DNA from: Streptomyces sp. AJS327
GTDB lineage: Bacteria; Actinomycetota; Actinomycetes; Streptomycetales; Streptomycetaceae
Assembly: GCF_013450295.1 (NCBI RefSeq)
Contig: NZ_SKBR01000003.1
Span: 682,001-746,000 of the forward strand
DNA: 64,000 bases
Direction of reading: 5' to 3'
Shown here: in pieces, positions 1-64,000 of the stretch
How positions within the stretch are numbered: position 1 is the stretch's first letter
Layout: each line of letters opens with the position of its first letter
The notes under the pieces: generated by a model
What the model saw: the letters and a program-made list of their open reading frames with translations, nothing else
Told to the model about the DNA's origin: nothing
Database searches by the model: none
Position numbers and translations under genes: made by a program

Positions 1-1
1 T

Positions 2-520
2 GGCCTCGCCGCCGTCACCGCCGACTGGGGGGTGGACGACGTCCTCCTGGAGAGCGCCGGTCCCGCCGAGGTCGAGGCGCGGCTGCGGCTCGCCACCGGC
101 CGCCAGCGGGGCACGGCCGACGACAGCCCGATGGAGATCCGCAACGGTGACCTCTCGGTGGACGAGGCCACCTACAGTGCCAAGCTCAAGGGCCGGATCC
201 TCGACCTGACCTTCAAGGAGTTCGAGCTGCTGAAGTACCTGGCGCAGCACCCCGGCCGGGTGTTCACCCGCGCCCAGCTGCTCCAGGAGGTCTGGGGCTA
301 CGACTACTTCGGCGGTACCCGCACCGTGGACGTCCACGTCCGGCGGTTGCGGGCGAAGCTCGGCCCGGAGCACGAGTCGCTGATCGGCACCGTCCGGAAC
401 GTCGGCTACCGCTTCGTCTCGCCGGAGAAGGCCGAGCGGACCGAGGACGAGAAGAACGCGCGGGCGGTGACGGACGCGGCCGAGCGCGTCGCCCGGGAGG
501 CGGCCACCGGCCGTCAGTGA
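2..520 (+). CDS. glnR: GlnR-type nitrogen response regulator, 5' end missing
   Basis: The reading frame is open from base 2, so the window cuts into the gene; 172 residues are visible. They hold the end of a receiver domain and a complete OmpR-type winged-helix DNA-binding domain (visible residues about 55-140), with [14 protein letters not shown], a recognition region [13 protein letters not shown] and the wing NVGYRF. The sequence closely resembles my memory of Streptomyces GlnR, the global regulator of nitrogen assimilation (glutamine synthetase, ammonium transport, nitrite reductase). GlnR is an orphan regulator, and no sensor kinase follows here. The last 25 residues are a charged tail. 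The gene is followed by about 460 bp without a gene, then a LacI regulator on the same strand. Confidence 0.85.
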
Positions 521-626
521 CCCGGGAGTTCCGGAGGACCGGACCCTGTGCCGGACGGCCGCACGCGCCGTGGGCCGCACGCCGAAGGTGCCGGGAACGA
601 CGCGGGGCCGGAACGGAGGCCCGCTC

Positions 627-671
627 GCCGGAGGACCGCGAGCCGGAGGACCGCGAGCCGGAGGACCGCGC
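627..671. repeat. 15-bp tandem repeat, 3 copies
   Basis: The unit gccggaggaccgcga starts at 627, 642 and 657; the third copy differs at its last base. It is noncoding, downstream of glnR. Confidence 0.8.
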
Positions 672-791
672 TCGCCGCGGGACCGGAACGCGCGAACGCA
701 CCCCCGAACGGGGGTTTCGCGCGCCGTGGCGGACCGCCGCCGCGCGGCTGGCCGAACGCCGCCGGGTCACCCGGCGCACGCCGGTTCCCGC

Positions 792-855
792 CCGCCCCTC
801 GTCCCTCGCTCGCCCGCCGCCGCGCCGCGCGGGCGAGCGCCGAGGGACGGGGCGG
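792..855 (+). terminator. Long imperfect inverted repeat, possible terminator
   Basis: The arms at 792-816 and 830-855 pair over about 25 bases with few mismatches (core ctcgcccg/cgggcgag plus gtccctcg/cgagggac), with a 13-nt GC-rich loop. There is no T-tract. It lies 270 nt past glnR and 125 nt before the LacI gene, so it could end glnR transcription, but that is inferred from position only. Confidence 0.45.
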
Positions 856-979
856 TGACCAGGGGCGAAGCCCCCGGAACGCGGGGCGCCGACCGCTGCC
901 GCAGGGCGGGGCGCGCGCCGGGGCGCGGGGGCGGCACCGCCCGGTGGAGGGGTGATGCTCCCCGCGTAGACTGCGGAAC

Positions 980-2005
980 GTGGCCAAAGTGACACGGGAC
1001 GACGTGGCGAAACTGGCGGGCACCTCCACCGCCGTCGTGAGCTATGTGATCAACGATGGGCCCCGCCCCGTGGCACCCGCCACCCGGGAGCGCGTGCTCG
1101 CGGCGATCAAGACGCTCGGGTACCGGCCCGACCGGGTGGCGCAGGCCATGGCCTCCCGGAGAACCGACCTCATAGGGCTGATCGTCCCCGACGCCCGGCA
1201 GCCGTTCTTCGCGGAGATGGCGCACGCGGTCGAGCAGGTGGCGGCGGCCCGGGGAAAGATGGTGCTGGTCGGCAACTCCGACTACCTCGACGAGCGCGAG
1301 GTGCACTACCTCCGGGCCTTCCTCGGGATGCGAGTCGCCGGGTTGATCCTGATCAGCCAGGGCCCCAGTGAGCGCGCGGCGGCGGAGATCGAGGCGTGGG
1401 ACGCCAGGATCGTGCTGATGCACCGCCGCCCGGCCGCCATCGACGACGTCGCCGTGGTGCTGGACGACGTGGGCGGCGCCCAGCTCGCCACCCGGCACCT
1501 GCTGGAACACGGGCACGAGCGGGTGGCCTGTCTCGGCGGGGTCGAGGAGACCCCGAAGCTGGGTGACCCGGTCACCGACCACGTCGAGGGCTGGGCGCGC
1601 GCCATGCGGGAGGCCGGGAAGTCCGTGGAGGGCCAGCACTTCCAGGCCCCGTACAACCGTTACGACACCTACCTGCTCGCCCTGGAGCTGCTGCGCCGCC
1701 CCGACCGTCCCACCGCGGTCTTCTGCGCGACGGACGACCAGGCGATCGGCCTGATGCGGGCCGCGCGGGAGCTGGGCGTCGACGTCCCCGGCGAACTCGC
1801 GGTCGCCGCCTTCGACGACGTGAAGGAGGCGGGGCTGACCGATCCGCCGCTGACCACGGTCGGTTCGGACCGGGAGGCGATGGCGCAGGTCGCGGTGGAT
1901 CTGGTGCTGGACGACGCGCTGCGCGTCACCGGGTCCCGCCGGGAGCGCGTCCGGCAGTTCCCGACCGCGCTGAGGATCCGCCGCTCCTGCGGCTGCGGCG
2001 GCTAG
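980..2005 (+). CDS. LacI-family transcriptional regulator
   Basis: A 341-residue protein of full family length. An N-terminal LacI helix-turn-helix and hinge (residues 1-55: [22 protein letters not shown], then [14 protein letters not shown]) is followed by a periplasmic-binding-protein-like effector domain (about 60-330) with the usual [14 protein letters not shown] and [17 protein letters not shown] motifs. It is expected to bind an operator as a dimer and respond to a small sugar-like ligand that the sequence does not identify. The chain ends in a cysteine/glycine-rich RRSCGCGG tail often seen in actinobacterial LacI proteins. The GTG start at 980 is preceded by TAGACT at 967-972, so the transcript is probably leaderless. 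No sugar operon adjoins it. Confidence 0.85.
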
Positions 2006-2379
2006 CCGCCCCGCGGGCCGTGGGGCCGCCTCGACCCAGCCCCTCCCCGCGACGTCCGCCCCGGGCTCCAGCTCCCGACTCCGGCTCCGGGCTTCGCGCG
2101 GGTGTGGGGGTGTGGGGGTGTGGGGGTGCGACGCCCGGGGCGTGGCGTCCACCTTCGTCAACTCCCGCCCGGTTCGGGCTGGTTCGGGTCGGATCGGGGT
2201 CCCTGGGGGCTGGTGACCGCTCTGGCGTGCCCCTTCCGCGCGTTCCGCTCTCCGGCTGCCCGCCGATGACGTACGGACGCGGGGTGGCGCTCGTAGTGTG
2301 AGGCGGGTGAGACGTACGAGTCGCGCGTGCGCGGAGCGTCGCGGGGAGTGCGGACGGGGCGAGAGGCCGGGGAACCGCC
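2006..2379. other. Intergenic region before the two-component operon
   Basis: No gene is seen in these 374 bases. They contain a G-rich 8-bp tandem repeat (2103-2126) and presumably the promoter of the response regulator at 2380; no hexamer pair stands out. Confidence 0.5.
2103..2126. repeat. 8-bp G-rich tandem repeat, 3 copies
   Basis: The unit tgtggggg is repeated exactly at 2103, 2111 and 2119, with degenerate flanks. Four runs of three or more G make a G-quadruplex conceivable. Confidence 0.75.
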
Positions 2380-3090
2380 GTGAGAATTCTGATCGTTGAC
2401 GACGAGCCGCCGGTGCGGGAGGCGTTGCGTCGCGGTCTGGCCTTCGAGGGGTACGCCACGGAGCTGGCCGCCGACGGGCTGGAGGCGCTGGAGAAGGCGC
2501 GGACGACCGCCCCCGACCTGATCCTGCTGGACGTGCTGATGCCCGGGATGGACGGGCTGACGGCCGCGCGGCGGCTGCGCACGGCCGGGGTGCGGACGCC
2601 GGTGCTGATGCTCACCGCGCGGGACACGGTCGCCGACCGGGTCACCGGGCTGGACGCGGGCGCCGACGACTACCTCGTCAAGCCCTTCGAGCTGGACGAA
2701 CTGCTGGCCCGTGTCCGGGCGTTGCTCCGGCGCAGCTCCTACACCCGCCAACTGGCGGAGGCGGCCGGGGCGGAGGACGAACCGGAGGTGCTCGCCTTCG
2801 CGGACCTCCGGATGGACCTGGGCAGTCGCGAAGTCGCCCGGGGCGCCCGGTCGGTGGAGCTGACGAGGACCGAACACACCCTGCTGGAGGTGTTCCTGAG
2901 TCATCCCCGGCAGGTGCTCACCAGGGAGCAGATCCTCAAGGCCGTCTGGGGCTTCGAACTCGAACCGTCGTCCAACTCCCTGGACGTGTACGTGATGTAC
3001 CTGCGGCGGAAGACGGAGGCGGGCGGTGAGCCGCGCCTGGTGCACACCGTCCGGGGTGTCGGCTACGTCCTGAGGGACGACCCGGCGTGA
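2380..3090 (+). CDS. OmpR-family response regulator
   Basis: A 236-residue response regulator. The receiver domain (residues 1-115) has the acidic pair D7/D8, phospho-acceptor D51 in LILLDVLMPGMDG, the conserved T and K of MLTARD and LVKPFE, and ends in a basic linker. A winged-helix output domain follows (about 130-232: LTRTEHTLLEVFLSHP, SLDVYVMYLRRK, VRGVGYVLR). It forms an operon with the sensor kinase at 3087: its TGA overlaps the kinase GTG (GTGA), which implies translational coupling. The stimulus is unknown. In Streptomyces this pair normally sits near glnR, as here. Confidence 0.88.
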   Translation: MRILIVDDEPPVREALRRGLAFEGYATELAADGLEALEKARTTAPDLILLDVLMPGMDGLTAARRLRTAGVRTPVLMLTARDTVADRVTGLDAGADDYLVKPFELDELLARVRALLRRSSYTRQLAEAAGAEDEPEVLAFADLRMDLGSREVARGARSVELTRTEHTLLEVFLSHPRQVLTREQILKAVWGFELEPSSNSLDVYVMYLRRKTEAGGEPRLVHTVRGVGYVLRDDPA

Positions 3091-4760
3091 TCCGGCGGCT
3101 GAACGCCATGCCGCTCCGCTCGCGGCTGGCGCTGCTCGCGGCGCTGACCGTGGCGCTGGCGGTCGCCGCCTCGGCGACGGTCTGCTGGTTCCTGGTGCGC
3201 GCGCAGCTTCTCTCCTCGCTGGACAACGCGCTGCTCAGCAGCAGCGACGTCGATCCACGGTTCGTGGTGGAGCAGGTCGGGACGGGGGAGTGCAGCACCT
3301 CGGAGGTCCGGGCCCCGAACCCGTTCGGCGCCTCGGTGCAGGTGGTGGACGCGCACGGGAAGAGCTGCGTGATCGTGGGCAGTGCGCTGTCCGTCGACGA
3401 CGCCGACGTCTCCGTCGCGGAGGGGGAGTTGAGCGAGGCCGTGCACGACGCGCCGTCCCCGGACGGCGCGGACTACCGGGTGCTGACGGTTCCGGTGCGC
3501 GGCACCGAGCTGGCGGTGACGGTGGCCCGCCCGCTGTCCGAGGTGGACGAGCCGCTGAACCGGCTCGCGCTGGTGCTCGCGGTGGTCGGTGGCGCGGGCG
3601 TGCTGGGCGCGGCGGGCGCGGGGGTGGCGGTGGCCCGGGCCGGGTTGCGGCCGGTGGACCGGCTGGCGGAGGTGGCCGGACACATCGCGCGTACCGAGGA
3701 CCTGGCGGTGCGCATCCCGGCGGAGGGCGACGACGAGATCGCCCGGCTCTCCCGCTCCTTCAACTCCATGACGGCCTCGCTGGCCGCCTCGCGGGAACTC
3801 CAGCAGCAGCTGATCGCGGACGCGGGGCACGAGTTGCGGACCCCGCTGACCTCGCTGCGTACCAACATCGACCTGCTGGTGCGCAGTGAGCGGACCGGAC
3901 GCCCGCTGCCGGAGGCGGACCGGCGGGCGCTGCTGGAGTCGGTCACCGCGCAGATGACCGAACTCGGCGCGCTCATCCAGGACGTGCAGCTGCTGTCCCG
4001 GCCGGAGACGGCGCCGGGCGGCACGGCGCGGCACCGGGTGGTGGAGCTGGGCGGGATCGTCGGCCGTGCCGTGGAGCGGGTGCGGCTGCGCGCCGCTGGC
4101 GTCACGGTGTCCGTACGGGGGGAGTTGGGGAGCTGGTACATGCGGGCCGACGCGTCGGCGGTGGAGCGGGCGGTGCTGAACGTGCTGGACAACGCGGTGA
4201 AGTTCGGCGGCCCGGCCGCCACCGTCGAGGTCTCGCTGGACGGTGGGGAGTTGCGCGTCCGCGATGAGGGCCCCGGTATCGCGGAGGACGAACTCCCGTA
4301 CGTGTACGAGCGGTTCTGGCGTTCCCCGGCGGCCCGCGCGCTGCCGGGTTCGGGGCTGGGGCTCGCCATCGTGGAGCGGGTGGTCCGGCAGACGGGCGGG
4401 GAGGTGGCGCTGCGCCCGGCGCCGGACGGGGCGGGCGGCACCGTGGCCGTCCTCCGCTTCCCCGGCTCGTCCGCCGCCCCGCCCCCGGACGGTGGGCCGT
4501 CCCGGGACGACGGACCGTCTCCGGCCCCGGATGACCGGCCGCCGCTGAGACGTGGTCAACTCACCGCGTACGACGCCCTGTTGCCCTCCGCGTTGTCCTC
4601 CGCGTTGCCCTCCGCGCCTCGGCGGCGCCGGGAAGACGGCGCCCCTGACGGGCCATCGCCGGCCGTGCCGTCAGGTCAGCGGGCCGACGCCTCGGGTGAC
4701 GGGCCGTCGGGCGAGGGGGCGGACGGGCGCGGGCGAGAGGCAGGGGGAGAAGGCACTTGA
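3087..4760 (+). CDS. Two-component sensor histidine kinase with long C-terminal tail
   Basis: A 557-residue membrane kinase and partner of the regulator at 2380. A first membrane segment (about 12-33) is followed by an extracytoplasmic sensor region and a second segment (about 152-175). Next come a HAMP linker, a HisKA domain with catalytic His248 in GHELRTPL, and an ATPase domain with N-box Asn369 (NVLDNAVKF), DEGPGIAEDE and GSGLGLAIV. The sensor region carries two cysteines (CSTSEVR, KSCVIV) that could form a disulfide. Past the kinase core (about residue 458) is a 100-residue low-complexity tail of Pro/Ser/Asp/Arg with a short repeated LLPSALSSALPSA motif, longer than usual for the family. 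The last bases overlap the promoter/operator region of the next gene. Confidence 0.85.
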   Translation: MIRRLNAMPLRSRLALLAALTVALAVAASATVCWFLVRAQLLSSLDNALLSSSDVDPRFVVEQVGTGECSTSEVRAPNPFGASVQVVDAHGKSCVIVGSALSVDDADVSVAEGELSEAVHDAPSPDGADYRVLTVPVRGTELAVTVARPLSEVDEPLNRLALVLAVVGGAGVLGAAGAGVAVARAGLRPVDRLAEVAGHIARTEDLAVRIPAEGDDEIARLSRSFNSMTASLAASRELQQQLIADAGHELRTPLTSLRTNIDLLVRSERTGRPLPEADRRALLESVTAQMTELGALIQDVQLLSRPETAPGGTARHRVVELGGIVGRAVERVRLRAAGVTVSVRGELGSWYMRADASAVERAVLNVLDNAVKFGGPAATVEVSLDGGELRVRDEGPGIAEDELPYVYERFWRSPAARALPGSGLGLAIVERVVRQTGGEVALRPAPDGAGGTVAVLRFPGSSAAPPPDGGPSRDDGPSPAPDDRPPLRRGQLTAYDALLPSALSSALPSAPRRRREDGAPDGPSPAVPSGQRADASGDGPSGEGADGRGREAGGEGT

Positions 4761-4783
4761 CTTAAACCTCGATTCAAGTTGAA
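4756..4783. promoter_or_regulatory. AT-rich palindromic operator/promoter candidate
   Basis: In otherwise GC-rich DNA this short stretch contains TTGACT (4757-4762, like a -35), CTTGA/TCAAG inverted arms (4756-4760 and 4774-4778) and a perfect TTCAA-G-TTGAA palindrome (4773-4783). It overlaps the kinase stop codon and lies about 90 nt before the flavin reductase start, so it probably controls that gene. A redox-sensing MarR-type repressor is a reasonable guess. Confidence 0.5.
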
Positions 4784-4870
4784 AACTCGTACGTGTTGGA
4801 CGGCGGAAGGGTTCGCCGCCCGACGCGGGTCGCCAACTGACCCACTCATCCGCACAGTTGAGGAGCAACC

Positions 4871-5521
4871 ATGACCACCACCCAGTCCACCCCCGTCCCC
4901 GCCCAGGCCGAGGGCTCCGGCGAGGACCGCCCGCTGCGGCTGGCGATCATCGTCGGGAGCGTGCGCGAGGGCCGGATCGGTCCCGTCGTCTCCAACTGGT
5001 TCGTCGGGCGGGCCGAACAGGAGGGCACCTTCGAGCTGGACCTGATCGACCTCGCGGACCCGGAGAACAGCCTCCCGATGGCCTTCCCCACCGACCTGGC
5101 GGCCGACGGTGAACTGTCCCGCGTCTACGCCCAGTTGTCGGAACGGCTGACCGCCGCCGACGCCTTCGTCGTCATCACCCCGGAGTACAACCACAGCTTC
5201 CCGGCCTCGCTGAAGAACACGATCGACTGGTTCAAGGGCGAGTGGGAGGCCAAGCCCGTCGGGCTGATCTCCTACGGCGGTATGGCGGGCGGGCAGCGGG
5301 CCGCCGAACACCTGCGGCAGGTCTTCCCCGAACTGCACGCCGTCACCGTCCGGGACACCCTCAGCTTCCCCATGGTCTGGGACCGCTTCGACGAGAACGG
5401 GGTGCCGCACGACCAGGAGGGCACCGCGGCGGCCGCCAAGGGCCTGCTCAACCAGCTGGAGTGGTGGGGCGACGCGCTGCGCCGGGCCCGCCAGCGCACC
5501 CCCTACTCGCGGATGGGCTGA
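4871..5521 (+). CDS. NADPH-dependent FMN reductase family protein
   Basis: A 216-residue flavodoxin-fold protein. The phosphate-binding loop for FMN is IIVGSVREGRIGPVVSNW (residues about 19-36), and the second flavin/quinone motif is ITPEYNHSFPASLKNTIDWF (about 103-122), followed by SYGGMAGGQRAAEHLR. Relatives reduce FMN, quinones or azo compounds with NAD(P)H in the cytosol. The ATG at 4871 has a good ribosome site (gaggag about 8 nt upstream). The gene stands alone behind an AT-rich palindrome, which suggests induction by a redox or electrophile signal, but no regulator gene is adjacent. Confidence 0.85.
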   Translation: MTTTQSTPVPAQAEGSGEDRPLRLAIIVGSVREGRIGPVVSNWFVGRAEQEGTFELDLIDLADPENSLPMAFPTDLAADGELSRVYAQLSERLTAADAFVVITPEYNHSFPASLKNTIDWFKGEWEAKPVGLISYGGMAGGQRAAEHLRQVFPELHAVTVRDTLSFPMVWDRFDENGVPHDQEGTAAAAKGLLNQLEWWGDALRRARQRTPYSRMG

Positions 5522-5681
5522 CCCGCCACGCCCTCCCCGACGCCACCCCGGCCCCGCCACGCCCCCTCGGCGGGGCCCGGCTCCCGCCCGCCGCGCGGCC
5601 CGTCCGCACCGCCGGTGTCGTTCCGCCCCGCCACCCTCCGCCGTGTTCCGGTGTCCCGCGCCGGGCCGTATCGTCGGTGCC

Positions 5682-6614
5682 ATGAGCGACGTGGTTGTTG
5701 TGGACGAGCCGTCGGACGGGGACGTACGAGAGGCCATGGAGCTGATCGACGCGGCCGCCCGGGTGGACGGGCAGGCCGCCGTGTCCGAGCAGGGCCGCCT
5801 CCAGCTGCGGGGCGGGCGGCGCACCGGCGTGCGGCACCTGCTGCTGCACCGGGACGGCGGTGAACTCGTCGGCTACGCGCAGCTGGAGGACACCGACCCG
5901 GTGGAGGCGCCGGTCGGGGAGCTGGCGGTCCACCCGGACCACCGGGGCAGGGGGTACGGGCGGCAGCTCGGCCAGGCGCTGCTCCAGGCGTCCGGCCAGC
6001 GGCTCCGGGTCTGGGCGCACGGCGGCCACCCGGCGGCCCGGCACCTCGCCCGGGTGCTCGGGCTGACGCTCTTTCGGGAACTGCGCCAACTGCGGCGCCC
6101 CCTCGCCGGATCGGACGCGGAGTCCAGCGGCACCGGGGTGGCCGGGCCGCTGCCGGAGGCGGTGCTGCCGGAGGGCGTCAGCGTCCGCGCCTTCCGCCCC
6201 GGCGAGGACGACACCGCCTGGCTCCGGCTGAACGCCACCGCCTTCGCGCACCACCCCGAGCAGGGCTCGCTGACCCAGCGCGACCTGGACGACCGGAAGG
6301 CCGAGCCCTGGTTCGACCCGGCCGGTTTCTTCCTCGCGGAGCGCGGCGGCGTGCTCGTCGGCTTCCACTGGACGAAGGTGCACGCCGCCGAGGGGCTCGG
6401 CGAGGTGTACGTCCTCGGCGTCGCCCCGGACGAGCAGGGCGGCGGGCTCGGCAAGGCGCTCACCGCGATCGGCCTGCGCCACCTGGAGCGGGACCGGGGA
6501 CTGCCGACGGCGATGCTCTACGTCGACGCGGACAACCTCCCCGCCGTCGCCGTCTACGAGCGGCTGGGCTTCCGCACCCACGAGACGGACCTGATGTACC
6601 GCGCCGAGAGCTGA
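5682..6614 (+). CDS. mshD: Mycothiol synthase
   Basis: A 310-residue protein with two GNAT acetyltransferase folds in tandem. The C-terminal one (about 150-310) carries the acetyl-CoA loop VAPDEQGGGLGKAL, and the N-terminal one a weaker VHPDHRGRGYGRQL. MshD makes the last step of mycothiol synthesis, acetylating Cys-GlcN-Ins with acetyl-CoA; mycothiol replaces glutathione in actinobacteria. An in-frame GTG exists at 5643, but ATG 5682 fits the family N-terminus and has TATCGT 7 nt upstream (5669-5674), suggesting a leaderless start. mshA lies 5.8 kb downstream on the same strand. Confidence 0.9.
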   Translation: MSDVVVVDEPSDGDVREAMELIDAAARVDGQAAVSEQGRLQLRGGRRTGVRHLLLHRDGGELVGYAQLEDTDPVEAPVGELAVHPDHRGRGYGRQLGQALLQASGQRLRVWAHGGHPAARHLARVLGLTLFRELRQLRRPLAGSDAESSGTGVAGPLPEAVLPEGVSVRAFRPGEDDTAWLRLNATAFAHHPEQGSLTQRDLDDRKAEPWFDPAGFFLAERGGVLVGFHWTKVHAAEGLGEVYVLGVAPDEQGGGLGKALTAIGLRHLERDRGLPTAMLYVDADNLPAVAVYERLGFRTHETDLMYRAES

Positions 6615-6854
6615 GCCCCCCCCACGGGGCCCGGCTCCCACCGGGCCCCGCCCCCGCCCGGCCGCCGCCCGCCCGGCCCCGGCCGTTGACGTACGGGCGG
6701 CCTGGCACACGCGCGTAGCGTCCGCCTTCCCGGGCCGCCATGTGCGCGTAACCGGTGATTCAGACGCGGTTGCGAGCATCACGGAATGCAGCCCGCAGCT
6801 CAGCCGCCCCTCGTCCCCGCGCCGGCGCCTCCGCCCGCGCGGAACAATGGGGGT

Positions 6855-9104
6855 ATGAGCCAGCACGCCTCGCGATCCGGTCAGCCGTCCGTCGGACCGA
6901 TAGCCGCCCACCGTCCGCGCACGCTCCGGGACGCGGACGCGGACGCCGACGGCGATCGGCGGAGGCGCGAACCGGAGATCGACTCCGACCCGGACCTCTA
7001 CCGGGAGGGCGAGGGCCCGGACGGCGCCGCCGACGACCTCCCCGCCGGGCGGTTCCTGGACCGGGAGCGCAGCTGGCTCGCGTTCAACGAACGCGTGCTG
7101 GAGCTGGCCGAGGACCCCACCGTGCCGCTCCTGGAGCGCGCCAGCTTCCTGGCCATCTTCGCCGGTAACCTCGACGAGTTCTTCATGGTGCGGGTGGCCG
7201 GGCTCAAGCGGCGGATCGCCACCGGCGTCGCCACCCGCAGCGCCTCCGGGCTCCCCCCGCGCGAGGTGCTGGACGAGATCTGGGGCCGTTCCCGGGAGTT
7301 GATGGCCCGGCACGCCGCCCACTACCAGCGGGAGATCGCGCCCGCGCTGGCCGCCGAGGGGCTGCACCTGATCCGCTGGCACGAGCTGACCGAGGAGGAG
7401 CGGGAGCGGCTCTTCACCCTCTTCCGGCAACGCGTCTACCCCGTGCTGACCCCGCTGGCCGTCGATCCGGCGCACCCCTTCCCGTACATCTCCGGCCTCT
7501 CGCTCAACCTCGCGGTGGTCGTCCGCAACCCGGCGAGCGGGAACCGGCACTTCGCGCGGGTGAAGGTGCCGCCGCTGCTCAGCCGCTTCCTGGAGGCGTC
7601 GCCCGGGCGCTACGTCCCGCTGGAGGACGTGATCGCGGCGCAGCTGGAGGAGCTGTTCCCCGGCATGGAGGTGCTGGCGCACCACATGTTCCGCGTCACC
7701 CGGAACGAGGACCTGGAGGTGGAGGAGGACGACGCGGAGAACCTGCTCCAGGCCCTGGAGAAGGAGCTGCTGCGGCGCCGCTTCGGCCCCCCGGTACGGC
7801 TGGAGGTCGAGGAGTCGATCGACCCGTACGTCCTCGACCTGCTCATCAGGGAGTTGAAGATCTCGGAGGCCGAGGTCTTCCCACTCCCGGGGCCACTGGA
7901 CCTGACCGGGCTCGGCGAGATCGTCGCGGAGCTGGACCGGCCGGACCTGACGTTCCCGAAGTTCGTCGGCGGCACCCACCGCGACCTCGCGGAGGTCGAG
8001 TCCGCCTCGGCCCCGGACGTCCTCGCCGCGCTGCGCGAGCGGGACGTGCTGCTGCACCACCCGTACGACTCGTTCTCCACCTCGGTGCAGGCGTTCCTGG
8101 AACAGGCCGCCGCCGACCCGGACGTGCTGGCCATCAAGCAGACGCTGTACCGCACCTCGGGCGACTCCCCGATCGTGGACGCGCTGATCGACGCGGCCGA
8201 GTCCGGCAAGCAGGTGCTGGTCCTGGTGGAGATCAAGGCCAGGTTCGACGAGCAGGCCAACATCACCTGGGCGCGGAAGCTGGAGGAGTCCGGCTGCCAC
8301 GTCGTCTACGGCCTCGTCGGGCTGAAGACGCACGGCAAGCTGTCGCTGGTGGTCCGGCAGGAGGGCGAGACGCTGCGCCGCTACGCGCACGTCGGCACGG
8401 GCAACTACAACCCCAAGACCGCCCGCCGCTACGAGGACCTCGGCCTGCTCACCGCCGACCCGGAGGTGGGCGCCGACCTCTCGGACCTGTTCAACCGGCT
8501 CTCCGGGTACTCCCGGCGGGAGACCTACCGGCGGCTGCTGGTCGCCCCGCGCTCCCTGCGGGACGGGCTGATCGCGCGGATCCAGCGGGAGGTGGCCCAT
8601 CACGAGGCGGGCGCCGACGCCTCCGTCCGCATCAAGGTCAACTCGATGGTCGACGAGGCGGTGATCGACGAGCTGTACCGGGCCGCGCGGGCCGGGGTGC
8701 CGGTCGACGTCTGGGTGCGCGGGATCTGCGCGCTGCGGCCCGGCGTGCCCGGGCTCAGCGAGGGCGTCCGGGTGCGCAGCGTGCTCGGCCGCTTCCTGGA
8801 GCACTCCCGGGTGTTCGCGTTCGGGAACGGCGGAGAGCCGGAGGTGTGGCTGGGGAGCGCCGACATGATGCACCGGAACCTGGACCGCCGGATCGAGACG
8901 CTCGTCCGGGTCGCCGACCCGGGGCACCGCGCCTACCTCGACCGGCTGCTGGAGATGGGCATGTCCGACGAGACCGCGTCCTGGTGGCTCGGGCCGGACG
9001 GCGAGTGGACGCGGCACGCGCACGACCCGGACGGACAGCCGCTGCCGAACATCCAGGAGAAGCTGATCGAGAGCCGGAGGCGACGACGTGGCCCCGCGGT
9101 GTGA
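6855..9104 (+). CDS. ppk: Polyphosphate kinase
   Basis: A 749-residue PPK1. It polymerises the gamma-phosphate of ATP into polyphosphate, reversibly, via a phosphohistidine. The four PPK1 domains are present after a variable acidic N-terminus: [20 protein letters not shown], then the middle domain, then the catalytic part with [14 protein letters not shown], the active-site histidine in [13 protein letters not shown] (about His493) and [22 protein letters not shown] 6855 lies 6 nt after AACAAT, as in other leaderless genes here; an in-frame ATG at 6786 would add 23 residues and cannot be excluded. The 3' end overlaps the CHAD gene by 17 nt. Confidence 0.9.
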
Positions 9105-10350
9105 GCCGCCGCCCGCCGCCCGCCCCGGCCGCGCACGGACGGGGGAGACCAGCGTGCCGCGACCGGGGGCGGAGCCGGTGGGACCGACCGTCGCGGAGGC
9201 GCTCGGCGGCTACCTGCACGGCCAGGCCGCGGAGTTGCTCCGCGGCCTGCGGCGGCACGGCGAGACCGTCGGCGACCCCGAGGCCAGCGACCGGACCGCG
9301 CACGCCGTCCGGCGGATCGCGGCGGCGGCCCGGCGGCTCGACGCCACCCTGCACACCTACCGCACCCTGCTCGACCCCGACTGGGCCGACCGCTCCCGCG
9401 CCGAACTCCGCTGGCTCTCCGCCACCCTCCGCCGCGAGTACGAGGAGGCCGAACGGCTGGAGCGGCTGCTCGCGGCGCTCCACCGCCTCGCCAGCGGAAC
9501 CGCGGACACCCCCGGCGCCGAGCCGCCACCCGGGCAGACCTCCGAGCCGCCCCCCGACCCGGTCGCGCGAGCCGGGGGCGCGGGCGGCGGCGCCCGCCCG
9601 GACGACGGGCTCCCGGCCGGAGTGGCGCGCGCCGGAGCGCTGCTCGACCGCCAACTGTCGCTCGCGCGCGGCCGGGCGCACTCCGCGGCGCTCCGGGCGC
9701 TCCGCTCCTCCCGGTTCCACGCCGCCGTCGACACCGTCGCGCTGCTCGCCTCGGAGGCGCCCCTCGCCCCCGGCACGGCCGACGCGGACGCCGCCGTCGC
9801 GCTCGGCCCCCCGGCCGACGCCGCCCGGACCCGGCTCACCGAGGCCGTCGCCGCGCTGCCGCTCGCCCGAGCCGAGGCCCCGTACAACGCGGAGGCGCTG
9901 GCCCGTTCGCTGACGGCCGGGCCCCAGCAGGACGCCGCCTGGCACCGGGTACGGGCCGCGCTGCGCCGCCACCGGTACGCGCGGGAGCTGCCCCGGGAGG
10001 CCGGCGCCCCGCCCGCCGGGCCCCGGCTGACCTCCGCGAGCGCGGCGCTGGAGCGGCACCGGGTCGCGGCGGAGGCGGCCGCCGCCGCGTCGGCCGCGGC
10101 GCGTACGCCCCGGATCGCCCCGGCCACCGCCTACGCCCTCGGGGTGCTCCACGCCGACCAGCGGCACGAGGTGGAGGCGGCCCGGTTCGCCTTCGGGCGC
10201 CTCTGGAGCGAGGAACACGGCCGCCTCTGGAGTGACGACTGGAGTGACGACCACGGCGAGGAACCGGCGGCCCCCGCGAGCGCCCCCACCCGGAGCGGCG
10301 CCCTCCCGCCCCCGCGCGAGCACCCCACCGGCCGAACCGGCAGCGACTGA
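9088..10350 (+). CDS. CHAD-domain protein
   Basis: A 420-residue CHAD (conserved histidine alpha-helical) protein. The family binds inorganic polyphosphate through conserved basic residues and histidines; visible here are [21 protein letters not shown] (about 72-92), the second-half [17 protein letters not shown] and [11 protein letters not shown]. Two helical halves are split by a Pro/Gly-rich linker (about 140-170). The GTG at 9088 has ggagg at ideal distance (9076-9080) inside the ppk gene, so the two are translationally coupled. That fits a polyphosphate-granule or Ppk-partner role. An in-frame GTG at 9154 also has a ribosome site and is an alternative. Confidence 0.82.
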
Positions 10351-10374
10351 ACCGGCACCGGCCGAACCGGGACT

Positions 10375-10408
10375 CCCGGAAGCGGAAGCGGCCCGGAAGC
10401 GGAAGTGG
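10375..10408. repeat. 17-bp tandem repeat, 2 copies
   Basis: cccggaagcggaagcgg is repeated at 10375 and 10392 with one mismatch, just after the CHAD stop codon. It is preceded by two copies of accggccgaaccgg. Confidence 0.7.
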
Positions 10409-10456
10409 CCCGGCCCGAAGGCGCAGGCGGCCGACGGCGGGGGACGGCCGCCGGGG

Positions 10457-11299
10457 CTACCGGCCCGGGGCCGGACGGGGGGCCAGCGCCTCCCAGGCGA
10501 CGGTGACCTCGCCCTGCCGCCGACGCCGCTCCCCGTCGAGCACCGGCCAGTCGGCGGACAGCGCGGCGACCGCCCGCGCCCAGCGCTGGCGCGCGCCGAG
10601 CGCCGCGTACGGGGAGGCCGCCGCCCAGGCGCGGTCGAAGTCGCGGAGGAAGGCGTGCACCGGCTGACCGGGCACGTTGCGGTGTATCAGCGCCTTCGGC
10701 AGCCGCTCGGCCAGGTCGGACGGGCGCTCCAGCGAGGCGAGGCGGGCGGCGAAGGTCACGGTGCGCGGCCCCTCGGGGCCGAGCGCGACCCACACATGAC
10801 GGCGGCCTATCTCGTCGCAGGTGCCCTCGACCAGCAGCCCGCCCGGCGCGAGCCGCCCGCACAGCCGCCGCCAGACCGCGGCGACCTCCGCCTCGTCGTA
10901 CTGCCGCAGCACGTTCGCGGCCCGTATCAGCAGCGGCCGGTCCCCCGGCGCCGCGCGCGGACCGGCCGCGGGGACGGCGGGCAGCGGCAGCTCGAAGCCG
11001 CCACGGACGAAGGCGAGGCCGGGACGCTCGTACCCGCGCGCCGCCGCGACCCGGTCCGGATCTATCTCGACTCCGTAGACGAGGGCGGCGGGCCGCACCA
11101 CCCGCAGCCGCTCCAGCAGTTCGACGGCGGTCCAGGGCGCCGCGCCGTACCCCAGGTCGACGGCGACCGGTGCCGCCGCCCGGCGGAGCGCCGGGGCCAG
11201 CGCGTCCACGATCCAGCGGTCCATCCGGCGCAGCCGGTTCGGGTTGGTCGTGCCGCGGGTGACGGTGCCCACGGGACGGGTCGGGGTACGGGCGGCCAT
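10457..11299 (-). CDS. Class I SAM-dependent methyltransferase
   Basis: A 280-residue Rossmann-type methyltransferase-like protein. A SAM-binding motif I variant VAVDLGYGAAPWTAVELL (about 46-63) is followed by the acidic strand-2 end VYGVEIDPDRV and LIRAANVLRQYDEAEV. The substrate is unknown; the gene is a long-standing neighbour of mshA in Streptomyces as I recall. ATG 11299 is chosen because TACCCT (complement of 11307-11312) sits 7 nt upstream, a leaderless signature; a GTG at 11326 would add nine residues. It is divergent from mshA and convergent with the CHAD gene. Confidence 0.75.
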   Translation of the reverse strand: MAARTPTRPVGTVTRGTTNPNRLRRMDRWIVDALAPALRRAAAPVAVDLGYGAAPWTAVELLERLRVVRPAALVYGVEIDPDRVAAARGYERPGLAFVRGGFELPLPAVPAAGPRAAPGDRPLLIRAANVLRQYDEAEVAAVWRRLCGRLAPGGLLVEGTCDEIGRRHVWVALGPEGPRTVTFAARLASLERPSDLAERLPKALIHRNVPGQPVHAFLRDFDRAWAAASPYAALGARQRWARAVAALSADWPVLDGERRRRQGEVTVAWEALAPRPAPGR

Positions 11300-11448
11300 G
11301 CCCCAGAGGGTACGGCTGATGGTCACTACACCGAAGTGTCACGATTGGGCAAAGAGCCCCCACAAGCGGAAGAGACCGGGCTCACGACGCGTTCCTCCCC
11401 GATGGGCTCCGCGGGGTTCCCGGTCCGTGTCCGTACGGAGGAGGCACC

Positions 11449-12765
11449 GTGAGCCAGTACGTACCGCTGCTCGCCCAGCGCCTGGGCCGTGGCCGGCGGC
11501 CACGCCGGATAGCGATGCTCAGCGTCCACACCTCGCCACTGCACCAGCCGGGAACGGGCGACGCGGGCGGAATGAACGTCTACATCGTCGAACTGGCCCG
11601 GCAGCTGGCCGCCCTCGGCATCGAGGTGGAGATCTTCACCCGTGCCACCCGGGGCGCCCGCGAACCCTCCGTCGAGCTGACGCCAGGGGTGCTGGTCCGG
11701 CACGTCGACGCGGGCCCGTACGAGGGGCTGTCCAAGGAGGAACTGCCCGCCCAGCTCTGCGCGTTCACCCACGGCGTGATGCGCGCGTGGGCCAGGCACC
11801 GGCCCGGCTACTACGACCTGGTCCACTCGCACTACTGGCTCTCCGGCCACGTCGGCTGGCTCGCCGCCCAGCGCTGGGGCGTCCCCCTCGTCCACGCGAT
11901 GCACACCATGGCCAAGGTGAAGAACGCCGCGCTCGCCGCGGGCGACACCCCGGAACCGGCCGCGCGGGTCATCGGGGAGACGCAGATCGTCGACGCCGCC
12001 GACCGGCTCATCGCGAACACCGCGGAGGAGGCGGACGAGCTGGTCCGCCACTACGCCGCGGACCCCGCCCGGACGGCGGTCGTCCACCCCGGCGTCAACC
12101 TGGACCGCTTCCGGCCCGCCGACGGCCGCGCCGCCGCCCGGGACCGGCTCGGCCTGCCCCGCGAGGCGCTGGTCCCGCTGTTCGCGGGCCGCATCCAGCC
12201 GCTGAAGGCGCCCGACGTGCTGCTCCGCGCGGTGGCCCAACTCGTCGACGAGCAGCCCGGCCTGCGCGGACGGCTCGTCGTGCCGGTGGTCGGCGGCCCC
12301 AGCGGCACCGGCCTCAGCAGGCCCGAGGGGCTCCAGAAACTCGCCGCCCGGCTGGGCATCGCCGACCTGGTGTGGTTCCGGCCGCCGGTCGGCCAGGAGC
12401 GGCTGGCGGACTGGTACCGGGCTGCCTCCGTGCTGGTCATGCCCTCCCACAACGAGTCCTTCGGGCTGGTCGCCGTGGAGGCGCAGGCCTGCGGGACGCC
12501 GGTGGTGGCCGCCGCCGTCGGCGGACTCCCGGTGGCCGTCCGCGACGGGGTCAGCGGCTTCCTCGCCGCCGGACACGACCCGGCGGAGTACGCCAGGGCG
12601 CTGCGCCGCTTCGTCGACGACCCCGGGCTGCCCGAGCGCATGGGCGCGGCGGCGGCCCGGCACGCGCGCGGCTTCGGCTGGAACACCGCCGCCGCCGCGA
12701 CCGCCGAGGTGTACACCGAGGTGCTCGCCGAGCGACGCGGTCGCCTACGATCGGCCCATGGCTGA
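11449..12765 (+). CDS. mshA: D-inositol-3-phosphate glycosyltransferase
   Basis: A 438-residue GT-B (GT4 family) enzyme that transfers GlcNAc from UDP-GlcNAc to 1L-myo-inositol 1-phosphate, the first committed step of mycothiol synthesis. The inositol-phosphate-site loop [18 protein letters not shown] (about 36-53), [26 protein letters not shown], and the EX7E nucleotide-sugar motif in [21 protein letters not shown] are all present. GTG 11449 has a strong ribosome site (ggaggagg, 11437-11444). The 3' end overlaps the YbjN gene by 8 nt. Confidence 0.93.
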
Positions 12766-13276
12766 CGCAGCAGCGATCATCGAAGCCTTCCTGGCCGACG
12801 CCGAGCTGGAGTGGGAGAGCCCCGCGCCCGGCACGTACGCGGTCACCCTGCCCGGCAGCCGCAAGCTCTCCACCACCTGCTCGCTGGTGCTGGGCAGGCA
12901 CTCGCTCTCCGTGAACGCCTTCGTCGTCCGCTGCCCGGACGAGAACGAGGCCGCCGTGCACCGCTGGCTGCTGGAGCACAACACCCGCCTCTACGGCGTC
13001 AGTTACGCCATCGACCGGCTCGGGGACGTCTACCTCGTGGGGCGGCTGCCGCGTTCCGCCGTCACGGCCGAGGAGATCGACCGGCTGCTCGGTTCGGTGC
13101 TGGAGACCGCCGACGGCTCCTTCAACACCCTGCTGGAGCTGGGGTTCGCCAGCGCCATCCGCCGCGAGTACGCCTGGCGCACCTCCCGGGGCGAGTCGAC
13201 GCGCAACCTCGCCGCCTTCACCCACCTGACCGGCGAGGGCTCCCCACCCGCCAAGCCCCCCGCCGAACCCTCCTAG
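12758..13276 (+). CDS. YbjN domain-containing protein
   Basis: A 172-residue cytosolic protein of the YbjN family (related to type III secretion chaperones): an alpha/beta domain with [20 protein letters not shown] and [27 protein letters not shown], ending in a flexible Pro-rich tail. The biochemical role is unknown; in Streptomyces it regularly sits between mshA and phosphoglycerate mutase. ATG 12758 overlaps the mshA end, and TACGAT at 12746-12751 is 6 nt upstream, so an internal leaderless promoter is likely in addition to read-through from mshA. Confidence 0.82.
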
Positions 13277-13385
13277 CCCAGTGCCCCGTCCAGGTCGGAC
13301 GGAGCGCTGGCGGGGCACGAGCGAGGAGGGGACGGGGAGCGGGCGGGCGCCGGGGCGTCGCACCGTACCCAGTAGGCTCGGGAGC

Positions 13386-14144
13386 ATGGCCGACGCACCG
13401 TACAAGCTGATCCTCCTCCGTCACGGCGAGAGCGAGTGGAACGCGAAGAACCTGTTCACCGGCTGGGTGGACGTCGATCTCACGGAGAAGGGGGAGGCGG
13501 AGGCGGTCCGTGGCGGCGAGCTGCTCCAGGACGCCGGTCTGCTCCCGGACGTGCTGCACACCTCCGTGCAGAAGCGCGCCATCCGCACCGCCAACCTCGC
13601 GCTGGACGCGGCCGGTCGGCACTGGATCCCGGTCCACCGCTCCTGGCGGCTGAACGAACGGCACTACGGCGCGCTCCAGGGCAAGGACAAGGCGGAGATC
13701 CGCGCCGAGTACGGCGAGGAGCAGTTCATGCTCTGGCGCCGCTCCTACGACACCCCGCCGCCCGAGCTGGCCGACGGCGCCGAGTTCTCGCAGAGCGACG
13801 ACCCCCGGTACGCGGGCATCCCGAGCGAGCTGCGCCCGCGCACCGAGTGCCTCCAGGACGTGGTCGTGCGGATGCTGCCGTACTGGTACGACAGCGTCAT
13901 CCCGGACCTCCTCGACGGCCACACGGTCCTGATCGCCGCGCACGGCAACTCACTGCGGGCGCTGGTGAAGCACCTGGACGGCGTCTCCGACGCGGACATC
14001 ACCGGGCTCAACATCCCCACCGGCATCCCGCTCTCGTACCGGCTCGACGCCGACTTCCAGCCGCTCAACCCGGGCGGCACCTACCTCGACCCGGAGGCGG
14101 CCGAGGCGGCGATCCAGGCGGTCGCCAACCAGGGCAAGAAGTAG
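13386..14144 (+). CDS. gpmA: 2,3-bisphosphoglycerate-dependent phosphoglycerate mutase
   Basis: A 252-residue glycolytic enzyme interconverting 3- and 2-phosphoglycerate through a phosphohistidine. The catalytic [17 protein letters not shown] motif (nucleophile His about 12) opens the protein; [15 protein letters not shown], the acid/base Glu region and the second catalytic histidine in [15 protein letters not shown] follow. The in-frame extension to 13281 is rejected because the family starts at [20 protein letters not shown] (13373-13378) is 7 nt before ATG 13386. A hairpin follows the stop directly. Confidence 0.93.
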
Positions 14145-14152
14145 GCCCGGCC

Positions 14153-14177
14153 GGGCGGCGTCCCGAGGGCGCCGCCC
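14153..14177 (+). terminator. Hairpin terminator after gpmA
   Basis: An 8-bp perfect GC stem GGGCGGCG/CGCCGCCC (14153-14160 and 14170-14177) with a 9-nt loop starts 9 nt after the gpmA stop. It is followed by a pyrimidine-rich stretch rather than a T-run, as is usual in Streptomyces. Confidence 0.6.
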
Positions 14178-14531
14178 GCCTCGCCTTCCTCACCTTTCTC
14201 GGCTGCCTCACCTTCCCCGGCCCTCCCGGCGCACCGCCCGCCCCGCGTCACCCCCCCCCGCCACTCCCGGCCCCGCCCCGTGCGGGGCCGCGCCGGTGTG
14301 CGGGGTGCCCGGGTCCGGGCTGGCCGGAAGTCGTCCGGAGTGCGGCGGGCGCACGCGCCGAGCACGCGCTCACCGCGCGGGCACACGCCGCCGGACGCGC
14401 CCCGAGGCCGGGGCGGACCCCGCGCGGCCGGACGGCCGGGGCGCACCGACCGCGCACCGGCGCGGACCGGCGAGCCCGTTCGTCCGCCACCTCCCCGCTC
14501 GCCGGGCGCCGTCCCGCCTTAGGCTCAAGGG
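14178..14531. other. gpmA-kinase intergenic region
   Basis: These 354 bases are C-rich low-complexity DNA without a supported gene. The -10 element TAGGCT (14520-14525), 6 nt before the kinase GTG, is the only recognisable signal. Confidence 0.5.
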
Positions 14532-16253
14532 GTGAACAGCCGCGAGGAGCGTCCCGCAGCGAGCGGTGGCCGATGCCTTCGGTGGCACTCGGTCCTCACC
14601 GGCGAACTGGCCAACGAGGTGGGCTCGGCGGATCGGCGCACCCCCCGCGACTGGACGGTCGACCTGCTGCTGTTCGGCTGGGCCGTGGGCCTCTGGCTGC
14701 TGATGACCCTGGCCTTCACCGGCGCCGCGTACCTGCCCCGCTGGCTGGTGGCGGTCGACGCGCCGCTCGGTGCCCTGTGCTGCCTCACGCTGTGGTGGCG
14801 ACGGCGGCGTCCGCTGCTGGTCGCGCTGGCGATGGTGCCGGTGGGCGCGATCAGCGACTCCGCGTTCGGCGCCCTGATGGTCGTCATCCTCAACCTCGGC
14901 CTGCGGGTGCCGTGGAAGCGCGGGCTCCCGGTGCTGGGTCTCTACGTCGTGGCCTCCGTGCCGTACGTCCTGCTCTACTCGGTGCCGCACGAGGGCTGGG
15001 CGACAGCGATCTTCGTCCTCGCGTACTACCTGGTCTTCTTCCTCTGGGGTACCGCCCTCCGCGCCCGCCGGATGCTGATCGCGCAGCTGCGCGCCGAGAC
15101 CGCGCGGGAGCGGGCGGAGCACGCCCGGCGGCTGGGGGAGGCCCGGCGGGCCGAACGCGGCGCCATCGCCCGGGAGATGCACGACGTCCTGGCCCACCGG
15201 ATATCCCTGCTCTCCGTGCACGCCAGCGCGCTCGTCTACCGTGCCGAGCAGGCCGAGGCGGGTACCGCCCCCGCCCTCCCGGGCCCCGAGATCGCGGACA
15301 GCGCGCGGGTGATCCGGGACAACGCCCACCAGGCGCTGGACGAACTCCGCGGCGTGCTCCGGATACTGCGCGACGACCCGGCCGCCGACCCCCCACGGTC
15401 CGCTGAACTCCCAGAGGTGCGCCGACCCGGAGCCGCCCCGGGCGACGGCGACCCGGCCGCGCGCCGCCCGCGCACCGGCCCACCGGAGCCCCGCCAGACC
15501 GAACCGGAACCGGAGCGGGGGCCGGAGCCGGGACCCGGGCCGGAGCGGGGGTCGGAACAGCGCCGGGAGCCCGCGCCCGAGACCGGCTCAGCCTCCGGGC
15601 CCGAGACCGGGTCGGCGTCCGCGCCCGTACCGGGGAACGCGGCCGTGACCGTCTCCAAGGGCCCACACCCGCTGGGGAGTTCGGCCCCGGAGGAGGACGT
15701 GGTGGGACAGGCGGAGGACGAGGGGAGGGCCCCCGGCGGGCCCTCCGGGGCCATCGGGGGCCGTACGGCCCCCGGGCGCGCGGCGGCGACGACGGCGTCC
15801 GCCGGGGTGTGGCCCGGCGGACGGCGGACGGAGCGGGCGCGGATCGAGCGCCCCCAGCCGACGCTCACCGATCTCGTGGCGCTGCTGGAGGAGGCCCGGA
15901 GGGCGGGACAGCGCGTCACCTACCGGGACAGCGCGGGGGCGGCGGCCCAGCGGTCGCTCTCGGCGCACCGGCAGCGGACCATCTTCCGGACGGTGCAGGA
16001 GGGGCTGACCAACGCCCGTAAGCATGCTCCGGGGCAGGAGGTCACGGTGCGGCTGTACGGGGCACCGGGCGAACGGATCACGGTCAGCGTCCGCAATCCA
16101 CTGTCCCGCGCCCGGCCACGCGCCCGGGTCCCCGGCGCCGGGATGGGCCTCACGGGGTTGGGCGAACGCGTGGCGCTGGACGGCGGCACGCTGGAGCACG
16201 GCTGTCGGGGCGGCTGGTTCGAACTGGCCGCCCGGCTGCCCTGGCCGGACTGA
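14532..16253 (+). CDS. Orphan DesK/NarX-type sensor histidine kinase
   Basis: A 573-residue membrane kinase. About five hydrophobic segments lie within residues 38-180, followed by a HisKA_3 dimerisation domain with His217 in IAREMHDVLAHRISLLSVHA and DELRGVLRILRDD. After this comes an unusual low-complexity insert of about 150 residues (285-435, rich in Pro/Glu/Arg/Gly with PEPGPGPERG-like repeats). The HATPase domain follows, with N-box Asn494 (QEGLTNARKHA) and GAGMGLTGLGERV. Such kinases nearly always precede a LuxR-type response regulator; none is present here, and a strong terminator closes the unit. GTG 14532 is 6 nt from TAGGCT, so it is probably leaderless. Confidence 0.82.
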   Translation: MNSREERPAASGGRCLRWHSVLTGELANEVGSADRRTPRDWTVDLLLFGWAVGLWLLMTLAFTGAAYLPRWLVAVDAPLGALCCLTLWWRRRRPLLVALAMVPVGAISDSAFGALMVVILNLGLRVPWKRGLPVLGLYVVASVPYVLLYSVPHEGWATAIFVLAYYLVFFLWGTALRARRMLIAQLRAETARERAEHARRLGEARRAERGAIAREMHDVLAHRISLLSVHASALVYRAEQAEAGTAPALPGPEIADSARVIRDNAHQALDELRGVLRILRDDPAADPPRSAELPEVRRPGAAPGDGDPAARRPRTGPPEPRQTEPEPERGPEPGPGPERGSEQRREPAPETGSASGPETGSASAPVPGNAAVTVSKGPHPLGSSAPEEDVVGQAEDEGRAPGGPSGAIGGRTAPGRAAATTASAGVWPGGRRTERARIERPQPTLTDLVALLEEARRAGQRVTYRDSAGAAAQRSLSAHRQRTIFRTVQEGLTNARKHAPGQEVTVRLYGAPGERITVSVRNPLSRARPRARVPGAGMGLTGLGERVALDGGTLEHGCRGGWFELAARLPWPD

Positions 16254-16333
16254 ACCGGACCGAACCGGAGTGAACCGACTGAACCAGTCCGGGCCCGACT
16301 GGACCGGAGCGAGCCCGGCCCGAGGGGTGATGG

Positions 16334-16374
16334 CTCCGGGGCCCTGCCCCGTCGAACCGGGCAGGGCCCCGGAG
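16334..16374. terminator. Perfect bidirectional hairpin terminator
   Basis: Perfect 16-bp arms (16334-16349 and 16359-16374, core GGGGCCCTGCCC) enclose a 9-nt loop. It lies between the convergent ends of the sensor kinase and the small cysteine-rich gene and probably ends both transcripts. Confidence 0.8.
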
Positions 16375-16391
16375 GGCTCGGGCGCGGTCCC

Positions 16392-16550
16392 TCAGCCGCA
16401 GCCGCCGGAGCAGGAGCACGGGCCGCCCGACTGGCAGCCGCAGCCGCAGCCGGGGCCGCAGCCGCAGGCGCCCACGACGGGCAGGCTGCGCGGTGTCCGT
16501 CCGTCCTCGGCGGCGGTGCCCGGGGAGGTGCGCTGGTCCTGGTCAGCCAT
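16392..16550 (-). CDS. Small eight-cysteine Gly/Cys-rich protein
   Basis: A 52-residue protein. Residues 1-26 are hydrophilic (MADQDQRTSPGTAAEDGRT, then PRSLPVVG). The last 25 hold eight cysteines separated mainly by glycine: CGCGPGCGCGC, five residues, CSCSGGC, Gly. The CxC/CxxxC spacing looks like a small metallothionein or other metal-binding peptide; a leader plus Cys/Gly/Ser core also resembles a precursor of a modified peptide, but no modifying enzyme is nearby. ATG 16550 is backed by an excellent ribosome site (gaggagg, complement of 16557-16563). It is flanked by phoU upstream on the same strand and a terminator downstream. A possible promoter is TTGATG-18-TGCAAT on the minus strand (complement of 16685-16714). 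The function is unknown. Confidence 0.7.
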   Translation of the reverse strand: MADQDQRTSPGTAAEDGRTPRSLPVVGACGCGPGCGCGCQSGGPCSCSGGCG

Positions 16551-16871
16551 CTGGTGTCCTCCTCGTCCGCCGGGCTGACGGAACGCCACCGCGTCCGCGC
16601 CCCGCCTCGCCTCGGGCCGCGAGGGGCGGGTGCGCGACCGCGACGGATCCGTCGTCCGGCATCGGTGCCGTCCGTCCGGCTGCCATTGCAGAACCGCCGG
16701 GTACGGCGCATCAAGGGCGCGCGGATGCACCCGGGAACAGGGGGCGCACATGGCCGTAAACCGCGCCCGGTCCCGTCCCGCACCGGATACCGAAACCGCC
16801 CAGTCCAGCAGGAGCCGCCCTGTCCCGGGCTCAACCGCCCCGTTCCGGGTCGACTCGCCCCGAACCGTGCC

Positions 16872-17570
16872 TCAGGCGTCCTCTACCGGGGCGGTGCCGT
16901 CGCCGCTGCTGCCGTCGCCGTCGATCTCGTCCGCGTAGTCGCCGGTCACCAGGTAGACGACCCGGCGGGCGACGGAGACGGCGTGGTCGGCGAAGCGCTC
17001 GTAGTAGCGGCCGAGCAGCGTGACGTCGACGGCGGTCTCGATGCCGTGCTTCCAGCGGTCGTCCATCAGGTGCTGGAAGAGCGTGCGGTGCAGCAGGTCC
17101 ATCGCGTCGTCGTCCTGCTCCAGCTGGAGGGCCAGGTCGATGTCCTTGGTAATGATCACCTCGGCGGCCTTCGCCATCAGCCGCTGCGCCAGCTGCCCCA
17201 TCTCCAGCAGCGTCGCCTGGAGGTCGCGCGGCACCGGCGACTCCGGGAAGCGCAGCCTGGTGACCTTCGCCACATGCTGGGCCAGGTCGCCGGAGCGCTC
17301 CAGGTCGGCGCTCATCCGCAGGCTGGTGACGACGATGCGCAGGTCGGTGGCGACCGGCTGCTGCCGGGCCAGCAGTTGTATCGCCCGGGTCTCCAGCTCC
17401 CGCTGGAGGTCGTCCACCTTCTCGTCGGCGGCGATCACACTCTCGGCGAGCTTGAGGTCCGCGTCGAGCATCGCCGTAGTGGCGCGGCCGATCGCGGAAC
17501 CGACGAGCCGGGCCATCTCGACCAGGCTGTCGCTGATCGAGTCCAGCTCCTCGTGGTACGCGTCCCGCAT
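16872..17570 (-). CDS. phoU: Phosphate-specific transport system accessory protein PhoU
   Basis: A 232-residue PhoU with two three-helix PhoU repeats (about 10-105 and 115-210). Metal-binding E/DxxxD-type motifs are visible in LRMSADLERSGDLAQHVAKV and LGRYYERFADHAVSVARRV. PhoU links the Pst phosphate transporter to the PhoR sensor and restrains signalling when phosphate is plentiful. The C-terminus is an acidic Gly/Ser tail. ATG 17570 has a gggaagg ribosome site; the longer reading frame upstream is a shadow of phoR. It is divergent from phoR-phoP with PHO boxes between them. Confidence 0.92.
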   Translation of the reverse strand: MRDAYHEELDSISDSLVEMARLVGSAIGRATTAMLDADLKLAESVIAADEKVDDLQRELETRAIQLLARQQPVATDLRIVVTSLRMSADLERSGDLAQHVAKVTRLRFPESPVPRDLQATLLEMGQLAQRLMAKAAEVIITKDIDLALQLEQDDDAMDLLHRTLFQHLMDDRWKHGIETAVDVTLLGRYYERFADHAVSVARRVVYLVTGDYADEIDGDGSSGDGTAPVEDA

Positions 17571-17690
17571 GGCTGTCCTTCCCTCACATGGCTCAGTTGA
17601 CGTCGCTTGACCGGTGTCTCGTACGGCCACCCGGGGGCCTGAGACCCCCACGTTCCCACGGTCCGCCCGAAATGCGACGGGCGCCGACCT

Positions 17691-17723
17691 CCGAAATGAA
17701 CCGGCCAGGACGCCGAGGTGAAC
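17691..17723 (-). promoter_or_regulatory. PHO box (PhoP direct repeats)
   Basis: Read on the minus strand, three consecutive 11-nt units are GTTCACCTCGG, CGTCCTGGCCG and GTTCATTTCGG. The outer two match the Streptomyces PhoP repeat consensus (GTTCACC-like) in 11-nt phase, and the central unit is degenerate. It lies between phoU and phoR, so PhoP probably autoregulates both. Confidence 0.75.
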
Positions 17724-17796
17724 TCTGGTAGACGCTTGTTCGAGCTGGGGACAGCAGCTCTGGGGCGCCGCCGGGCGGGGCGCATAATCTGGACAC

Positions 17797-19098
17797 ATGG
17801 ACGTGAACGCGGCGGTCGCCGCAGCGGCAGCGATCGCCGGGGTGTGTACCGGCGTGATCGCCATGCTGGCGTTCCGCTGGAGCGAGCGGGATCGGATCAG
17901 GCCGACCCGTTCCTCGCTGCACACCGGATCCGCGCTGCCACCCGGAGTGGACACCGTGCTGTCGGTGCTGCGCTCCTCCGCCGTCGTGCTGGACGAGAGC
18001 GACGCGGTGGTCAAGGCCAGCTCGGCGGCGTACGCGCTGGGCCTGGTCCGCGGGGGCACGCTCTCCGTCGAGCCGATGCTCCAGATGGCCCGGGACACCC
18101 GCAGGGACGGCGAGATACGGCAGGTGGAGCTGGACCTGCCGCGCCGGGGCACCGGACGCGGTGACGGGCTGGCCGTCTCGGCGCGCGTGGCGCCGCTCGG
18201 CTCCCGGCTGGTGCTGCTCCTGGTCGAGGACATGACCGAGGCCCGCCGGATCGAGGCGGTCCGCCGCGACTTCGTCGCGAACGTCAGCCACGAGCTGAAG
18301 ACCCCGGTGGGCGCGCTCTCCCTGCTCTCCGAGGCCGTGATGGACGCCTCGGACGACCCGGAGGCCGTCGAGCGCTTCGCGGGCCGCATGCAGTCCGAGT
18401 CGACGCGGCTGACCAGCCTCGTCCAGGAGCTGATCGACCTCTCCCGGGTGCAGAACGACGACCCGCTGGAGGACGCTGAGTCCGTCGCGGTCGACGACCT
18501 GGTGGACGAGGCGATCGACCGCTGCCGGCAGACCGCCGACAACAAGCACATCACGCTCGTCGCGGGTGGCACCGGCGGGCTGTACGTGTGGGGAAACCGC
18601 GGTCAGCTCGCCGCCGCCCTCGGCAATCTCGTGGAGAACGCCGTCAACTACTCACCGGCCCGTACCCGGGTCGGTATCGCCGGGCGCCGCACCGCGGCTC
18701 CCGGCGGGGACCTGATCGAGATCGCCGTGACCGACCAGGGCATCGGCATCTCGGAGAGGGACCGGGACCGGATATTCGAGCGGTTCTACCGCGTGGATCC
18801 GGCCCGGTCGCGCGCCACCGGCGGTACCGGCCTCGGCCTCGCCATCGTCAAGCACGTGGCCGCCTCGCACGGCGGGGAGGTCACGGTGTGGAGTGCCGAA
18901 GGCCAGGGCTCCACCTTCACCCTGCGACTGCCCGAGGCGGGCCGCGCGCGGGAGAAGGCCGAGGCGGCCCGGGAGCACCGGGACCGCCCAGGCGCGCTAC
19001 AGGAACCCGCCGCCTTCGAGGACGAGGAGCGGCGGCGCCAGCTGCAAAGCGCAGACGAAGCAGACGGACAACTCTCTGCCCCGGAGGTCCTCCCGTGA
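17797..19098 (+). CDS. phoR: Phosphate-sensing histidine kinase PhoR
   Basis: A 433-residue kinase. A single short N-terminal membrane segment (about 4-24) is followed by a degenerate PAS-like region (about 55-150), HisKA with His165 in ANVSHELKTPVGAL, and HATPase with NLVENAVNYSPA, DQGIGISERDRDRIFERFYRVD and GTGLGLAIVKHV. It phosphorylates PhoP in phosphate starvation. ATG 17797 lies 6 nt after TAATCT (17785-17790): a leaderless start. The stop overlaps the phoP start (GTGA). Confidence 0.92.
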   Translation: MDVNAAVAAAAAIAGVCTGVIAMLAFRWSERDRIRPTRSSLHTGSALPPGVDTVLSVLRSSAVVLDESDAVVKASSAAYALGLVRGGTLSVEPMLQMARDTRRDGEIRQVELDLPRRGTGRGDGLAVSARVAPLGSRLVLLLVEDMTEARRIEAVRRDFVANVSHELKTPVGALSLLSEAVMDASDDPEAVERFAGRMQSESTRLTSLVQELIDLSRVQNDDPLEDAESVAVDDLVDEAIDRCRQTADNKHITLVAGGTGGLYVWGNRGQLAAALGNLVENAVNYSPARTRVGIAGRRTAAPGGDLIEIAVTDQGIGISERDRDRIFERFYRVDPARSRATGGTGLGLAIVKHVAASHGGEVTVWSAEGQGSTFTLRLPEAGRAREKAEAAREHRDRPGALQEPAAFEDEERRRQLQSADEADGQLSAPEVLP

Positions 19099-19775
19099 CC
19101 CGAGTGCTCGTCGTCGAGGACGAGGAATCGTTCAGCGACGCGCTGTCGTACATGCTCCGCAAGGAAGGCTTCGAGGTCGCCATCGCGGCCACGGGGCCGG
19201 AGGGGCTGGATGAGTTCGAGCGGAACGGCGCCGACCTGGTGCTGCTCGACCTGATGCTGCCCGGCCTGCCGGGCACGGAGGTCTGCCGCCAGTTGCGAGG
19301 GCGCTCCAACGTCCCCGTGATCATGGTGACCGCGAAGGACAGCGAGATCGACAAGGTGGTCGGCCTGGAGATAGGAGCCGACGACTACGTCACTAAACCC
19401 TTCTCCTCCCGCGAGCTGGTCGCCCGGGTGCGGGCGGTGCTCCGGCGCCGCGGCGAGCCCGAGGAGGTCAGCCAGGCGGCGCTGGAGGCGGGCCCGGTGC
19501 GGATGGACGTCGACCGGCACGTGGTGACCGTCGCCGGAGCCAAGATCGACCTGCCGCTCAAGGAGTTCGACCTGCTGGAGATGCTGCTGCGGAACGCCGG
19601 GCGCGTGCTGACCCGGATGCAGCTGATCGACCGGGTCTGGGGCGCGGACTACGTCGGCGACACGAAGACGCTGGACGTTCACGTCAAACGGCTACGCGCG
19701 AAGATCGAACCGGATCCGGGCGCCCCCCGCTACCTGGTCACCGTCCGTGGCCTGGGCTACAAGTTCGAGCCCTGA
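19095..19775 (+). CDS. phoP: Phosphate response regulator PhoP
   Basis: A 226-residue OmpR-family regulator. The receiver domain has acidic residues E8/D9, phospho-acceptor D52 (LVLLDLMLPGLPG), VTAKDSEIDKV and YVTKPFSSREL; the winged helix covers about 130-224 (LPLKEFDLLEMLL, KTLDVHVKRLRAK, VRGLGYKFEP). It activates the phosphate regulon and affects secondary metabolism in Streptomyces. The GTG at 19095 overlaps the phoR stop by 4 nt, with ggaggt about 8 nt upstream. Confidence 0.94.
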   Translation: MTRVLVVEDEESFSDALSYMLRKEGFEVAIAATGPEGLDEFERNGADLVLLDLMLPGLPGTEVCRQLRGRSNVPVIMVTAKDSEIDKVVGLEIGADDYVTKPFSSRELVARVRAVLRRRGEPEEVSQAALEAGPVRMDVDRHVVTVAGAKIDLPLKEFDLLEMLLRNAGRVLTRMQLIDRVWGADYVGDTKTLDVHVKRLRAKIEPDPGAPRYLVTVRGLGYKFEP

Positions 19776-19803
19776 TCCACCCGCCCGGCCCGGGCACACG
19801 TAG

Positions 19804-19839
19804 CGCCCGCCGTTCGCCCCGAGAGGCGCGCGGCGGGCG
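19804..19839 (+). terminator. Hairpin terminator after phoP
   Basis: Nine-base perfect arms CGCCCGCCG/CGGCGGGCG (19804-19812, 19831-19839) around an 18-nt loop start 28 nt after the phoP stop. Confidence 0.5.
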
Positions 19840-19934
19840 ACGTCGTGTCTGGATGGCTCGGAGGGAGCGCGGTGACCCGGGGGCGGCGATGCGGCCGCCC
19901 CGGGGCGGCCGGTGGCCCGGGGGCGTGCGTGGGC

Positions 19935-20684
19935 TCAGCGGCCGGAGCCCGCCTCGCCCTCGCCCTGCTCCCCGCTCTCGCCGGGGGTCTGGCCGGCGGC
20001 GTCCTCGCCGCCCTCGCCACGGTCCGCGTTCTGGCCGTCCCCGGCCTTCTCACCGTCCCTGTCCTTCTCGGCCTGCTCGCCCCTGCCGTTGCCGTCCTGG
20101 GCTTCCCCCTCGCCCCGCTCACCCTGCTCGCCCTTGCCGCCCTTCTCGTCGGCCGCGTCCGGGGCCGGGGTGGACGGTGCCTCGGTCGGCCCGAACTTCT
20201 CGTAGTGCTCGGTGGCCGGGACGACCGTCGCGCGCACCGGCACCTCGCCGGTCTCGCTGAAGACGAAGGAGAGCCCGCGCGCCGAGCCGTTCTTGATCTT
20301 GATGTCGTCGGCGTCCGCGAAGAGCGCGGCGGCGTTGTCCTTGCCGCCGAGCATCAGCGAACCGCCCGCCGGAATGGTCAGCTCGCGCTCGTCCTTCGCC
20401 GGGCTGAGCTTGGCGCGGGAGCCCGGGGCGGCGACGAGCGCCTGGAGCTTCTCGTCCTTGGTGCCCTCGTTGAAGATCCGCGCGGAGACCGTGGCGGGCC
20501 CGCCGTCGGGGGTGGTGACGACGTTGATGTTCTGGATCTTGATGTCGCCCACGGTCATCGAGGCGTTGTCCGGCCTGATCTGGTGCGTCTGCGGGTTGTT
20601 CCCCGCACCACAGGCGGTCAGCGTGAGGGCGGAGATCGCGAGGGTGGTGGCGGCGAGGGTGCCGCGTCGAAGGCTGCTGCTCAC
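19935..20684 (-). CDS. Secreted lipoprotein with acidic repetitive tail
   Basis: A 249-residue lipoprotein. The signal peptide ends in lipobox LTAC (lipidated Cys about residue 25). A beta-rich domain follows (about 35-165: MTVGDIKIQNINVV, VSARIFNEGTKDEKLQAL, LMLGGKDNA), similar in layout to the DUF461/PCu(A)C-like lipoproteins next to phoP in Streptomyces. The last 80 residues are a highly charged Gly/Glu/Lys tail (KGGKGEQGERGEGEAQDGNG) that probably spans the cell wall. GTG 20684 with aggag 11 nt upstream is the start. The function is unknown; a metal-chaperone role is a guess from the fold. Confidence 0.75.
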   Translation of the reverse strand: MSSSLRRGTLAATTLAISALTLTACGAGNNPQTHQIRPDNASMTVGDIKIQNINVVTTPDGGPATVSARIFNEGTKDEKLQALVAAPGSRAKLSPAKDERELTIPAGGSLMLGGKDNAAALFADADDIKIKNGSARGLSFVFSETGEVPVRATVVPATEHYEKFGPTEAPSTPAPDAADEKGGKGEQGERGEGEAQDGNGRGEQAEKDRDGEKAGDGQNADRGEGGEDAAGQTPGESGEQGEGEAGSGR

Positions 20685-20835
20685 GGCGGCGGCATCTCCT
20701 TGGCGAGCTCTGGCGGCCGAACTGGGTGCCGGTCGCGGACGGATGGGCCATCCCGGTCGCCGTGACCGGCGTCCGGGCCTGCGGTTCAGGCGTGATCAGA
20801 TTACCGACCCCCGTCACGGGCCCCGCACCCGACCC

Positions 20836-20871
20836 TCCGGGTCGCGCGGGCCCCACGGCACGCGACCCGGA
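20836..20871. repeat. Perfect 11-bp inverted repeat
   Basis: tccgggtcgcg (20836-20846) and its exact complement (20861-20871) enclose 14 nt. It sits about 150 bp upstream of the lipoprotein start and belongs to no gene end, so it is more likely a leader hairpin or operator than a terminator. Confidence 0.5.
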
Positions 20872-21176
20872 GGCGGTGCCGGGCCAGCACCTGGGACGGG
20901 CGCCCGGGCATACGGCGCGCTCGGCACGACATACCGGCAACCCATACGGGCCTCGGCACATCCGTCCGGCCGAATCCGGGTAATGAAAGTGGAGCCGTGA
21001 GAATTGATCAGTGTCTTGGGGCGGGGAGTGCTCAGGGAGCCTTAGATCAATTCCTGTGAATGGCCGAACTTCGGCCGAACTGACGGCCGCACGGAACCCG
21101 ACAATTCGGACGGTTGGCTACCGCTTAGCGGGTCGGCCGGGCCGTGACGCCCGTGTTTCGGCCCCCGCGCAGAACC

Positions 21177-21270
21177 GCTCCGACCTGCGAATACCTCGGT
21201 GCCCCCCGGGGGTCATGCACGGCACGGGGGGCGTTGTCAAGCCCCGAGATGCGCTCTGACCTGCGAAAAC
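21177..21270. repeat. Duplicated 18-nt motif upstream of carD
   Basis: gctccgacctgcgaatac (21177-21194) recurs as gctctgacctgcgaaaac (21253-21270), 16 of 18 identical and 76 bp apart on the same strand. The second copy ends 4 bp before the carD -35. Confidence 0.55.
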
Positions 21271-21274
21271 GCCA

Positions 21275-21303
21275 TTCAGAAGCGCTCGTTCCCGTGTTAC
21301 TCT
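21275..21303 (+). promoter_or_regulatory. carD promoter
   Basis: TTCAGA (21275-21280), 17-bp spacer, TACTCT (21298-21303). This gives an untranslated leader of about 20 nt carrying the ribosome site ggaagggg (21314-21321). Confidence 0.55.
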
Positions 21304-21331
21304 GGATAGCCACGGAAGGGGTACCTGACAC

Positions 21332-21814
21332 ATGACGTTCAAGGTTGGCGACACCGTGGTCTATCCCCATCACGGGGCCGCGCTGATCGAGGCAATCGAA
21401 ACTCGCCAGATCAAAGGCGTGGAGAAGACCTACTTGGTTCTGAAGGTAGCGCAGGGCGATCTCACGGTTCGGGTGCCGGCGGACAATGCCGAGTTCGTGG
21501 GTGTGCGCGATGTGGTCGGTTCGGAGGGGCTGGACAAGGTCTTCGAGGTGCTTCGCGCACCGTACGCGGAAGAGCCCACCAACTGGTCCCGGCGCTACAA
21601 GGCGAATCTGGAGAAGCTTGCCTCCGGAGACGTGATCAAGGTGGCCGAGGTCGTCCGCGACCTGTGGCGCCGTGAGCACGAGCGCGGTCTCTCCGCCGGT
21701 GAGAAGCGCATGCTCGCCAAGGCGCGGCAGATCCTGGTGAGCGAACTCGCCCTCGCGGAGAACACCAACGAGGACAAGGCGGAAGCCCTGCTGGACGAGG
21801 TGCTCGCCTCCTGA
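21332..21814 (+). CDS. carD: CarD-family RNA polymerase-binding regulator
   Basis: A 160-residue protein. The N-terminal RNA-polymerase-interaction (Tudor-like) domain (about 1-60: [44 protein letters not shown]) is followed by a helical DNA-binding domain (about 65-160) with the conserved Trp region [13 protein letters not shown] and [13 protein letters not shown]. CarD stabilises open promoter complexes, notably at rRNA promoters, and is essential in mycobacteria. In Streptomyces it stands just upstream of ispD, as here, with a gap of over 700 bp. Confidence 0.93.
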
Positions 21815-22528
21815 GGCCCTGAGCCCGTCGGCGCTTCCCGCGCCCGGCCGGTGTCCGGTCACCCGCCCTCGTGGGCTGAGCGTCCGGTCGCGTGCCGCCG
21901 TCCCGGGTGGGCGCCCGTCCGTCCGTTCCGCTGCCTCGCGATACCGGCCCCGACCTCGTACGACAGCGCCATGGCACTCCCGCACGGGAGACCTCGGCCG
22001 CGGTCGCGCGAGTCCGGGAGCGGTGCCGGACGGTATGGCGGATTCCCGGACGGTTCGACGGCTGGCTGAATCCGGCCGGTGGGCCGAGGAGTCGTGCTCG
22101 CGGGAGTTGTGGTTCGCGCTCGCGGCCGGGCGGTCCGCCCGAACGACCGGGCCGCTCCGAACCCGGGTGGGTCGGTGCCCGCCGCCCGCACGTCGGCCGG
22201 AGGCCACGGCGGACGGCTGTCCGTGTGGTCGCGCGCGCCCTCGCCATGGAGACGTGGGCGCGCCACGGAAGCGACGTGCCACGGACTGCTGGGGGTACCG
22301 CTGGATGACGCCGGAACGCGTGCACTGCCGGAGCCGGCGGATGGCCGGGTTCCGGCAAGGGGCAGCGCCGTTCCTGTGAATCTGTTAGGCAGGCCCTCGG
22401 GCCGGTTGTGCCGGGCCCGGGCAGCTGACTCGACCGGTCGACACGGAAGGGTCCGGTCGGGGCGTCGCGCCCGGCACGCTGTGGCCATACCCATTTCGGT
22501 CGAGGACACAAACCTGAACGCGCAATCG
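21815..22528. other. carD-ispD intergenic region
   Basis: 714 bases without a supported gene. In-frame extensions of ispD and several antisense frames run through it, but they lack start signals and family similarity. The ispD promoter probably lies near the less GC-rich stretch 22480-22528. Confidence 0.5.
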
Positions 22529-23323
22529 ATGTCAAACCAACCAGCTGAAACTACCGGCGCCGCCGCCCCGGGAACCGCTTCCGCCGCCGGGGCGGAATCC
22601 GCCGCGTTCCGCGTCGCCGCCGTCATCCCGGCCGCCGGACGGGGCGTCCGGCTCGGCGCCGGGGCACCGAAGGCGCTCCGGGCGCTGAGCGGCACCCCGA
22701 TGCTCGTGCACGCGGCCCGGGCGATGAAGCGCGCCCGCGACGTCTCCCTGGTGATCGTGGTCGCCCCGCCGGACGGCGCCACCGGGGTCCGCAACCTCCT
22801 GGACGAGCACGCGCTCTCCGACGTCGAGGTGGTGACCGGGGGCGACACGCGGCAGGACTCCGTACGGCTCGGGCTGGCCGCGCTGCCGGAGGACGTCACC
22901 GCCGTGCTGGTGCACGACGCGGCCCGCCCGCTGGTCCCGGCCGACACCGTGGACGCGGTGGTGGCCGCGGTGCGCGAGGGGGCGCCCGCCGTGGTGCCAG
23001 CGCTCCCGGTCGCCGACACCGTCAAGGAGGTGGAGCCGCGGCCGGAGGGCGAGCCGGAGCCGGTCACCGGCACCCCGGACCGGTCGCGGCTGCGGGCCGT
23101 GCAGACCCCGCAGGGGTTCCGGCGTGAGGTGCTGCTGGCGGCGCACGACCGTGTCCCCCGCGAGGGAGAGGGCGCGACCGATGACGCGGGCATGGTGGAG
23201 CGCACCGGGGTCGAGGTGGTCCTGGTCCCCGGACACGAGGAGGCGTTCAAGGTGACCCGGCCCCTGGACCTGGTGCTGGCCGAGGCGGTCCTCGCGCGGA
23301 GGAGGGCGACCGTTGCCTTCTGA
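22529..23323 (+). CDS. ispD: 2-C-methyl-D-erythritol 4-phosphate cytidylyltransferase
   Basis: A 264-residue nucleotidyltransferase of the non-mevalonate isoprenoid pathway: MEP + CTP to CDP-ME. The CTP loop [43 protein letters not shown] and the C-terminal QTPQGFRRE and [16 protein letters not shown] motifs are present. The start is uncertain: ATG 22529 gives a family-like N-terminus, while an in-frame GTG at 22481 would add 16 residues. It overlaps ispF by 11 nt in an operon; the insert [16 protein letters not shown] is longer than in most homologues. Confidence 0.9.
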
Positions 23324-23897
23324 ACCGACGCGACCTGAGCCGACGCCCTCCGATCCGGGGGCCGGCGCGGACGGCCCGGGCCCGCCCGGCTCCGTCCTGC
23401 CGCGCGTCGGCGTCGGCACCGACGTGCACGCCTTCGCGGAGGGCCGCGAACTGTGGTGCGCCGGGCTGCTGTGGGAGGGCGAGCCGTACGGACTGGCCGG
23501 GCACTCCGACGGGGACGTGGCCGCGCACGCCGCGTGTGACGCGCTGTTCTCCGCGGCGGGCATCGGCGATCTCGGGGAGCACTTCGGCACCTCGCGGCCC
23601 GAGTGGTCCGGCGCCTCCGGCGTCACCCTGCTCGCCGAGGCGGCCCGGTTGGTCCATGCCGCCGGGTTCGAGATCGGCAATGTCTCCGTCCAGGTGATCG
23701 GGGTGCGGCCGAAGGTGGGGAGGCGGCGTGCCGAGGCCCAGCGGGTGCTGTCTCAGGCAGCGGGCGCTCCCGTCTCGGTCTCCGGTACGACGACGGATGG
23801 ACTGGGCCTGACCGGCCGTGGCGAGGGGCTCGCCGCCGTCGCCTCGGCGCTCGTTGTCGCGCGCGGAACCCCGGGAGGGGCGGGACACGGGGGATAG
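23313..23897 (+). CDS. ispF: 2-C-methyl-D-erythritol 2,4-cyclodiphosphate synthase
   Basis: A 194-residue enzyme that cyclises CDP-ME-2-phosphate to MEcPP. The metal ligands lie in GTDVHAF (Asp and His of DxH) and in [32 protein letters not shown] closes the trimer active site. A TTG at 23313 is the likely start: a strong ggaggaggg site lies just upstream inside ispD, and no ATG or GTG is in frame before the family core. It therefore carries a Pro-rich N-terminal extension of about 28 residues. Confidence 0.9.
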
Positions 23898-23969
23898 GGT
23901 TGCCGGGGGCGGCGGCCGGTCGCCAGCCGCCCCACACGCCGTCGTCTCCGTGTGGAAGGGAACCCAACC

Positions 23970-24383
23970 GTGGCAGCCCAGCTCTCCGACGCGCTCAAGA
24001 AGGTCCTCGACGGCAAGGTCTTCGTGACCGTCGCCACCATCCAGCCGGACGGCAGTCCGCAGCTCTCTCCCGTCTGGGTCAAGCGGGCCGAGGACAACCC
24101 GGACGACCTCCTCATCTCCACGACGGTCGACCGCCGGAAGACCGCGAACCTCCGCCGCGACCCGCGGATCACCGTCCAGGTCCAGCCCGCTGAGGAGCCG
24201 TACACCTACGCGGAGATCCGCGGCACCGCCTCCCTCACGACGGAGGGCGGGCAGGAGCTGATCGACGAACTCGCGCGGAAGTACGTCGGCAAGACCTACG
24301 CCGAGTTCAACTCCCAGGCGGCGCAGGACGCCGAGCGTGTGGTGGTCCGGGTGACCCCGCGCAAGGTCGTCGGACGGCTCTGA
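23970..24383 (+). CDS. PPOX-class F420/FMN-dependent oxidoreductase
   Basis: A 137-residue split-barrel protein of the pyridoxamine-phosphate-oxidase-like/F420-binding group (TIGR03618 type as I recall): VFVTVATIQPDGSPQLSPVWV, LLISTTVDRRKTANLRRDPRITVQV, YAEIRGTASL, VVVRVTPRKVVGRL. Relatives bind F420 or FMN and reduce a range of substrates; the substrate here is unknown. GTG 23970 is preferred over 23952 because ggaaggga lies about 8 nt upstream. It stands between ispF and cysS on the same strand. Confidence 0.8.
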   Translation: MAAQLSDALKKVLDGKVFVTVATIQPDGSPQLSPVWVKRAEDNPDDLLISTTVDRRKTANLRRDPRITVQVQPAEEPYTYAEIRGTASLTTEGGQELIDELARKYVGKTYAEFNSQAAQDAERVVVRVTPRKVVGRL

Positions 24384-24493
24384 CGGGAGCCTGCCGCCGC
24401 CGGGTGTCCCGGGCGCGTTCCGGGGCTGTCGCGGAAGTGTTCCGGTCCCGCCCTCCGGGGCGGATCCGGCGGCGGAGCGCCCGTGGGGCCGAC

Positions 24494-24506
24494 TAGTCTG
24501 GGCCGC
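24494..24506 (+). promoter_or_regulatory. cysS -10 element, leaderless
   Basis: TAGTCT (24494-24499) is 7 nt before the GTG of cysS, and there is no ribosome site between them, so transcription most likely begins at the start codon. Confidence 0.6.
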
Positions 24507-25943
24507 GTGACTCTACGGCTGTACGACACCAGCGCCCGGCGGATCCGCGATTTCAGTCCCCTCGTGCCGGGCTGCGTCTCGATCTACCTCTGCGGCGCGA
24601 CCGTGCAGGCGCCGCCCCACATCGGGCACATCAGGTCGGGGCTGAACTTCGACATCATGCGCCGCTGGTTCACCCGGCGCGGATACGACGTGCGGTTCGT
24701 CCGCAACGTCACGGACATCGACGACAAGATCATCGCCAAGGCGGGAGACCAGGGCCGCCCCTGGTGGGAGATCGCCTACGCCAACGAGCGCGCCTTCAAC
24801 GCCGCCTACGACGCGCTCGGTTGCCTGCCGCCCAGCGGCGAGCCGCGCGCGACCGGGCACGTCCCCGAGATGATCGCGATGATGCACGACCTGATCGAGC
24901 GCGGTCACGCCTACGCCGCGGACGGCAACGTCTACTTCGACGTCCGCTCCTTCCCGGACTATCTCGCGCTCTCCAACCAGGAGTTGGACAACCTCCTCCA
25001 GCCCGAGAGCGAGGGCGAGACCGGCAAGCGCGACCCGCGCGACTTCGCCATGTGGAAGGCCGCGAAGCCGGGCGAGCCCAGCTGGGACACCCCGTGGGGC
25101 GCCGGCCGTCCCGGCTGGCACCTGGAGTGCTCGGCGATGGTGCACAAGTACCTGGGCGAGGCGTTCGACATCCACGGCGGCGGCGTCGACCTCGTTTTCC
25201 CGCACCACGAGAACGAGATCGCCCAGTCCCGCGCCTACGGCGACGCGTTCGCCGGCTACTGGGTGCACAACGCCTGGGTGACCATGAGCGGCGAGAAGAT
25301 GAGCAAGTCGCTCAGGAACTCGGTGCTGGTCAGCGAGATGGTCAAGCAGTGGCGCCCGATCGTCCTGCGCTACTACCTCGGCACCCCGCACTACCGCTCC
25401 ACCATCGAGTACAGCGAGGAGTCCCTGCGCGAGGCGGAGGCGGCCTTCGGCCGGATCGAGGGCTTCCTGCATCGCGCGGCCGAACGGCTCGGCGTCGCGC
25501 CGGGCGCCCCCCGGCCGTCGGCCGAACCGCCCGCCGCCTTCGCGGAGGCGATGGACGACGACTTCGCCGTGCCGCAGGCCCTCGCCGTGGTGCACACCAC
25601 CGTCCGGCGCGGCAACGCGGCGCTGAGCGCGGAGGACGGGTGCGAGGAGCAGATCGCCACCGCCTACGCCGAGGTCCGGGAGATGCTCGACGTCCTCGGG
25701 CTCGACCCGCTGGGCCCCCTCTGGTCGGCGTCCGGCGCCGGGGACGGCGCCGACGTGGCGGAGCTGCGGGGCGCGGTCGACTCCCTGGTGAGCCTGGTGC
25801 TCGACCAGCGGCAGGCCGCCCGGGCGCGCAAGGACTACGCCACAGCCGACGCGATCAGGGACGAGCTGAAGCAGGCCGGACTGGTCATCGAGGACACCCC
25901 CGCCGGGCCGCGCTGGGAGCTGGGCTCCGCCTCCCCGCACTGA
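24507..25943 (+). CDS. cysS: Cysteinyl-tRNA synthetase
   Basis: A 478-residue class I synthetase. The HIGH motif ([16 protein letters not shown], residues about 36-51) and the KMSKS motif ([11 protein letters not shown]) are present, as are zinc ligands in [16 protein letters not shown] and [11 protein letters not shown]; the C-terminal anticodon-binding domain has [16 protein letters not shown]. It charges tRNA-Cys; MshC, the mycothiol ligase paralogue, is excluded by length and by the C-terminal domain. The motif is [10 protein letters not shown] where most CysRS have TVYDxxHIG. rlmB follows 105 bp downstream. Confidence 0.93.
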
Positions 25944-26048
25944 GCGGGCGGGCCGCCGTTCGGGGGAGACGGTCGGGGATAATCGGCGGTGTCACCCCCG
26001 ACACGTGGCGGTGACGCCAGCCACGCAGCGAGAGAGACGGGTTCCCCG

Positions 26049-26966
26049 ATGGCGAACAAGAAGTCCCCGGCCAAGGGAACCGGCGGCAAGGGCCGCCGGG
26101 CCCTCCAGGGCAAGGGCCCCACCCCGCCCGCCGAGATGCGCAAGGGACACCCCAAGCAGCGCGCCGCGCAGGCGAAGGCCCGCCGCGCCCAGGGCCGCCA
26201 GCAACGCAAGGCGCCCGGCCGGAGCACCGCTGAGCTGGTCGTCGGGCGGAACTCGGTGGTGGAGGCGCTGCGCGAGGACGTCCCGGCGAACGCGCTCTAC
26301 GTCCAGCAGTTCATCGACACCGACGACCGGGTGCGCGAGGCGGTGCACGCCGCCTCCGAGCGCGGCGGCGTCCGGCTGGTGGAGGCTCCCAAGCCCGAGC
26401 TGGACCGGATGACGAACGGGATGAACCACCAGGGCCTGGTGCTCCAGATCCCGCCGTACGACTACGCCCACCCGGAGGACCTTTCCGCCGCCGCCTTCGA
26501 CCGGGGCGAGGAGCCCCTGATCGTCGCGCTCGACGGGGTCACCGACCCGCGCAACCTCGGCGCCGTGGTGCGCTCGGTCGCCGCGTTCGGCGGACACGGC
26601 GTGGTGGTGCCCGAACGCCGGGCCGCCGGGATGACGGCGGGGGCGTGGAAGACCTCGGCGGGCGCCGCGGCGCGCGTCCCGGTGGCCCGCGCCACCAACC
26701 TCACCCGCGCGCTGGAGGCGTACCAGAAGGCCGGGCTGACGGTCGTGGGCCTGGCCGCCGACGGCGAGCTGGAGCTGGGCGAACTGCGGGCGCTCGACGG
26801 CCCCGTGGTGATCGTCGCGGGCAGTGAGGGCAAGGGCCTCTCCCGGCTCGTCGGCGAGACGTGCGACGCCCGGGTGCGCATCCCGATGCCCGGTGGCGCC
26901 GAGTCGCTGAACGCCGGGGTGGCGGCGGGCATCGTCCTCTACGAGACCGCCCGCCGCCGCGCCTGA
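26049..26966 (+). CDS. rlmB: 23S rRNA (guanosine-2'-O-)-methyltransferase RlmB
   Basis: A 305-residue SPOUT/TrmH-type methyltransferase. A basic N-terminal tail (about 1-55, rich in Lys/Arg/Gly) is followed by an L30e-like substrate domain ([28 protein letters not shown]). The knotted catalytic domain has [49 protein letters not shown] and [23 protein letters not shown]. It methylates the peptidyl-transferase loop of 23S rRNA. The pairing cysS-rlmB is conserved in actinobacteria. Confidence 0.92.
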
Positions 26967-27196
26967 CCCCCTCGGGGAGCCGGAGAGCCGCCGTCCGGCG
27001 CCCCGCGTACGGGGTGGTGCGGTGGCGCGCGGGCTCGGTCGCGACCGGCCTCGCGCGCTCCGCCGCACAGGCGGCTCCCCGCCCCGGCCGCGGAGCGCGC
27101 GCGGTCCCGTCCGCCGACCAGCCACCGACGACCTTGACGGGTCTCGGACAGATCCGGCAGTCAAGGCAGTGTCTTAACCGTTCGTCACTCGGTTAG

Positions 27197-28939
27197 ATGA
27201 GTGTGGACACCAGAACACCCCGCAAGCCCTCCCCCTCGGGCTCCGCCCAGGACACACCCCGATCCTCGGCATGGAGCCCGCAGGGAAGCACCCGCGGGTT
27301 CCTCGACGACGAGCCGGTGCTGAGCACGGTCAAGGTGCCGTGCGATCCGGCGCAGGTCGTCGTCGCCCACGCCAGCTTCCGGGTGCGGCTCAGCACACCG
27401 GCACCGGTCAGCCCCGCCCTCCAGGACACCGCTCCGATCCCCACCGTGCGCCCCACGGCGGGTCGGCGCCGCGCCCCCGTCGTCTGGAGCGGCCGCAGCG
27501 AGCCGGGCGACGCGGGCGCCGGCGAACTGCTCCGCGCGGTCCGCGCCGGAGCGGTGCGTACCACGGCCCCGGAGGAGGTCGAGCCCGCCGCGGCCGCGAC
27601 CCGCGTGCTGCCCCGTGTGGAGGTGGCGGAGCCGCCGGTCACCACCGTCGGCCCGCCGCGCGGGCCGCGTCCGCCGGAGACCACCGGCCCGCTGCCCGTC
27701 ACCCGCGCCCCCGAGCCGCTCGTCGAGCGGACCTTCCCCCGCCCACCCGTCCCGGGCGCCCCGGACCCCGACGGCGGGCACGACCCGGCGGCAGCCGACG
27801 GCCCCGACGGCGAGGCCGAGACCGGCGCCACCCCCGTCGCGGGCGCGGGCGCACCCCGGCGCGGGGAGGCGGTGCGGCACGCCTACTACCCCATGCGGCG
27901 GATGAACCTCGGCGTCGTCCTGCTGCCGCTCCGCGTCTTCCTCGGCCTGATCTCCATCTACGCCGGGATGGGCAAGCTCTGCGACCCGGTGTACTTCGAC
28001 GGCGGGGAGCGCGGGTCCATGGTGACCTGGCTCCGCTCCCTCGAACCGTGGGCCGTGGCCTCGCCATTGCGCGACTTCGCCCTGGCCCACCCCGTCGGCT
28101 CCGGACTCACCGTCGCCTTCCTCCAGGTCGTCGTCGGCGTCCTGACGGTCTGCGGACTGTGGCAGCGGCTCGCCGCCTCCCTCGGAGCCCTGCTCTCCGC
28201 CGCTCTTCTGATGACCGTCAGCTGGAGCACGGTCCCCGCCTACGACGCCCCGGACATCATCTACCTCGCCGCCTGGAGCCCGCTGATCATCGCGGGCGCC
28301 CCCGTCTACTCCGTCGACGCCCGGCTCGCCGGAGAGGCGTGGCGCACCCTCGGCCCCCGGGCGGAGATCTGGGAACTGCGCCGCCGGGTACTGCGCCGGG
28401 GCGCCGCCATCGCCACCGTCCTGCTCGGCCTCTCCCTGCTCACCGGCTCGCTCCTGGGCGGAGCCGTACGGTCCGCCCAGGTCACGACCGTGCCCGAACG
28501 GCAGGACCCGCCGACCAACCGCCAGCCCGGCACACCCCTCCCGGAGCGCTCCCGCGAAGGGACCAACCCCGGGCAGTCCTCGCGGGGACCGAGCGGTTCG
28601 CCCGCCTCACCCGGGAGCGAGAGCAGCGGCTCGCCCTCCTCGGCGCCCACCACCCAGGGGCCGGGGCAGCAGGAGAGCGGTGGCGGCGGACCCAGCCAGC
28701 GCGCGACCCAGCCGCCCGCCCAGACCGCGCCGCCGCAGCAGGCGCCGCCGCCCAGGGACTCACCCACCGCCACCGGGGGCAGCAGCAGCCCCGGCGGTAC
28801 GGCCAGCGGCTCGCCGGGCGGCGACAGCGGAGGCCAGGGCTCCGGCGGCAACCAGCCGGAGAACGGCGACGGTACGGGCGGCTCCGGCGGCCAGGGTGGT
28901 GAGGAACCCGGAGGCGGCCTCGGCGGCCTCCTCGGATAG
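27197..28939 (+). CDS. DoxX-family membrane protein with disordered flanks
   Basis: A 580-residue protein. Residues 1-230 are cytoplasmic and low-complexity Pro/Arg-rich. A four-helix DoxX domain follows (about 237-410: VVLLPLRVFLGLISIYAGMGKL, FLQVVVGVLTVCGLW, LGALLSAALLMTVSW, IATVLLGLSLL). Then comes a Pro/Ser/Gly tail of about 160 residues with PSQRATQPPAQTAPPQQ-like repeats, probably extracytoplasmic. DoxX proteins associate with redox and thiosulfate/superoxide systems; the actual role is unknown. ATG 27197 is taken as the start, though GTG 27203 is possible. A perfect 20-bp hairpin terminator follows. Confidence 0.78.
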   Translation: MSVDTRTPRKPSPSGSAQDTPRSSAWSPQGSTRGFLDDEPVLSTVKVPCDPAQVVVAHASFRVRLSTPAPVSPALQDTAPIPTVRPTAGRRRAPVVWSGRSEPGDAGAGELLRAVRAGAVRTTAPEEVEPAAAATRVLPRVEVAEPPVTTVGPPRGPRPPETTGPLPVTRAPEPLVERTFPRPPVPGAPDPDGGHDPAAADGPDGEAETGATPVAGAGAPRRGEAVRHAYYPMRRMNLGVVLLPLRVFLGLISIYAGMGKLCDPVYFDGGERGSMVTWLRSLEPWAVASPLRDFALAHPVGSGLTVAFLQVVVGVLTVCGLWQRLAASLGALLSAALLMTVSWSTVPAYDAPDIIYLAAWSPLIIAGAPVYSVDARLAGEAWRTLGPRAEIWELRRRVLRRGAAIATVLLGLSLLTGSLLGGAVRSAQVTTVPERQDPPTNRQPGTPLPERSREGTNPGQSSRGPSGSPASPGSESSGSPSSAPTTQGPGQQESGGGGPSQRATQPPAQTAPPQQAPPPRDSPTATGGSSSPGGTASGSPGGDSGGQGSGGNQPENGDGTGGSGGQGGEEPGGGLGGLLG

Positions 28940-28956
28940 CCCCTCGGATCGCGCCG

Positions 28957-29000
28957 CGCGCGCCGGGCTGGACCGGTCTCCCGGTCCAGCCCGGCGCGCG
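28957..29000. terminator. Perfect 20-bp bidirectional terminator
   Basis: The arms 28957-28976 and 28981-29000 are exact complements (core GCCGGGCTGGACCGG) with a 4-nt loop tctc. It starts 17 nt after the DoxX stop and directly abuts the stop codon of the minus-strand nucleotidyltransferase, so it serves both. Confidence 0.85.
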
Positions 29001-29750
29001 TCAGCTTTCGGTGCTGCCGGGAGCGGTCCCGGTAGCCAGTTCCCGGGCCGCCTCGGTGAGGTCCTTCGCGGTGTCGATCGCCCGCCAGTACGCGCCGTTC
29101 GGCAGCGGGAACCCGGCCAGCAGGCGCTCCCGGGCGAGCCGCGGGAACGTGGTGCGCTCGTGGTCGCCCCGCTCCGGAAGCAGCGCGGTGAACCGCGAGG
29201 AGAACACGTACACACCCGCGTTGATCAGAAACGGTGACGGGGGTGCCTCGATGAAGTCGAGAACGTGCCCGAACTCGTCGGTCTCCACCGCGCCCCACGG
29301 AATCCGGGGACGGGCCAGCGCGAGAGTGGCGGTCGCGTCCCGTTCCACGTGGAAGGCCGCCATCTCACGGAGCGAGAAACGCGTCCAGATATCACCGTTC
29401 GTCGCGTACCAGGACTCGTTCTGACGGGGCAGCGAGGCGGCGGCGAACCGGAGCCCCCCGCCCCGGCCCAGAGGCTCCGGCTCCGTCACCGTCCGTACGC
29501 GCAGCGGCTGTTCGTTCTCCTCCAGCCAGTCGCGCAGCACCTCGGCGAGGTGACCGCAGGAGACGACGGCGTCGGTGACACCCTCCGCGGCCAGCCAGGC
29601 CAGTTGGTGCCCGATGATCGGCAGACCCGTCCCCGGAATCTCGACCATGGGCTTCGGACGGTCGTCGGTGTAGGGGCGCAGACGCGATCCCTGGCCGCCC
29701 GCCAGGATCACCGCCTGGGTGGGCTGACCAGCGCCGGAGGTGAGGCTCAT
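29001..29750 (-). CDS. NDP-sugar nucleotidyltransferase
   Basis: A 249-residue RmlA/RfbF-like nucleotidyltransferase. The signature VILAGGQGSRLRPYTDDRPKPMVEIPG (about 14-40), the metal site in YATNGDIWT, and INAGVYVFSS are present. It is expected to couple a sugar 1-phosphate to an NTP for cell-surface or nucleotide-sugar metabolism; the sugar is unknown. ATG 29750 has TAGGCT (complement of 29757-29762) 6 nt upstream, a leaderless start. It is convergent with the DoxX gene. Confidence 0.83.
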   Translation of the reverse strand: MSLTSGAGQPTQAVILAGGQGSRLRPYTDDRPKPMVEIPGTGLPIIGHQLAWLAAEGVTDAVVSCGHLAEVLRDWLEENEQPLRVRTVTEPEPLGRGGGLRFAAASLPRQNESWYATNGDIWTRFSLREMAAFHVERDATATLALARPRIPWGAVETDEFGHVLDFIEAPPSPFLINAGVYVFSSRFTALLPERGDHERTTFPRLARERLLAGFPLPNGAYWRAIDTAKDLTEAARELATGTAPGSTES

Positions 29751-30313
29751 GCCCCGAGCCTAAGCGGCCTCGCCCGCTGGCCCGCCCGCCGCCCCGCCGC
29801 CCGCAACCGGTCGCCGCGCCGCGCGGGCCCGGACGCGGAACTCCCCCGGAACCCCGCCGGATTCGGGAGCGGGATCCGGGGCGGGGTCCGGGGGAGGCCG
29901 GAGCGGTCCGGGACAGCCGGACCGGGTAGCGCGGAGCACGCCGTGCGGTGGCGGAGTCCGTGCGCGGAGGGAGCGCGGGTGGGGGCGGGCGATCGGGTAC
30001 GGAGGGGCAGGTGTCCGGCGAGCACTGGGAGGACGGGCTACCGGGCGCTGTGTGCGGAGGACGACGGCGTGTTCACCGGAGGCCGACAGTCACCGGTTCA
30101 CCAGCCTGACCCAGCGCCCAGTCCCCGGCCGCCAGCCGTCAGTTGCCCGCCGTCCGCCGTCAACCGGCGGCGGGGGCCGGGACGTCACGAGGTCCGAGCA
30201 CCACACGGACGGGTTCCCGGACCGGACGGACATTCAGAACGACGAGACCACCGCACCGGCGGGACGCGTCACCTGACGAGGGCGCCCGCACCGGCCGGAG
30301 ACGTTCCGCGCCG
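29751..30313. other. Intergenic region
   Basis: 563 bases with no supported gene. Two GTTCACC motifs at 30071 and 30096 on the plus strand are 25 nt apart, out of phase for a PHO box and not in front of a plus-strand gene. Confidence 0.45.
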
Positions 30314-30718
30314 TCAGCCCATCTGCGCGACGCCGGTGGCGAACGCCGTGTCGCAGACCGGACGGGAGAAGCGCTGCGCCCCCGCCCCGTACTTGTGCAC
30401 CGCAGCCTTTCCGAGCGCCTTCGCGATCGAGGCGCAGTGCTTGACCAGCGACGGCTTGCGCTGCATCGCGCGCTGGAGACTCGTCAGCGCGACGGCCGGA
30501 TCCTTCTCCCGCAACTCGCCCACGAGTTGACGGCGGAGCCGCTCCTGCGGGGTCGCGGTCTTCGTGGCGGTCTTCTCGGCGGAGGCGGTGAGCACTTGGG
30601 AATCAGCGGTCGGAGTCGCCCACGGGACGCGGGTGACGGCGAGGGTCCCGGAGAGGACCAGGACGACCGGCAGGGCAAGGGCGAGGGATCGGCCGATTCG
30701 GCGGGCTGCGTGGTTCAC
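30314..30718 (-). CDS. Small exported protein of unknown function
   Basis: A 134-residue protein. An N-terminal signal or anchor (about 8-30: RRIGRSLALALPVVLVLSGTLAV) is followed by a Thr/Ala/Lys linker and a helical domain (about 55-134: QERLRRQLVGELREKDPAVALTSLQ, HCASIAKALGKAAVHKYG, RPVCDTAFATGVAQ). The two cysteines may form one disulfide outside the cell. The layout resembles small conserved Streptomyces proteins downstream of msiK. GTG 30718 has TACGAT (complement of 30726-30731) 7 nt upstream, so it is probably leaderless. Confidence 0.65.
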   Translation of the reverse strand: MNHAARRIGRSLALALPVVLVLSGTLAVTRVPWATPTADSQVLTASAEKTATKTATPQERLRRQLVGELREKDPAVALTSLQRAMQRKPSLVKHCASIAKALGKAAVHKYGAGAQRFSRPVCDTAFATGVAQMG

Positions 30719-31429
30719 GGGGGCGATCGTAGCGAGGAGTAGTCAGGTGAGGACAACGAGTCATTCCGTTGAGCGACAAAAAATCCGTGGCGTTCGAGTG
30801 TGATGTTGACGTTCCGTCCTTCGGCGGGTGCGTGACCTGCTTCGCGCTCCGTCCGTCGTCCTCCGTGCGCCGTTGACCGTCGGCGTGCCCGCCGGTCAAC
30901 CAACCGCGCAGGGCCCGCGTCTTCCCGGATGTCTCCACGACCCCGCCGCCACGAACCCGGCCCCACGCCCCGCACGGCTCCTGATCCCGCCTCGGCCCGG
31001 CGTGCCCGACCACCCGGGCACCTTCGCTCGGAGCGGCCGCCCGAGGGTGGTCCCACCCCGCGAACGCCTGCGAACCGTTCGGCGGGGACCTGTTCGGCCG
31101 CGAACCGATCGCAGTGTGAGCCGTCTCGCTCACACACCGCCCTGACGGCACGCCCTCCCGATCGTGCTCCGTTCTGGACGCGAACGGATCGGGGCGGTAC
31201 CGAACGACACCGGTCGCCCGAAGGAGGCGCGGAGCAGCGCGTGTTGACCACGCGAGGACGAACCCCGAAGCGTGAAGGGGTCCCGGCGGGGGTTCGTTGA
31301 CGGACCGGCCTACGCGGCCAACCCGTCTACCCGACAGGGCCTGCCGTCCGCGTACGACACGGGGGCCGCCGACAGCGCGGCGACCCCCGGTACTTCGTCT
31401 CTCCCGGACTCTGTCCGTCCGGAGTCCGA
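30719..31429. other. Intergenic region downstream of msiK
   Basis: 711 bases without a supported gene. They hold the promoter of the small exported protein (near 30726-30790, with an A-rich patch at 30777-30783) and the msiK terminator hairpin (31360-31389). Confidence 0.45.
31360..31389 (-). terminator. Hairpin terminator of msiK
   Basis: Twelve-base arms (31360-31371, 31378-31389; core CGGGGG...CCCCCG, one mismatch) with a 6-nt loop lie about 40 nt downstream of the msiK stop on the minus strand. Confidence 0.55.
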
Positions 31430-32557
<1,128 letters not shown>

Positions 32558-33258
32558 GATGCTGTCTCCTTCACCGGCAGGTACGTGCCGGACGATCCGT
32601 CGTAAAGGGAGTCGTGCGACGGCACCGCGGAGAGCGGAACCGCCCCATCCGACGGGGCCCCGGCCACCGTCCCGCCCGGCGGCCCGCCACGTCACCGGAG
32701 GCGCCGCGTGGCGCCCCGACACCGGGAGAGCCGACCGTGAGAGGCCGGTTACCGAGAGGTGAGGACCACCGCGCGGATGTGCCGCGACGCTAACCCGCAG
32801 GTGGGCCGCTTGTCAGTACCTCCGGGCAAACTCCTTCCCCACCCCGGCGCCCTGGCGCCCCGCCCGCCCCCACCCCGCCCTCCCATGCCCCCAGCCCTCG
32901 TTCCCGCCCCATCCCTCCCCTCCCGCCTCCACCCGGGGCGGGGAACGACGGTCGCACGGCACCGGCCAATGGCCCACGGCCCCTCGTCACGCCGACAGCG
33001 CCCCGCCCCGTCCCCACCCCTCGGCCGCCTTCCCCGCGGTACGCCCCACTCGTTCCACCACACCGTCTGACCAGCCACAACCGCCCGTCACCCACACGCG
33101 ATCCACAGCCGTCGGCCGCCCCTCGCGGCGGCAGCGGCAATGGTTGCGGAGGCCCCGTACGAGGTCCCGCCGGGGTCCGCCCAGGTGGGGAGCGAATCCG
33201 GAAAAGTGCCCGCCAGTCGACCCCGCCCGCCGGGTACACTGCACGGGCACGCGACGCT
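32558..33258. other. msiK-tRNA intergenic region
   Basis: 701 bases without a supported gene. The first part must hold the msiK promoter on the minus strand; the last 50 bases contain the tRNA promoter. The middle is C-rich low-complexity DNA, and no palindromic CebR-like operator was found. Confidence 0.45.
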
Positions 33259-33332
33259 GCCGCCTTAGCTCAGCTGGTTAGAGCATCTGTCTTGTAAACA
33301 GAAGGTCGTCGGTTCGAATCCGACAGGCGGCT
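33259..33332 (+). tRNA. tRNA-Thr (anticodon UGU)
   Basis: A complete 74-nt cloverleaf. The acceptor stem is GCCGCCT/AGGCGGC with discriminator T, the D-arm is GCTCAGCTGGTTAGAGC, and the anticodon stem TCTGT/ACAGA encloses CTTGTAA (anticodon TGT, 33293-33295). The T-arm is GTCGGTTCGAATCCGAC. CCA is not encoded. tRNA-Thr genes are common integration targets, but no copy of its 3' end is seen further on in the window. Confidence 0.95.
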
Positions 33333-33540
33333 CTGAGGACAGCGGCTCCCACGGCTTCGGAAGCGCGGTGGTGACCTGGTGTTTCACGCCCCGCCTGGGC
33401 CTGCTTGGGCGGGGCGTTCGTCGTGCGTGCGCGTGCTCATGGGGCGTGGGTGAGCCCGAGGTGAGCCCGGCGGGTCTGGGGTGGACCGGGGGTGTGGGGC
33501 ACTTCGCCGTGAGGTGGGGGTGGGGGCGGTTGGGGGCTCG

Positions 33541-33881
33541 TCAGCGGCTTGTGCGGCGGACGAGGACTGCTGTCGTTGTCGATCCCAGGACGACGAAGCC
33601 GGCGGCGCTGGCTATGCCGGCTTCGAACGAGGGGCCGGAGATCGGCACGCGCGTGGTGCCGCCGGTCGTGGTGGTGATCTCGCAGCCCCGCTCGGTGATC
33701 GAGGCGCTGGACGTGTCCGGGTGCAGTTTGCCGTCCAGGCAACGCTTGGCCTTCAGACCGCATGATGCCGCCCAGACGGCCACGCCTCCGCACGCGAACG
33801 TCGCCAGTAGCAGCACCGAGACCAGCGTTACGGCGGAGCGATCCGCCTTACGGGCGGGGGTGTTGGGAGGGTGTGTTCCAT
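33541..33881 (-). pseudogene. Small two-TM membrane protein, frameshifted near its start
   Basis: From GTG 33816 the frame reads a 91-residue protein: a hydrophobic segment (LLLATFACGGVAVWAASCG), a Cys-containing loop (RCLDGKLHPDTS, ERGCEITTTTGG) and a second segment (AGIASAAGFVVLGSTTTAVLV). However the only good ribosome site (ggag) precedes ATG 33881 in another frame, which stops after 17 residues. Adding one C in the run near 33868 would join both frames into a 113-residue protein beginning MEHTPPNTPARKADRSAV. So it is either a one-base pseudogene, a sequencing error, or a short protein starting at 33816. The function is unknown. Confidence 0.5.
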
Positions 33882-34039
33882 CGGGGTCTCCGTTGTGGGT
33901 GATGCCCTGCGGGCCGGATGCCGGACGGACGTCTGTCGCTCGGGGTCACGCTCTCGTGAACGGCGGTGGTTGCGGGGGCACTTCGCCGGTGGGGAAGGGC
34001 GGGGGCGGTGGGGTGGGGCGTGTCATCGGCGGGGAGGTG

Positions 34040-34554
34040 TCAGTCGTGGATGCCGAGGTCCTCGCGCGTCCGCTGACGCGTGGTGGCGAGGAGCGCTTCA
34101 CCGTCGCTGGTGAGGGTGTGCAGGGTGGATCGTGGCGCCTCGCCGTCCCGGGCCAGGTTCCGGTCCATACGCTTCAGGAGGCTGTCGGCCTCGTCCAGGA
34201 CGCGGTTGACGGCTCGGGAAGCCTCCAGAGTCCGGGCGGCACGATCATTTGGGCTTCCGCGTAGCGATCGCGGTAGTCGAGGTGTGCCTCCTCCAGCGCG
34301 GTCCGTTCCTGGTCGGTGTACACGCCGTCGCGCAGGCGGTGCGGGGCGTCCTTGAGGAGGGCGCTGAACTGACGTGAGGCGCGGTTTATCGCGGTGTAGG
34401 CGGCGCGACGCTGCGCGAACAGGCGGATGTGCCCGGCCTGTTCACGTTCCTCGGCGCGTTGCCGGGTGGTCAGGTGGTGGGAGACGAGTCGCGCGGAGGG
34501 AGTGCCGAGTTCGCCGACGATGGCGGTGATCACGGCTGCTGTGACTGCGGTCAC
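34040..34554 (-). pseudogene. Coiled membrane-anchored protein, broken by one-base frameshift
   Basis: GTG 34554 (TACGGT 6 nt upstream) opens a frame with an N-terminal hydrophobic segment (AVTAAVITAIVG) and a long amphipathic helix (RQRAEEREQAGHIRLFAQRRAAY, DQERTALEEAHLDYRDRYAEAQM). After IVPP this frame turns to nonsense. From about 34240 the neighbouring frame continues sensibly (RTLEASRAVNRVLDEADSLLKRM, STLHTLTSDGEALLATTRQR) to a stop at 34040. One missing base in the C run near 34240 explains it; repaired, the protein has 171 residues. The function is unknown. Confidence 0.65.
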
Positions 34555-34824
34555 CGTCCGACCGTACGGCGAACGGACCGGCCAACTCAGCGGGTGTGAC
34601 GAGGAGTTGGCGGGTGTACCGAGAGCGGTGGCGGGAGGTCGGGCTTCGTGGCCGGGCGGTGGTAGCGGGTCAGCGCGGGGCGGGGACGCGGTGGCGACAG
34701 GTCGAGAACCTTGCGGTGACGGGGAGTTGGGGCGTAGCCGGTGGAAGGGCTGGGATCAGCCTGTGGGGGCGCGGAGTTGGGTGCGTGTGGTGGACGGGGC
34801 CCACTCCTCCCGTCGTTCCGGTGG

Positions 34825-35272
34825 TCAGCCGCGGTCGCGGACGAGGATCAGGTACGACTCCGGGCTGAGCAGGCCGAAGAGCCGATCCGCCGCGTCGGTG
34901 GCGGACCGGCCGGGGAGCGTCGGGCTTGGCGACCAGTGACTCGGTGGCGGTCCGCCGCACCGTGTAGCGCTGGTCCTGGCTGCCCGGCCACCGGGCGGCG
35001 ATCCGCGATCAGCGGCATGATCGGCGCGACGCGCTCCGGGATCCCGCGGGTGCCGCGCACGTGGAGCGCGGTTGGTGGGCGCGGACGGCGCGGCGGGGGG
35101 GTGCGGAACCACTCCCGCTCCGTCGTCGCGACGGGCTCGGTGTCACCGGCGATCGTCGTGTCGATGACGGAGGCGAACGGCGTGCGCTTGTTGCCGAACG
35201 AGAAGTAGATCGACTGGACGGCCACGCCCGCCCGGTCCGCGATCTCCTGAAGGCCGGTCGCCCCGCATCCCG
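34825..35272 (-). pseudogene. Decayed TetR-family regulator
   Basis: A TetR helix-turn-helix is plain in ATGLQEIADRAGVAVQSIYFSFGNKR, followed by FASVIDTTIAG and RGTRGIPERVAPIM in the same frame. Further on the similarity passes to a second frame (VRRTATESLVAKPDAPRP, around 34960-34900) and then to a third (DAADRLFGLLSPESYLILVRDRG) ending at 34825. At least two frameshifts and loss of the first helices, where it abuts the MltG-like gene, make it a clear pseudogene. Confidence 0.7.
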
Positions 35273-35299
35273 GGGCGAGGGGACGCGGCGGGGTCCGGG

Positions 35300-36091
35300 T
35301 CAGTGTTCGCCGCGCTGGTTCTCGTTGAACTCCCTTACCCAACGCTGGTGTTGCTTGTAGTTGTCGGTGAACCGGGTGTCGCCCGGTCGCACGGTGACGA
35401 AGTACAGCCAGTCGCCCCTGGGTGGCTTCACCGCAGCCCGGATCGCGTGTTCTCCCGGGTTGTTCACGGGAGTTGGGGGAAGTCCCCGGTGCCGGTAGGT
35501 GTTGTACGGACTGTTCAGCCGCGTGTCCGCATGGGTGGTGCGCAGGGTGGAGCGGCCGAGCGCGTAGTTGATGGTCGCGTCGAGCCCGAGTGGCATTCCC
35601 CGCTCCAGACGGTTGGCGATCACCCGCGAGACCTTGCCCATGTCGGACGGGTTGTCCGCCTCGGCCTGTACGAGACTCGCGACGGTCAGCGCGTCGTACG
35701 TGGTGGCCGCGCCCCGCCGCAACCGGATATGCGCGGTGCCGGCCATGTGGCCGAGCAGTTGACGGGCGGTGGTCCGCTCGTCGATCGGATAGGTGGCCGG
35801 GAACAGATAGCCCTCCGGGTTTCCGTCGGCTTCGCGCGGGAGGTTCAGTTCGCCGTGCCGCGCCGCTCGCCGTGCGGCCTTTCTGGTGGTTCCGCGCGGC
35901 AGGTCGAGCGCCCGGTCGGCGGCGGGGTAGACCTGGCTGGCCCGCCAGCCCTCGGGGATGACGAGCGACTCCGCGCGTCCCTCGTCCTTACCGGATCGGG
36001 TGAACACCAGCACGCTGATGACGATCGCGGCCACCACACAGAGGGCGCCCACGCCCAGCAGCCACCCCTTGCGGGGGACGATGAGGCTCAT
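35300..36091 (-). CDS. MltG/YceG-like endolytic transglycosylase, short form
   Basis: A 263-residue protein with one N-terminal membrane anchor (about 9-30) and an extracytoplasmic YceG domain: EGYLFPATYPI, ASLVQAEADNPSDMGKVSRVIANRL (with the catalytic Glu), MPLGLDATINYALG, SPYNTYRHRGLPPTPVNNPGEHAI, YFVTVRPGDTRFTDNYKQH. MltG cleaves nascent peptidoglycan strands and limits glycan length. It is much shorter than the housekeeping actinobacterial MltG and lacks a long cytoplasmic tail, so it is probably an accessory paralogue. TAACCT (complement of 36098-36103) is 6 nt upstream of ATG 36091 (leaderless). Confidence 0.82.
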   Translation of the reverse strand: MSLIVPRKGWLLGVGALCVVAAIVISVLVFTRSGKDEGRAESLVIPEGWRASQVYPAADRALDLPRGTTRKAARRAARHGELNLPREADGNPEGYLFPATYPIDERTTARQLLGHMAGTAHIRLRRGAATTYDALTVASLVQAEADNPSDMGKVSRVIANRLERGMPLGLDATINYALGRSTLRTTHADTRLNSPYNTYRHRGLPPTPVNNPGEHAIRAAVKPPRGDWLYFVTVRPGDTRFTDNYKQHQRWVREFNENQRGEH

Positions 36092-36155
36092 ACGGGCAGG
36101 TTAGGCCGGTGTGGAGGGGTGTGCCGGGCGTGCGCCGCCGGGTGGGGGAGCGTCC

Positions 36156-36187
36156 GAGCGGGGAGTGCGCCGAGCGGGGAGTGCGCC
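36156..36187. repeat. 16-bp tandem repeat, 2 copies
   Basis: gagcggggagtgcgcc is repeated exactly at 36156 and 36172, in the divergent spacer between the MltG-like and pentapeptide-repeat genes. Confidence 0.75.
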
Positions 36188-36361
36188 TGGTGCCGGAGGT
36201 GGGGCGTGGGGACGTGACGCGGTGGCCACGGCGGTGGTGAAGGGGCGGCGCTTAGGGAGGCCGGTGGGGTGGGCTGGTTCGGCCGAGTCGTGGTCACGGG
36301 GGTGGGGCGCTGGTGGGGTGCGGGTGAGGCAGGGGTCGGTGGCGGGGTACAGGATGGGGGC

Positions 36362-37069
36362 ATGGTGCGTGACGCGGCGGAACGAAACGGGGGTGTGGCC
36401 CCCGTACGGCGGCCGGAGGTCGATCTTCCGGAACTGCGGGAGTACGACGGGGGCCGGGCGGAGGACACGCTGGGGCCCAACGGCGATCACGACGGCGTGC
36501 GCTTCGCGGAGCTGGACCTGAGCCGGGTCCGGGCTGCCGGAACCACGTTCCTCGACTGTGAGCTGCTGAACTGCGCCTTGGACGAGGCCCGGTTCGACAA
36601 CGCGCGGTTCCTCGACTCGGTACTGGACGGGGTGCGCGGGGCGGGTACCCGGCTGGTCGGTGCGGAACTCCGCGACGTCCGGCTCGTCGGGGCGCGGTTG
36701 GGCGGGGCGCAGGCGCATGGTGCGCGGCTGACGCGGGTGGTGGTGAGCGGAGGGAAGGTCGACTTCCTCAACCTCCGGCAGGCGGAACTGCGGGACGTCG
36801 TCTTCGAGAACTGCGTGCTGATCGAGCCGGACTTCGGTGGGGCGCGGCTGGAGCGGGTGGCGTTCCCGGGTTCCGTCGTGCGTGCGGCGGAGATCAGCGA
36901 GGTCCGTATGCGGGACGTGGATCTGCGGGGCGCCGCCGAACTCTCCCTGCGCGGGGACGTGCGGGGACTGTCGGGAGCGACGGTGTCCATGGAGCAACTG
37001 CTCGATCTCGCCCCGGTGTTGGCGTCCTCACTTGGGATCGGGGTCACCGGTGCCCCGGCGCCGGAGTGA
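36362..37069 (+). CDS. Pentapeptide-repeat protein
   Basis: A 235-residue protein. From about residue 45 to 200 it shows A(D/N)LxX-type pentapeptide repeats forming a right-handed beta-helix (TFLDCELLNCALDEARFDNARFLDS, LVGAELRDVRLVGARLGGAQAHGARL, LRQAELRDVVFENCVLIEPDFGGARLERV, RDVDLRGA). Some relatives mimic DNA and protect gyrase (Qnr/MfpA), but many have unknown roles, and no gyrase-specific feature can be claimed. ATG 36362 is 6 nt after CAGGAT (36350-36355); upstream in-frame codons are rejected. Confidence 0.8.
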   Translation: MVRDAAERNGGVAPVRRPEVDLPELREYDGGRAEDTLGPNGDHDGVRFAELDLSRVRAAGTTFLDCELLNCALDEARFDNARFLDSVLDGVRGAGTRLVGAELRDVRLVGARLGGAQAHGARLTRVVVSGGKVDFLNLRQAELRDVVFENCVLIEPDFGGARLERVAFPGSVVRAAEISEVRMRDVDLRGAAELSLRGDVRGLSGATVSMEQLLDLAPVLASSLGIGVTGAPAPE

Positions 37070-37115
37070 TGCCCGTTCCACGAGAGCGGTTCCACGACGG
37101 CGAGGTCCACGAGGA

Positions 37116-37145
37116 GCAGTACCACGACGGGCAGTACCACGACGG
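37116..37145. repeat. 15-bp tandem repeat, 2 copies
   Basis: gcagtaccacgacgg is repeated exactly at 37116 and 37131, within a longer stretch of looser ccacgacgg-like repeats (37079-37150) between the pentapeptide and GNAT genes. Confidence 0.75.
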
Positions 37146-37365
37146 ACGTTCACTCCCGGCTGGGTCACTGCGGGTTGGTCCGGGGGGTGGTGTGGGGAGG
37201 TGTGTCCCCCTCGTGGAACCCCGCCGGGGGAACGGGCTGTTGGCGAGGTTCGACGGGCCTCGCCCCGGGGTCGGGGACCGGCGGGCCTGGTGGGTTCGCA
37301 GGGGCGGTGGGCCGTGGTTGTGGGAGGCTCGCACGGACGGGGCCCGGTTCGACGGAGGAGGCGTG

Positions 37366-37932
37366 ATGTTCGTCAAGTCGCTTGGGCAAGAGGCGGAGTT
37401 GCGGCCGCTGGAGCCCTGGTGGGCTGCGGAGTTCCTGGCGAACATCGATCGGGGGCGGGAGTACATCGGCCGGTACATCGGACTGCCGGACGTGGTCACC
37501 GATGTGGAGTCGAGCCGCGCGACCCTTCGGAGGTACGCGGAGAAGGCCGCCACCGACACCGGGCGTATCTACGGGATCTGGGAGGACGGCAAGCTCGTCG
37601 GCGGGGTTCTGTTCCGCACGATGGACCTGGAGCAGGGGACGGCGGAGGCGGGCTGCTGGCTGGAGCCGAGCGCGGTGGGACGTGGGTTGGTGACCCGCGC
37701 GTGCCGCGTGATCATCGACTGGGCGGTGGAGGAGCGCGGCGTCCACCGGATCGAGTGGCGGGTCGCGGCGGAGAACACGGCGAGCGTCGCGGTGGCCAGA
37801 CGGCTCGGGATGACGCGGGACGGCGTCCTGCGGGAGTACTTCCTGCATCGGGGCGAGCGTCAGGACGTTGAGATCTGGTCGGTGCTCGCTCCCGAGTGGC
37901 GTGCGAACCAGCAGGCGGTTGACGCTCGTTGA
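37366..37932 (+). CDS. GNAT-family N-acetyltransferase (RimJ/RimL-like)
   Basis: A 188-residue single-domain acetyltransferase: a substrate half (ELRPLEPWWAAEFLANIDRGREYIGRYIG), then LVGGVLFRTMD, the acetyl-CoA region WLEPSAVGRGLVTRACRVIIDWAV, and WRVAAENTASVAVARRLGMTRDGVLREYFLHRGERQDVEIWSVL. This is the ribosomal-protein-serine acetyltransferase-like subgroup; the substrate is unknown. ATG 37366 has a perfect ggaggag site; the frame upstream to 37066 covers repeats and is rejected. Confidence 0.85.
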   Translation: MFVKSLGQEAELRPLEPWWAAEFLANIDRGREYIGRYIGLPDVVTDVESSRATLRRYAEKAATDTGRIYGIWEDGKLVGGVLFRTMDLEQGTAEAGCWLEPSAVGRGLVTRACRVIIDWAVEERGVHRIEWRVAAENTASVAVARRLGMTRDGVLREYFLHRGERQDVEIWSVLAPEWRANQQAVDAR

Positions 37933-38005
37933 GCGCCCTGCCGGTAGGGCGCCGGGCAGGGGCGGGGGTTCTCCGGCGTACCGGTTCGTCGGTGTACGGG
38001 TGCGG

Positions 38006-38037
38006 GGGTGCACGGGTGCACGGGTGCACGGGTGCAT
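38006..38037. repeat. 8-bp tandem repeat, 4 copies
   Basis: gggtgcac is repeated at 38006, 38014, 38022 and 38030 (last copy ends in t) with degenerate flanks, just beyond the convergent end of the kinase gene. Confidence 0.8.
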
Positions 38038-38048
38038 GGGTGCGGGTG

Positions 38049-39695
38049 TCAGCGGTGGTGCGGTGGGGCTTGGCCAACAGCCTTGCGGAACGGGGCTGTT
38101 GACCGGGGTGCGCGATCCGGGGGGAAGGCGAGGGTGTAGGCCAGCGCACCGCAGCCGACCACCCAGAACGGCCAGGCGAAGAAGAAGTACAGGAACTGTG
38201 AGAGGAATCCGAGGCCGAGTATCCCGAGCACCTGAAAGGTGGCGACCACGTGCACGCGCCAGAGGCCGTGCGGGACCGTACCCCGCTTCACCCTGCGGCC
38301 CACGAGGGCGCAACTCAGCACGGAGAGCGCGACGGAGACGGTGTAGACGGTGATCTCCGGCCCGATGGGGGCGTCGACGATGATCGGGAGGAAGTAGCCC
38401 AGGGTCAGCGCGACGGGGGCGATCCGGAAGGGAAGGTAGCGGCGGCGGGGTGTGGTGGCGGGAGACACGCTGGTCGTCTGCTGGGCGGGTGGCCCGGGGG
38501 TGGCTCGCCGGTCGGGCGCGGCGGACGCGGTGGGTTGGTTCGCGGAGGCGAAGGCGGGCGTCCGGTCCGACGGGGTGGCCGGTCCCCGCTGACCGGCGGG
38601 CTCGGTGTGCTGGAGGGGTGGTGCGGTGGGGGGAGCGGGTGTCGGGGCGGGGCCCGCGGACACGGTGGGGATGGCCGCGAACTGCGAGGGTGAGGACGGA
38701 TCTGGCACGGGGCCCGGGGGTGCGGGGCGCGCTTGCTTCGGGCTCTGGGCCGGTGGCTGTGCGGGTGCCGACGCGGGGGCCGTGGGCGCCGGGGAGGTCG
38801 CGGTCGTGAACGCCGCGAGGTCGTTGGCGACGGGGTCGGGGAGCCAGGCCGAGGGGGCGGAAGCGGACTGTATCCGGTAGGCGCCGGTGTCCGCGGCGGC
38901 CAGCCCGAACTCCTCCACCAGCTCGGCCACCGTGGGCCGTTGGGCCGGGTCCTTGGCCAGGCAGCGTGCCACGGCCTCCAGTCCGGAGGGGGGCAGCGCG
39001 CTGAGGTCCGGATCCCGGTACGCGATACGGAAGTTGAGGGACTGGGCGGAGCCCACACCGAACGGTCCCCGGCCGGTGGCCGCGTAGGTGAGGACGGAGC
39101 CGAGGGTGAAGACGTCGGTGGCCGGGGTGACCGGATCACCGATGAGTTGCTCGGGCGCCATGAACCCGGGGGTGCCCACGATCATCCCGGTGTGGGTCAG
39201 TGCGGTCTCCTCGGCCGCGACGGAGATCCCGAAGTCCACCACCCGGGGGCCGTCGGGAGCGATGAGCACGTTGGCCGGTTTGAGGTCGCGATGGACCAAC
39301 TCGACCTCGTGGATGGCCTCCAGAGCCTCTGCCAGCCCCGCTCCGAGGGTCCGAACCGAGTCGACGGGCCAGGGGCCGTGCCCGGCGATCGCCCTGTCCA
39401 GGGGGATGCCGGGGACGTAGGCCGTGGCGAGCCAGGGTGGCGCACCCTCCGGGTCCGCGTCGACGACGGCGGCGGTGAAGAAGGCGGTGACCCTGCGCGC
39501 CGCCGCCACCTCCCGCGCGAACCGGCGGCGGAATCCCTGGTCCTCGGCGAGTTCGGGCCGTACGACCTTGACGGCCACCAGCCGTCCACTGGGCGAGTGG
39601 CCCAGGTAGACGCGGCCCATCCCACCGGTGCCCAGCAGCGCGCTGATCCGGTAACGCCCCACCCGTCGTGGGTCGGTTGGCTCCAGCTCCGCCAT
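38049..39695 (-). CDS. Membrane-anchored Ser/Thr protein kinase
   Basis: A 548-residue Hanks-type kinase. The kinase domain (about 14-270) is complete: glycine loop LLGTGGMGRVYLG, VAVKVV lysine, HRDLKPANVLI, VVDFGIS, GTPGFMAPEQL and CLAKDPAQRPTVAELVEEFG. A Pro/Ala/Thr-rich juxtamembrane linker (about 300-425) leads to three or four membrane helices (about 437-535: RIAPVALTLGYFLPIIV, ITVYTVSVALSVLSCALV, VVATFQVLGILGLGFL, FFFAWPFWVVGCGALAYTL). There are no PASTA or other extracellular sensor domains. ATG 39695 has gaggg 7 nt upstream; the longer frame to 39803 is less likely. Confidence 0.88.
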   Translation of the reverse strand: MAELEPTDPRRVGRYRISALLGTGGMGRVYLGHSPSGRLVAVKVVRPELAEDQGFRRRFAREVAAARRVTAFFTAAVVDADPEGAPPWLATAYVPGIPLDRAIAGHGPWPVDSVRTLGAGLAEALEAIHEVELVHRDLKPANVLIAPDGPRVVDFGISVAAEETALTHTGMIVGTPGFMAPEQLIGDPVTPATDVFTLGSVLTYAATGRGPFGVGSAQSLNFRIAYRDPDLSALPPSGLEAVARCLAKDPAQRPTVAELVEEFGLAAADTGAYRIQSASAPSAWLPDPVANDLAAFTTATSPAPTAPASAPAQPPAQSPKQARPAPPGPVPDPSSPSQFAAIPTVSAGPAPTPAPPTAPPLQHTEPAGQRGPATPSDRTPAFASANQPTASAAPDRRATPGPPAQQTTSVSPATTPRRRYLPFRIAPVALTLGYFLPIIVDAPIGPEITVYTVSVALSVLSCALVGRRVKRGTVPHGLWRVHVVATFQVLGILGLGFLSQFLYFFFAWPFWVVGCGALAYTLAFPPDRAPRSTAPFRKAVGQAPPHHR

Positions 39696-40571
39696 CCGCC
39701 GTCCCTCGATGGCCCTGACCTCCTCGCAGTTCGGTCCCCGCGCGATTAAACACCACCGTTCCGCACCCCGCAGCCGCCCGAGCGGCGCCCGTTGATTCTC
39801 CACCGTGCGGAACGGGCCGCGCGGGCGGGGGTGATGTGGTGGGCGGGGGTGATATGGGCGATGCCGGCGTCACCCCTGAGGATCCGCGGTGGATCTGTTG
39901 GATCTGTTGGATCTGTTGGATCTGTGGGTCTGCTGGGCCTGTTGGGTCTGTGGGTTCGTGGTGGGTTCGTGGGTCCGGTGGTTCGGGCCCTGGCTCGGGC
40001 TCTGGCGACGGGGGGGGGACCGCGTCGACGGGGCGGCGCCGTCCGTCTTGGTGTTCGGGGAGGAGGGCGGGTTCGCGCTGACCGTCCGGGCTCGGGATCG
40101 CGGTCGCCGTTCGGGGTGGGCCACGGTGCCGACGGTGGTGTTCCGGGGGCGCCCGGGCGGCGACCGGGCCGTGCGGCGGGGTCGTGCAACCGCAACCAGC
40201 CCTGGTTGGCGGTGGGTTGGTGGCCGTACGGGCAGTGGTCCGGCCCGCGTGTCGGCAGCCGTTCGTGGGCGACCGACGGGACGGGTGATCCTGCTGGTCA
40301 CGGGGCGGCTGAACGAACCGGGCGCGTTCCTGACCGGAGGGTGCGCGGGGGAACCGTCCACGTGCTCGCTTCCGGGGCGGCTTCCGGACGGATTCGGGGA
40401 CGGTTCGAGGCCGCTTGCGAGCGGATTGCTTCCGGACGTGATCTTCCGGGATGGCCTCGGCGGGTGACGCGTCGGGCGGGAGCGGCGTCGGACGGAGCTG
40501 CCGGGCCGGGTCGCCGGAGGGGCCGCTGATCGGTCTTTCCGGAGATCGTTGGCTGTGACAAGCTGACCTGC
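39696..40571. other. Kinase-cutC intergenic region
   Basis: 876 bases, the longest gap in the window. It holds a 9-bp tandem repeat (39891-39926). A plus-strand frame (39889-40467) runs through, but its third-position G/C content is visibly lower than in real genes here, it opens inside the repeat, and it matches nothing I know, so it is not called. Decayed coding DNA is possible. Confidence 0.45.
39891..39926. repeat. 9-bp tandem repeat, 4 copies
   Basis: ggatctgtt at 39891, 39900, 39909 and 39918 (last copy ends in g), followed by looser gtctgntgggcct repeats to about 39955. It is less GC-rich than the surroundings. Confidence 0.85.
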
Positions 40572-41273
40572 GTGTCCAGTCCATTGCTTGAGGTGATCGC
40601 GCTCAGCGCGGAAGACGCGACCGCGGCCCGCGCCGGGGGCGCCGACCGCCTGGAAGTGGCGGCCGATATGGCGGCCGACGGGCTGACCCCGTCACGGGAG
40701 ACCGTGGGACGCGTTCGGGAGGCGGTCGACCTCCCCCTCCGCGTCATGCTGCGGGCACGCGGGGGGTTCACCGCCGGTGGGTCCGCGGCGCTGGACGCCC
40801 TGACGGCCCAGGCGGCGATGTTGCGCGCGGAGGGCGCGGAGGAGTTCGTCTTCGGTTTTCTGGACGACGCGGGGCGTCCCGACTTCCGGGCCGTGGTGAC
40901 GGTGGCCGAGGCCGTCGAGGGCTGCCGCTGGACCTTCCACCGGGCGATCGACAGCGCCGCCGACCGGCCGGAGTCCCGCCGACGACTTGCCGAACTACCC
41001 GGCTTGGACACGTACTTGACGGCTGGATCGGCGGAGGGCGTGGACGCGGGACGTTCCGTGCTGGTGGACGAGGCAGCCCGGACCCGCAGGGGCGAACCGG
41101 GGTACGAATCACGGCTGCTGGTCGGCGGTGGGCTCCGACTCGACCACGTACCGGGGCTGTTGGAGGCGGGCATCGACGCCTTCCACATCGGCCGCGCGGC
41201 GCGCCCGGAGGGCTGGGCCGGTCCGGTGGCGCCGGAAGCCGTCGCGGAGTGGCGCGCCGTCCTGGACAAGTAA
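40572..41273 (+). CDS. cutC: CutC family protein
   Basis: A 233-residue TIM-barrel protein of the CutC family. LLEVIALSAEDATAARAGGADRLEVAADMAADGLTPS opens the barrel; LPLRVMLRARGGFTA, WTFHRAIDSA, LLVGGGLRLDHVPGLLEAGIDAFHIGRAAR follow. It was originally linked to copper homeostasis in E. coli, but the biochemical function is unsettled. The GTG start is preceded by CAAGCT at 40559-40564 (7 nt spacing), a weaker leaderless signature. No copper gene is nearby apart from the unproven Cys-rich protein 24 kb away. Confidence 0.85.
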   Translation: MSSPLLEVIALSAEDATAARAGGADRLEVAADMAADGLTPSRETVGRVREAVDLPLRVMLRARGGFTAGGSAALDALTAQAAMLRAEGAEEFVFGFLDDAGRPDFRAVVTVAEAVEGCRWTFHRAIDSAADRPESRRRLAELPGLDTYLTAGSAEGVDAGRSVLVDEAARTRRGEPGYESRLLVGGGLRLDHVPGLLEAGIDAFHIGRAARPEGWAGPVAPEAVAEWRAVLDK

Positions 41274-41655
41274 CCCATCACCGGGAGCGGTTCGGCGACC
41301 CACCGCCACCATGGGCCGCCATCACGGCACCGCCGCCGTGGACGTACCGCGCCCTGCCTCCCCCGGCGTGGCCCCGTGTCTGCGCCGTCCGTCCGTGCCG
41401 GGCCCCTGTGTCCCTGGGCCGTACCTCGTGCCGGAGCCACACCGTGCCCACGCGACGGCCGGGGGTGGCCCTCGGCCGTTCCGCCGCCGCACCCCCCGGC
41501 GCGGGCGGGGCGCAGTGTGTCGTCAATGTGTCGCGCAGGGACCGGGGTTGGCCCGGGCACGAGCCGAGGCCGGGGGATCGGTGGTGCGGTGTTCCGGGGC
41601 GATGAGTTCTCTCCGCCCGGGTGGTCTGACCTTCGTCGACAACCTCAGGAGAAAC
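41274..41655. other. cutC-reductase intergenic region
   Basis: 382 C-rich bases in which I see no gene, repeat or clear promoter. Confidence 0.4.
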
Positions 41656-42300
41656 ATGAGCCAGTTGGTGAGAGTCCATAACTTCAGCGTCTCGCGGGAC
41701 GGGTACTGCTCCGGTGAGCACCAGAGTCTGGAGAGGCCGTTCGGCGACTCCGACCCCGGCGACCTGCTCGGCTGGGCGAGTGCCACGGCGAGCTGGCCCG
41801 GCCGAACCGAACCGGGCGGAAGCCGCGGGCTGGACGACTACTTCACCCGGGACTACGCCCGGAACATCGGCGCCGAGATCATGGGCCGCAACAAGTTCAG
41901 CCCGCAGCGGGGGCCGTGGGAGGACCACGAGTGGCAGGGCTGGTGGGGAGACGAACCGCCTTTTCACACACCGGTGTTCGTGATGACACACCACACACGG
42001 CCCTCGTTCACGCTGTCCGACACCACCTTCCACTTCGTCGACGGCGATCCGGCGACCGTCCTCGACCAGGCGCGGGAGGCGGCCGGAGGCAAGGACGTCC
42101 GGATCGGCGGTGGGGCCATCACCGTGCGGCAGTTCCTGGACGCCGACCTCGTCGACACCCTGCACGTGGCGGTCGCGCCGGTGACGATCGGCGCCGGTTC
42201 GCGGCTGTGGGAGTCGCCCGAGGAACTGTCCGACCGCTTCCACCACGAGCGGGTTCCGAGCCCGAGCGGAGTGACCCACCACCTGTTCTGGCGCGAGTGA
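41656..42300 (+). CDS. RibD C-terminal/dihydrofolate-reductase-like protein
   Basis: A 214-residue reductase-fold protein of the RibD-C group: VHNFSVSRDGYCSGEHQSLERPFGD, the stretch AEIMGRNKFSPQRGPW, FVMTHHTRPSF, KDVRIGGGAITVRQFLDADLVDTLHVAVAPVTIGAGSRLW and the C-terminal VTHHLFWRE. Relatives use NADPH but have unassigned substrates. ATG 41656 has aggaga upstream. A 26-bp exact tandem duplication begins at 42271 and contains this gene's last codons and stop. Confidence 0.83.
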   Translation: MSQLVRVHNFSVSRDGYCSGEHQSLERPFGDSDPGDLLGWASATASWPGRTEPGGSRGLDDYFTRDYARNIGAEIMGRNKFSPQRGPWEDHEWQGWWGDEPPFHTPVFVMTHHTRPSFTLSDTTFHFVDGDPATVLDQAREAAGGKDVRIGGGAITVRQFLDADLVDTLHVAVAPVTIGAGSRLWESPEELSDRFHHERVPSPSGVTHHLFWRE

Positions 42301-42322
42301 CCCACCACCTGTTCTGGCGCGA
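42271..42322. repeat. 26-bp perfect tandem duplication over a stop codon
   Basis: Bases 42271-42296 are repeated exactly at 42297-42322 (unit begins gtgacccaccacctgttctg). The first copy holds the final nine codons of the reductase gene, and the TGA is completed by the start of the second. The protein is therefore unchanged and the second copy is untranslated. Confidence 0.9.
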
Positions 42323-42683
42323 GTGAGGTGACGCGCCAGACCCACGTCCGGTGCCGCGAGGGCCACTTGGGCGTCGCGGCCCACCTCGGTGTCGCGACCG
42401 TCCGGTACCGGTGTCGGTGCCGCCGGTCGGTGTCGGGGTCAACCGCCGGTTCCGTCGCTGGCGGCGGTGCCCCCTTCGGCCCGTCCCGACGGTCGCTTCC
42501 GAGCCGCCGTCTCCGTCCCAACCGAGCCCGGGCCAGGCGGAGTCACCGGCGGGAGCCCGGTTGGTTCCCGGGCCGGGCCGAGTCAGAAGGCGCGAGTGAG
42601 GGGCTGGTTTCCGGGCCGGGCGGAGTCGGAGGCGCGAGCCCGGGCTGCGGGAGCGGTGGAGTCAGGGGCCGGGGCCCGGGAGT
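42323..42683. other. Intergenic region
   Basis: 361 bases between convergent genes. It has several ggccgg/cgagtnag-like loose repeats (42570-42670), no supported gene and no clear hairpin. Confidence 0.4.
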
Positions 42684-43040
42684 TCAGGAGTGGGCCAGGT
42701 AGCCCGCGAGGTTGTCGCGGCTGCGCTGGAGGGCGTTGATCCGCTCGTTCATCGCGTCCAACTCCCGGTCCACCAGCGTCCGTAGCTCTGTGCACCAGTT
42801 GATGCGCGGCTTCCCGCCGTACGTGTCTCCGTACGTACAGGGCAGCACGGTGCGGATGATCTCCGTGGACAGCCCCGCGTCCAGCAGCGCGCGCACCTGC
42901 CGGACGGTCCGCTCCGCCCCCTCGTCGTACGTGCGGTAGCCGTTCGCGCCGCGATCGGCGGTGAGGAGGCCCTGAGCCTCGTAGTACCGCAGCAGCCGTG
43001 GACTGACGCCGGTACGCCGGGACAACTCACCGATCAGCAT
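42684..43040 (-). CDS. MerR-family transcriptional regulator
   Basis: A 118-residue MerR protein. The winged helix-turn-helix (about 1-70: MLIGELSRRTGVSPRLLRYYEAQGLL, GYRTYDEGAERTVRQVRALLDAGLS) is followed by a dimerisation helix (ELDAMNERINALQRSRDNLAGYL). Three cysteine-bearing or polar sites (LPCTYGDTYGG, NWCTEL) could respond to redox or metals, but no classical metal-binding tail is present. It is divergent from the flavin reductase at 43222, with a MerR-type promoter between them, so that gene is its likely target. Confidence 0.85.
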   Translation of the reverse strand: MLIGELSRRTGVSPRLLRYYEAQGLLTADRGANGYRTYDEGAERTVRQVRALLDAGLSTEIIRTVLPCTYGDTYGGKPRINWCTELRTLVDRELDAMNERINALQRSRDNLAGYLAHS

Positions 43041-43059
43041 GGACTCCCGCCCTTCGCGC

Positions 43060-43091
43060 TTGACTCTCACACTGGTGTCAGGCTCTAACGT
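43060..43091 (+). promoter_or_regulatory. MerR-type long-spacer promoter/operator
   Basis: TTGACT (43060-43065) and TAACGT (43086-43091) are separated by 20 bp, longer than normal, with the dyad TGAC...GTCA (43061-43064/43077-43080) and ACAC-TG-GTGT inside the spacer. Such over-long spacers with a central dyad are the hallmark of MerR-activated promoters; it faces the flavin reductase. Confidence 0.7.
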
Positions 43092-43221
43092 CTTCCAGTG
43101 AGCGGGCATTCCCCGCAGGTCAACGGTGGTGTGGCCGGTCCCCGGACGGTCCGCGCGGCCGCGGCCCGCGCGCCCGGGACGCCGCTCGGTCCGTGTGCGC
43201 ACCGACGACTGGGAGTGTGAG

Positions 43222-43848
43222 ATGGCCACCATCACCGACCTCGACAATCCGACCACCGACGGCCGGTCCTTCCTCTTCGTGCTGGGCAGCTCACGCGCGG
43301 AGGGCAACACGGAGATCCTGGCGCGCACGGCCGCCGAACAGCTGCCCGCGCGGGTGTCCCGGCGCTGGGTCGACCTCTCGCGGCTGACGCTGCCCGACTT
43401 CCAGGACGGGCGGCACGAGGGGGGCGAGACGGTGGGTGGCGAGGCCGAAGAGACCCTGCGACGGGCCACGTTGGAGGCCACCGACGTGGTCATCGCCTCG
43501 CCGCTGTACTGGTACACCTTCTCCGCACAGACCAAGCGCTACCTCGACTACTGGTCCGGCTGGCTCTCGTCCCCCGACTCGGACTTCAAGGCGACGATGG
43601 CGGGCCGCACCCTGTGGGGCGTGACGGCGATGGCGGACCGCGAGGAGAGCGTGGCCGACGGGCTGGTGACCACCATGAACAACACCGCCGCCTACATGGG
43701 CATGCGCTTCGGCGGGATGCTGTTCGGCAACGGGTCCCGGCCCGGTCAGGTACGCGACGACCTGGACGCGCTGGACCGGGCCCGTACCTTCTTCACCCGC
43801 CCGGCGGCCCCGATCGCCCGCTTCTCCCACGAACTCCAGGCAGCGTAG
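43222..43848 (+). CDS. NADPH-dependent FMN reductase/flavodoxin-like protein
   Basis: A 208-residue flavodoxin-fold protein: FMN phosphate loop FLFVLGSSRAEGNTEILAR (about 17-35), VVIASPLYWYTFSAQTKRYLDYW (about 92-114) and GVTAMADREESVADGLV. It probably reduces quinones or other electrophiles with NAD(P)H and is controlled by the divergent MerR regulator. ATG 43222 has gggag 7 nt upstream; upstream in-frame sequence to 43126 is leader, since the promoter lies at 43060-43091. Confidence 0.83.
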   Translation: MATITDLDNPTTDGRSFLFVLGSSRAEGNTEILARTAAEQLPARVSRRWVDLSRLTLPDFQDGRHEGGETVGGEAEETLRRATLEATDVVIASPLYWYTFSAQTKRYLDYWSGWLSSPDSDFKATMAGRTLWGVTAMADREESVADGLVTTMNNTAAYMGMRFGGMLFGNGSRPGQVRDDLDALDRARTFFTRPAAPIARFSHELQAA

Positions 43849-43964
43849 GGCGTGTTGGGGTGCGGTCCCAGCGCCGGGGTCCGCCGGGAGGTCGCGCCCA
43901 CACGGTCGCGACGCGGGCGGCTATGCGGTGGCGGGGGAGGGGGCCGGACGCCGAGAATCGGCGG

Positions 43965-44531
43965 ATGATCTCCCCCGCCACGCCCTTCCTGACCACCGAC
44001 CGGCTGCTGCTGCGCCCGTTCACCGAGGACGACGAGGACCTGCTGGTGGAGCTGGACAGCGACCCCGCCGTGATGCGCTACCTCACCGGCGGGCGTCCCA
44101 CCCCCCGGGAGCGGGTACGCGAGGCGGTGCTGCCCGGACTGCTGCGCCACCACTCGACCCTGGGGACGCGCGGCTTCTGGGCAGCCGAGGAGCGGGTCTC
44201 CGGGCGCTTCCTCGGCTGGTTCGAGTTCTGCCCCGAAGACGCGGCGGGCACCGTGGAGTTGGGCTACCGGCTCCGCCGGGACGCCTGGGGGTCCGGCTAC
44301 GCGACCGAGGGCGCGCGGGCCCTCGTCCGTAAGGGGTTCACCGAGTTGGGCGTGCGCCGGGTCGTCGCCTACACCATGACCGTCAACTCCCCCTCGCGGA
44401 AGGTGATGGAGAAGACCGGGCTGCGGTTCGTCCGTACCTTCTTCCAGGACTGGCCGGAGGCCATCGAGGGCTCCGAACAGGGCGAGGTGGAGTACGCCCT
44501 GACGGCGGAGGAATGGCACTCCGGCCAGTGA
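43965..44531 (+). CDS. GNAT-family N-acetyltransferase (RimJ/RimL-like)
   Basis: A 188-residue acetyltransferase: LTTDRLLLRPFTEDDEDLLVELDSDPAVMRYLTGG, VELGYRLRRDAWGSGYATEGARALVRKGF (acetyl-CoA site), VVAYTMTVNSPSRKVMEKTGLRFVRTF. The substrate is unknown. ATG 43965 follows GAGAAT (43953-43958) by 6 nt, a leaderless signature; an in-frame ATG at 43923 is an alternative. It is convergent with the HelD gene. Confidence 0.85.
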   Translation: MISPATPFLTTDRLLLRPFTEDDEDLLVELDSDPAVMRYLTGGRPTPRERVREAVLPGLLRHHSTLGTRGFWAAEERVSGRFLGWFEFCPEDAAGTVELGYRLRRDAWGSGYATEGARALVRKGFTELGVRRVVAYTMTVNSPSRKVMEKTGLRFVRTFFQDWPEAIEGSEQGEVEYALTAEEWHSGQ

Positions 44532-44627
44532 ACTTCTGCTGGAACGCGAGTGGTTGCACGTCCCCGCTCCGGAGGGGAGGAGCGGAGACGTGCGGCGCGT
44601 TCCCGTGGAGCGGGTGGGCGGTCGCTG

Positions 44628-46823
44628 TCAGGAGGCGGCGGTGAGGGCTTCCGGGAGCGGCTGGGCGTGCACCACGAGCAGACCGGAGACGGCCCGGGTG
44701 AGGCAGACGTAGAGGCGGCGCAGCCCGGTGCGCTCGTCCGGTTCGGCGGCCACCAGCGCCGCCGGTTCCTCCAGCACCACGTGGTCGTACTCCAGGCCCT
44801 TGGCCAGACCGGCGGGCACGAGCGTGAGCCGGACGTCCGGGGCGGTCCCCTCGCCCGGCCGCAGCCAGGGCACTCCCGCCCCGTCGAGGAGCCCCTCCCA
44901 CTCCGGGACGCGCGCGTCCGAGACGATCAGGCCGACGGAGCCCTCGCGTTCCAGCGCGCGCCGCACGGCCTCGTGCACCGCCTCCGTCAACGCGCCCTCC
45001 GGGCACCGCAGTACGGCGAAGTCGCCGGGGGACTCCCGAACCGACGTGGCCTCGCGGAGTGTCGGCGCGATCTCGGGCAGCAGCCGGGAGGCGTAGGCGA
45101 TCACCTCGCGCGGCACCCGGAACCCGCGCGTCAACTCCGTTACCTCCGCTCCCGGTTTGCCGAGGTGCGTGAGCGCGTCGGTCCAACTCCGCGTGGCCCA
45201 GGGGGTGGTGCCCTGGGCGATGTCCCCGAGGACAGTGGCGGTGCCGGTGGCGCAGCGGCGACCCACCGCGCGGTACTCCATGGGGGAGAGGTCCTGTGCC
45301 TCGTCCAGCACCACATGGCCCAGCGAGGAGAGGCGGGACACCAGATCGGTGGCCTCGTCCACCAGCACCGCGTCCGCCGCCGACCACCTGGCGGACCGCA
45401 CTCCCCGCGCGGGTTTCGGCCAGAGCACCGCCCGCTGCTCCTCGGGGGTGAGCAGCCCCTCGGACTGCTCGGCTAGGAAGTCCGCGTCGGACAGCAGCCG
45501 CAGGACCAGCTTCGCCGGATCCACCGCCGGCCAGCAGAAGTTGACGATCGCCTTGACCGGGGCGGAGCGGGCCACGGCGTTCTGGGTTCGGTCGTCGGGT
45601 GCCTCGCCCGCCCGTTCCATCCGCACGAGCACGGCGTGCGCGAGGCGCTGCGGCAACGCCTCCCGGGCGGCGCCGTAGCGCATGTCGCGGGTGTCGCCCC
45701 AGCGGTCGATGTCGGCCCGCAACTCCTCGACGATGCCCCGGAGTTCGTCCACCGGCACGCGCCAGGTACGGGAGCCGCGCACTAGGGCCAGCGGTTCCTC
45801 CGGAGCCCGTACACCGGAGCGCACCGCGCGGCGCAGCAGCTGGGCCATCCGCGCGTCCCCCTTGACCGTCGCCGCCCGCGCCGTGTCGGCCCCGCGCACC
45901 GGCACGTGGGCGACCAACTCCGCCACCGTGGACTGCCGGACCCGGACCTCACCGAGGGCGGGGAGCACCTGCTCGATGTAGCGGAGGAAGGAGTCGTTCG
46001 GCCCGAGGATCAACGCGCCGCCGCGCGCGAGGCGTTCGCGGTGCGTGTACAGCAGGTAGGCGACGCGGTGCAGGCCAACCGCCGTCTTCCCGGTGCCGGG
46101 CGCGCCCTGCACGCAGAGCGTCTCCCCGACCTCCGCGCGGACGATCTCGTCCTGTTCCGGCTGGATCGTCGCGACGATGTCCCGCATGGGGCCGACGCGT
46201 GGCCGTTCGATCTCGGCCCGCAACAGCGCGCTCGTCTCTCCTGAACTGCCCTCCGCGGACGGGGTGTCGGCGTCAGCTGGCGAGTCCGTGCCGGGGTCGC
46301 CCGCGAACCGCTCGTCCTCGTAGGCGGTCAACTCCCCGCCGGTGTAGCCGAATCGGCGGCGCAACGCCACGGACTGCGGGTCCTGCCGGGAGGCGCGGTA
46401 GAAGGGACGGGAGACCGGCGCGCGCCAGTCGATCACCATGGGGTCGCCGTCCGCGTCGTGGACGTGGCGGCGGCCGATGTAGTAGCGGGTGGACTCGCCG
46501 GACCGGTCGGGCACCGTGTCCAGCCGTCCGAAGAACAGCGGTGTCTCGGCGAGATCCGCCAGCGCGGCGATGCGTTTGTCCAGGTCGGCCCGGAGGATCT
46601 GGTCGTTGACCCAGCTCGTGGTGGAGCTGGTCTCCAGGCTCTCGGCGTTCACGCGCATCGCGCGCAGCGCCGCCCGGGACGCGGCGAGGTGGGCCTGCTC
46701 GCTCTCCAGCGGGCCGCCGTCCGAACGTTCCCGCTCGGCGTCCGAGCGTTTCCGGTCGGTTTCCGGGTGTTTCCCCTCGCTGTCCGGGCGTTCGTGGTCG
46801 AGGGGCGGTGGCGTGCCGGACAC
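44628..46823 (-). CDS. helD: HelD-like UvrD/Rep-family RNA polymerase-associated ATPase
   Basis: A 731-residue superfamily 1 protein. An N-terminal charged helical arm (about 1-75: HERPDSEGKHPETDRKRSDAERERSD, then EQAHLAASRAALRAMRVNAE) precedes a barrel domain (TRYYIGRRHVHDADGDPMVIDWRAPVSRPFYRAS). The helicase core has Walker A VQGAPGTGKTAVGLHRVAYLLYTH, Walker B VVLDEAQDLSPMEYR, and C-terminal VPAGLAKGLEYDHVVLEEP and YVCLTRAV. Actinobacterial HelD releases stalled RNA polymerase from DNA and in some species gives rifamycin tolerance; no rifamycin-associated element was recognised upstream. GTG 46823 has ggagg 8 nt upstream; the longer frame to 47036 is rejected. Confidence 0.87.
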   Translation of the reverse strand: MSGTPPPLDHERPDSEGKHPETDRKRSDAERERSDGGPLESEQAHLAASRAALRAMRVNAESLETSSTTSWVNDQILRADLDKRIAALADLAETPLFFGRLDTVPDRSGESTRYYIGRRHVHDADGDPMVIDWRAPVSRPFYRASRQDPQSVALRRRFGYTGGELTAYEDERFAGDPGTDSPADADTPSAEGSSGETSALLRAEIERPRVGPMRDIVATIQPEQDEIVRAEVGETLCVQGAPGTGKTAVGLHRVAYLLYTHRERLARGGALILGPNDSFLRYIEQVLPALGEVRVRQSTVAELVAHVPVRGADTARAATVKGDARMAQLLRRAVRSGVRAPEEPLALVRGSRTWRVPVDELRGIVEELRADIDRWGDTRDMRYGAAREALPQRLAHAVLVRMERAGEAPDDRTQNAVARSAPVKAIVNFCWPAVDPAKLVLRLLSDADFLAEQSEGLLTPEEQRAVLWPKPARGVRSARWSAADAVLVDEATDLVSRLSSLGHVVLDEAQDLSPMEYRAVGRRCATGTATVLGDIAQGTTPWATRSWTDALTHLGKPGAEVTELTRGFRVPREVIAYASRLLPEIAPTLREATSVRESPGDFAVLRCPEGALTEAVHEAVRRALEREGSVGLIVSDARVPEWEGLLDGAGVPWLRPGEGTAPDVRLTLVPAGLAKGLEYDHVVLEEPAALVAAEPDERTGLRRLYVCLTRAVSGLLVVHAQPLPEALTAAS

Positions 46824-47321
46824 GGATGTGCCTCCAGGGATGACCGCCGCGAGCGCGCGCGACAGGGCACGCGGCGGCGGTGGAACGGGTACGGAAGGGG
46901 TGGCCCGGCCGGTTTCCGTGCGGCGGGCACCTCCCGGGCGGGGAGGAGGCAGAAGTCGGGGAGTGTAGTGCCGGGGCCCGGGAACCGCGAACGGTTTTCC
47001 TCGCGGTCCGCCGGGCCGCCCGGGCTGCCGCACCACCGCGACGCCGGGCTGCCCGTGCCCCGTGCGCCCGGCCGTGTCCGTGCGCCCGGCCGTGTCCGTC
47101 CGTCCGCGTCCGTCCGCCCTGCCGTGTCTGCCGTGTCTGCCGTGTCCGTCGGCTCGGCGGCCCGCTGTCCGCCCGCTCGCTGGCCGCCGGTCCGGGGCCC
47201 TCTCAGGGGTGAACCCCGAAGCTCTCTCCGGGGCGGCTCACCCCGGGGAGGGACACGCGGGCCCGGCCGCCGGGACGTGCGGCTGATGTGCGGAGTGGCC
47301 GGTCCGCCGCAGGCTGGGGGC
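46824..47321. other. Intergenic region upstream of the HelD gene
   Basis: 498 bases between divergent genes, with no supported ORF. It contains tandem repeats of 18 bp (47061-47096) and 9 bp (47121-47147) in a pyrimidine/G-rich setting. Confidence 0.45.
47061..47147. repeat. Adjacent 18-bp and 9-bp tandem repeats
   Basis: cgtgcgcccggccgtgtc is repeated exactly at 47061 and 47079; gccgtgtct is repeated at 47121 and 47130, with gccgtgtcc at 47139. The shared ccgtgtc core suggests a common slippage origin. Confidence 0.75.
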
Positions 47322-47690
47322 ATGAATCACACGGTCACTGATCCCACGCGGCACGGCCCGTCCGGCACCGGATGCCCCGGCGTGACCGCCCCCGCCAACC
47401 GGAACGCCCCCGGGGCCCGCAGCACACCCGGCAACGGGAACGCACCCGGGGCCCGGAGCACGCGGGGCGCCCGGAACGCGGCGAACGCCGGAGGTACGGA
47501 CGGGCTGGCGGAGGCCCCGGTGGGTGGCGCGCGGCGCGGGCACCGCATCGGGAACGGGCTGCGTGCCGTGCGGGTCTTCCTCGGCACCGCGTTCGAGGTG
47601 GCCGTCCTCGGCGCGCACGAGGGACGGTCGGCGGACGGCCCGGACCGTTGCCGGGACGCCCAGCAACCGGTCCGCCAACCGGTCCGCTGA
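47322..47690 (+). CDS. Small hypothetical protein with one hydrophobic segment
   Basis: A 122-residue protein. Residues 1-70 are repetitive and disordered (NAPGARSTPGNGNAPGARSTRGARNA). They are followed by RIGNGLRAVRVFLGTAFEVAVLGAHEG (about 77-103), a short amphipathic or membrane segment that resembles other small Streptomyces proteins I recall, and then an Arg/Gln tail. ATG 47322 stands 6 nt after CAGGCT with the spacer gggggc, identical to the pentapeptide gene start, which supports expression. The function is unknown, and the N-terminal repeats may be recent expansions. Confidence 0.5.
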   Translation: MNHTVTDPTRHGPSGTGCPGVTAPANRNAPGARSTPGNGNAPGARSTRGARNAANAGGTDGLAEAPVGGARRGHRIGNGLRAVRVFLGTAFEVAVLGAHEGRSADGPDRCRDAQQPVRQPVR

Positions 47691-47798
47691 GCACCGGGAG
47701 GCTCACCAACCGGCCCGCTGAGCACCCGGACGCTCGCCAACTCGCCCGCCGAGTACGGGAACACGCACCAACCGGCCGCTGTGGACCGGGACGTACGG
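47675..47798. repeat. Four degenerate 31-bp tandem repeats
   Basis: Units begin ccaaccgg at 47675 and 47706, ccaactcg at 47737 and ccaaccgg at 47768, exactly 31 bp apart. The first two are most alike (ccgctgagcacc core) and the last two are decayed. The first unit overlaps the end of the small gene at 47322-47690; there are no unique spacers, so this is not CRISPR. Confidence 0.8.
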
Positions 47799-47948
47799 GG
47801 GCTCGACTGCCAACTCCCCAGGACGCCCGCCGTGTTGCGAGCTCGACGTGTGGCTTCTTGTGGCTGGGCGAGGGTCGGCTGACGCGGAAGCAGCGCACGG
47901 CACACGCGGGGACGCGCGGGCCGTGCGCTGGCACGCCAGGTTCCGGCC

Positions 47949-48356
47949 CTACGGGGCCATGTTCGCGCTCTCGTTCCCGTTCTTCTCGGCCCATTCGACC
48001 AGTTCGACGGGGACCCCGTTGGGGTCGGCGACCATGAACAGCCGCTCGCCCCACGGCTCCTCGCGCGGCTCCAGGGTGATGGTGACCCCTTCGGCGCGCA
48101 GTCGCTCGTACTCCCTGTGCAGGTCGTTCACGACGAAGGCGAGGATCACCCCGTCCGCGGTCCGGTCGCGGAAGCCCTCGGGGAGCACTTCGAGACCGCG
48201 CCGGTGGAAGACCACGCTGGGCGCGCCGGGGTGGCTGAGGGAGGCGAAGCCGTCGGCGGCCATGGCCTCGGTGTAGCCGAAGTGCCTGGTCAGGAACGAA
48301 ACGGAGGCCGGAACGTCGTCGACGGTCAGGCATATGGCGGTGTCGGTGATGTGCAC
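47949..48356 (-). CDS. VOC (glyoxalase/bleomycin-resistance) family protein
   Basis: A 135-residue protein with paired beta-alpha-beta-beta-beta modules: AICLTVDDVPASVSFLTRHFGYTEAM, SVVFHRRGLEVL, VILAFVVNDLHREYERLRAEGVTITLEPREEPWGERLFMVADPNGVPVELVEW. The final Glu and one His/Gln set could bind a metal. The substrate is unknown. GTG 48356 has aggag about 5 nt upstream. A GTAC-rich operator candidate (48391-48408) lies about 35-50 bp upstream, so a TetR-type repressor probably controls it. Confidence 0.83.
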   Translation of the reverse strand: MHITDTAICLTVDDVPASVSFLTRHFGYTEAMAADGFASLSHPGAPSVVFHRRGLEVLPEGFRDRTADGVILAFVVNDLHREYERLRAEGVTITLEPREEPWGERLFMVADPNGVPVELVEWAEKNGNESANMAP

Positions 48357-48390
48357 GGAACTCCTCGCTGGGGCGGCTCAAGCTTTCTCT

Positions 48391-48408
48391 GTACGTTGTA
48401 CTCTGTAC
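48391..48408 (-). promoter_or_regulatory. GTAC heptad operator candidate
   Basis: GTAC occurs at 48391, 48398 and 48405, exactly 7 bp apart (GTAC-gtt-GTAC-tct-GTAC), giving overlapping palindromes in a locally AT-rich stretch (48381-48420) in front of the VOC gene. Confidence 0.6.
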
Positions 48409-48610
48409 CACATACGGAGTTACTGCGCGGGGAGTCGTGGCGCAACGTTTCCGGAGGGCGGGAGGGGCTGTGACGCGGAACCGCGGCGGGGTGGGGACCC
48501 CGGGCGTCCGTCACCAGCACGTCCGCCAACTGGACTACCGCGTAACGGAGTTCGGTCGAGTGGTCGACGGGCGAGGCGAGATGAGGCGCGGCGGGCGGTC
48601 GCGTACGGGG

Positions 48611-49252
48611 TCAGGCCGCGCGCAGCAGCAGGTGGCCCCGGGGGAGTTGCCGTTCCCCCTCGTACGGGGCGCGGAGCATCCGTGCGGCCTCGGTGAACCC
48701 GGCCGCGGCCGTCAACTCGGCCAGCTCGTCGATCGGCCACCGGTAGGCGGTCGTCACCTTGTGGTCGAAGGCCGCGACCGGTTCGCCGCCCGACTCGAAG
48801 AAGGCGAGCAGGAGATGGCCGCCCGGCCCGAGAACCCGCCGGAACTCCGCGAGGTACGAGGGCAGTTCGCGGGGTGGAGCGTGGATGACCGAGTACCAGG
48901 CGACGACGCCGCCCAGCGCGCCGTCCGCGAGGTCGAGGGCGTCCATGGAGCCGACCTCGAAGCGCAGGTCCGGGTGGGTCTCCCGGGCCAGGCCGACCAT
49001 CGCCGGGGACAGGTCGACGCCGAAGACGTCCAGCCCAAGGTCCCGCAGGCGCGCGGTCACCCCGCCGGGGCCGCAGCCCAGCTCCGCGACGGGTCCGGCA
49101 CCGGAGGACCCGGCCAGTTCCGCGAACGCGGCGAGGACGGAGCGTTCCAGCGGATACGCGTCCAGCTGGTCGAGGCCGAGTTCGGCGTAGAGGGCGGCGA
49201 CGCCGTCGTAGGCGTTCGCCGTCGCGCGCAGGTGCGGGGAAGGTGCGGTCAC
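48611..49252 (-). CDS. Class I SAM-dependent methyltransferase
   Basis: A 213-residue methyltransferase. Motif I VAELGCGPGGVTARLRDLG (about 57-75), post-I DVFGVDLSPAMVGLARE, motif II DGALGGVVAWYSVIH and motif III RVLGPGGHLLLAFFE fit the ubiquinone/menaquinone-biosynthesis-like Methyltransf_11/25 group. The substrate is unknown. GTG 49252 is preferred: TAGGGT (complement of 49261-49266) lies 8 nt upstream, whereas the ATG-proximal extension to 49324 adds only Gly/Arg-rich sequence. Confidence 0.8.
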   Translation of the reverse strand: MTAPSPHLRATANAYDGVAALYAELGLDQLDAYPLERSVLAAFAELAGSSGAGPVAELGCGPGGVTARLRDLGLDVFGVDLSPAMVGLARETHPDLRFEVGSMDALDLADGALGGVVAWYSVIHAPPRELPSYLAEFRRVLGPGGHLLLAFFESGGEPVAAFDHKVTTAYRWPIDELAELTAAAGFTEAARMLRAPYEGERQLPRGHLLLRAA

Positions 49253-49500
49253 GGGCGAGAACCCTAGGACGTCCGCCCGCCCTCCCGTACCGCCGCCCAC
49301 GAGCCGGACACCGCTCCGGGGCACCGCCCCGCCCTGATCCCGGTCCCGGTTAGACGCTCCCGCGCCCCGGGTGACCGCGACCCGGGCGGCAGTGTCCGGC
49401 CCGCCGGTTCGGGGCGCGTGGCCCGGTTCGGGGTCCGTCAGCCGTTTTCGGATTCCGGGCCGGAGCCCGGAACCGCACCCGCCGGGGCTGGTCCCGGGGG

Positions 49501-51207
49501 TCAGCCCGCCGGGTCCGGGTCGGAGTCCGGGTCGGAGTCCTGGTGCGGGTCGGGAGCCGGGGCCTCGCCGTCGAGCAGTTCGTTCGCGTCGACGATGCGG
49601 TACGCGTAGCCCTGCTCGGCGAGGAAGCGCTGGCGGTGCGCCGCGAAGTCCTGGTCGATGGTGTCCCGCGCCACGACGGAGTAGAACCGTGCCTCGTGCC
49701 CGTCGGCCTTGGGACGCAGCACCCGGCCGAGGCGCTGGGCCTCCTCCTGGCGGGAGCCGAAGGTGCCGGACACCTGGATCGCGACCGTCGCCTCGGGCAG
49801 GTCGACCGAGAAGTTGGCGACCTTGGACACCACCAGGCAGCTCAGCTCCCCCGAGCGGAACGCGTCGAACAGCTTCTCCCGCTGCGCCGGAGTGGTGTCC
49901 CCCTTGATCACCGGGGCGTCGAGGTGGGCGCCCAACTCGTCGAGCTGGTCGATGTACTGGCCGATGACGAGCGTCTGCTCGCCCCGGTGCCGCCGCACCA
50001 GCGCCTCGGTGATCCGCTGCTTGCTGCCCGTCGTCGCGCAGAAGCGGTACTTCTCCTCCGCCTCGGCCGTCGCGTAGGCGAGCCGTTCGGACTCGGTGAG
50101 CCCGACGCGCACCTCGACGCAGTCGGCGGGGGCGATGTAGCCCTGGTTCTCGATCTCCTTCCAGGGCGCGTCGAAGCGCTTCGGGCCGATGAGTGAGAAC
50201 ACGTCCGACTCGCGGCCGTCCTCCCGTACGAGGGTGGCGGTCAGCCCCAGACGGCGCCGCGCCTGGAGGTCGGCGGTGAACTTGAACACCGGCGCGGGCA
50301 GCAGGTGTACCTCGTCGTAGATGACCAGACCCCAGTCGCGGGAGTCGAACAGCTCAAGGTGCGGGTAGACGCCCTTCCGCTTCGCCGTCAGCACCTGGTA
50401 GGTGGCGATGGTGACCGGCCGGATCTCCTTCCGCGCCCCGCTGTACTCGCCCACCTCGTGCTCGGTGAGCGAGGTCCGGCGGACCAGCTCGTGCTTCCAC
50501 TGCCGGGCGGAGACCGTGTTGGTCACCAGGATCAGCGTCGTCGCGCTGGCCCGCGCTATCGCCCCCGCGCCGACCAGCGTCTTGCCCGCCCCGCAGGGCA
50601 GGACCACCACGCCGGAACCGCCGTGCCAGAACCCCTCGACGGCCTGCCGCTGGTACGGGCGCAGCGCCCAGCCGTCCTCCTCCAGCGCCACCGGGTGCGC
50701 CTCACCGTCGACGTAGCCCGCCAGGTCCTCGGCGGGCCAGCCCAGCTTGAGCAGCACCTGCTTGATCTGCCCGCGCTCCGAGGGGTGGACGATCACGGTG
50801 TCCGGGTCGATCCGCTCGCCCACCAGCGGCAGTACCCGCTTCGAGCGCAGCACCTCCTCCAGCACCGGGCGGTCGCTGCTGTGCAGGACCAGTCCGTGCG
50901 CGGGGTGCTTGGTCAGCGTGAGCCGCCCGTACCGCGCCATGGTCTCGGCCACGTCGACGAGCAGCGCGTGCGGCACCGGGTAGCGCGCGTACGCCACCAG
51001 CGCGTCCACCACCTGCTCCGCGTCGTGCCCGGCGGCCCGCGCGTTCCACAGACCGAGCGGGGTGAGCCGGTAGGTGTGGATGTGCTCGGGAGCCCGCTCC
51101 AGCTCGGCGAAGGGCGCGATGGCGCGGCGGCACGCGTCGGCCTGCTCGTGGTCGACCTCCAGCAACAGCGTCTTGTCACTCTGGACGATCAGCGGGCCAC
51201 CGTTCAC
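49501..51207 (-). CDS. XPB/Ssl2-type DNA repair helicase
   Basis: A 568-residue superfamily 2 helicase. A damage-recognition N-terminal domain (about 1-170) precedes Q-motif RPYQRQAVEGF, Walker A LPCGAGKTLVGAGAIA, DEVH box LVIYDEVHLL, LGLTATLVREDG, and C-terminal TTPAQREKLFDAFRSG, VSKVANFSVDLPEATVAIQ and QEEAQRLGRVLRP. It is the bacterial homologue of the TFIIH subunit XPB, an ATP-dependent 3'-5' helicase. GTG 51207 has gaggagaa upstream. The extreme C-terminus has a PDPHQDSDPDSDPDPAG repeat. It is paired with the large protein at 51340-54267, as in mycobacteria. Confidence 0.92.
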   Translation of the reverse strand: MNGGPLIVQSDKTLLLEVDHEQADACRRAIAPFAELERAPEHIHTYRLTPLGLWNARAAGHDAEQVVDALVAYARYPVPHALLVDVAETMARYGRLTLTKHPAHGLVLHSSDRPVLEEVLRSKRVLPLVGERIDPDTVIVHPSERGQIKQVLLKLGWPAEDLAGYVDGEAHPVALEEDGWALRPYQRQAVEGFWHGGSGVVVLPCGAGKTLVGAGAIARASATTLILVTNTVSARQWKHELVRRTSLTEHEVGEYSGARKEIRPVTIATYQVLTAKRKGVYPHLELFDSRDWGLVIYDEVHLLPAPVFKFTADLQARRRLGLTATLVREDGRESDVFSLIGPKRFDAPWKEIENQGYIAPADCVEVRVGLTESERLAYATAEAEEKYRFCATTGSKQRITEALVRRHRGEQTLVIGQYIDQLDELGAHLDAPVIKGDTTPAQREKLFDAFRSGELSCLVVSKVANFSVDLPEATVAIQVSGTFGSRQEEAQRLGRVLRPKADGHEARFYSVVARDTIDQDFAAHRQRFLAEQGYAYRIVDANELLDGEAPAPDPHQDSDPDSDPDPAG

Positions 51208-51339
51208 GCGGTTCTCCTCAGCGGTACGACGGACGGACGAAGCGGCTGACACAAGCCAAACGTCCAGTGTGCCGCATCGCTGGTGGGAGCTGACGGGGGA
51301 CGACAACCCGTGATGCCTGGTCGGCCCGGAGTAGCGGGG

Positions 51340-54267
51340 CTACTGGTCGGGGAGGTCGGCGGCGCCGGTGATGCGGTGCAGGGGGTAGGTGCGGACGGCG
51401 TCGCTGGTGTGGTCGTACGCCGTGACGAAGCCGCCCTCGACGCGGACCGGCGCGATGACGCGCTGGCTGGCCGAGCCCTCGGCGTTGACGTAGCCGATCC
51501 ACAGCGCGGCGCCGGTGCGCGCGGCCTCGCGGACCAGGGTGAGGGTCTCCGCGGAGGTGGTGCGGGGCAGCTCCCCGAGGCGCTGCCCGGTGGGCCGGGG
51601 CCGCGCGCCGCCCGGTCCGGGGCGTCGCGGGGCGTGGGGGCCGGGGCGGCCGGGCTGGCCGCCCTCCCGTGCCGGGGCGGCCGGGGGCTCGTGCGGCACC
51701 GTCGCCGCGCGGTCGCCCGCGCGGATGGCCCGGACGGCGGCGGTGAGCAGCGCCCGGTCGGGGGTGGGCGGGCCGTCCGGTACCGGCTGGGGTGGGGTGC
51801 GCCGGGGGGTGCGGTGGGCGTCGGGCCGTGCGACGAGAACCGTTCCCTCGGCTGACTCGGCGGCCGGGGCGTACCCCATCTCGCGGAGTTTCGTGAGGAG
51901 TTGGTCGGGGGGTGTGTGGGAGGCGAGCACGGTGGGGGCGAGCAGCCGGAGGCCGAGCGTGGCGGCGCGCCGGTCGGCGAGGATCTCGGCGAGCAGCGCG
52001 TCGTCGTCGCAGCGGAGGTAGGAGGAGGCGGCCCCGACGCGGAGGTGCCCGTGCCGCCGCGCGACGTCGTCGATCAGGTAGCTGAGCGGCTGCGGGACGG
52101 GCGTACGGGAGTGGGCGGTGAGGAAGGCGTGCAGGTCGGTGGCGGCGCGCCCGGCGTCGAGGGCGCGGCGGACGGAGGCGGGGGTGAAGCGGTAGACGGT
52201 GGCGCCGCCGGTCGACTCGACCTCCGCGAGCACCCCGAGGACGGCCGACAGCTCACGGGTGAGCGGTCCGGGGGCGACGGCGGTGAGGTCGGCCTGGAGC
52301 AGCACGTAGTCGAGCGGTTCGGGCAGCAGGGGCGCCAACGCGCGGGCCGCCCGCTCCAGGGACGCGGCCGACGGCGGTGTGGTGGCCAACTCGCCGCCCA
52401 ACTCCTCGGTGAGGGCTCCGTGTTCGCCCTCGCCCGGAGCCAGGTCCGGAGCCCGACCCGGAGCCCGATCGGGAGCGGGAGCCGGATCCGGTACCGGTTG
52501 CGGTCCCGGCTCGCCCGCCGCCCCAAGTGTTCCCGGCGTCCCGGGCGTTCCCGCCGACCCGGGCTCTGGTGCCGCCCCGGGGGCTCCTGTCGCCGCCAAC
52601 TCGGGCTCGGGCGTGAGGAGTTCGCGGGCGTAGCGGGTGAGGGCGCCGCGTCCGGTGACGCCCAGCAGTTCGGCCTCCTCCAGCGTCCAGCGGGCGATCC
52701 GCGTACGCGGATCGCTCTCGCCGTCGGTCCCCGGCGTCCCGGCGTCCGGTCCCCCGGGGCGGGGCTCGCCGCTCGCCGCGCCCCGGGCCTCGGGGCTCGT
52801 GTCGCCGGGGCCGCCGCGGAGCGGCTGCTCCCAGGCCAGCCGGGCGAGCAGCGAGGCGGGGTCCGGCGCCGCGCCGGGCGGGAGCGCCGCCAGCAGCCGC
52901 AGCGCGCGCCGCCGCACCTCCGGTGCCAGGCTCCGGTCCAGGCCCGCGCCGAGCGCGGTCAACGTCCGGCCCTTCGCGTCCCGTTCGCTGACCAGCCCGG
53001 CCACCCGGGTGCCGGTCAGCCAGGTGTCCGCCAGCCTGGTCCAGCGCAGTTCGGCGGGGGAGCGCAGCCACTCGTCGTAGGCGGGGGTGGGCGCGTACCG
53101 CTCGTCCGCCTCGCCGTCGGAGGCCAACAGCCCCGCCGCGTAGGCGAGTTCGATCCAGAAGGCGGCGGTGGTGACGGGGGTGTCGAGGCTGCTGGCGGTG
53201 CGGCGCAGCTCCCGGACGCCGAGTCCGCCCGCCCGCAGCACCGGTGGCGGTTCCGTCTCCCAGGCGCCCAGCAGCTCCTCGACGGTGGCGAGCGCGGCGT
53301 GCGCCTGCCCCGCACCCGTCGCGTCCACGGTCTCCGGCGGGTACTCCCGCCGCACCGCGACCGCCGGTGGCGTCGGTTCCGGCCGCCGGTGCGCCCGTCC
53401 GGCCCGCAGGTGCAGCGCCACCTCCCGGGGCAGCACCACCGTCCCCTCGCCGGAGGGGACCAGCAGGCCCCGGTCGAGCAGCCAGGCGACGGGCGGGGAG
53501 GGCGCGGTGAGGTCGACGGTGCCGTAGGGCGGGCCCCACTCCAGCCGGCCGAGGATCGCGAGGGCCGCCGGGGGCGCGGTGGCCAGCAGCTCCGCCATCC
53601 GCCGCCGGTCGCCGAAGAGGCCGGTGAGCGCGGTGACGGCGCTGACCGGGTCGGCGGTGCCGGGCAGCCCGGCGGCGGCCAGCAGCTCCTGGAGGCGGCC
53701 CGGCGAGGTGCCGCCGGTGGCCTCGGCGAGCGTGGGTCCGAGGCCGGTGGGGGAGGGCGCGGTGGGGGAGGGGGCGAGCAGCTGCCGGGCGGTGCGGACG
53801 AGCCGCAGGTGGTCGTCGTCCCCCCAGAGCAGGGCCCGTTCGCGCAGCGTGCGCAGGGCGCGGCGCAGCTCCGCCTCGCCCGGCGGCGCCCCGGCCCCGG
53901 CCCCGGACGCTCCGGGCGGCGGCTGCTCGTCGGGGGCGCCGGGGCCGTCGGGGGGCGGACCGGCGAGCAGCGCGGCGAGCGCCGTGTACGAGCCGGGGTC
54001 GGGGGCGACGGCCAGGGCCTCGGCGGTCTGGAGCGTGAAGCGGTCGAGGCGTTCCACCGCGCGGACGACGGAGGCGCGGGTCCCGGCGCGGGTGGCGAGC
54101 TGGGTGAGGTCGCCGGGGACGGGGCTGAGCAGGTCGGGCCGGGACCGCAGCAGGGCCGCGAGGGCGGCGTCGTCGCGGGAGCGCAGCTCCTCGGCGAGCG
54201 TGCGGGGCGCTCCGCGTCCGCCCTGGGTGGCGGGGTCCGCGGGGTCGTCGCTCGGCTCGTCGCTCAT
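51340..54267 (-). CDS. Helicase-associated large protein (XPB partner)
   Basis: A 975-residue protein that always neighbours XPB in actinobacteria (helicase-C/XPB-N-like conserved domain). Conserved blocks: TLAEELRSRDDAALAALLRSRPDLL, DRFTLQTAEALAV, PLDYVLLQADLTAVAPGPL, EVESTGGATVYRFTPASVRRALD, LLIDDVARRHGHLRVG-like YLIDDVARRHG, LAPTVLASHTPPDQLLTKLREMGYAPAAE and a WYL-like end (LWIGYVNAEG, VTAYDHTSDAVRTYPLHRITGA). It contains no Walker motifs. Several Pro/Gly/Ala linkers (about 470-520, 590-640) are repeat-rich (GTPGTLGAAGEPGPQPVPDP). The start is ATG 54267: TACCGT lies 7 nt upstream (leaderless); ATG 54273 is an alternative. Its role in repair or transcription is unproven. Confidence 0.8.
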   Translation of the reverse strand: MSDEPSDDPADPATQGGRGAPRTLAEELRSRDDAALAALLRSRPDLLSPVPGDLTQLATRAGTRASVVRAVERLDRFTLQTAEALAVAPDPGSYTALAALLAGPPPDGPGAPDEQPPPGASGAGAGAPPGEAELRRALRTLRERALLWGDDDHLRLVRTARQLLAPSPTAPSPTGLGPTLAEATGGTSPGRLQELLAAAGLPGTADPVSAVTALTGLFGDRRRMAELLATAPPAALAILGRLEWGPPYGTVDLTAPSPPVAWLLDRGLLVPSGEGTVVLPREVALHLRAGRAHRRPEPTPPAVAVRREYPPETVDATGAGQAHAALATVEELLGAWETEPPPVLRAGGLGVRELRRTASSLDTPVTTAAFWIELAYAAGLLASDGEADERYAPTPAYDEWLRSPAELRWTRLADTWLTGTRVAGLVSERDAKGRTLTALGAGLDRSLAPEVRRRALRLLAALPPGAAPDPASLLARLAWEQPLRGGPGDTSPEARGAASGEPRPGGPDAGTPGTDGESDPRTRIARWTLEEAELLGVTGRGALTRYARELLTPEPELAATGAPGAAPEPGSAGTPGTPGTLGAAGEPGPQPVPDPAPAPDRAPGRAPDLAPGEGEHGALTEELGGELATTPPSAASLERAARALAPLLPEPLDYVLLQADLTAVAPGPLTRELSAVLGVLAEVESTGGATVYRFTPASVRRALDAGRAATDLHAFLTAHSRTPVPQPLSYLIDDVARRHGHLRVGAASSYLRCDDDALLAEILADRRAATLGLRLLAPTVLASHTPPDQLLTKLREMGYAPAAESAEGTVLVARPDAHRTPRRTPPQPVPDGPPTPDRALLTAAVRAIRAGDRAATVPHEPPAAPAREGGQPGRPGPHAPRRPGPGGARPRPTGQRLGELPRTTSAETLTLVREAARTGAALWIGYVNAEGSASQRVIAPVRVEGGFVTAYDHTSDAVRTYPLHRITGAADLPDQ

Positions 54268-54373
54268 CCTCATAACGGTAGCCTGCGGCCGTCGACGCGG
54301 TACGGTCGTGACGGATGCCTCCGGGCATCAGTTCGTTGACGAGCGCCAACCGAGAGCAGCCGTTGGGGTTTTG

Positions 54374-55894
54374 GTGGGGATCGAAAGCGACCAGCTCGTA
54401 TTCGACTATCTGAGCCGGGTTGGCGACCTCGCGCACGGCACGTCCATGACGGCCGCCGAGCGTGCCCGTCTCGTCACCGGGCTGCGCGGGGAGATCGACC
54501 GGATGCGCGCCGCCGAGGGCGGCGCGGAGAGCAGGACGGCGACGCGCCGGATCCTCGACCGCCTCGGCAGGCCGGAGGACCTCGTCGCGGCCCGCGCGGG
54601 CAGCGCGCCGCCGTCGCCGCCGGAGCCGCGTCCGCACACCCCGTCGAGCCCGTCCGGCCCGTCGGCGCGCCCCGGACGGGACCGCGGTGGGGCCGGTCGC
54701 TCCGGCTCCCGCTCCGGGGACCGCCCGGCGGACGCCGCGCCCTCTCCGGGGGCGGCGTTCACCGCCTCGCTCTCCCGGCTCTCCGCCTCGCTGCGGACCT
54801 CGGCGACCTCGGCGTGGACCACCTCCGGGCGGGACGCCTCCCGCCCGGGCGGCGCCTCCGCCGACCAGGGGTCCGGCGGTCGCGGATCCGGTGGCCGGGA
54901 CCGGGCGGCCGGACGCGAACCGGGGCGGGAGCGGGAGCCACGGCCGGACAGGCCGGACGAGCCGGACGAGAAGACGGGCCCCCGGGCGCCCAGCGGCCCG
55001 GCGGTGCCGGACGGCGGCGCCGACCCCGGGTCCGGCGCGGACCGGGCACGACGCGAGGGCGGACCGTCGTTCTGGAAGGAGGAGCCGGACGACGCGGAAC
55101 GCGGCGGGCAACCGGCACGGCCGAGCGTGCCGCCGCAGCGCGCGGGCGGCTTCCCCACCGGGCCGGGCGCCGCCCCACCGCACCTCGCGGGCATGGACGA
55201 GCTGGGCCCGGCGGAGTCCGACCCCAACTGGTGGCGCGTCGACACCGGCCCCTTCAGCGACGGCGTGGCCAGCTCCCGCCCGGACGAGACGGTGCCCGGC
55301 TTCGTCGGCGGGATCGAACTGCCCGAGGTGCGCGAGCACCCGCCCGAGAGGGAGCGGGCCGGAGAGGGCGGGGGGTCCGGGGGATCGCGTGGCGCGGAGC
55401 GCGGCGGGGCCGGACGTCCCGGCGCGGGCCGGGAGGCGGACCCTCCGGTGGAGGCCGCCCCACGGCCGGAGGAGGAGACGAAGGACGGTGCCGCCGGGCG
55501 GCGGGGCCGGATGGCCCGGCTGGTGCGCGGCTCGCGTGGCGGCGGCCCGCACGCCGGGGGGATCGTCGAACTCGCCGCGGTGGGGCTGTTGTTCGTGGGG
55601 GCGATCCAGCCGTCGCTGATGGCGCTGGCGGTCGGCTGGCTCGCCGCCTGGTGGTCGCCCCGGCTCAGCCGCAACGAGGCGAAGTGGGCCTCCGCCGGAA
55701 TGCCCGGCGTGGTCGCCGGGGGCGCGGCGGTGTGGCTCTGGGGGCGGATGAACGGCCGCTGGGGCGAGCCGATCGAGGAGGGCGGGGACGCGCTGCGCGA
55801 TGTGCTGAGCGACGCCTTCCCGGTGCTGCTCCGCGTCGCCGCCGTCGCGAGCGCGCTGTTCCTGCTCTGGCGCGCCCGCCGTCCGCGCGGTTGA
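54374..55894 (+). CDS. Integral membrane protein with long disordered region
   Basis: A 506-residue protein. The N-terminal helical domain (about 1-75: IESDQLVFDYLSRVGDLAHG, MTAAERARLVTGLRGEIDRMRA, RRILDRLGRPEDLVAAR) resembles the DUF1700/HAAS-like N-terminus of sensor-linked membrane proteins. A 300-residue low-complexity region (Pro/Gly/Arg/Asp) follows, then three membrane helices (about 395-430, 440-455, 475-500: ELAAVGLLFVGAIQPSLMALAVGWLAAWW, GVVAGGAAVWLWG, VLLRVAAVASALFLLW). The start is uncertain; GTG 54374 matches homologues. It is divergent from the XPB partner gene. The function is unknown. Confidence 0.72.
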   Translation: MGIESDQLVFDYLSRVGDLAHGTSMTAAERARLVTGLRGEIDRMRAAEGGAESRTATRRILDRLGRPEDLVAARAGSAPPSPPEPRPHTPSSPSGPSARPGRDRGGAGRSGSRSGDRPADAAPSPGAAFTASLSRLSASLRTSATSAWTTSGRDASRPGGASADQGSGGRGSGGRDRAAGREPGREREPRPDRPDEPDEKTGPRAPSGPAVPDGGADPGSGADRARREGGPSFWKEEPDDAERGGQPARPSVPPQRAGGFPTGPGAAPPHLAGMDELGPAESDPNWWRVDTGPFSDGVASSRPDETVPGFVGGIELPEVREHPPERERAGEGGGSGGSRGAERGGAGRPGAGREADPPVEAAPRPEEETKDGAAGRRGRMARLVRGSRGGGPHAGGIVELAAVGLLFVGAIQPSLMALAVGWLAAWWSPRLSRNEAKWASAGMPGVVAGGAAVWLWGRMNGRWGEPIEEGGDALRDVLSDAFPVLLRVAAVASALFLLWRARRPRG

Positions 55895-55925
55895 ACCGGC
55901 CGTCTACGCGGTTGAACCGGCCGTC
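55887..55925. repeat. 21-bp tandem duplication over a stop codon
   Basis: gcggttgaaccggccgtc occurs at 55887 and 55908, 21 bp apart, followed by tac and aac. The first copy contains the TGA stop of the membrane-protein gene. Confidence 0.8.
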
Positions 55926-56261
55926 AACGGGCGGTCGTCGGCCCCGTGCCCGCCTGTCGCCGGGCGACCGGCCGGGTGGTCAGGGAGCGGCGGGGCCGCT
56001 GTCCCGCTGGCCGTTCCGGTCTGTCCGCGGGCGACGACCGCGTCCCCAACGCCCCGTGTGGGGCGATGAGTCGGCGGCCGTCGCCGCTGGCCCCCGGCTG
56101 CCCGTGACCCACGGCCCGTGCCACGGACACCGGTGACGGGTGGGCCTGTCCCCGGTGCGGGGCAACGGACGGTCGTGTGACGGGTGTTCGGCAACGCGGG
56201 GGCGTCTGGGGGAGTTTGGGCGACCGGCGGACGGGCCGGGCGGGTCACCAGGTGGGCCGGG
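55926..56261. other. Intergenic region
   Basis: 336 bases between convergent genes. Only loose repeats (gtcaccaggtg/gtcacgaggtg near 56246-56273) are seen; there is no gene. Confidence 0.4.
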
Positions 56262-57302
56262 TCACGAGGTGAGGTGGCCGCGCATCTCCTGGAGGATCTT
56301 CCCGGCGGCGGTGTAGCCGATGCCCTGGATCCACAGCTCGTCCTGGACGTGGAACGCCCGGTCCTTCCGTACCGCGTTCATCCCCTTCCACAGCGGGCTC
56401 TTGACGGCCTTCCGCTCACCGGACTTGGTGGGCGAACCGTAGGAGGTGTAGAAGACGACGTCCGCGTCGCCCTTGTCGACCTGCTCGGGGCTGACGTCCA
56501 GCGCGAGTCCGTCGTAGTCGGTGGCCTCCTTCACCACGTCCGGGCGGCCGAGGCCCACGTCCTTCAGCAGGGTGGCGATGTACGCCTTCTCGCCGTAGAT
56601 CCGGGTGTCCGCGCCCTCCTGGAAGCGGATGACGCTGGTCTCGATCTTCCGCGCCTTCTCCTTCCCACCGAGGGCCTTGGTGACCGCGGCGGCCCGGTCG
56701 CGGTAGGTGGCGAGGGCCTTCCGCGCCTCCGGCTTCTTGCCCAGCGCCTCCGCGTGCACCTGGAAGTTCTCCTTCCAGGGGTAGCCGGTGGTCTTCGTCA
56801 TCACGGTGGGCGCGATCTGCTTCAGCTCGTCGTACCGCTGCCCGTCGCGCTCCTGGTTGGTGAGGATCAGGTCCGGCTTCAGCTCGGCGACCTTCTCCAG
56901 GTTGGGCTGCGCGATGACGCCGACGTTCTCCACGTCCTTCAGCCGGTCCTTCGGCAGGTAGCTCAGGAAGGGCTTGCCCGGCTGGGCGGTCACCGCGCCG
57001 ACCGGGGTGACGCCCAGAGTGAGCGCGGAGTCCAGCTCTGCGGTGTCCAGCACCACGACGCGCTGGGGCTTCTCGGGCACCTTCACGGTGCCGTTGACGG
57101 TCTCGACGGCGCGTTCCCCGCCCTCCGCCGCGTCCTCCCCGGAGCCGCACCCGGCGAGCACGAGCGCCCCGGCCAGGGCGAGCGCGGCCGTGCCGGGCAG
57201 CCGGTTCGGGCGGCGCCCGGCCCGGGTGGAGCCGTGCCCGCCCCCGGTCGTCGCGGTGTGTGTGCCGGGCCGGGGTTCGGTGGTGGTCTGCCCGTCGCGC
57301 AT
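56262..57302 (-). CDS. Ferric-siderophore ABC transporter substrate-binding lipoprotein
   Basis: A 346-residue lipoprotein. After an unusually long polar N-terminus (about 35 residues with twin Arg in TRAGRRPNRL) a hydrophobic stretch ends in lipobox LAGC (Cys about 52). A FepB/FecB-type class III binding protein follows (QRVVVLDTAELDSALTLGVTPVG, VGVIAQPNLEKVAELKPDLILTNQ, WIQGIGYTAAGKILQEMRGHL). It captures iron-loaded siderophore at the outer face of the membrane for the permease pair upstream. It is the last of four co-directional genes under an iron box. Confidence 0.88.
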   Translation of the reverse strand: MRDGQTTTEPRPGTHTATTGGGHGSTRAGRRPNRLPGTAALALAGALVLAGCGSGEDAAEGGERAVETVNGTVKVPEKPQRVVVLDTAELDSALTLGVTPVGAVTAQPGKPFLSYLPKDRLKDVENVGVIAQPNLEKVAELKPDLILTNQERDGQRYDELKQIAPTVMTKTTGYPWKENFQVHAEALGKKPEARKALATYRDRAAAVTKALGGKEKARKIETSVIRFQEGADTRIYGEKAYIATLLKDVGLGRPDVVKEATDYDGLALDVSPEQVDKGDADVVFYTSYGSPTKSGERKAVKSPLWKGMNAVRKDRAFHVQDELWIQGIGYTAAGKILQEMRGHLTS

Positions 57303-57464
57303 GGGTCGGTGGCCTTTCGTCGAGGGTGTGGCGCGGAGTCGTCCGCTGGGGGGTGGGGTCTGAGGGTGCCGAGGGGAGCTGGCGGACGGCGGCTTCGGCG
57401 GAAGTCGCCCCCGTATGACGGGGGTTGACGCACGCGTGGCGCCGGGCGCCGGGGTCGCGGGCGG

Positions 57465-58364
<900 letters not shown>

Positions 58365-58411
58365 GGTGGCTCCTGTGCCGGGTCGGTCGGTCGCGTCGTG
58401 TGCGGGGCGGC

Positions 58412-59605
58412 TCACCGGGCGGCACCGCCCCGGTGGCTCCGCACGATCAGCCAGATCAGGTACGGCGCGCCGACGGCGGCCGTCAGCACGCCGACCGGCA
58501 GCTCCGTCGGGGCGAACAGCCGCCGCGCGAGGAGGTCCCCGAGGACCACCAGGAACGCGCCGAGCAGCGCGGAGGACAGCAGCGGGATCGTCGCCGTACG
58601 GGTGAGGCGGCGGGCGAGCTGCGGGGCGAGCAGCGCGACGAAGTCGATCGGCCCGGCGGCGCCGGTCGCGACCGAGGCGAGGACGACGCCGGTCAGCACC
58701 AGCCCCAGCCGCACCCGCCCGAGCCGGACGCCGAGCGCCGTCGCCGTCGCGTCGTCCAGCGCCACGTCCCGCTGGGCCCGCGCCGCCCAGCACAGCGCCG
58801 GGAGCAGCAGCAGGAGCGCGAGGGCGAGCGGGCCCGCCTGGTCCCAGCCACGTCCGTTGAGCGAACCGGTCATCCACACCTGCGCCTGCTGCGCGACCAG
58901 GTAGTCCCCCTTGGTGAGGAACAGCTGGGTGAGGGAGCGCAGCGCCACCGCGAAGCCGATGCCGATCAGGATGAAGCGGGTGGCGTGCAGCCCGCCGCGC
59001 CAGGCGAAGACGTACACCAGGGTGGCGGCGAGCAGCCCACCGGCGACCGAGACGTACGGCAGCAGCGTGTAGGAGGTCAGCCCGAAGGTCATCGCGCCGA
59101 CCGTCAGGGCTGAGGCGCCGTGCGTCACGCCGATGATCTCGGGGCTGGCCAGCGGATTGCGGGCCACGGTCTGGATCAGCGCCCCGGCGGCGCCGAGCGC
59201 CGCCCCGGCCAGCAGCCCGACCGTCAGCCGGGGCAGCCGGAGCGTGCCGACCACCAGCTCGTCGGGCGAGGGCAGTCCGAACAGCACCCGCACCACCTCG
59301 ACGGGCGGGACGGTGCTCTCCCCGAGCGTCAGATGGGCGACGACGGCGAGGAACAGCGCCAGTCCGAGCGCGCAGGCCACGACCGTGGCCCGCCGGTGCA
59401 CCAGGAACGAGGCGCCGCGCACCCGCAGCACCGTGTGGCCGGAGCCGCGCGGCGGCCCGGCGACGCGGCTCCCCACGCCGGGCGTACCCGGCGCCCCGGA
59501 CCCGTCGGTGCCGGACTTCCCGGTGCCGGGCCCGCCGGTCCGGTGGCCCGGGACCGGGGGGCCACCGGGCGCGGGACGGGCCCCGGAGAGGCGTTCCCCG
59601 CTCAT
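58412..59605 (-). CDS. Ferric-siderophore ABC transporter permease (FecCD), second subunit
   Basis: A 397-residue FecCD permease. After a disordered Gly/Pro-rich N-terminus (about 60 residues) come nine or ten membrane helices with the conserved [44 protein letters not shown] and [21 protein letters not shown], the loop contacting the ATPase. The ATG at 59605 overlaps the stop of the first permease (ATGA), so the two are translationally coupled. Confidence 0.92.
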
Positions 59606-60852
59606 GCGGCGACCCCCCGTCCACCCTTCCCCCGGACCAGCGCGACCAGGAACGGGACGCCGAGCAGTGCCGTCGTCACCCCGGCCGGTACCTCGCCGGG
59701 CGGCAGCACCAGCCGCCCCACCACGTCCGAGAGCAGCAGCACCACCGGCCCCAGCAGCCCCGCCATCAGCAGCAGCATCCGGTGACCCGGGCCCACCAGG
59801 GCCCGCGCCATGTGCGGAACGGCCAGCCCCACGAAGGCGATCGGCCCGGCGGCGGCGACCCCGGCGCCGGTCAGCACCGTCGCGCCGAGCCCGCCGACGA
59901 TCCGGACCGCGCCGACGTGCTGCCCCAGCCCCCGCGCCGCCTCGTCGCCCAGCGCGAGCGCGTCCAGCCCGCGCGCGACGCAGAGCACCAGCGCCAGGCC
60001 CGCCAGCAGGAACGGCCAGACGCGCCACGCGATCTCGGCGTCCCGGTCGGCGAGGGAGCCGACCTGCCAGAACCGGAACTCGTCCAGTGCCGCCGCCCGG
60101 GTCGTCAGGATTCCCGAGACGACCGCGACCAGCAGCGCGTTGACCGCCGCGCCCGCCAGCGCCAGCTTGACGGGCGTGGCCCCGCCCCGGCCCCGGGCGG
60201 CGATGGCGTAGACGGCGACCCCGGCGGCGCCCGCCCCGAGGAACGCGAACCACACGTACCCGGCGATGCCCTGCACCCCGACGAAGGAGATCGCGCAGAC
60301 CACGCCGACGGCGGAGCCCTGCCCGGTGCCGAGGATGCCGGGCTCCGCGATGGGGTTGCGGGTGAGGCCCTGGAGCACCACGCCCGCGATGCCGAGGGCG
60401 GCGCCGACCATCACCCCCACCACGGTGCGGGGCAGCCGCATGTCGCGGACGACCCGCGCCGCCTGGCTGTCCCCGCCGTTCCGCAGCGCCTCCCACACCT
60501 CACCCGGCGGTATGGAGCGGCTGCCCAGGGCGAGGCTCAGGACCACGGCGACCGCCAGCAGCGCCGCCACCACCAGCAGCCAGACCAGCCGCCGCGCCCG
60601 CAGCCCGCGCCACGCCGCCCCGCCACCGCGCCCGTTCGGGGGCGCGACCGAGATACCGGGAACCGTGGCGGACGGGGTCCCGGACGCGGGGGGCGCGGGT
60701 GGATGGGCGACCGGATCCGGCGTACCGGCAGCGGACGTCGGACGCGGAAGTCGTGCCGTGGTACCGGCGGCGGGCGTCGCGGCGGGCCCCTCGCCTCCGG
60801 TGCCGCCGTCCGGCGGGGTGGCCGGATCCGGCGGTGGTGGTGCGGCGGACAT
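59602..60852 (-). CDS. Ferric-siderophore ABC transporter permease (FecCD), first subunit
   Basis: A 416-residue FecCD permease and first gene of the iron operon. The N-terminal 85 residues are Pro/Gly/Ala-rich. The membrane part has [48 protein letters not shown] and [24 protein letters not shown] 60852 has a gagg ribosome site. Transcription presumably starts near the iron box at 60966-60984, giving a leader of about 110 nt. Confidence 0.92.
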
Positions 60853-60965
60853 CTCGTACCTCACGCGGCTGCGGGGGCGGTGACCAGCGCGGGGAGTGCG
60901 GTGGCCGTGAGCGGACCGGCCGCCGGTCGACGGAGGGAATCCGCCATCCCAGCAGCTCGGACACC

Positions 60966-60984
60966 TTAGGTTAGGCAGACCTAA
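60966..60984. promoter_or_regulatory. Iron box (DmdR/IdeR operator)
   Basis: TTAGGTTAGGCAGACCTAA is a near-perfect 19-bp match to the DtxR/IdeR/DmdR1 operator consensus TTAGGTTAGGCTAACCTAA. It lies between the permease operon and the HAD gene and overlaps the position of the HAD -35 (its -10 is CAGAAT at 61004-61009), so both directions should be repressed by iron. Confidence 0.9.
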
Positions 60985-61015
60985 GCCTATGCCGCAGGGG
61001 CGGCAGAATGGGTAC

Positions 61016-61834
61016 ATGTCTGCACCATCGAATCCCACGGATTCCCCCGGCTCCCAGGCGGATTCGGGCATATCCGTGCCGTTCGCCAGCCCCGTCGGTC
61101 CGTCCGGTCCCGTCGGTCCGTCCGGTCGCGGCCGCTCCGACGCGACCGACACGACCGCCCCGGCCTCCGGCGCCCCGGCCCCGCCGGATCCGGCCCGCCC
61201 GGGCCTGGTCGTCGGCTTCGACCTCGACATGACGCTCATCGACTCCCGGCCCGGGATCAAGGCCGCCTACGAGGTCCTCGCCGCCCGCACCGGCACCCAC
61301 ATCGACGCCGACCTCGCCATCACCCGGCTGGGCCCGCCGCTGGAGGAGGAGTTGGCGCACTGGTTCCCCGAGGGCCAGGTCGCGGAGATCGCCCAGCGCT
61401 ACCGGGAGCTGTACGAGGAACACGCCATCGCCCCCACCCTGGCGATGCCCGGCGCCCGCGAGGCCCTACGGGCGGTGCGCGCCGCGACACCGGGCGGCCG
61501 CGCGATCGTCGTCACCGCGAAGCACGAGCCGAACGCCCGTCAGCACCTGACGTACCTCGGCATCGAGCCGGACGCGGTGATCGGCTGGCTGTGGGCGGAG
61601 GCCAAGGCGGAGGCGCTGCGGGACCACGGGGCCGCCGTCTACGTCGGCGACCACACCGGGGACGTGCGCGGGGCGAAGGCCGCCGGGGCGCTGTCCGTCG
61701 GGGTGGCGACCGGGCCCTGCGAGGCGGAGGTGCTGCGCGCGGCGGGCGCCGACGTGGTGCTGCCGGACCTCACGGCGTTCCCCGCCTGGCTCGTCTCGTA
61801 CGCCGGGTCGCTCGGCTTCCCCCGCCCGAACTGA
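61016..61834 (+). CDS. HAD-superfamily phosphatase
   Basis: A 272-residue HAD hydrolase, phosphoglycolate-phosphatase-like. After a disordered 60-residue N-terminus come nucleophile motif I VGFDLDMTLIDS (Asp nucleophile and +2 Asp), motif II AIVVTAKHE, the Lys of motif III in EAKAEALRDHGA, and motif IV VGDHTGDVRGAKAAG. The substrate is unknown. ATG 61016 follows CAGAAT (61004-61009) by 6 nt, so it is leaderless; ATG 60989 upstream is rejected. The iron box in its promoter region suggests iron-responsive expression. Confidence 0.82.
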   Translation: MSAPSNPTDSPGSQADSGISVPFASPVGPSGPVGPSGRGRSDATDTTAPASGAPAPPDPARPGLVVGFDLDMTLIDSRPGIKAAYEVLAARTGTHIDADLAITRLGPPLEEELAHWFPEGQVAEIAQRYRELYEEHAIAPTLAMPGAREALRAVRAATPGGRAIVVTAKHEPNARQHLTYLGIEPDAVIGWLWAEAKAEALRDHGAAVYVGDHTGDVRGAKAAGALSVGVATGPCEAEVLRAAGADVVLPDLTAFPAWLVSYAGSLGFPRPN

Positions 61835-61866
61835 CCCGCCCGCGCCCACCCGCCGCGCGGTGTCCG

Positions 61867-62166
61867 CTATGCGGACGGCGCCCCGGGGGTGGGCGCGGTG
61901 GAGGCGGGGGTGTCCGTCGTACCTGTCGCGCTCGCGGCGGCGGCCACCGCGCGGCGCTGGACGAGCATCGAGCGCAGCAGCCCGGCACCGGCGAGCGCGA
62001 AGCCGAGCCCCATCAGCATGCAGACGAAGTAGGCGGGGGCCGGGAAGGGCTCGGTGCCGAGGAAGAGCGGGGCGACCGTGACCACGGTCGCCAGGGCACC
62101 CAGCGCGAAGACGATGCCGCCGACCCGCACGAGAAGATCACCGGGGGTGGGAGTTTCAGCGTTCAC
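61867..62166 (-). CDS. Small two-TM membrane protein
   Basis: A 99-residue protein with two membrane helices (about 13-35: VRVGGIVFALGALATVVTVAPLFL; 42-64: AYFVCMLMGLGFALAGAGLLRSM) and an Ala/Thr/Pro cytoplasmic tail. It resembles small conserved Streptomyces membrane proteins beside cold-shock genes; the function is unknown. GTG 62166 has TACCCT (complement of 62173-62178) 6 nt upstream, so it is leaderless; the longer frame to 62226 is rejected. Confidence 0.7.
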   Translation of the reverse strand: MNAETPTPGDLLVRVGGIVFALGALATVVTVAPLFLGTEPFPAPAYFVCMLMGLGFALAGAGLLRSMLVQRRAVAAAASATGTTDTPASTAPTPGAPSA

Positions 62167-62219
62167 ACGCCCAGGGTAGGTCGGTGAGCAAGTGCGCGGG
62201 GGAACCAGTCGGTGGCATC

Positions 62220-62247
62220 TTGTCACGGCGCATTCGGCTATTAACCT
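62220..62247 (+). promoter_or_regulatory. Candidate promoter of the cold-shock gene
   Basis: TTGTCA (62220-62225), 16-bp spacer, TAACCT (62242-62247). Transcription would start near 62254, that is at the base of the hairpin described next. Confidence 0.5.
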
Positions 62248-62253
62248 GGGTGA

Positions 62254-62286
62254 GAGCGGGTATCACCCCCGCTCAACGCTTTTTTT
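62254..62286 (+). ncRNA. Hairpin plus T-tract in the cold-shock leader
   Basis: A perfect 7-bp stem GAGCGGG/CCCGCTC (62254-62260, 62268-62274) with a 7-nt loop is followed by aacgc and seven T (62280-62286). It looks like an intrinsic terminator or 5'-protective hairpin about 100 nt before the cold-shock start. A second T-run (62327-62332) follows. It may be an attenuator, a short RNA, or a temperature-responsive leader; the choice is open. Confidence 0.5.
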
Positions 62287-62383
62287 CGGGGAATCGGCGC
62301 CAGCCCCGACGTATCCGCACGGTTCATTTTTTCCAGCAGCCGCAGCCCGGGCTATCCGGACGAGTTCGAGGACGAGGACAGAC

Positions 62384-62767
62384 GTGCCTACCGGCAAGGT
62401 CAAGTGGTTCAACAGTGAGAAGGGCTTCGGCTTTCTCTCCCGTGACGACGGCGGAGACGTCTTCGTCCACTCGTCGGTGCTCCCCGATGGTGTTGACGCG
62501 CTCAAACCCGGCCAGCGGGTCGAGTTCGGCGTGGTGGCTGGGCAGCGGGGGGACCAGGCGCTCTCGGTCGCGCTGCTGGACCCGGCCCCCTCGGTCGCGG
62601 CCGCGCAGCGCAGGAAGCCCGACGAGCTGGCCTCCATCGTGCAGGACCTGACGACCCTGCTGGACGGGGTCTCGCAGTCGCTGGAGCGCGGCCGCTATCC
62701 GGACAAGCAGCACGGCCGGAAGATCGCCGGAATGCTCCGCGCCGTAGCCGACCAGCTGGACGTCTGA
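62384..62767 (+). CDS. Cold-shock domain protein with C-terminal extension
   Basis: A 127-residue protein. The cold-shock domain (residues 1-66) has RNA-binding motifs KGFGFL (RNP1) and VFVHSS (RNP2). It is followed by a 60-residue charged helical extension (KPDELASIVQDLTTLLDGVSQSLERGRYPDKQHGRKIAGMLRAVADQL) not present in the short 67-residue CspA type; this longer form is known in actinobacteria. It probably acts as an RNA chaperone. GTG 62384 has gagga upstream. The leader is about 130 nt with a hairpin and two T-runs. Confidence 0.9.
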   Translation: MPTGKVKWFNSEKGFGFLSRDDGGDVFVHSSVLPDGVDALKPGQRVEFGVVAGQRGDQALSVALLDPAPSVAAAQRRKPDELASIVQDLTTLLDGVSQSLERGRYPDKQHGRKIAGMLRAVADQLDV

Positions 62768-62905
62768 GCAGCCGGGGACGGCCGCGCGACCTGGAGACGG
62801 CTGACACCGGGAGACGTCTGCGTACCGGGTGAGGTCTGCCGCGTACCGGGAGACGGCTGCACACCGGGTGAGGTCCGAGTGCCCGGGCCGTCCGGCCCCG
62901 GCCGC

Positions 62906-63766
62906 TCAGGGGAAGGCGAGGGCGGCCGGCGGCACCGGCGGCACCAGCTCCTGCTCGGCGGCGCGGTCGAGCAGCGTCCGGACCGCGGCGTAGCCCTCGT
63001 CGCCCAGGTTCTCGGTGAACTCGTTGACGTAGAGCGCGATATGCCGCTCCGCGACCTCCGGGTCCATCTCCTGCGCGTGGGCCCGCACGTAGGGCCGGGT
63101 CGTCTCCGGGGCGTACCAGGCGGCGCGGACCGAGGCGCGGAGGGTGCCGGCCAGACCGGTCAGGGCGTCGGCACCGAGGGAGCGGCGGGCGACGATGGCG
63201 CCGAGCGGGATGGGCAGCCCGGTGACCGCCTCCCAGTGCTCCCCCATGTCGGCCAGCTGGTGCAGCCCGTACCGCTGGTAGGTGAAGCGGGCCTCGTGGA
63301 TGACCAGTCCGGCGTCCACCCGGCCGTCCCGCACCGCGGGCATGATCTCGTCGAACGGCAAGACCACGACCCGGCCCACCCCGCCGGGCACCGTGTCCGC
63401 GGCCCACAGCCGGAACAGCAGGTAGGCGGTGGAGCGTTCGCTGGGCACCGCCACGGTCCGGCCGCCGAGCCCGGCCGCCGTGCCGGGCTCGCGGGTCAGC
63501 ACCAGCGGGCCGCAGCCACGGCCGAGCGCGCCGCCGCAGGGCAGCAGCGCGTAGCGGTCCCGCTCGCCGAGCACCCAGGGCAGCGCGGCGTAGGAGATCT
63601 TCAGCACGTCGAGTTCGCCGCGCTCGGCCATGGTGTTGGTGAGGTTGATATCCGCGAACGTCACCTCGGGGGGCGTGGCGCCCGGCACCCGCCCGTGCAC
63701 CCAGGCGTCGAAGACGAAGGTGTCGTTGGGGCACGGCGAGAACGCGACGGACAGCGGGCTGGTCAC
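62906..63766 (-). CDS. mqnD: 1,4-dihydroxy-6-naphthoate synthase
   Basis: A 286-residue MqnD of the futalosine menaquinone pathway, converting cyclic de-hypoxanthine futalosine to 1,4-dihydroxy-6-naphthoate. Fold and motifs are those of a periplasmic-binding-protein-like enzyme: FSPCPNDTFVFDAWVHG, LDVLKISYAALPWVL, CGGALGRGCGPLVL, DAGLVIHEARFTYQRYGL (with the catalytic His), LPIPLGAIVARRSLG. Its GTG overlaps the mqnB stop (GTGA), forming an operon. Confidence 0.92.
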   Translation of the reverse strand: MTSPLSVAFSPCPNDTFVFDAWVHGRVPGATPPEVTFADINLTNTMAERGELDVLKISYAALPWVLGERDRYALLPCGGALGRGCGPLVLTREPGTAAGLGGRTVAVPSERSTAYLLFRLWAADTVPGGVGRVVVLPFDEIMPAVRDGRVDAGLVIHEARFTYQRYGLHQLADMGEHWEAVTGLPIPLGAIVARRSLGADALTGLAGTLRASVRAAWYAPETTRPYVRAHAQEMDPEVAERHIALYVNEFTENLGDEGYAAVRTLLDRAAEQELVPPVPPAALAFP

Positions 63767-64000
63767 GGCGTGGGCTTCCTCTCTGCGGGGTGCGCACCGG
63801 CGGCGCCGGACGGCCCGCCGGTGCCGGTGGGCAGCGGCAGCGGGGCGGCGAGCAGGTTCCGGAACGCGGTGGTGAGGGTCGTCAGCGCGGCCCCGACGCG
63901 CCAGGCGGCGCGGTCCCGGGGGCCGACCGGGTTGGAGACGGTGCGCAGCTCCAGCACCGGCACTCCGTGGGCCGCCGCCGCCTCCGCCACCCCGAAGCCC
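63763..64000 (-). CDS. mqnB: Futalosine hydrolase, C-terminal part
   Basis: The window shows only the last 78 residues; the gene continues past the edge. The end matches nucleosidase-family futalosine hydrolase: GFGVAEAAAAHGVPVLELRTVSNPVGPRDRAAWRVGAALTTL, with the conserved catalytic-region serine/asparagine of VSNPVGPRDR. MqnB removes hypoxanthine from futalosine one step before the mqnC/mqnD steps, which agrees with the overlap with mqnD. A Gly/Pro-rich tail of about 25 residues closes it. Confidence 0.85.
   Translation of the reverse strand, partial: GFGVAEAAAAHGVPVLELRTVSNPVGPRDRAAWRVGAALTTLTTAFRNLLAAPLPLPTGTGGPSGAAGAHPAERKPTP

Follow-up and report, generated by a model that had tools for sequence, protein, structure and literature searches.

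The cysteine-rich small gene beside phoU in Streptomyces sp. AJS327 is mtpA, the ortholog of SCO4227, and probably encodes a metallothionein-like metal buffer

Genes and signals at the locus

The window analysed here is the whole stretch of 64,000 nucleotides from contig NZ_SKBR01000003.1 of Streptomyces sp. AJS327. It contains a short cysteine-rich gene, mtpA, which lies 3' of phoU on the same strand and converges with a sensor kinase gene on its other side. The features of the locus are:

14532-16253, convergent with mtpA: HisKA_3 sensor kinase (Pfam scan)
16334..16374, minus strand: candidate terminator, a strong G+C hairpin 3' of mtpA, between convergent genes
16392..16550, minus strand: mtpA coding sequence, 52 amino acids and stop; Cys core of seven family-invariant cysteines and an eighth
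16563..16558, minus strand: ribosome-binding site AGGAGG, 7 bases 5' of the mtpA ATG
16682..16722, minus strand: conserved block GCGCGCCCTTGATGCGCC ... TTCTGCAATGGC, putative mtpA promoter on the basis of its conservation
16714..16709 and 16690..16685, minus strand: -35-like TTGATG and, after an 18-base spacer, TGCAAT, both predicted from conservation
16872..17570, minus strand: phoU, 232 amino acids, Pfam PF01895, upstream of mtpA
17691..17723, minus strand: PHO-box-like site GTTCACC ... GTTCATT upstream of phoU
17797..19098, plus strand: PhoR-type histidine kinase (Pfam HisKA and HATPase_c), divergent from phoU, named phoR by gene order
19095..19775, plus strand: PhoP-type response regulator (Pfam Response_reg and Trans_reg_C), named phoP by gene order

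The frame read from 16550 to 16392 translates into MADQDQRTSPGTAAEDGRTPRSLPVVGACGCGPGCGCGCQSGGPCSCSGGCG, a protein in which 8 of the 52 residues are cysteines, all of them in CxC motifs, and which has no His, Phe, Trp or Tyr. The initial annotation, made from the letters of the DNA, had recorded this frame with its coordinates, its length, its eight cysteines and the adjoining phoU, all of which are confirmed, and the strand, which it did not give, is minus; the ribosome site that it described is the AGGAGG listed above. Between the phoU stop and the mtpA start there are 321 bases. A six-frame scan of the window finds the pattern CxCx3CxCxCx5CxC at a single place, 100 triplet-shuffled windows do not contain it, and a search of the genome of the same strain finds the mtpA locus with an E-value of 5.8e-29, the next-best place having 0.028. 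The strong terminator that had been proposed corresponds to the hairpin (-59 kcal/mol, z -4.85), which is likely to be the mtpA terminator, but it has no T-run and is absent from the output of the T-run-based terminator scan. In the convergent kinase, a long Pro/Glu/Gly-rich stretch separates the HisKA_3 part from the C-terminal part.

Family searches assign the protein to no accepted Pfam or NCBIfam family. The same is true of 15 homologues: one has a weak match to Metallothio_5 (E 0.041), and Metallothio_Pro matches none of them. Two sequence searches of solved structures returned nothing useful (seven weak unrelated rows, the best with E 0.41, and zero rows, respectively). A tblastn search of plasmids and phages had no match, which says little because the BLAST low-complexity filter was on. 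A scan of named genomes, which returned no Streptomyces, gave a 20-residue Cys/Gly match in a Nitrospiraceae bin that we take as chance.

The gene is mtpA, the ortholog of SCO4227, as judged by gene order, conservation, size, cysteine content and naming. A 2008 table (PMC2267785) lists SCO4227 as "Metallothionein protein (mtpA)", adjoining SCO4228 phoU, so that the remark in the initial annotation that the gene is too short for routine annotation was wrong. The name mtpA also appears in the title of a 2006 paper, as cited in PMC11019849, and the latter places mtpA immediately 3' of phoU and describes its transcription in another strain as coming mainly from its own promoter, with read-through from phoU in addition. 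Like MtpA/SCO4227 of S. coelicolor and S. lividans, which is small, named a metallothionein, and encoded beside phoU and the phoR-phoP pair, the window gene is a small cysteine-rich frame directly 3' of phoU on the same strand, with phoU divergent from phoR-phoP, and its product has the conserved core CxCx3CxCxCx5CxC. In S. coelicolor the order is SCO4226-4227-4228 (PMC4991794). A SCO4226-like gene (PF14026) directly downstream of mtpA in 8 of the 36 same-genus relatives (G001, G009, G013, G016, G017, G020, G022 and G026) reproduces this order; the genome of the window has no match to PF14026, a model that matches 28 of 61 genomes. Because the gene is the ortholog of one already called a metallothionein in print and studied beside phoU-phoRP, it is known, not new. 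The observation is thereby tied to a named gene, and its would-be novelty is removed: of the proposal of a new small metallothionein, the metallothionein-like part is supported, while "new" fails against the naming of 2006 and 2008.

Distribution and conservation of the cysteine core

We compared the locus with 60 relatives, namely 36 same-genus and 24 non-genus genomes. The 52-residue query matches 35 of the 36 same-genus genomes at E <= 0.001, and in the remaining one (G018) a cysteine-rich frame was found by reading 3' of its phoU. The core lies 3' of phoU, on the same strand, in all 36, and the two are at most 657 bases apart (the L015 copy is at a contig end). In an alignment of 15 diverse members, seven cysteines and another five residues of the core never vary; one or two further cysteines are optional. 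For the 19-residue core, 36 coding sequences (the window and 35 relatives, without L015) give pS 0.38 and pN 0.08, a ratio of 0.21 drawn from pairs that are not independent. The region is G+C-rich and full of long spurious reading frames, which might make one suspect a chance open frame here too, but the presence in 36 of 36 relatives, the invariant cysteines, the mainly synonymous change and the expression reported for another strain in PMC11019849 leave that idea a negligible probability. The view that this is a real gene is borne out, and phoU-linked homologues with conserved cysteines, the absence of which had been named as grounds for rejecting it, are present in every same-genus relative sampled.

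The N-terminal half is variable among homologues, and L046 and L050 read as a 27-residue Cys core alone, with start codons of homologues picked by script from the best ribosome site; the front half therefore seems dispensable. This bears on the suggestion, also raised initially, that the protein is a precursor peptide, with a leader half and a cysteine-rich core that is modified and exported. To the eye, a variable half followed by a conserved cysteine-rich half fits such a design. RiPP precursors have a conserved leader and a nearby modifying enzyme; here the front half varies and is absent in two members, and the five window neighbours scanned against Pfam (a kinase, PhoU, a kinase, a regulator and a phosphatase-family enzyme) include no modifying enzyme. 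The suggestion is therefore very improbable.

A profile built from the 15 members extends the family beyond the genus. In a sample of the family it has hits in 142 of 150 genomes, spread over 16 of 17 genera; in a sample of the order, in 188 of 197, including 177 of 181 same-genus genomes (own genome counted); and in a sample of the class, in 32 of 246, comprising 21 of 22 same-genus genomes and 11 of one other family. In the 15 other genera of the window's family, represented by one locus each, phoU is beside the core in 13, the exceptions being L125 and L128. One genome (G116) has a copy beside phoU (L141) and a second away from it (L140). Second copies away from phoU were noted in some genomes of the family (L140 and L156-L159), and L157 adjoins a gene for a ferritin-like protein. 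In the 24 non-genus genomes, the query matches four (G041, G043, G046 and G051), and the 4 kb fetched around these matches contain no phoU; 19 of the other 20 have phoU, and none of them has the core in the stretch of up to 1.4 kb read 3' of phoU (373 bases at L058, 1033 at L069 and L075).

In the second actinobacterial family, the core is present at all 11 fetched loci (L145-L155), and none of these 9 kb stretches contains phoU. A conserved protein of about 120 residues is encoded directly 3' of the core, on the same strand, at 8 of the 11 (L145, L147 and L149-L154). This possible partner would suit a metal site of a structural or iron-sulfur kind, or a donor of metal to one partner, in place of a general buffer. 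Beside the phoU-linked mtpA of the window, with its convergent downstream neighbour, no such partner is seen, and we regard this alternative as improbable. The protein of about 120 residues ends in Cys-x-x-x-x-Trp-Pro-Cys, and the one copy scanned has no Pfam family. At L150, the sole locus of this family scanned broadly, genes of the cytochrome bd type flank the core gene on one side, and genes for Dabb, DUF6406 and SecA on the other. In yet another family of the order (L044, L045, L047 and L048), a core CSCGGGCKCGCQSGG is found away from phoU and near a thiolase gene, which was identified by a scan at L045 and has its related gene at all four loci.

Among 20 reading frames at 8 of the 22 listed phoU-free loci, Pfam recognizes no metal sensor or exporter. 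Sixteen of the frames have Pfam families, one of them ferritin-like (L157), and four have none (L150:4009-4410, L125, L158:2100-2840 and L159), some of these being perhaps wrong frames. The notion that metal-handling genes flank the phoU-free homologues is unsupported, not refuted.

The conserved block upstream of mtpA

The layout approximately GTGCGCCGTTGATGCGCC, then 8-9 bases, then approximately GGGCATGCAATGGG, is conserved 5' of mtpA, and was noted in the window and at L009-L043 and L078-L142. In 97 distinct phoU-mtpA loci (100 loci with 3 repeats merged, 99 of the 100 chosen by mtpA match), the 18-base block is matched at 13 bases or more in 91 and at 15 or more in 83. Shuffled regions reach 13 bases in 4.4% and 15 bases in 0.15% of cases, and with the block reversed, 6 of 97 loci match at 13 bases and none at more. 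The block is missing at loci that include L050, L126, L127, L137, L141 and L143. An alignment of 85 rows, from which 6 of 91 were dropped as poorly aligned (L012, L046, L103, L133, L134 and L135), has a TTGATG-like -35, an 18-base spacer and a TNNANT -10 in 67 rows; 12 have no such -10, and 6 have other spacing. Conservation in this way supports the possible promoter mentioned in the initial annotation, with TTGATG, the 18-base spacer and TGCAAT; a scan with the sigma-70 consensus finds no promoter in 16200-17900. A structured RNA was considered for the same block and rejected, the consensus of the 85 rows being unpaired.

The whole two-block pattern, at three mismatches or fewer, occurs once each in 9 of 21 genomes, all same-genus, with no control matches; the copy in the window and those of 3 of the 12 same-genus relatives in this sample escape the scan. 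The left 17 bases, sought in seven genomes, are perfect only at mtpA (six genomes) and have one mismatch at mtpA in the genome of the window; the other 32 places have two mismatches each, and the reversed control gives 58. In the genomes scanned, the block is found only at mtpA and is apparently single-copy.

Two TGCGCC units in the block were considered as PHO boxes and rejected. GTTCACC is found in 0 of 36 regions upstream of mtpA versus 35 of 37 upstream of phoU, and on this count the block is no PHO box. The PHO-box-like pair upstream of phoU is shared by most of the relatives, 32 of 37 regions having a GTTCAY pair, whereas mtpA's own promoter has no GTTCACC-type 11-base repeats of the kind expected in the PhoP regulon; read-through from phoU could still bring mtpA under PhoP control. 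The direct repeat GTGCGCC-GTTG-ATGCGCC, which is kept across the genus and part of the family, lies over the -35, and its 11-base spacing is that of response-regulator sites. We tentatively suggest that a regulator other than PhoP is dedicated to mtpA. If so, the system would be a switch for a single gene, with a metal buffer being made in response to a shortage of phosphate (or to plentiful Mg). In print, the low-phosphate rise of mtpA is described as independent of PhoP, and deletion of SCO0877 raises mtpA (both PMC3282765), while PhoRP is stated to regulate SCO4226 and SCO4227 (PMC4991794). Ghorbel et al. 2006 may well describe the mtpA promoter.

Function of MtpA

The product of mtpA is probably a metallothionein-like cytosolic metal-thiolate buffer for phosphate-limited cells, with metal binding as a prediction. 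Behind a variable, apparently dispensable front half, the Gly-spaced core would wrap soft metal ions in a thiolate cluster. The gene would be served by its own conserved promoter, to which phoU read-through is added in the other strain, and mtpA is reported to rise under limiting phosphate. Most likely MtpA would act as a buffer of soft metal ions during phosphate starvation; cells that lose their polyphosphate would lose a store of metal, which is one possible reason for such a need. We favor this reading because of the phoU linkage in 36 of 36 relatives, the seven invariant cysteines, the core pN/pS of 0.21 and the core-only members, and also because of the SCO4226-4227-4228 order in 8 of 36, the metallothionein name and the low-phosphate rise. 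The link to phosphate offered by the initial annotation is likewise supported; that annotation was correctly read and largely correctly guessed, and its interpretation is partly supported. What may be new is how strictly the promoter block, apparently present in single copy, is kept, together with the existence of phoU-free relatives in the second family.

Several observations count against a buffer. Our literature search found no published demonstration of metal binding by MtpA; there is no accepted Pfam or NCBIfam family and no useful solved-structure match; and no metal sensor or exporter family is seen among the scanned neighbours of phoU-free homologues. Mg is not a thiolate metal. An mtpA reporter in another strain goes up with Mg and not with Mn or Zn, according to passages of PMC11019849 that do not mention Cu; the same source states that the Mg effect on saquayamycin does not need MtpA.

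MtpA might instead act mainly as a thiol redox buffer or sensor together with PhoU in oxidative stress, metal binding being secondary. A 2021 review (PMC7866108) puts forward that PhoU and MtpA may have a part in sensing or withstanding oxidative stress, and the cysteine-rich protein is indeed linked to phoU in all 36 relatives. This is unlikely, though, given that oxidative stress lowers SCO4227 to 0.14-fold in the wild type (PMC4991794), and that 11 genomes of another family have the core at places with no phoU nearby.

Returning to the metal-thiolate buffer, the protein has the features of a metallothionein in the broad sense: it is short and cysteine-rich with CxC motifs, and lacks Phe, Trp, Tyr and His. 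Small size, CxC motifs and predicted thiolate metal binding are shared with SmtA/BmtA (Pfam Metallothio_Pro) and mycobacterial MymT. SmtA, however, has His ligands and a zinc-finger-like fold, whereas the window protein has no His and does not match Metallothio_Pro. The cysteine domains of fungal copper and plant metallothioneins have a Gly/Ser-spaced CxC core devoid of aromatic residues, and L046 and L050 consist of nothing but a core of this kind. On account of this likeness to the fungal copper proteins and of the lack of His, we lean towards Cu(I) over Zn as the metal that MtpA would bind. Yet no sequence match to the fungal or plant domains is found in Pfam or solved structures, and the resemblance is likely convergent.
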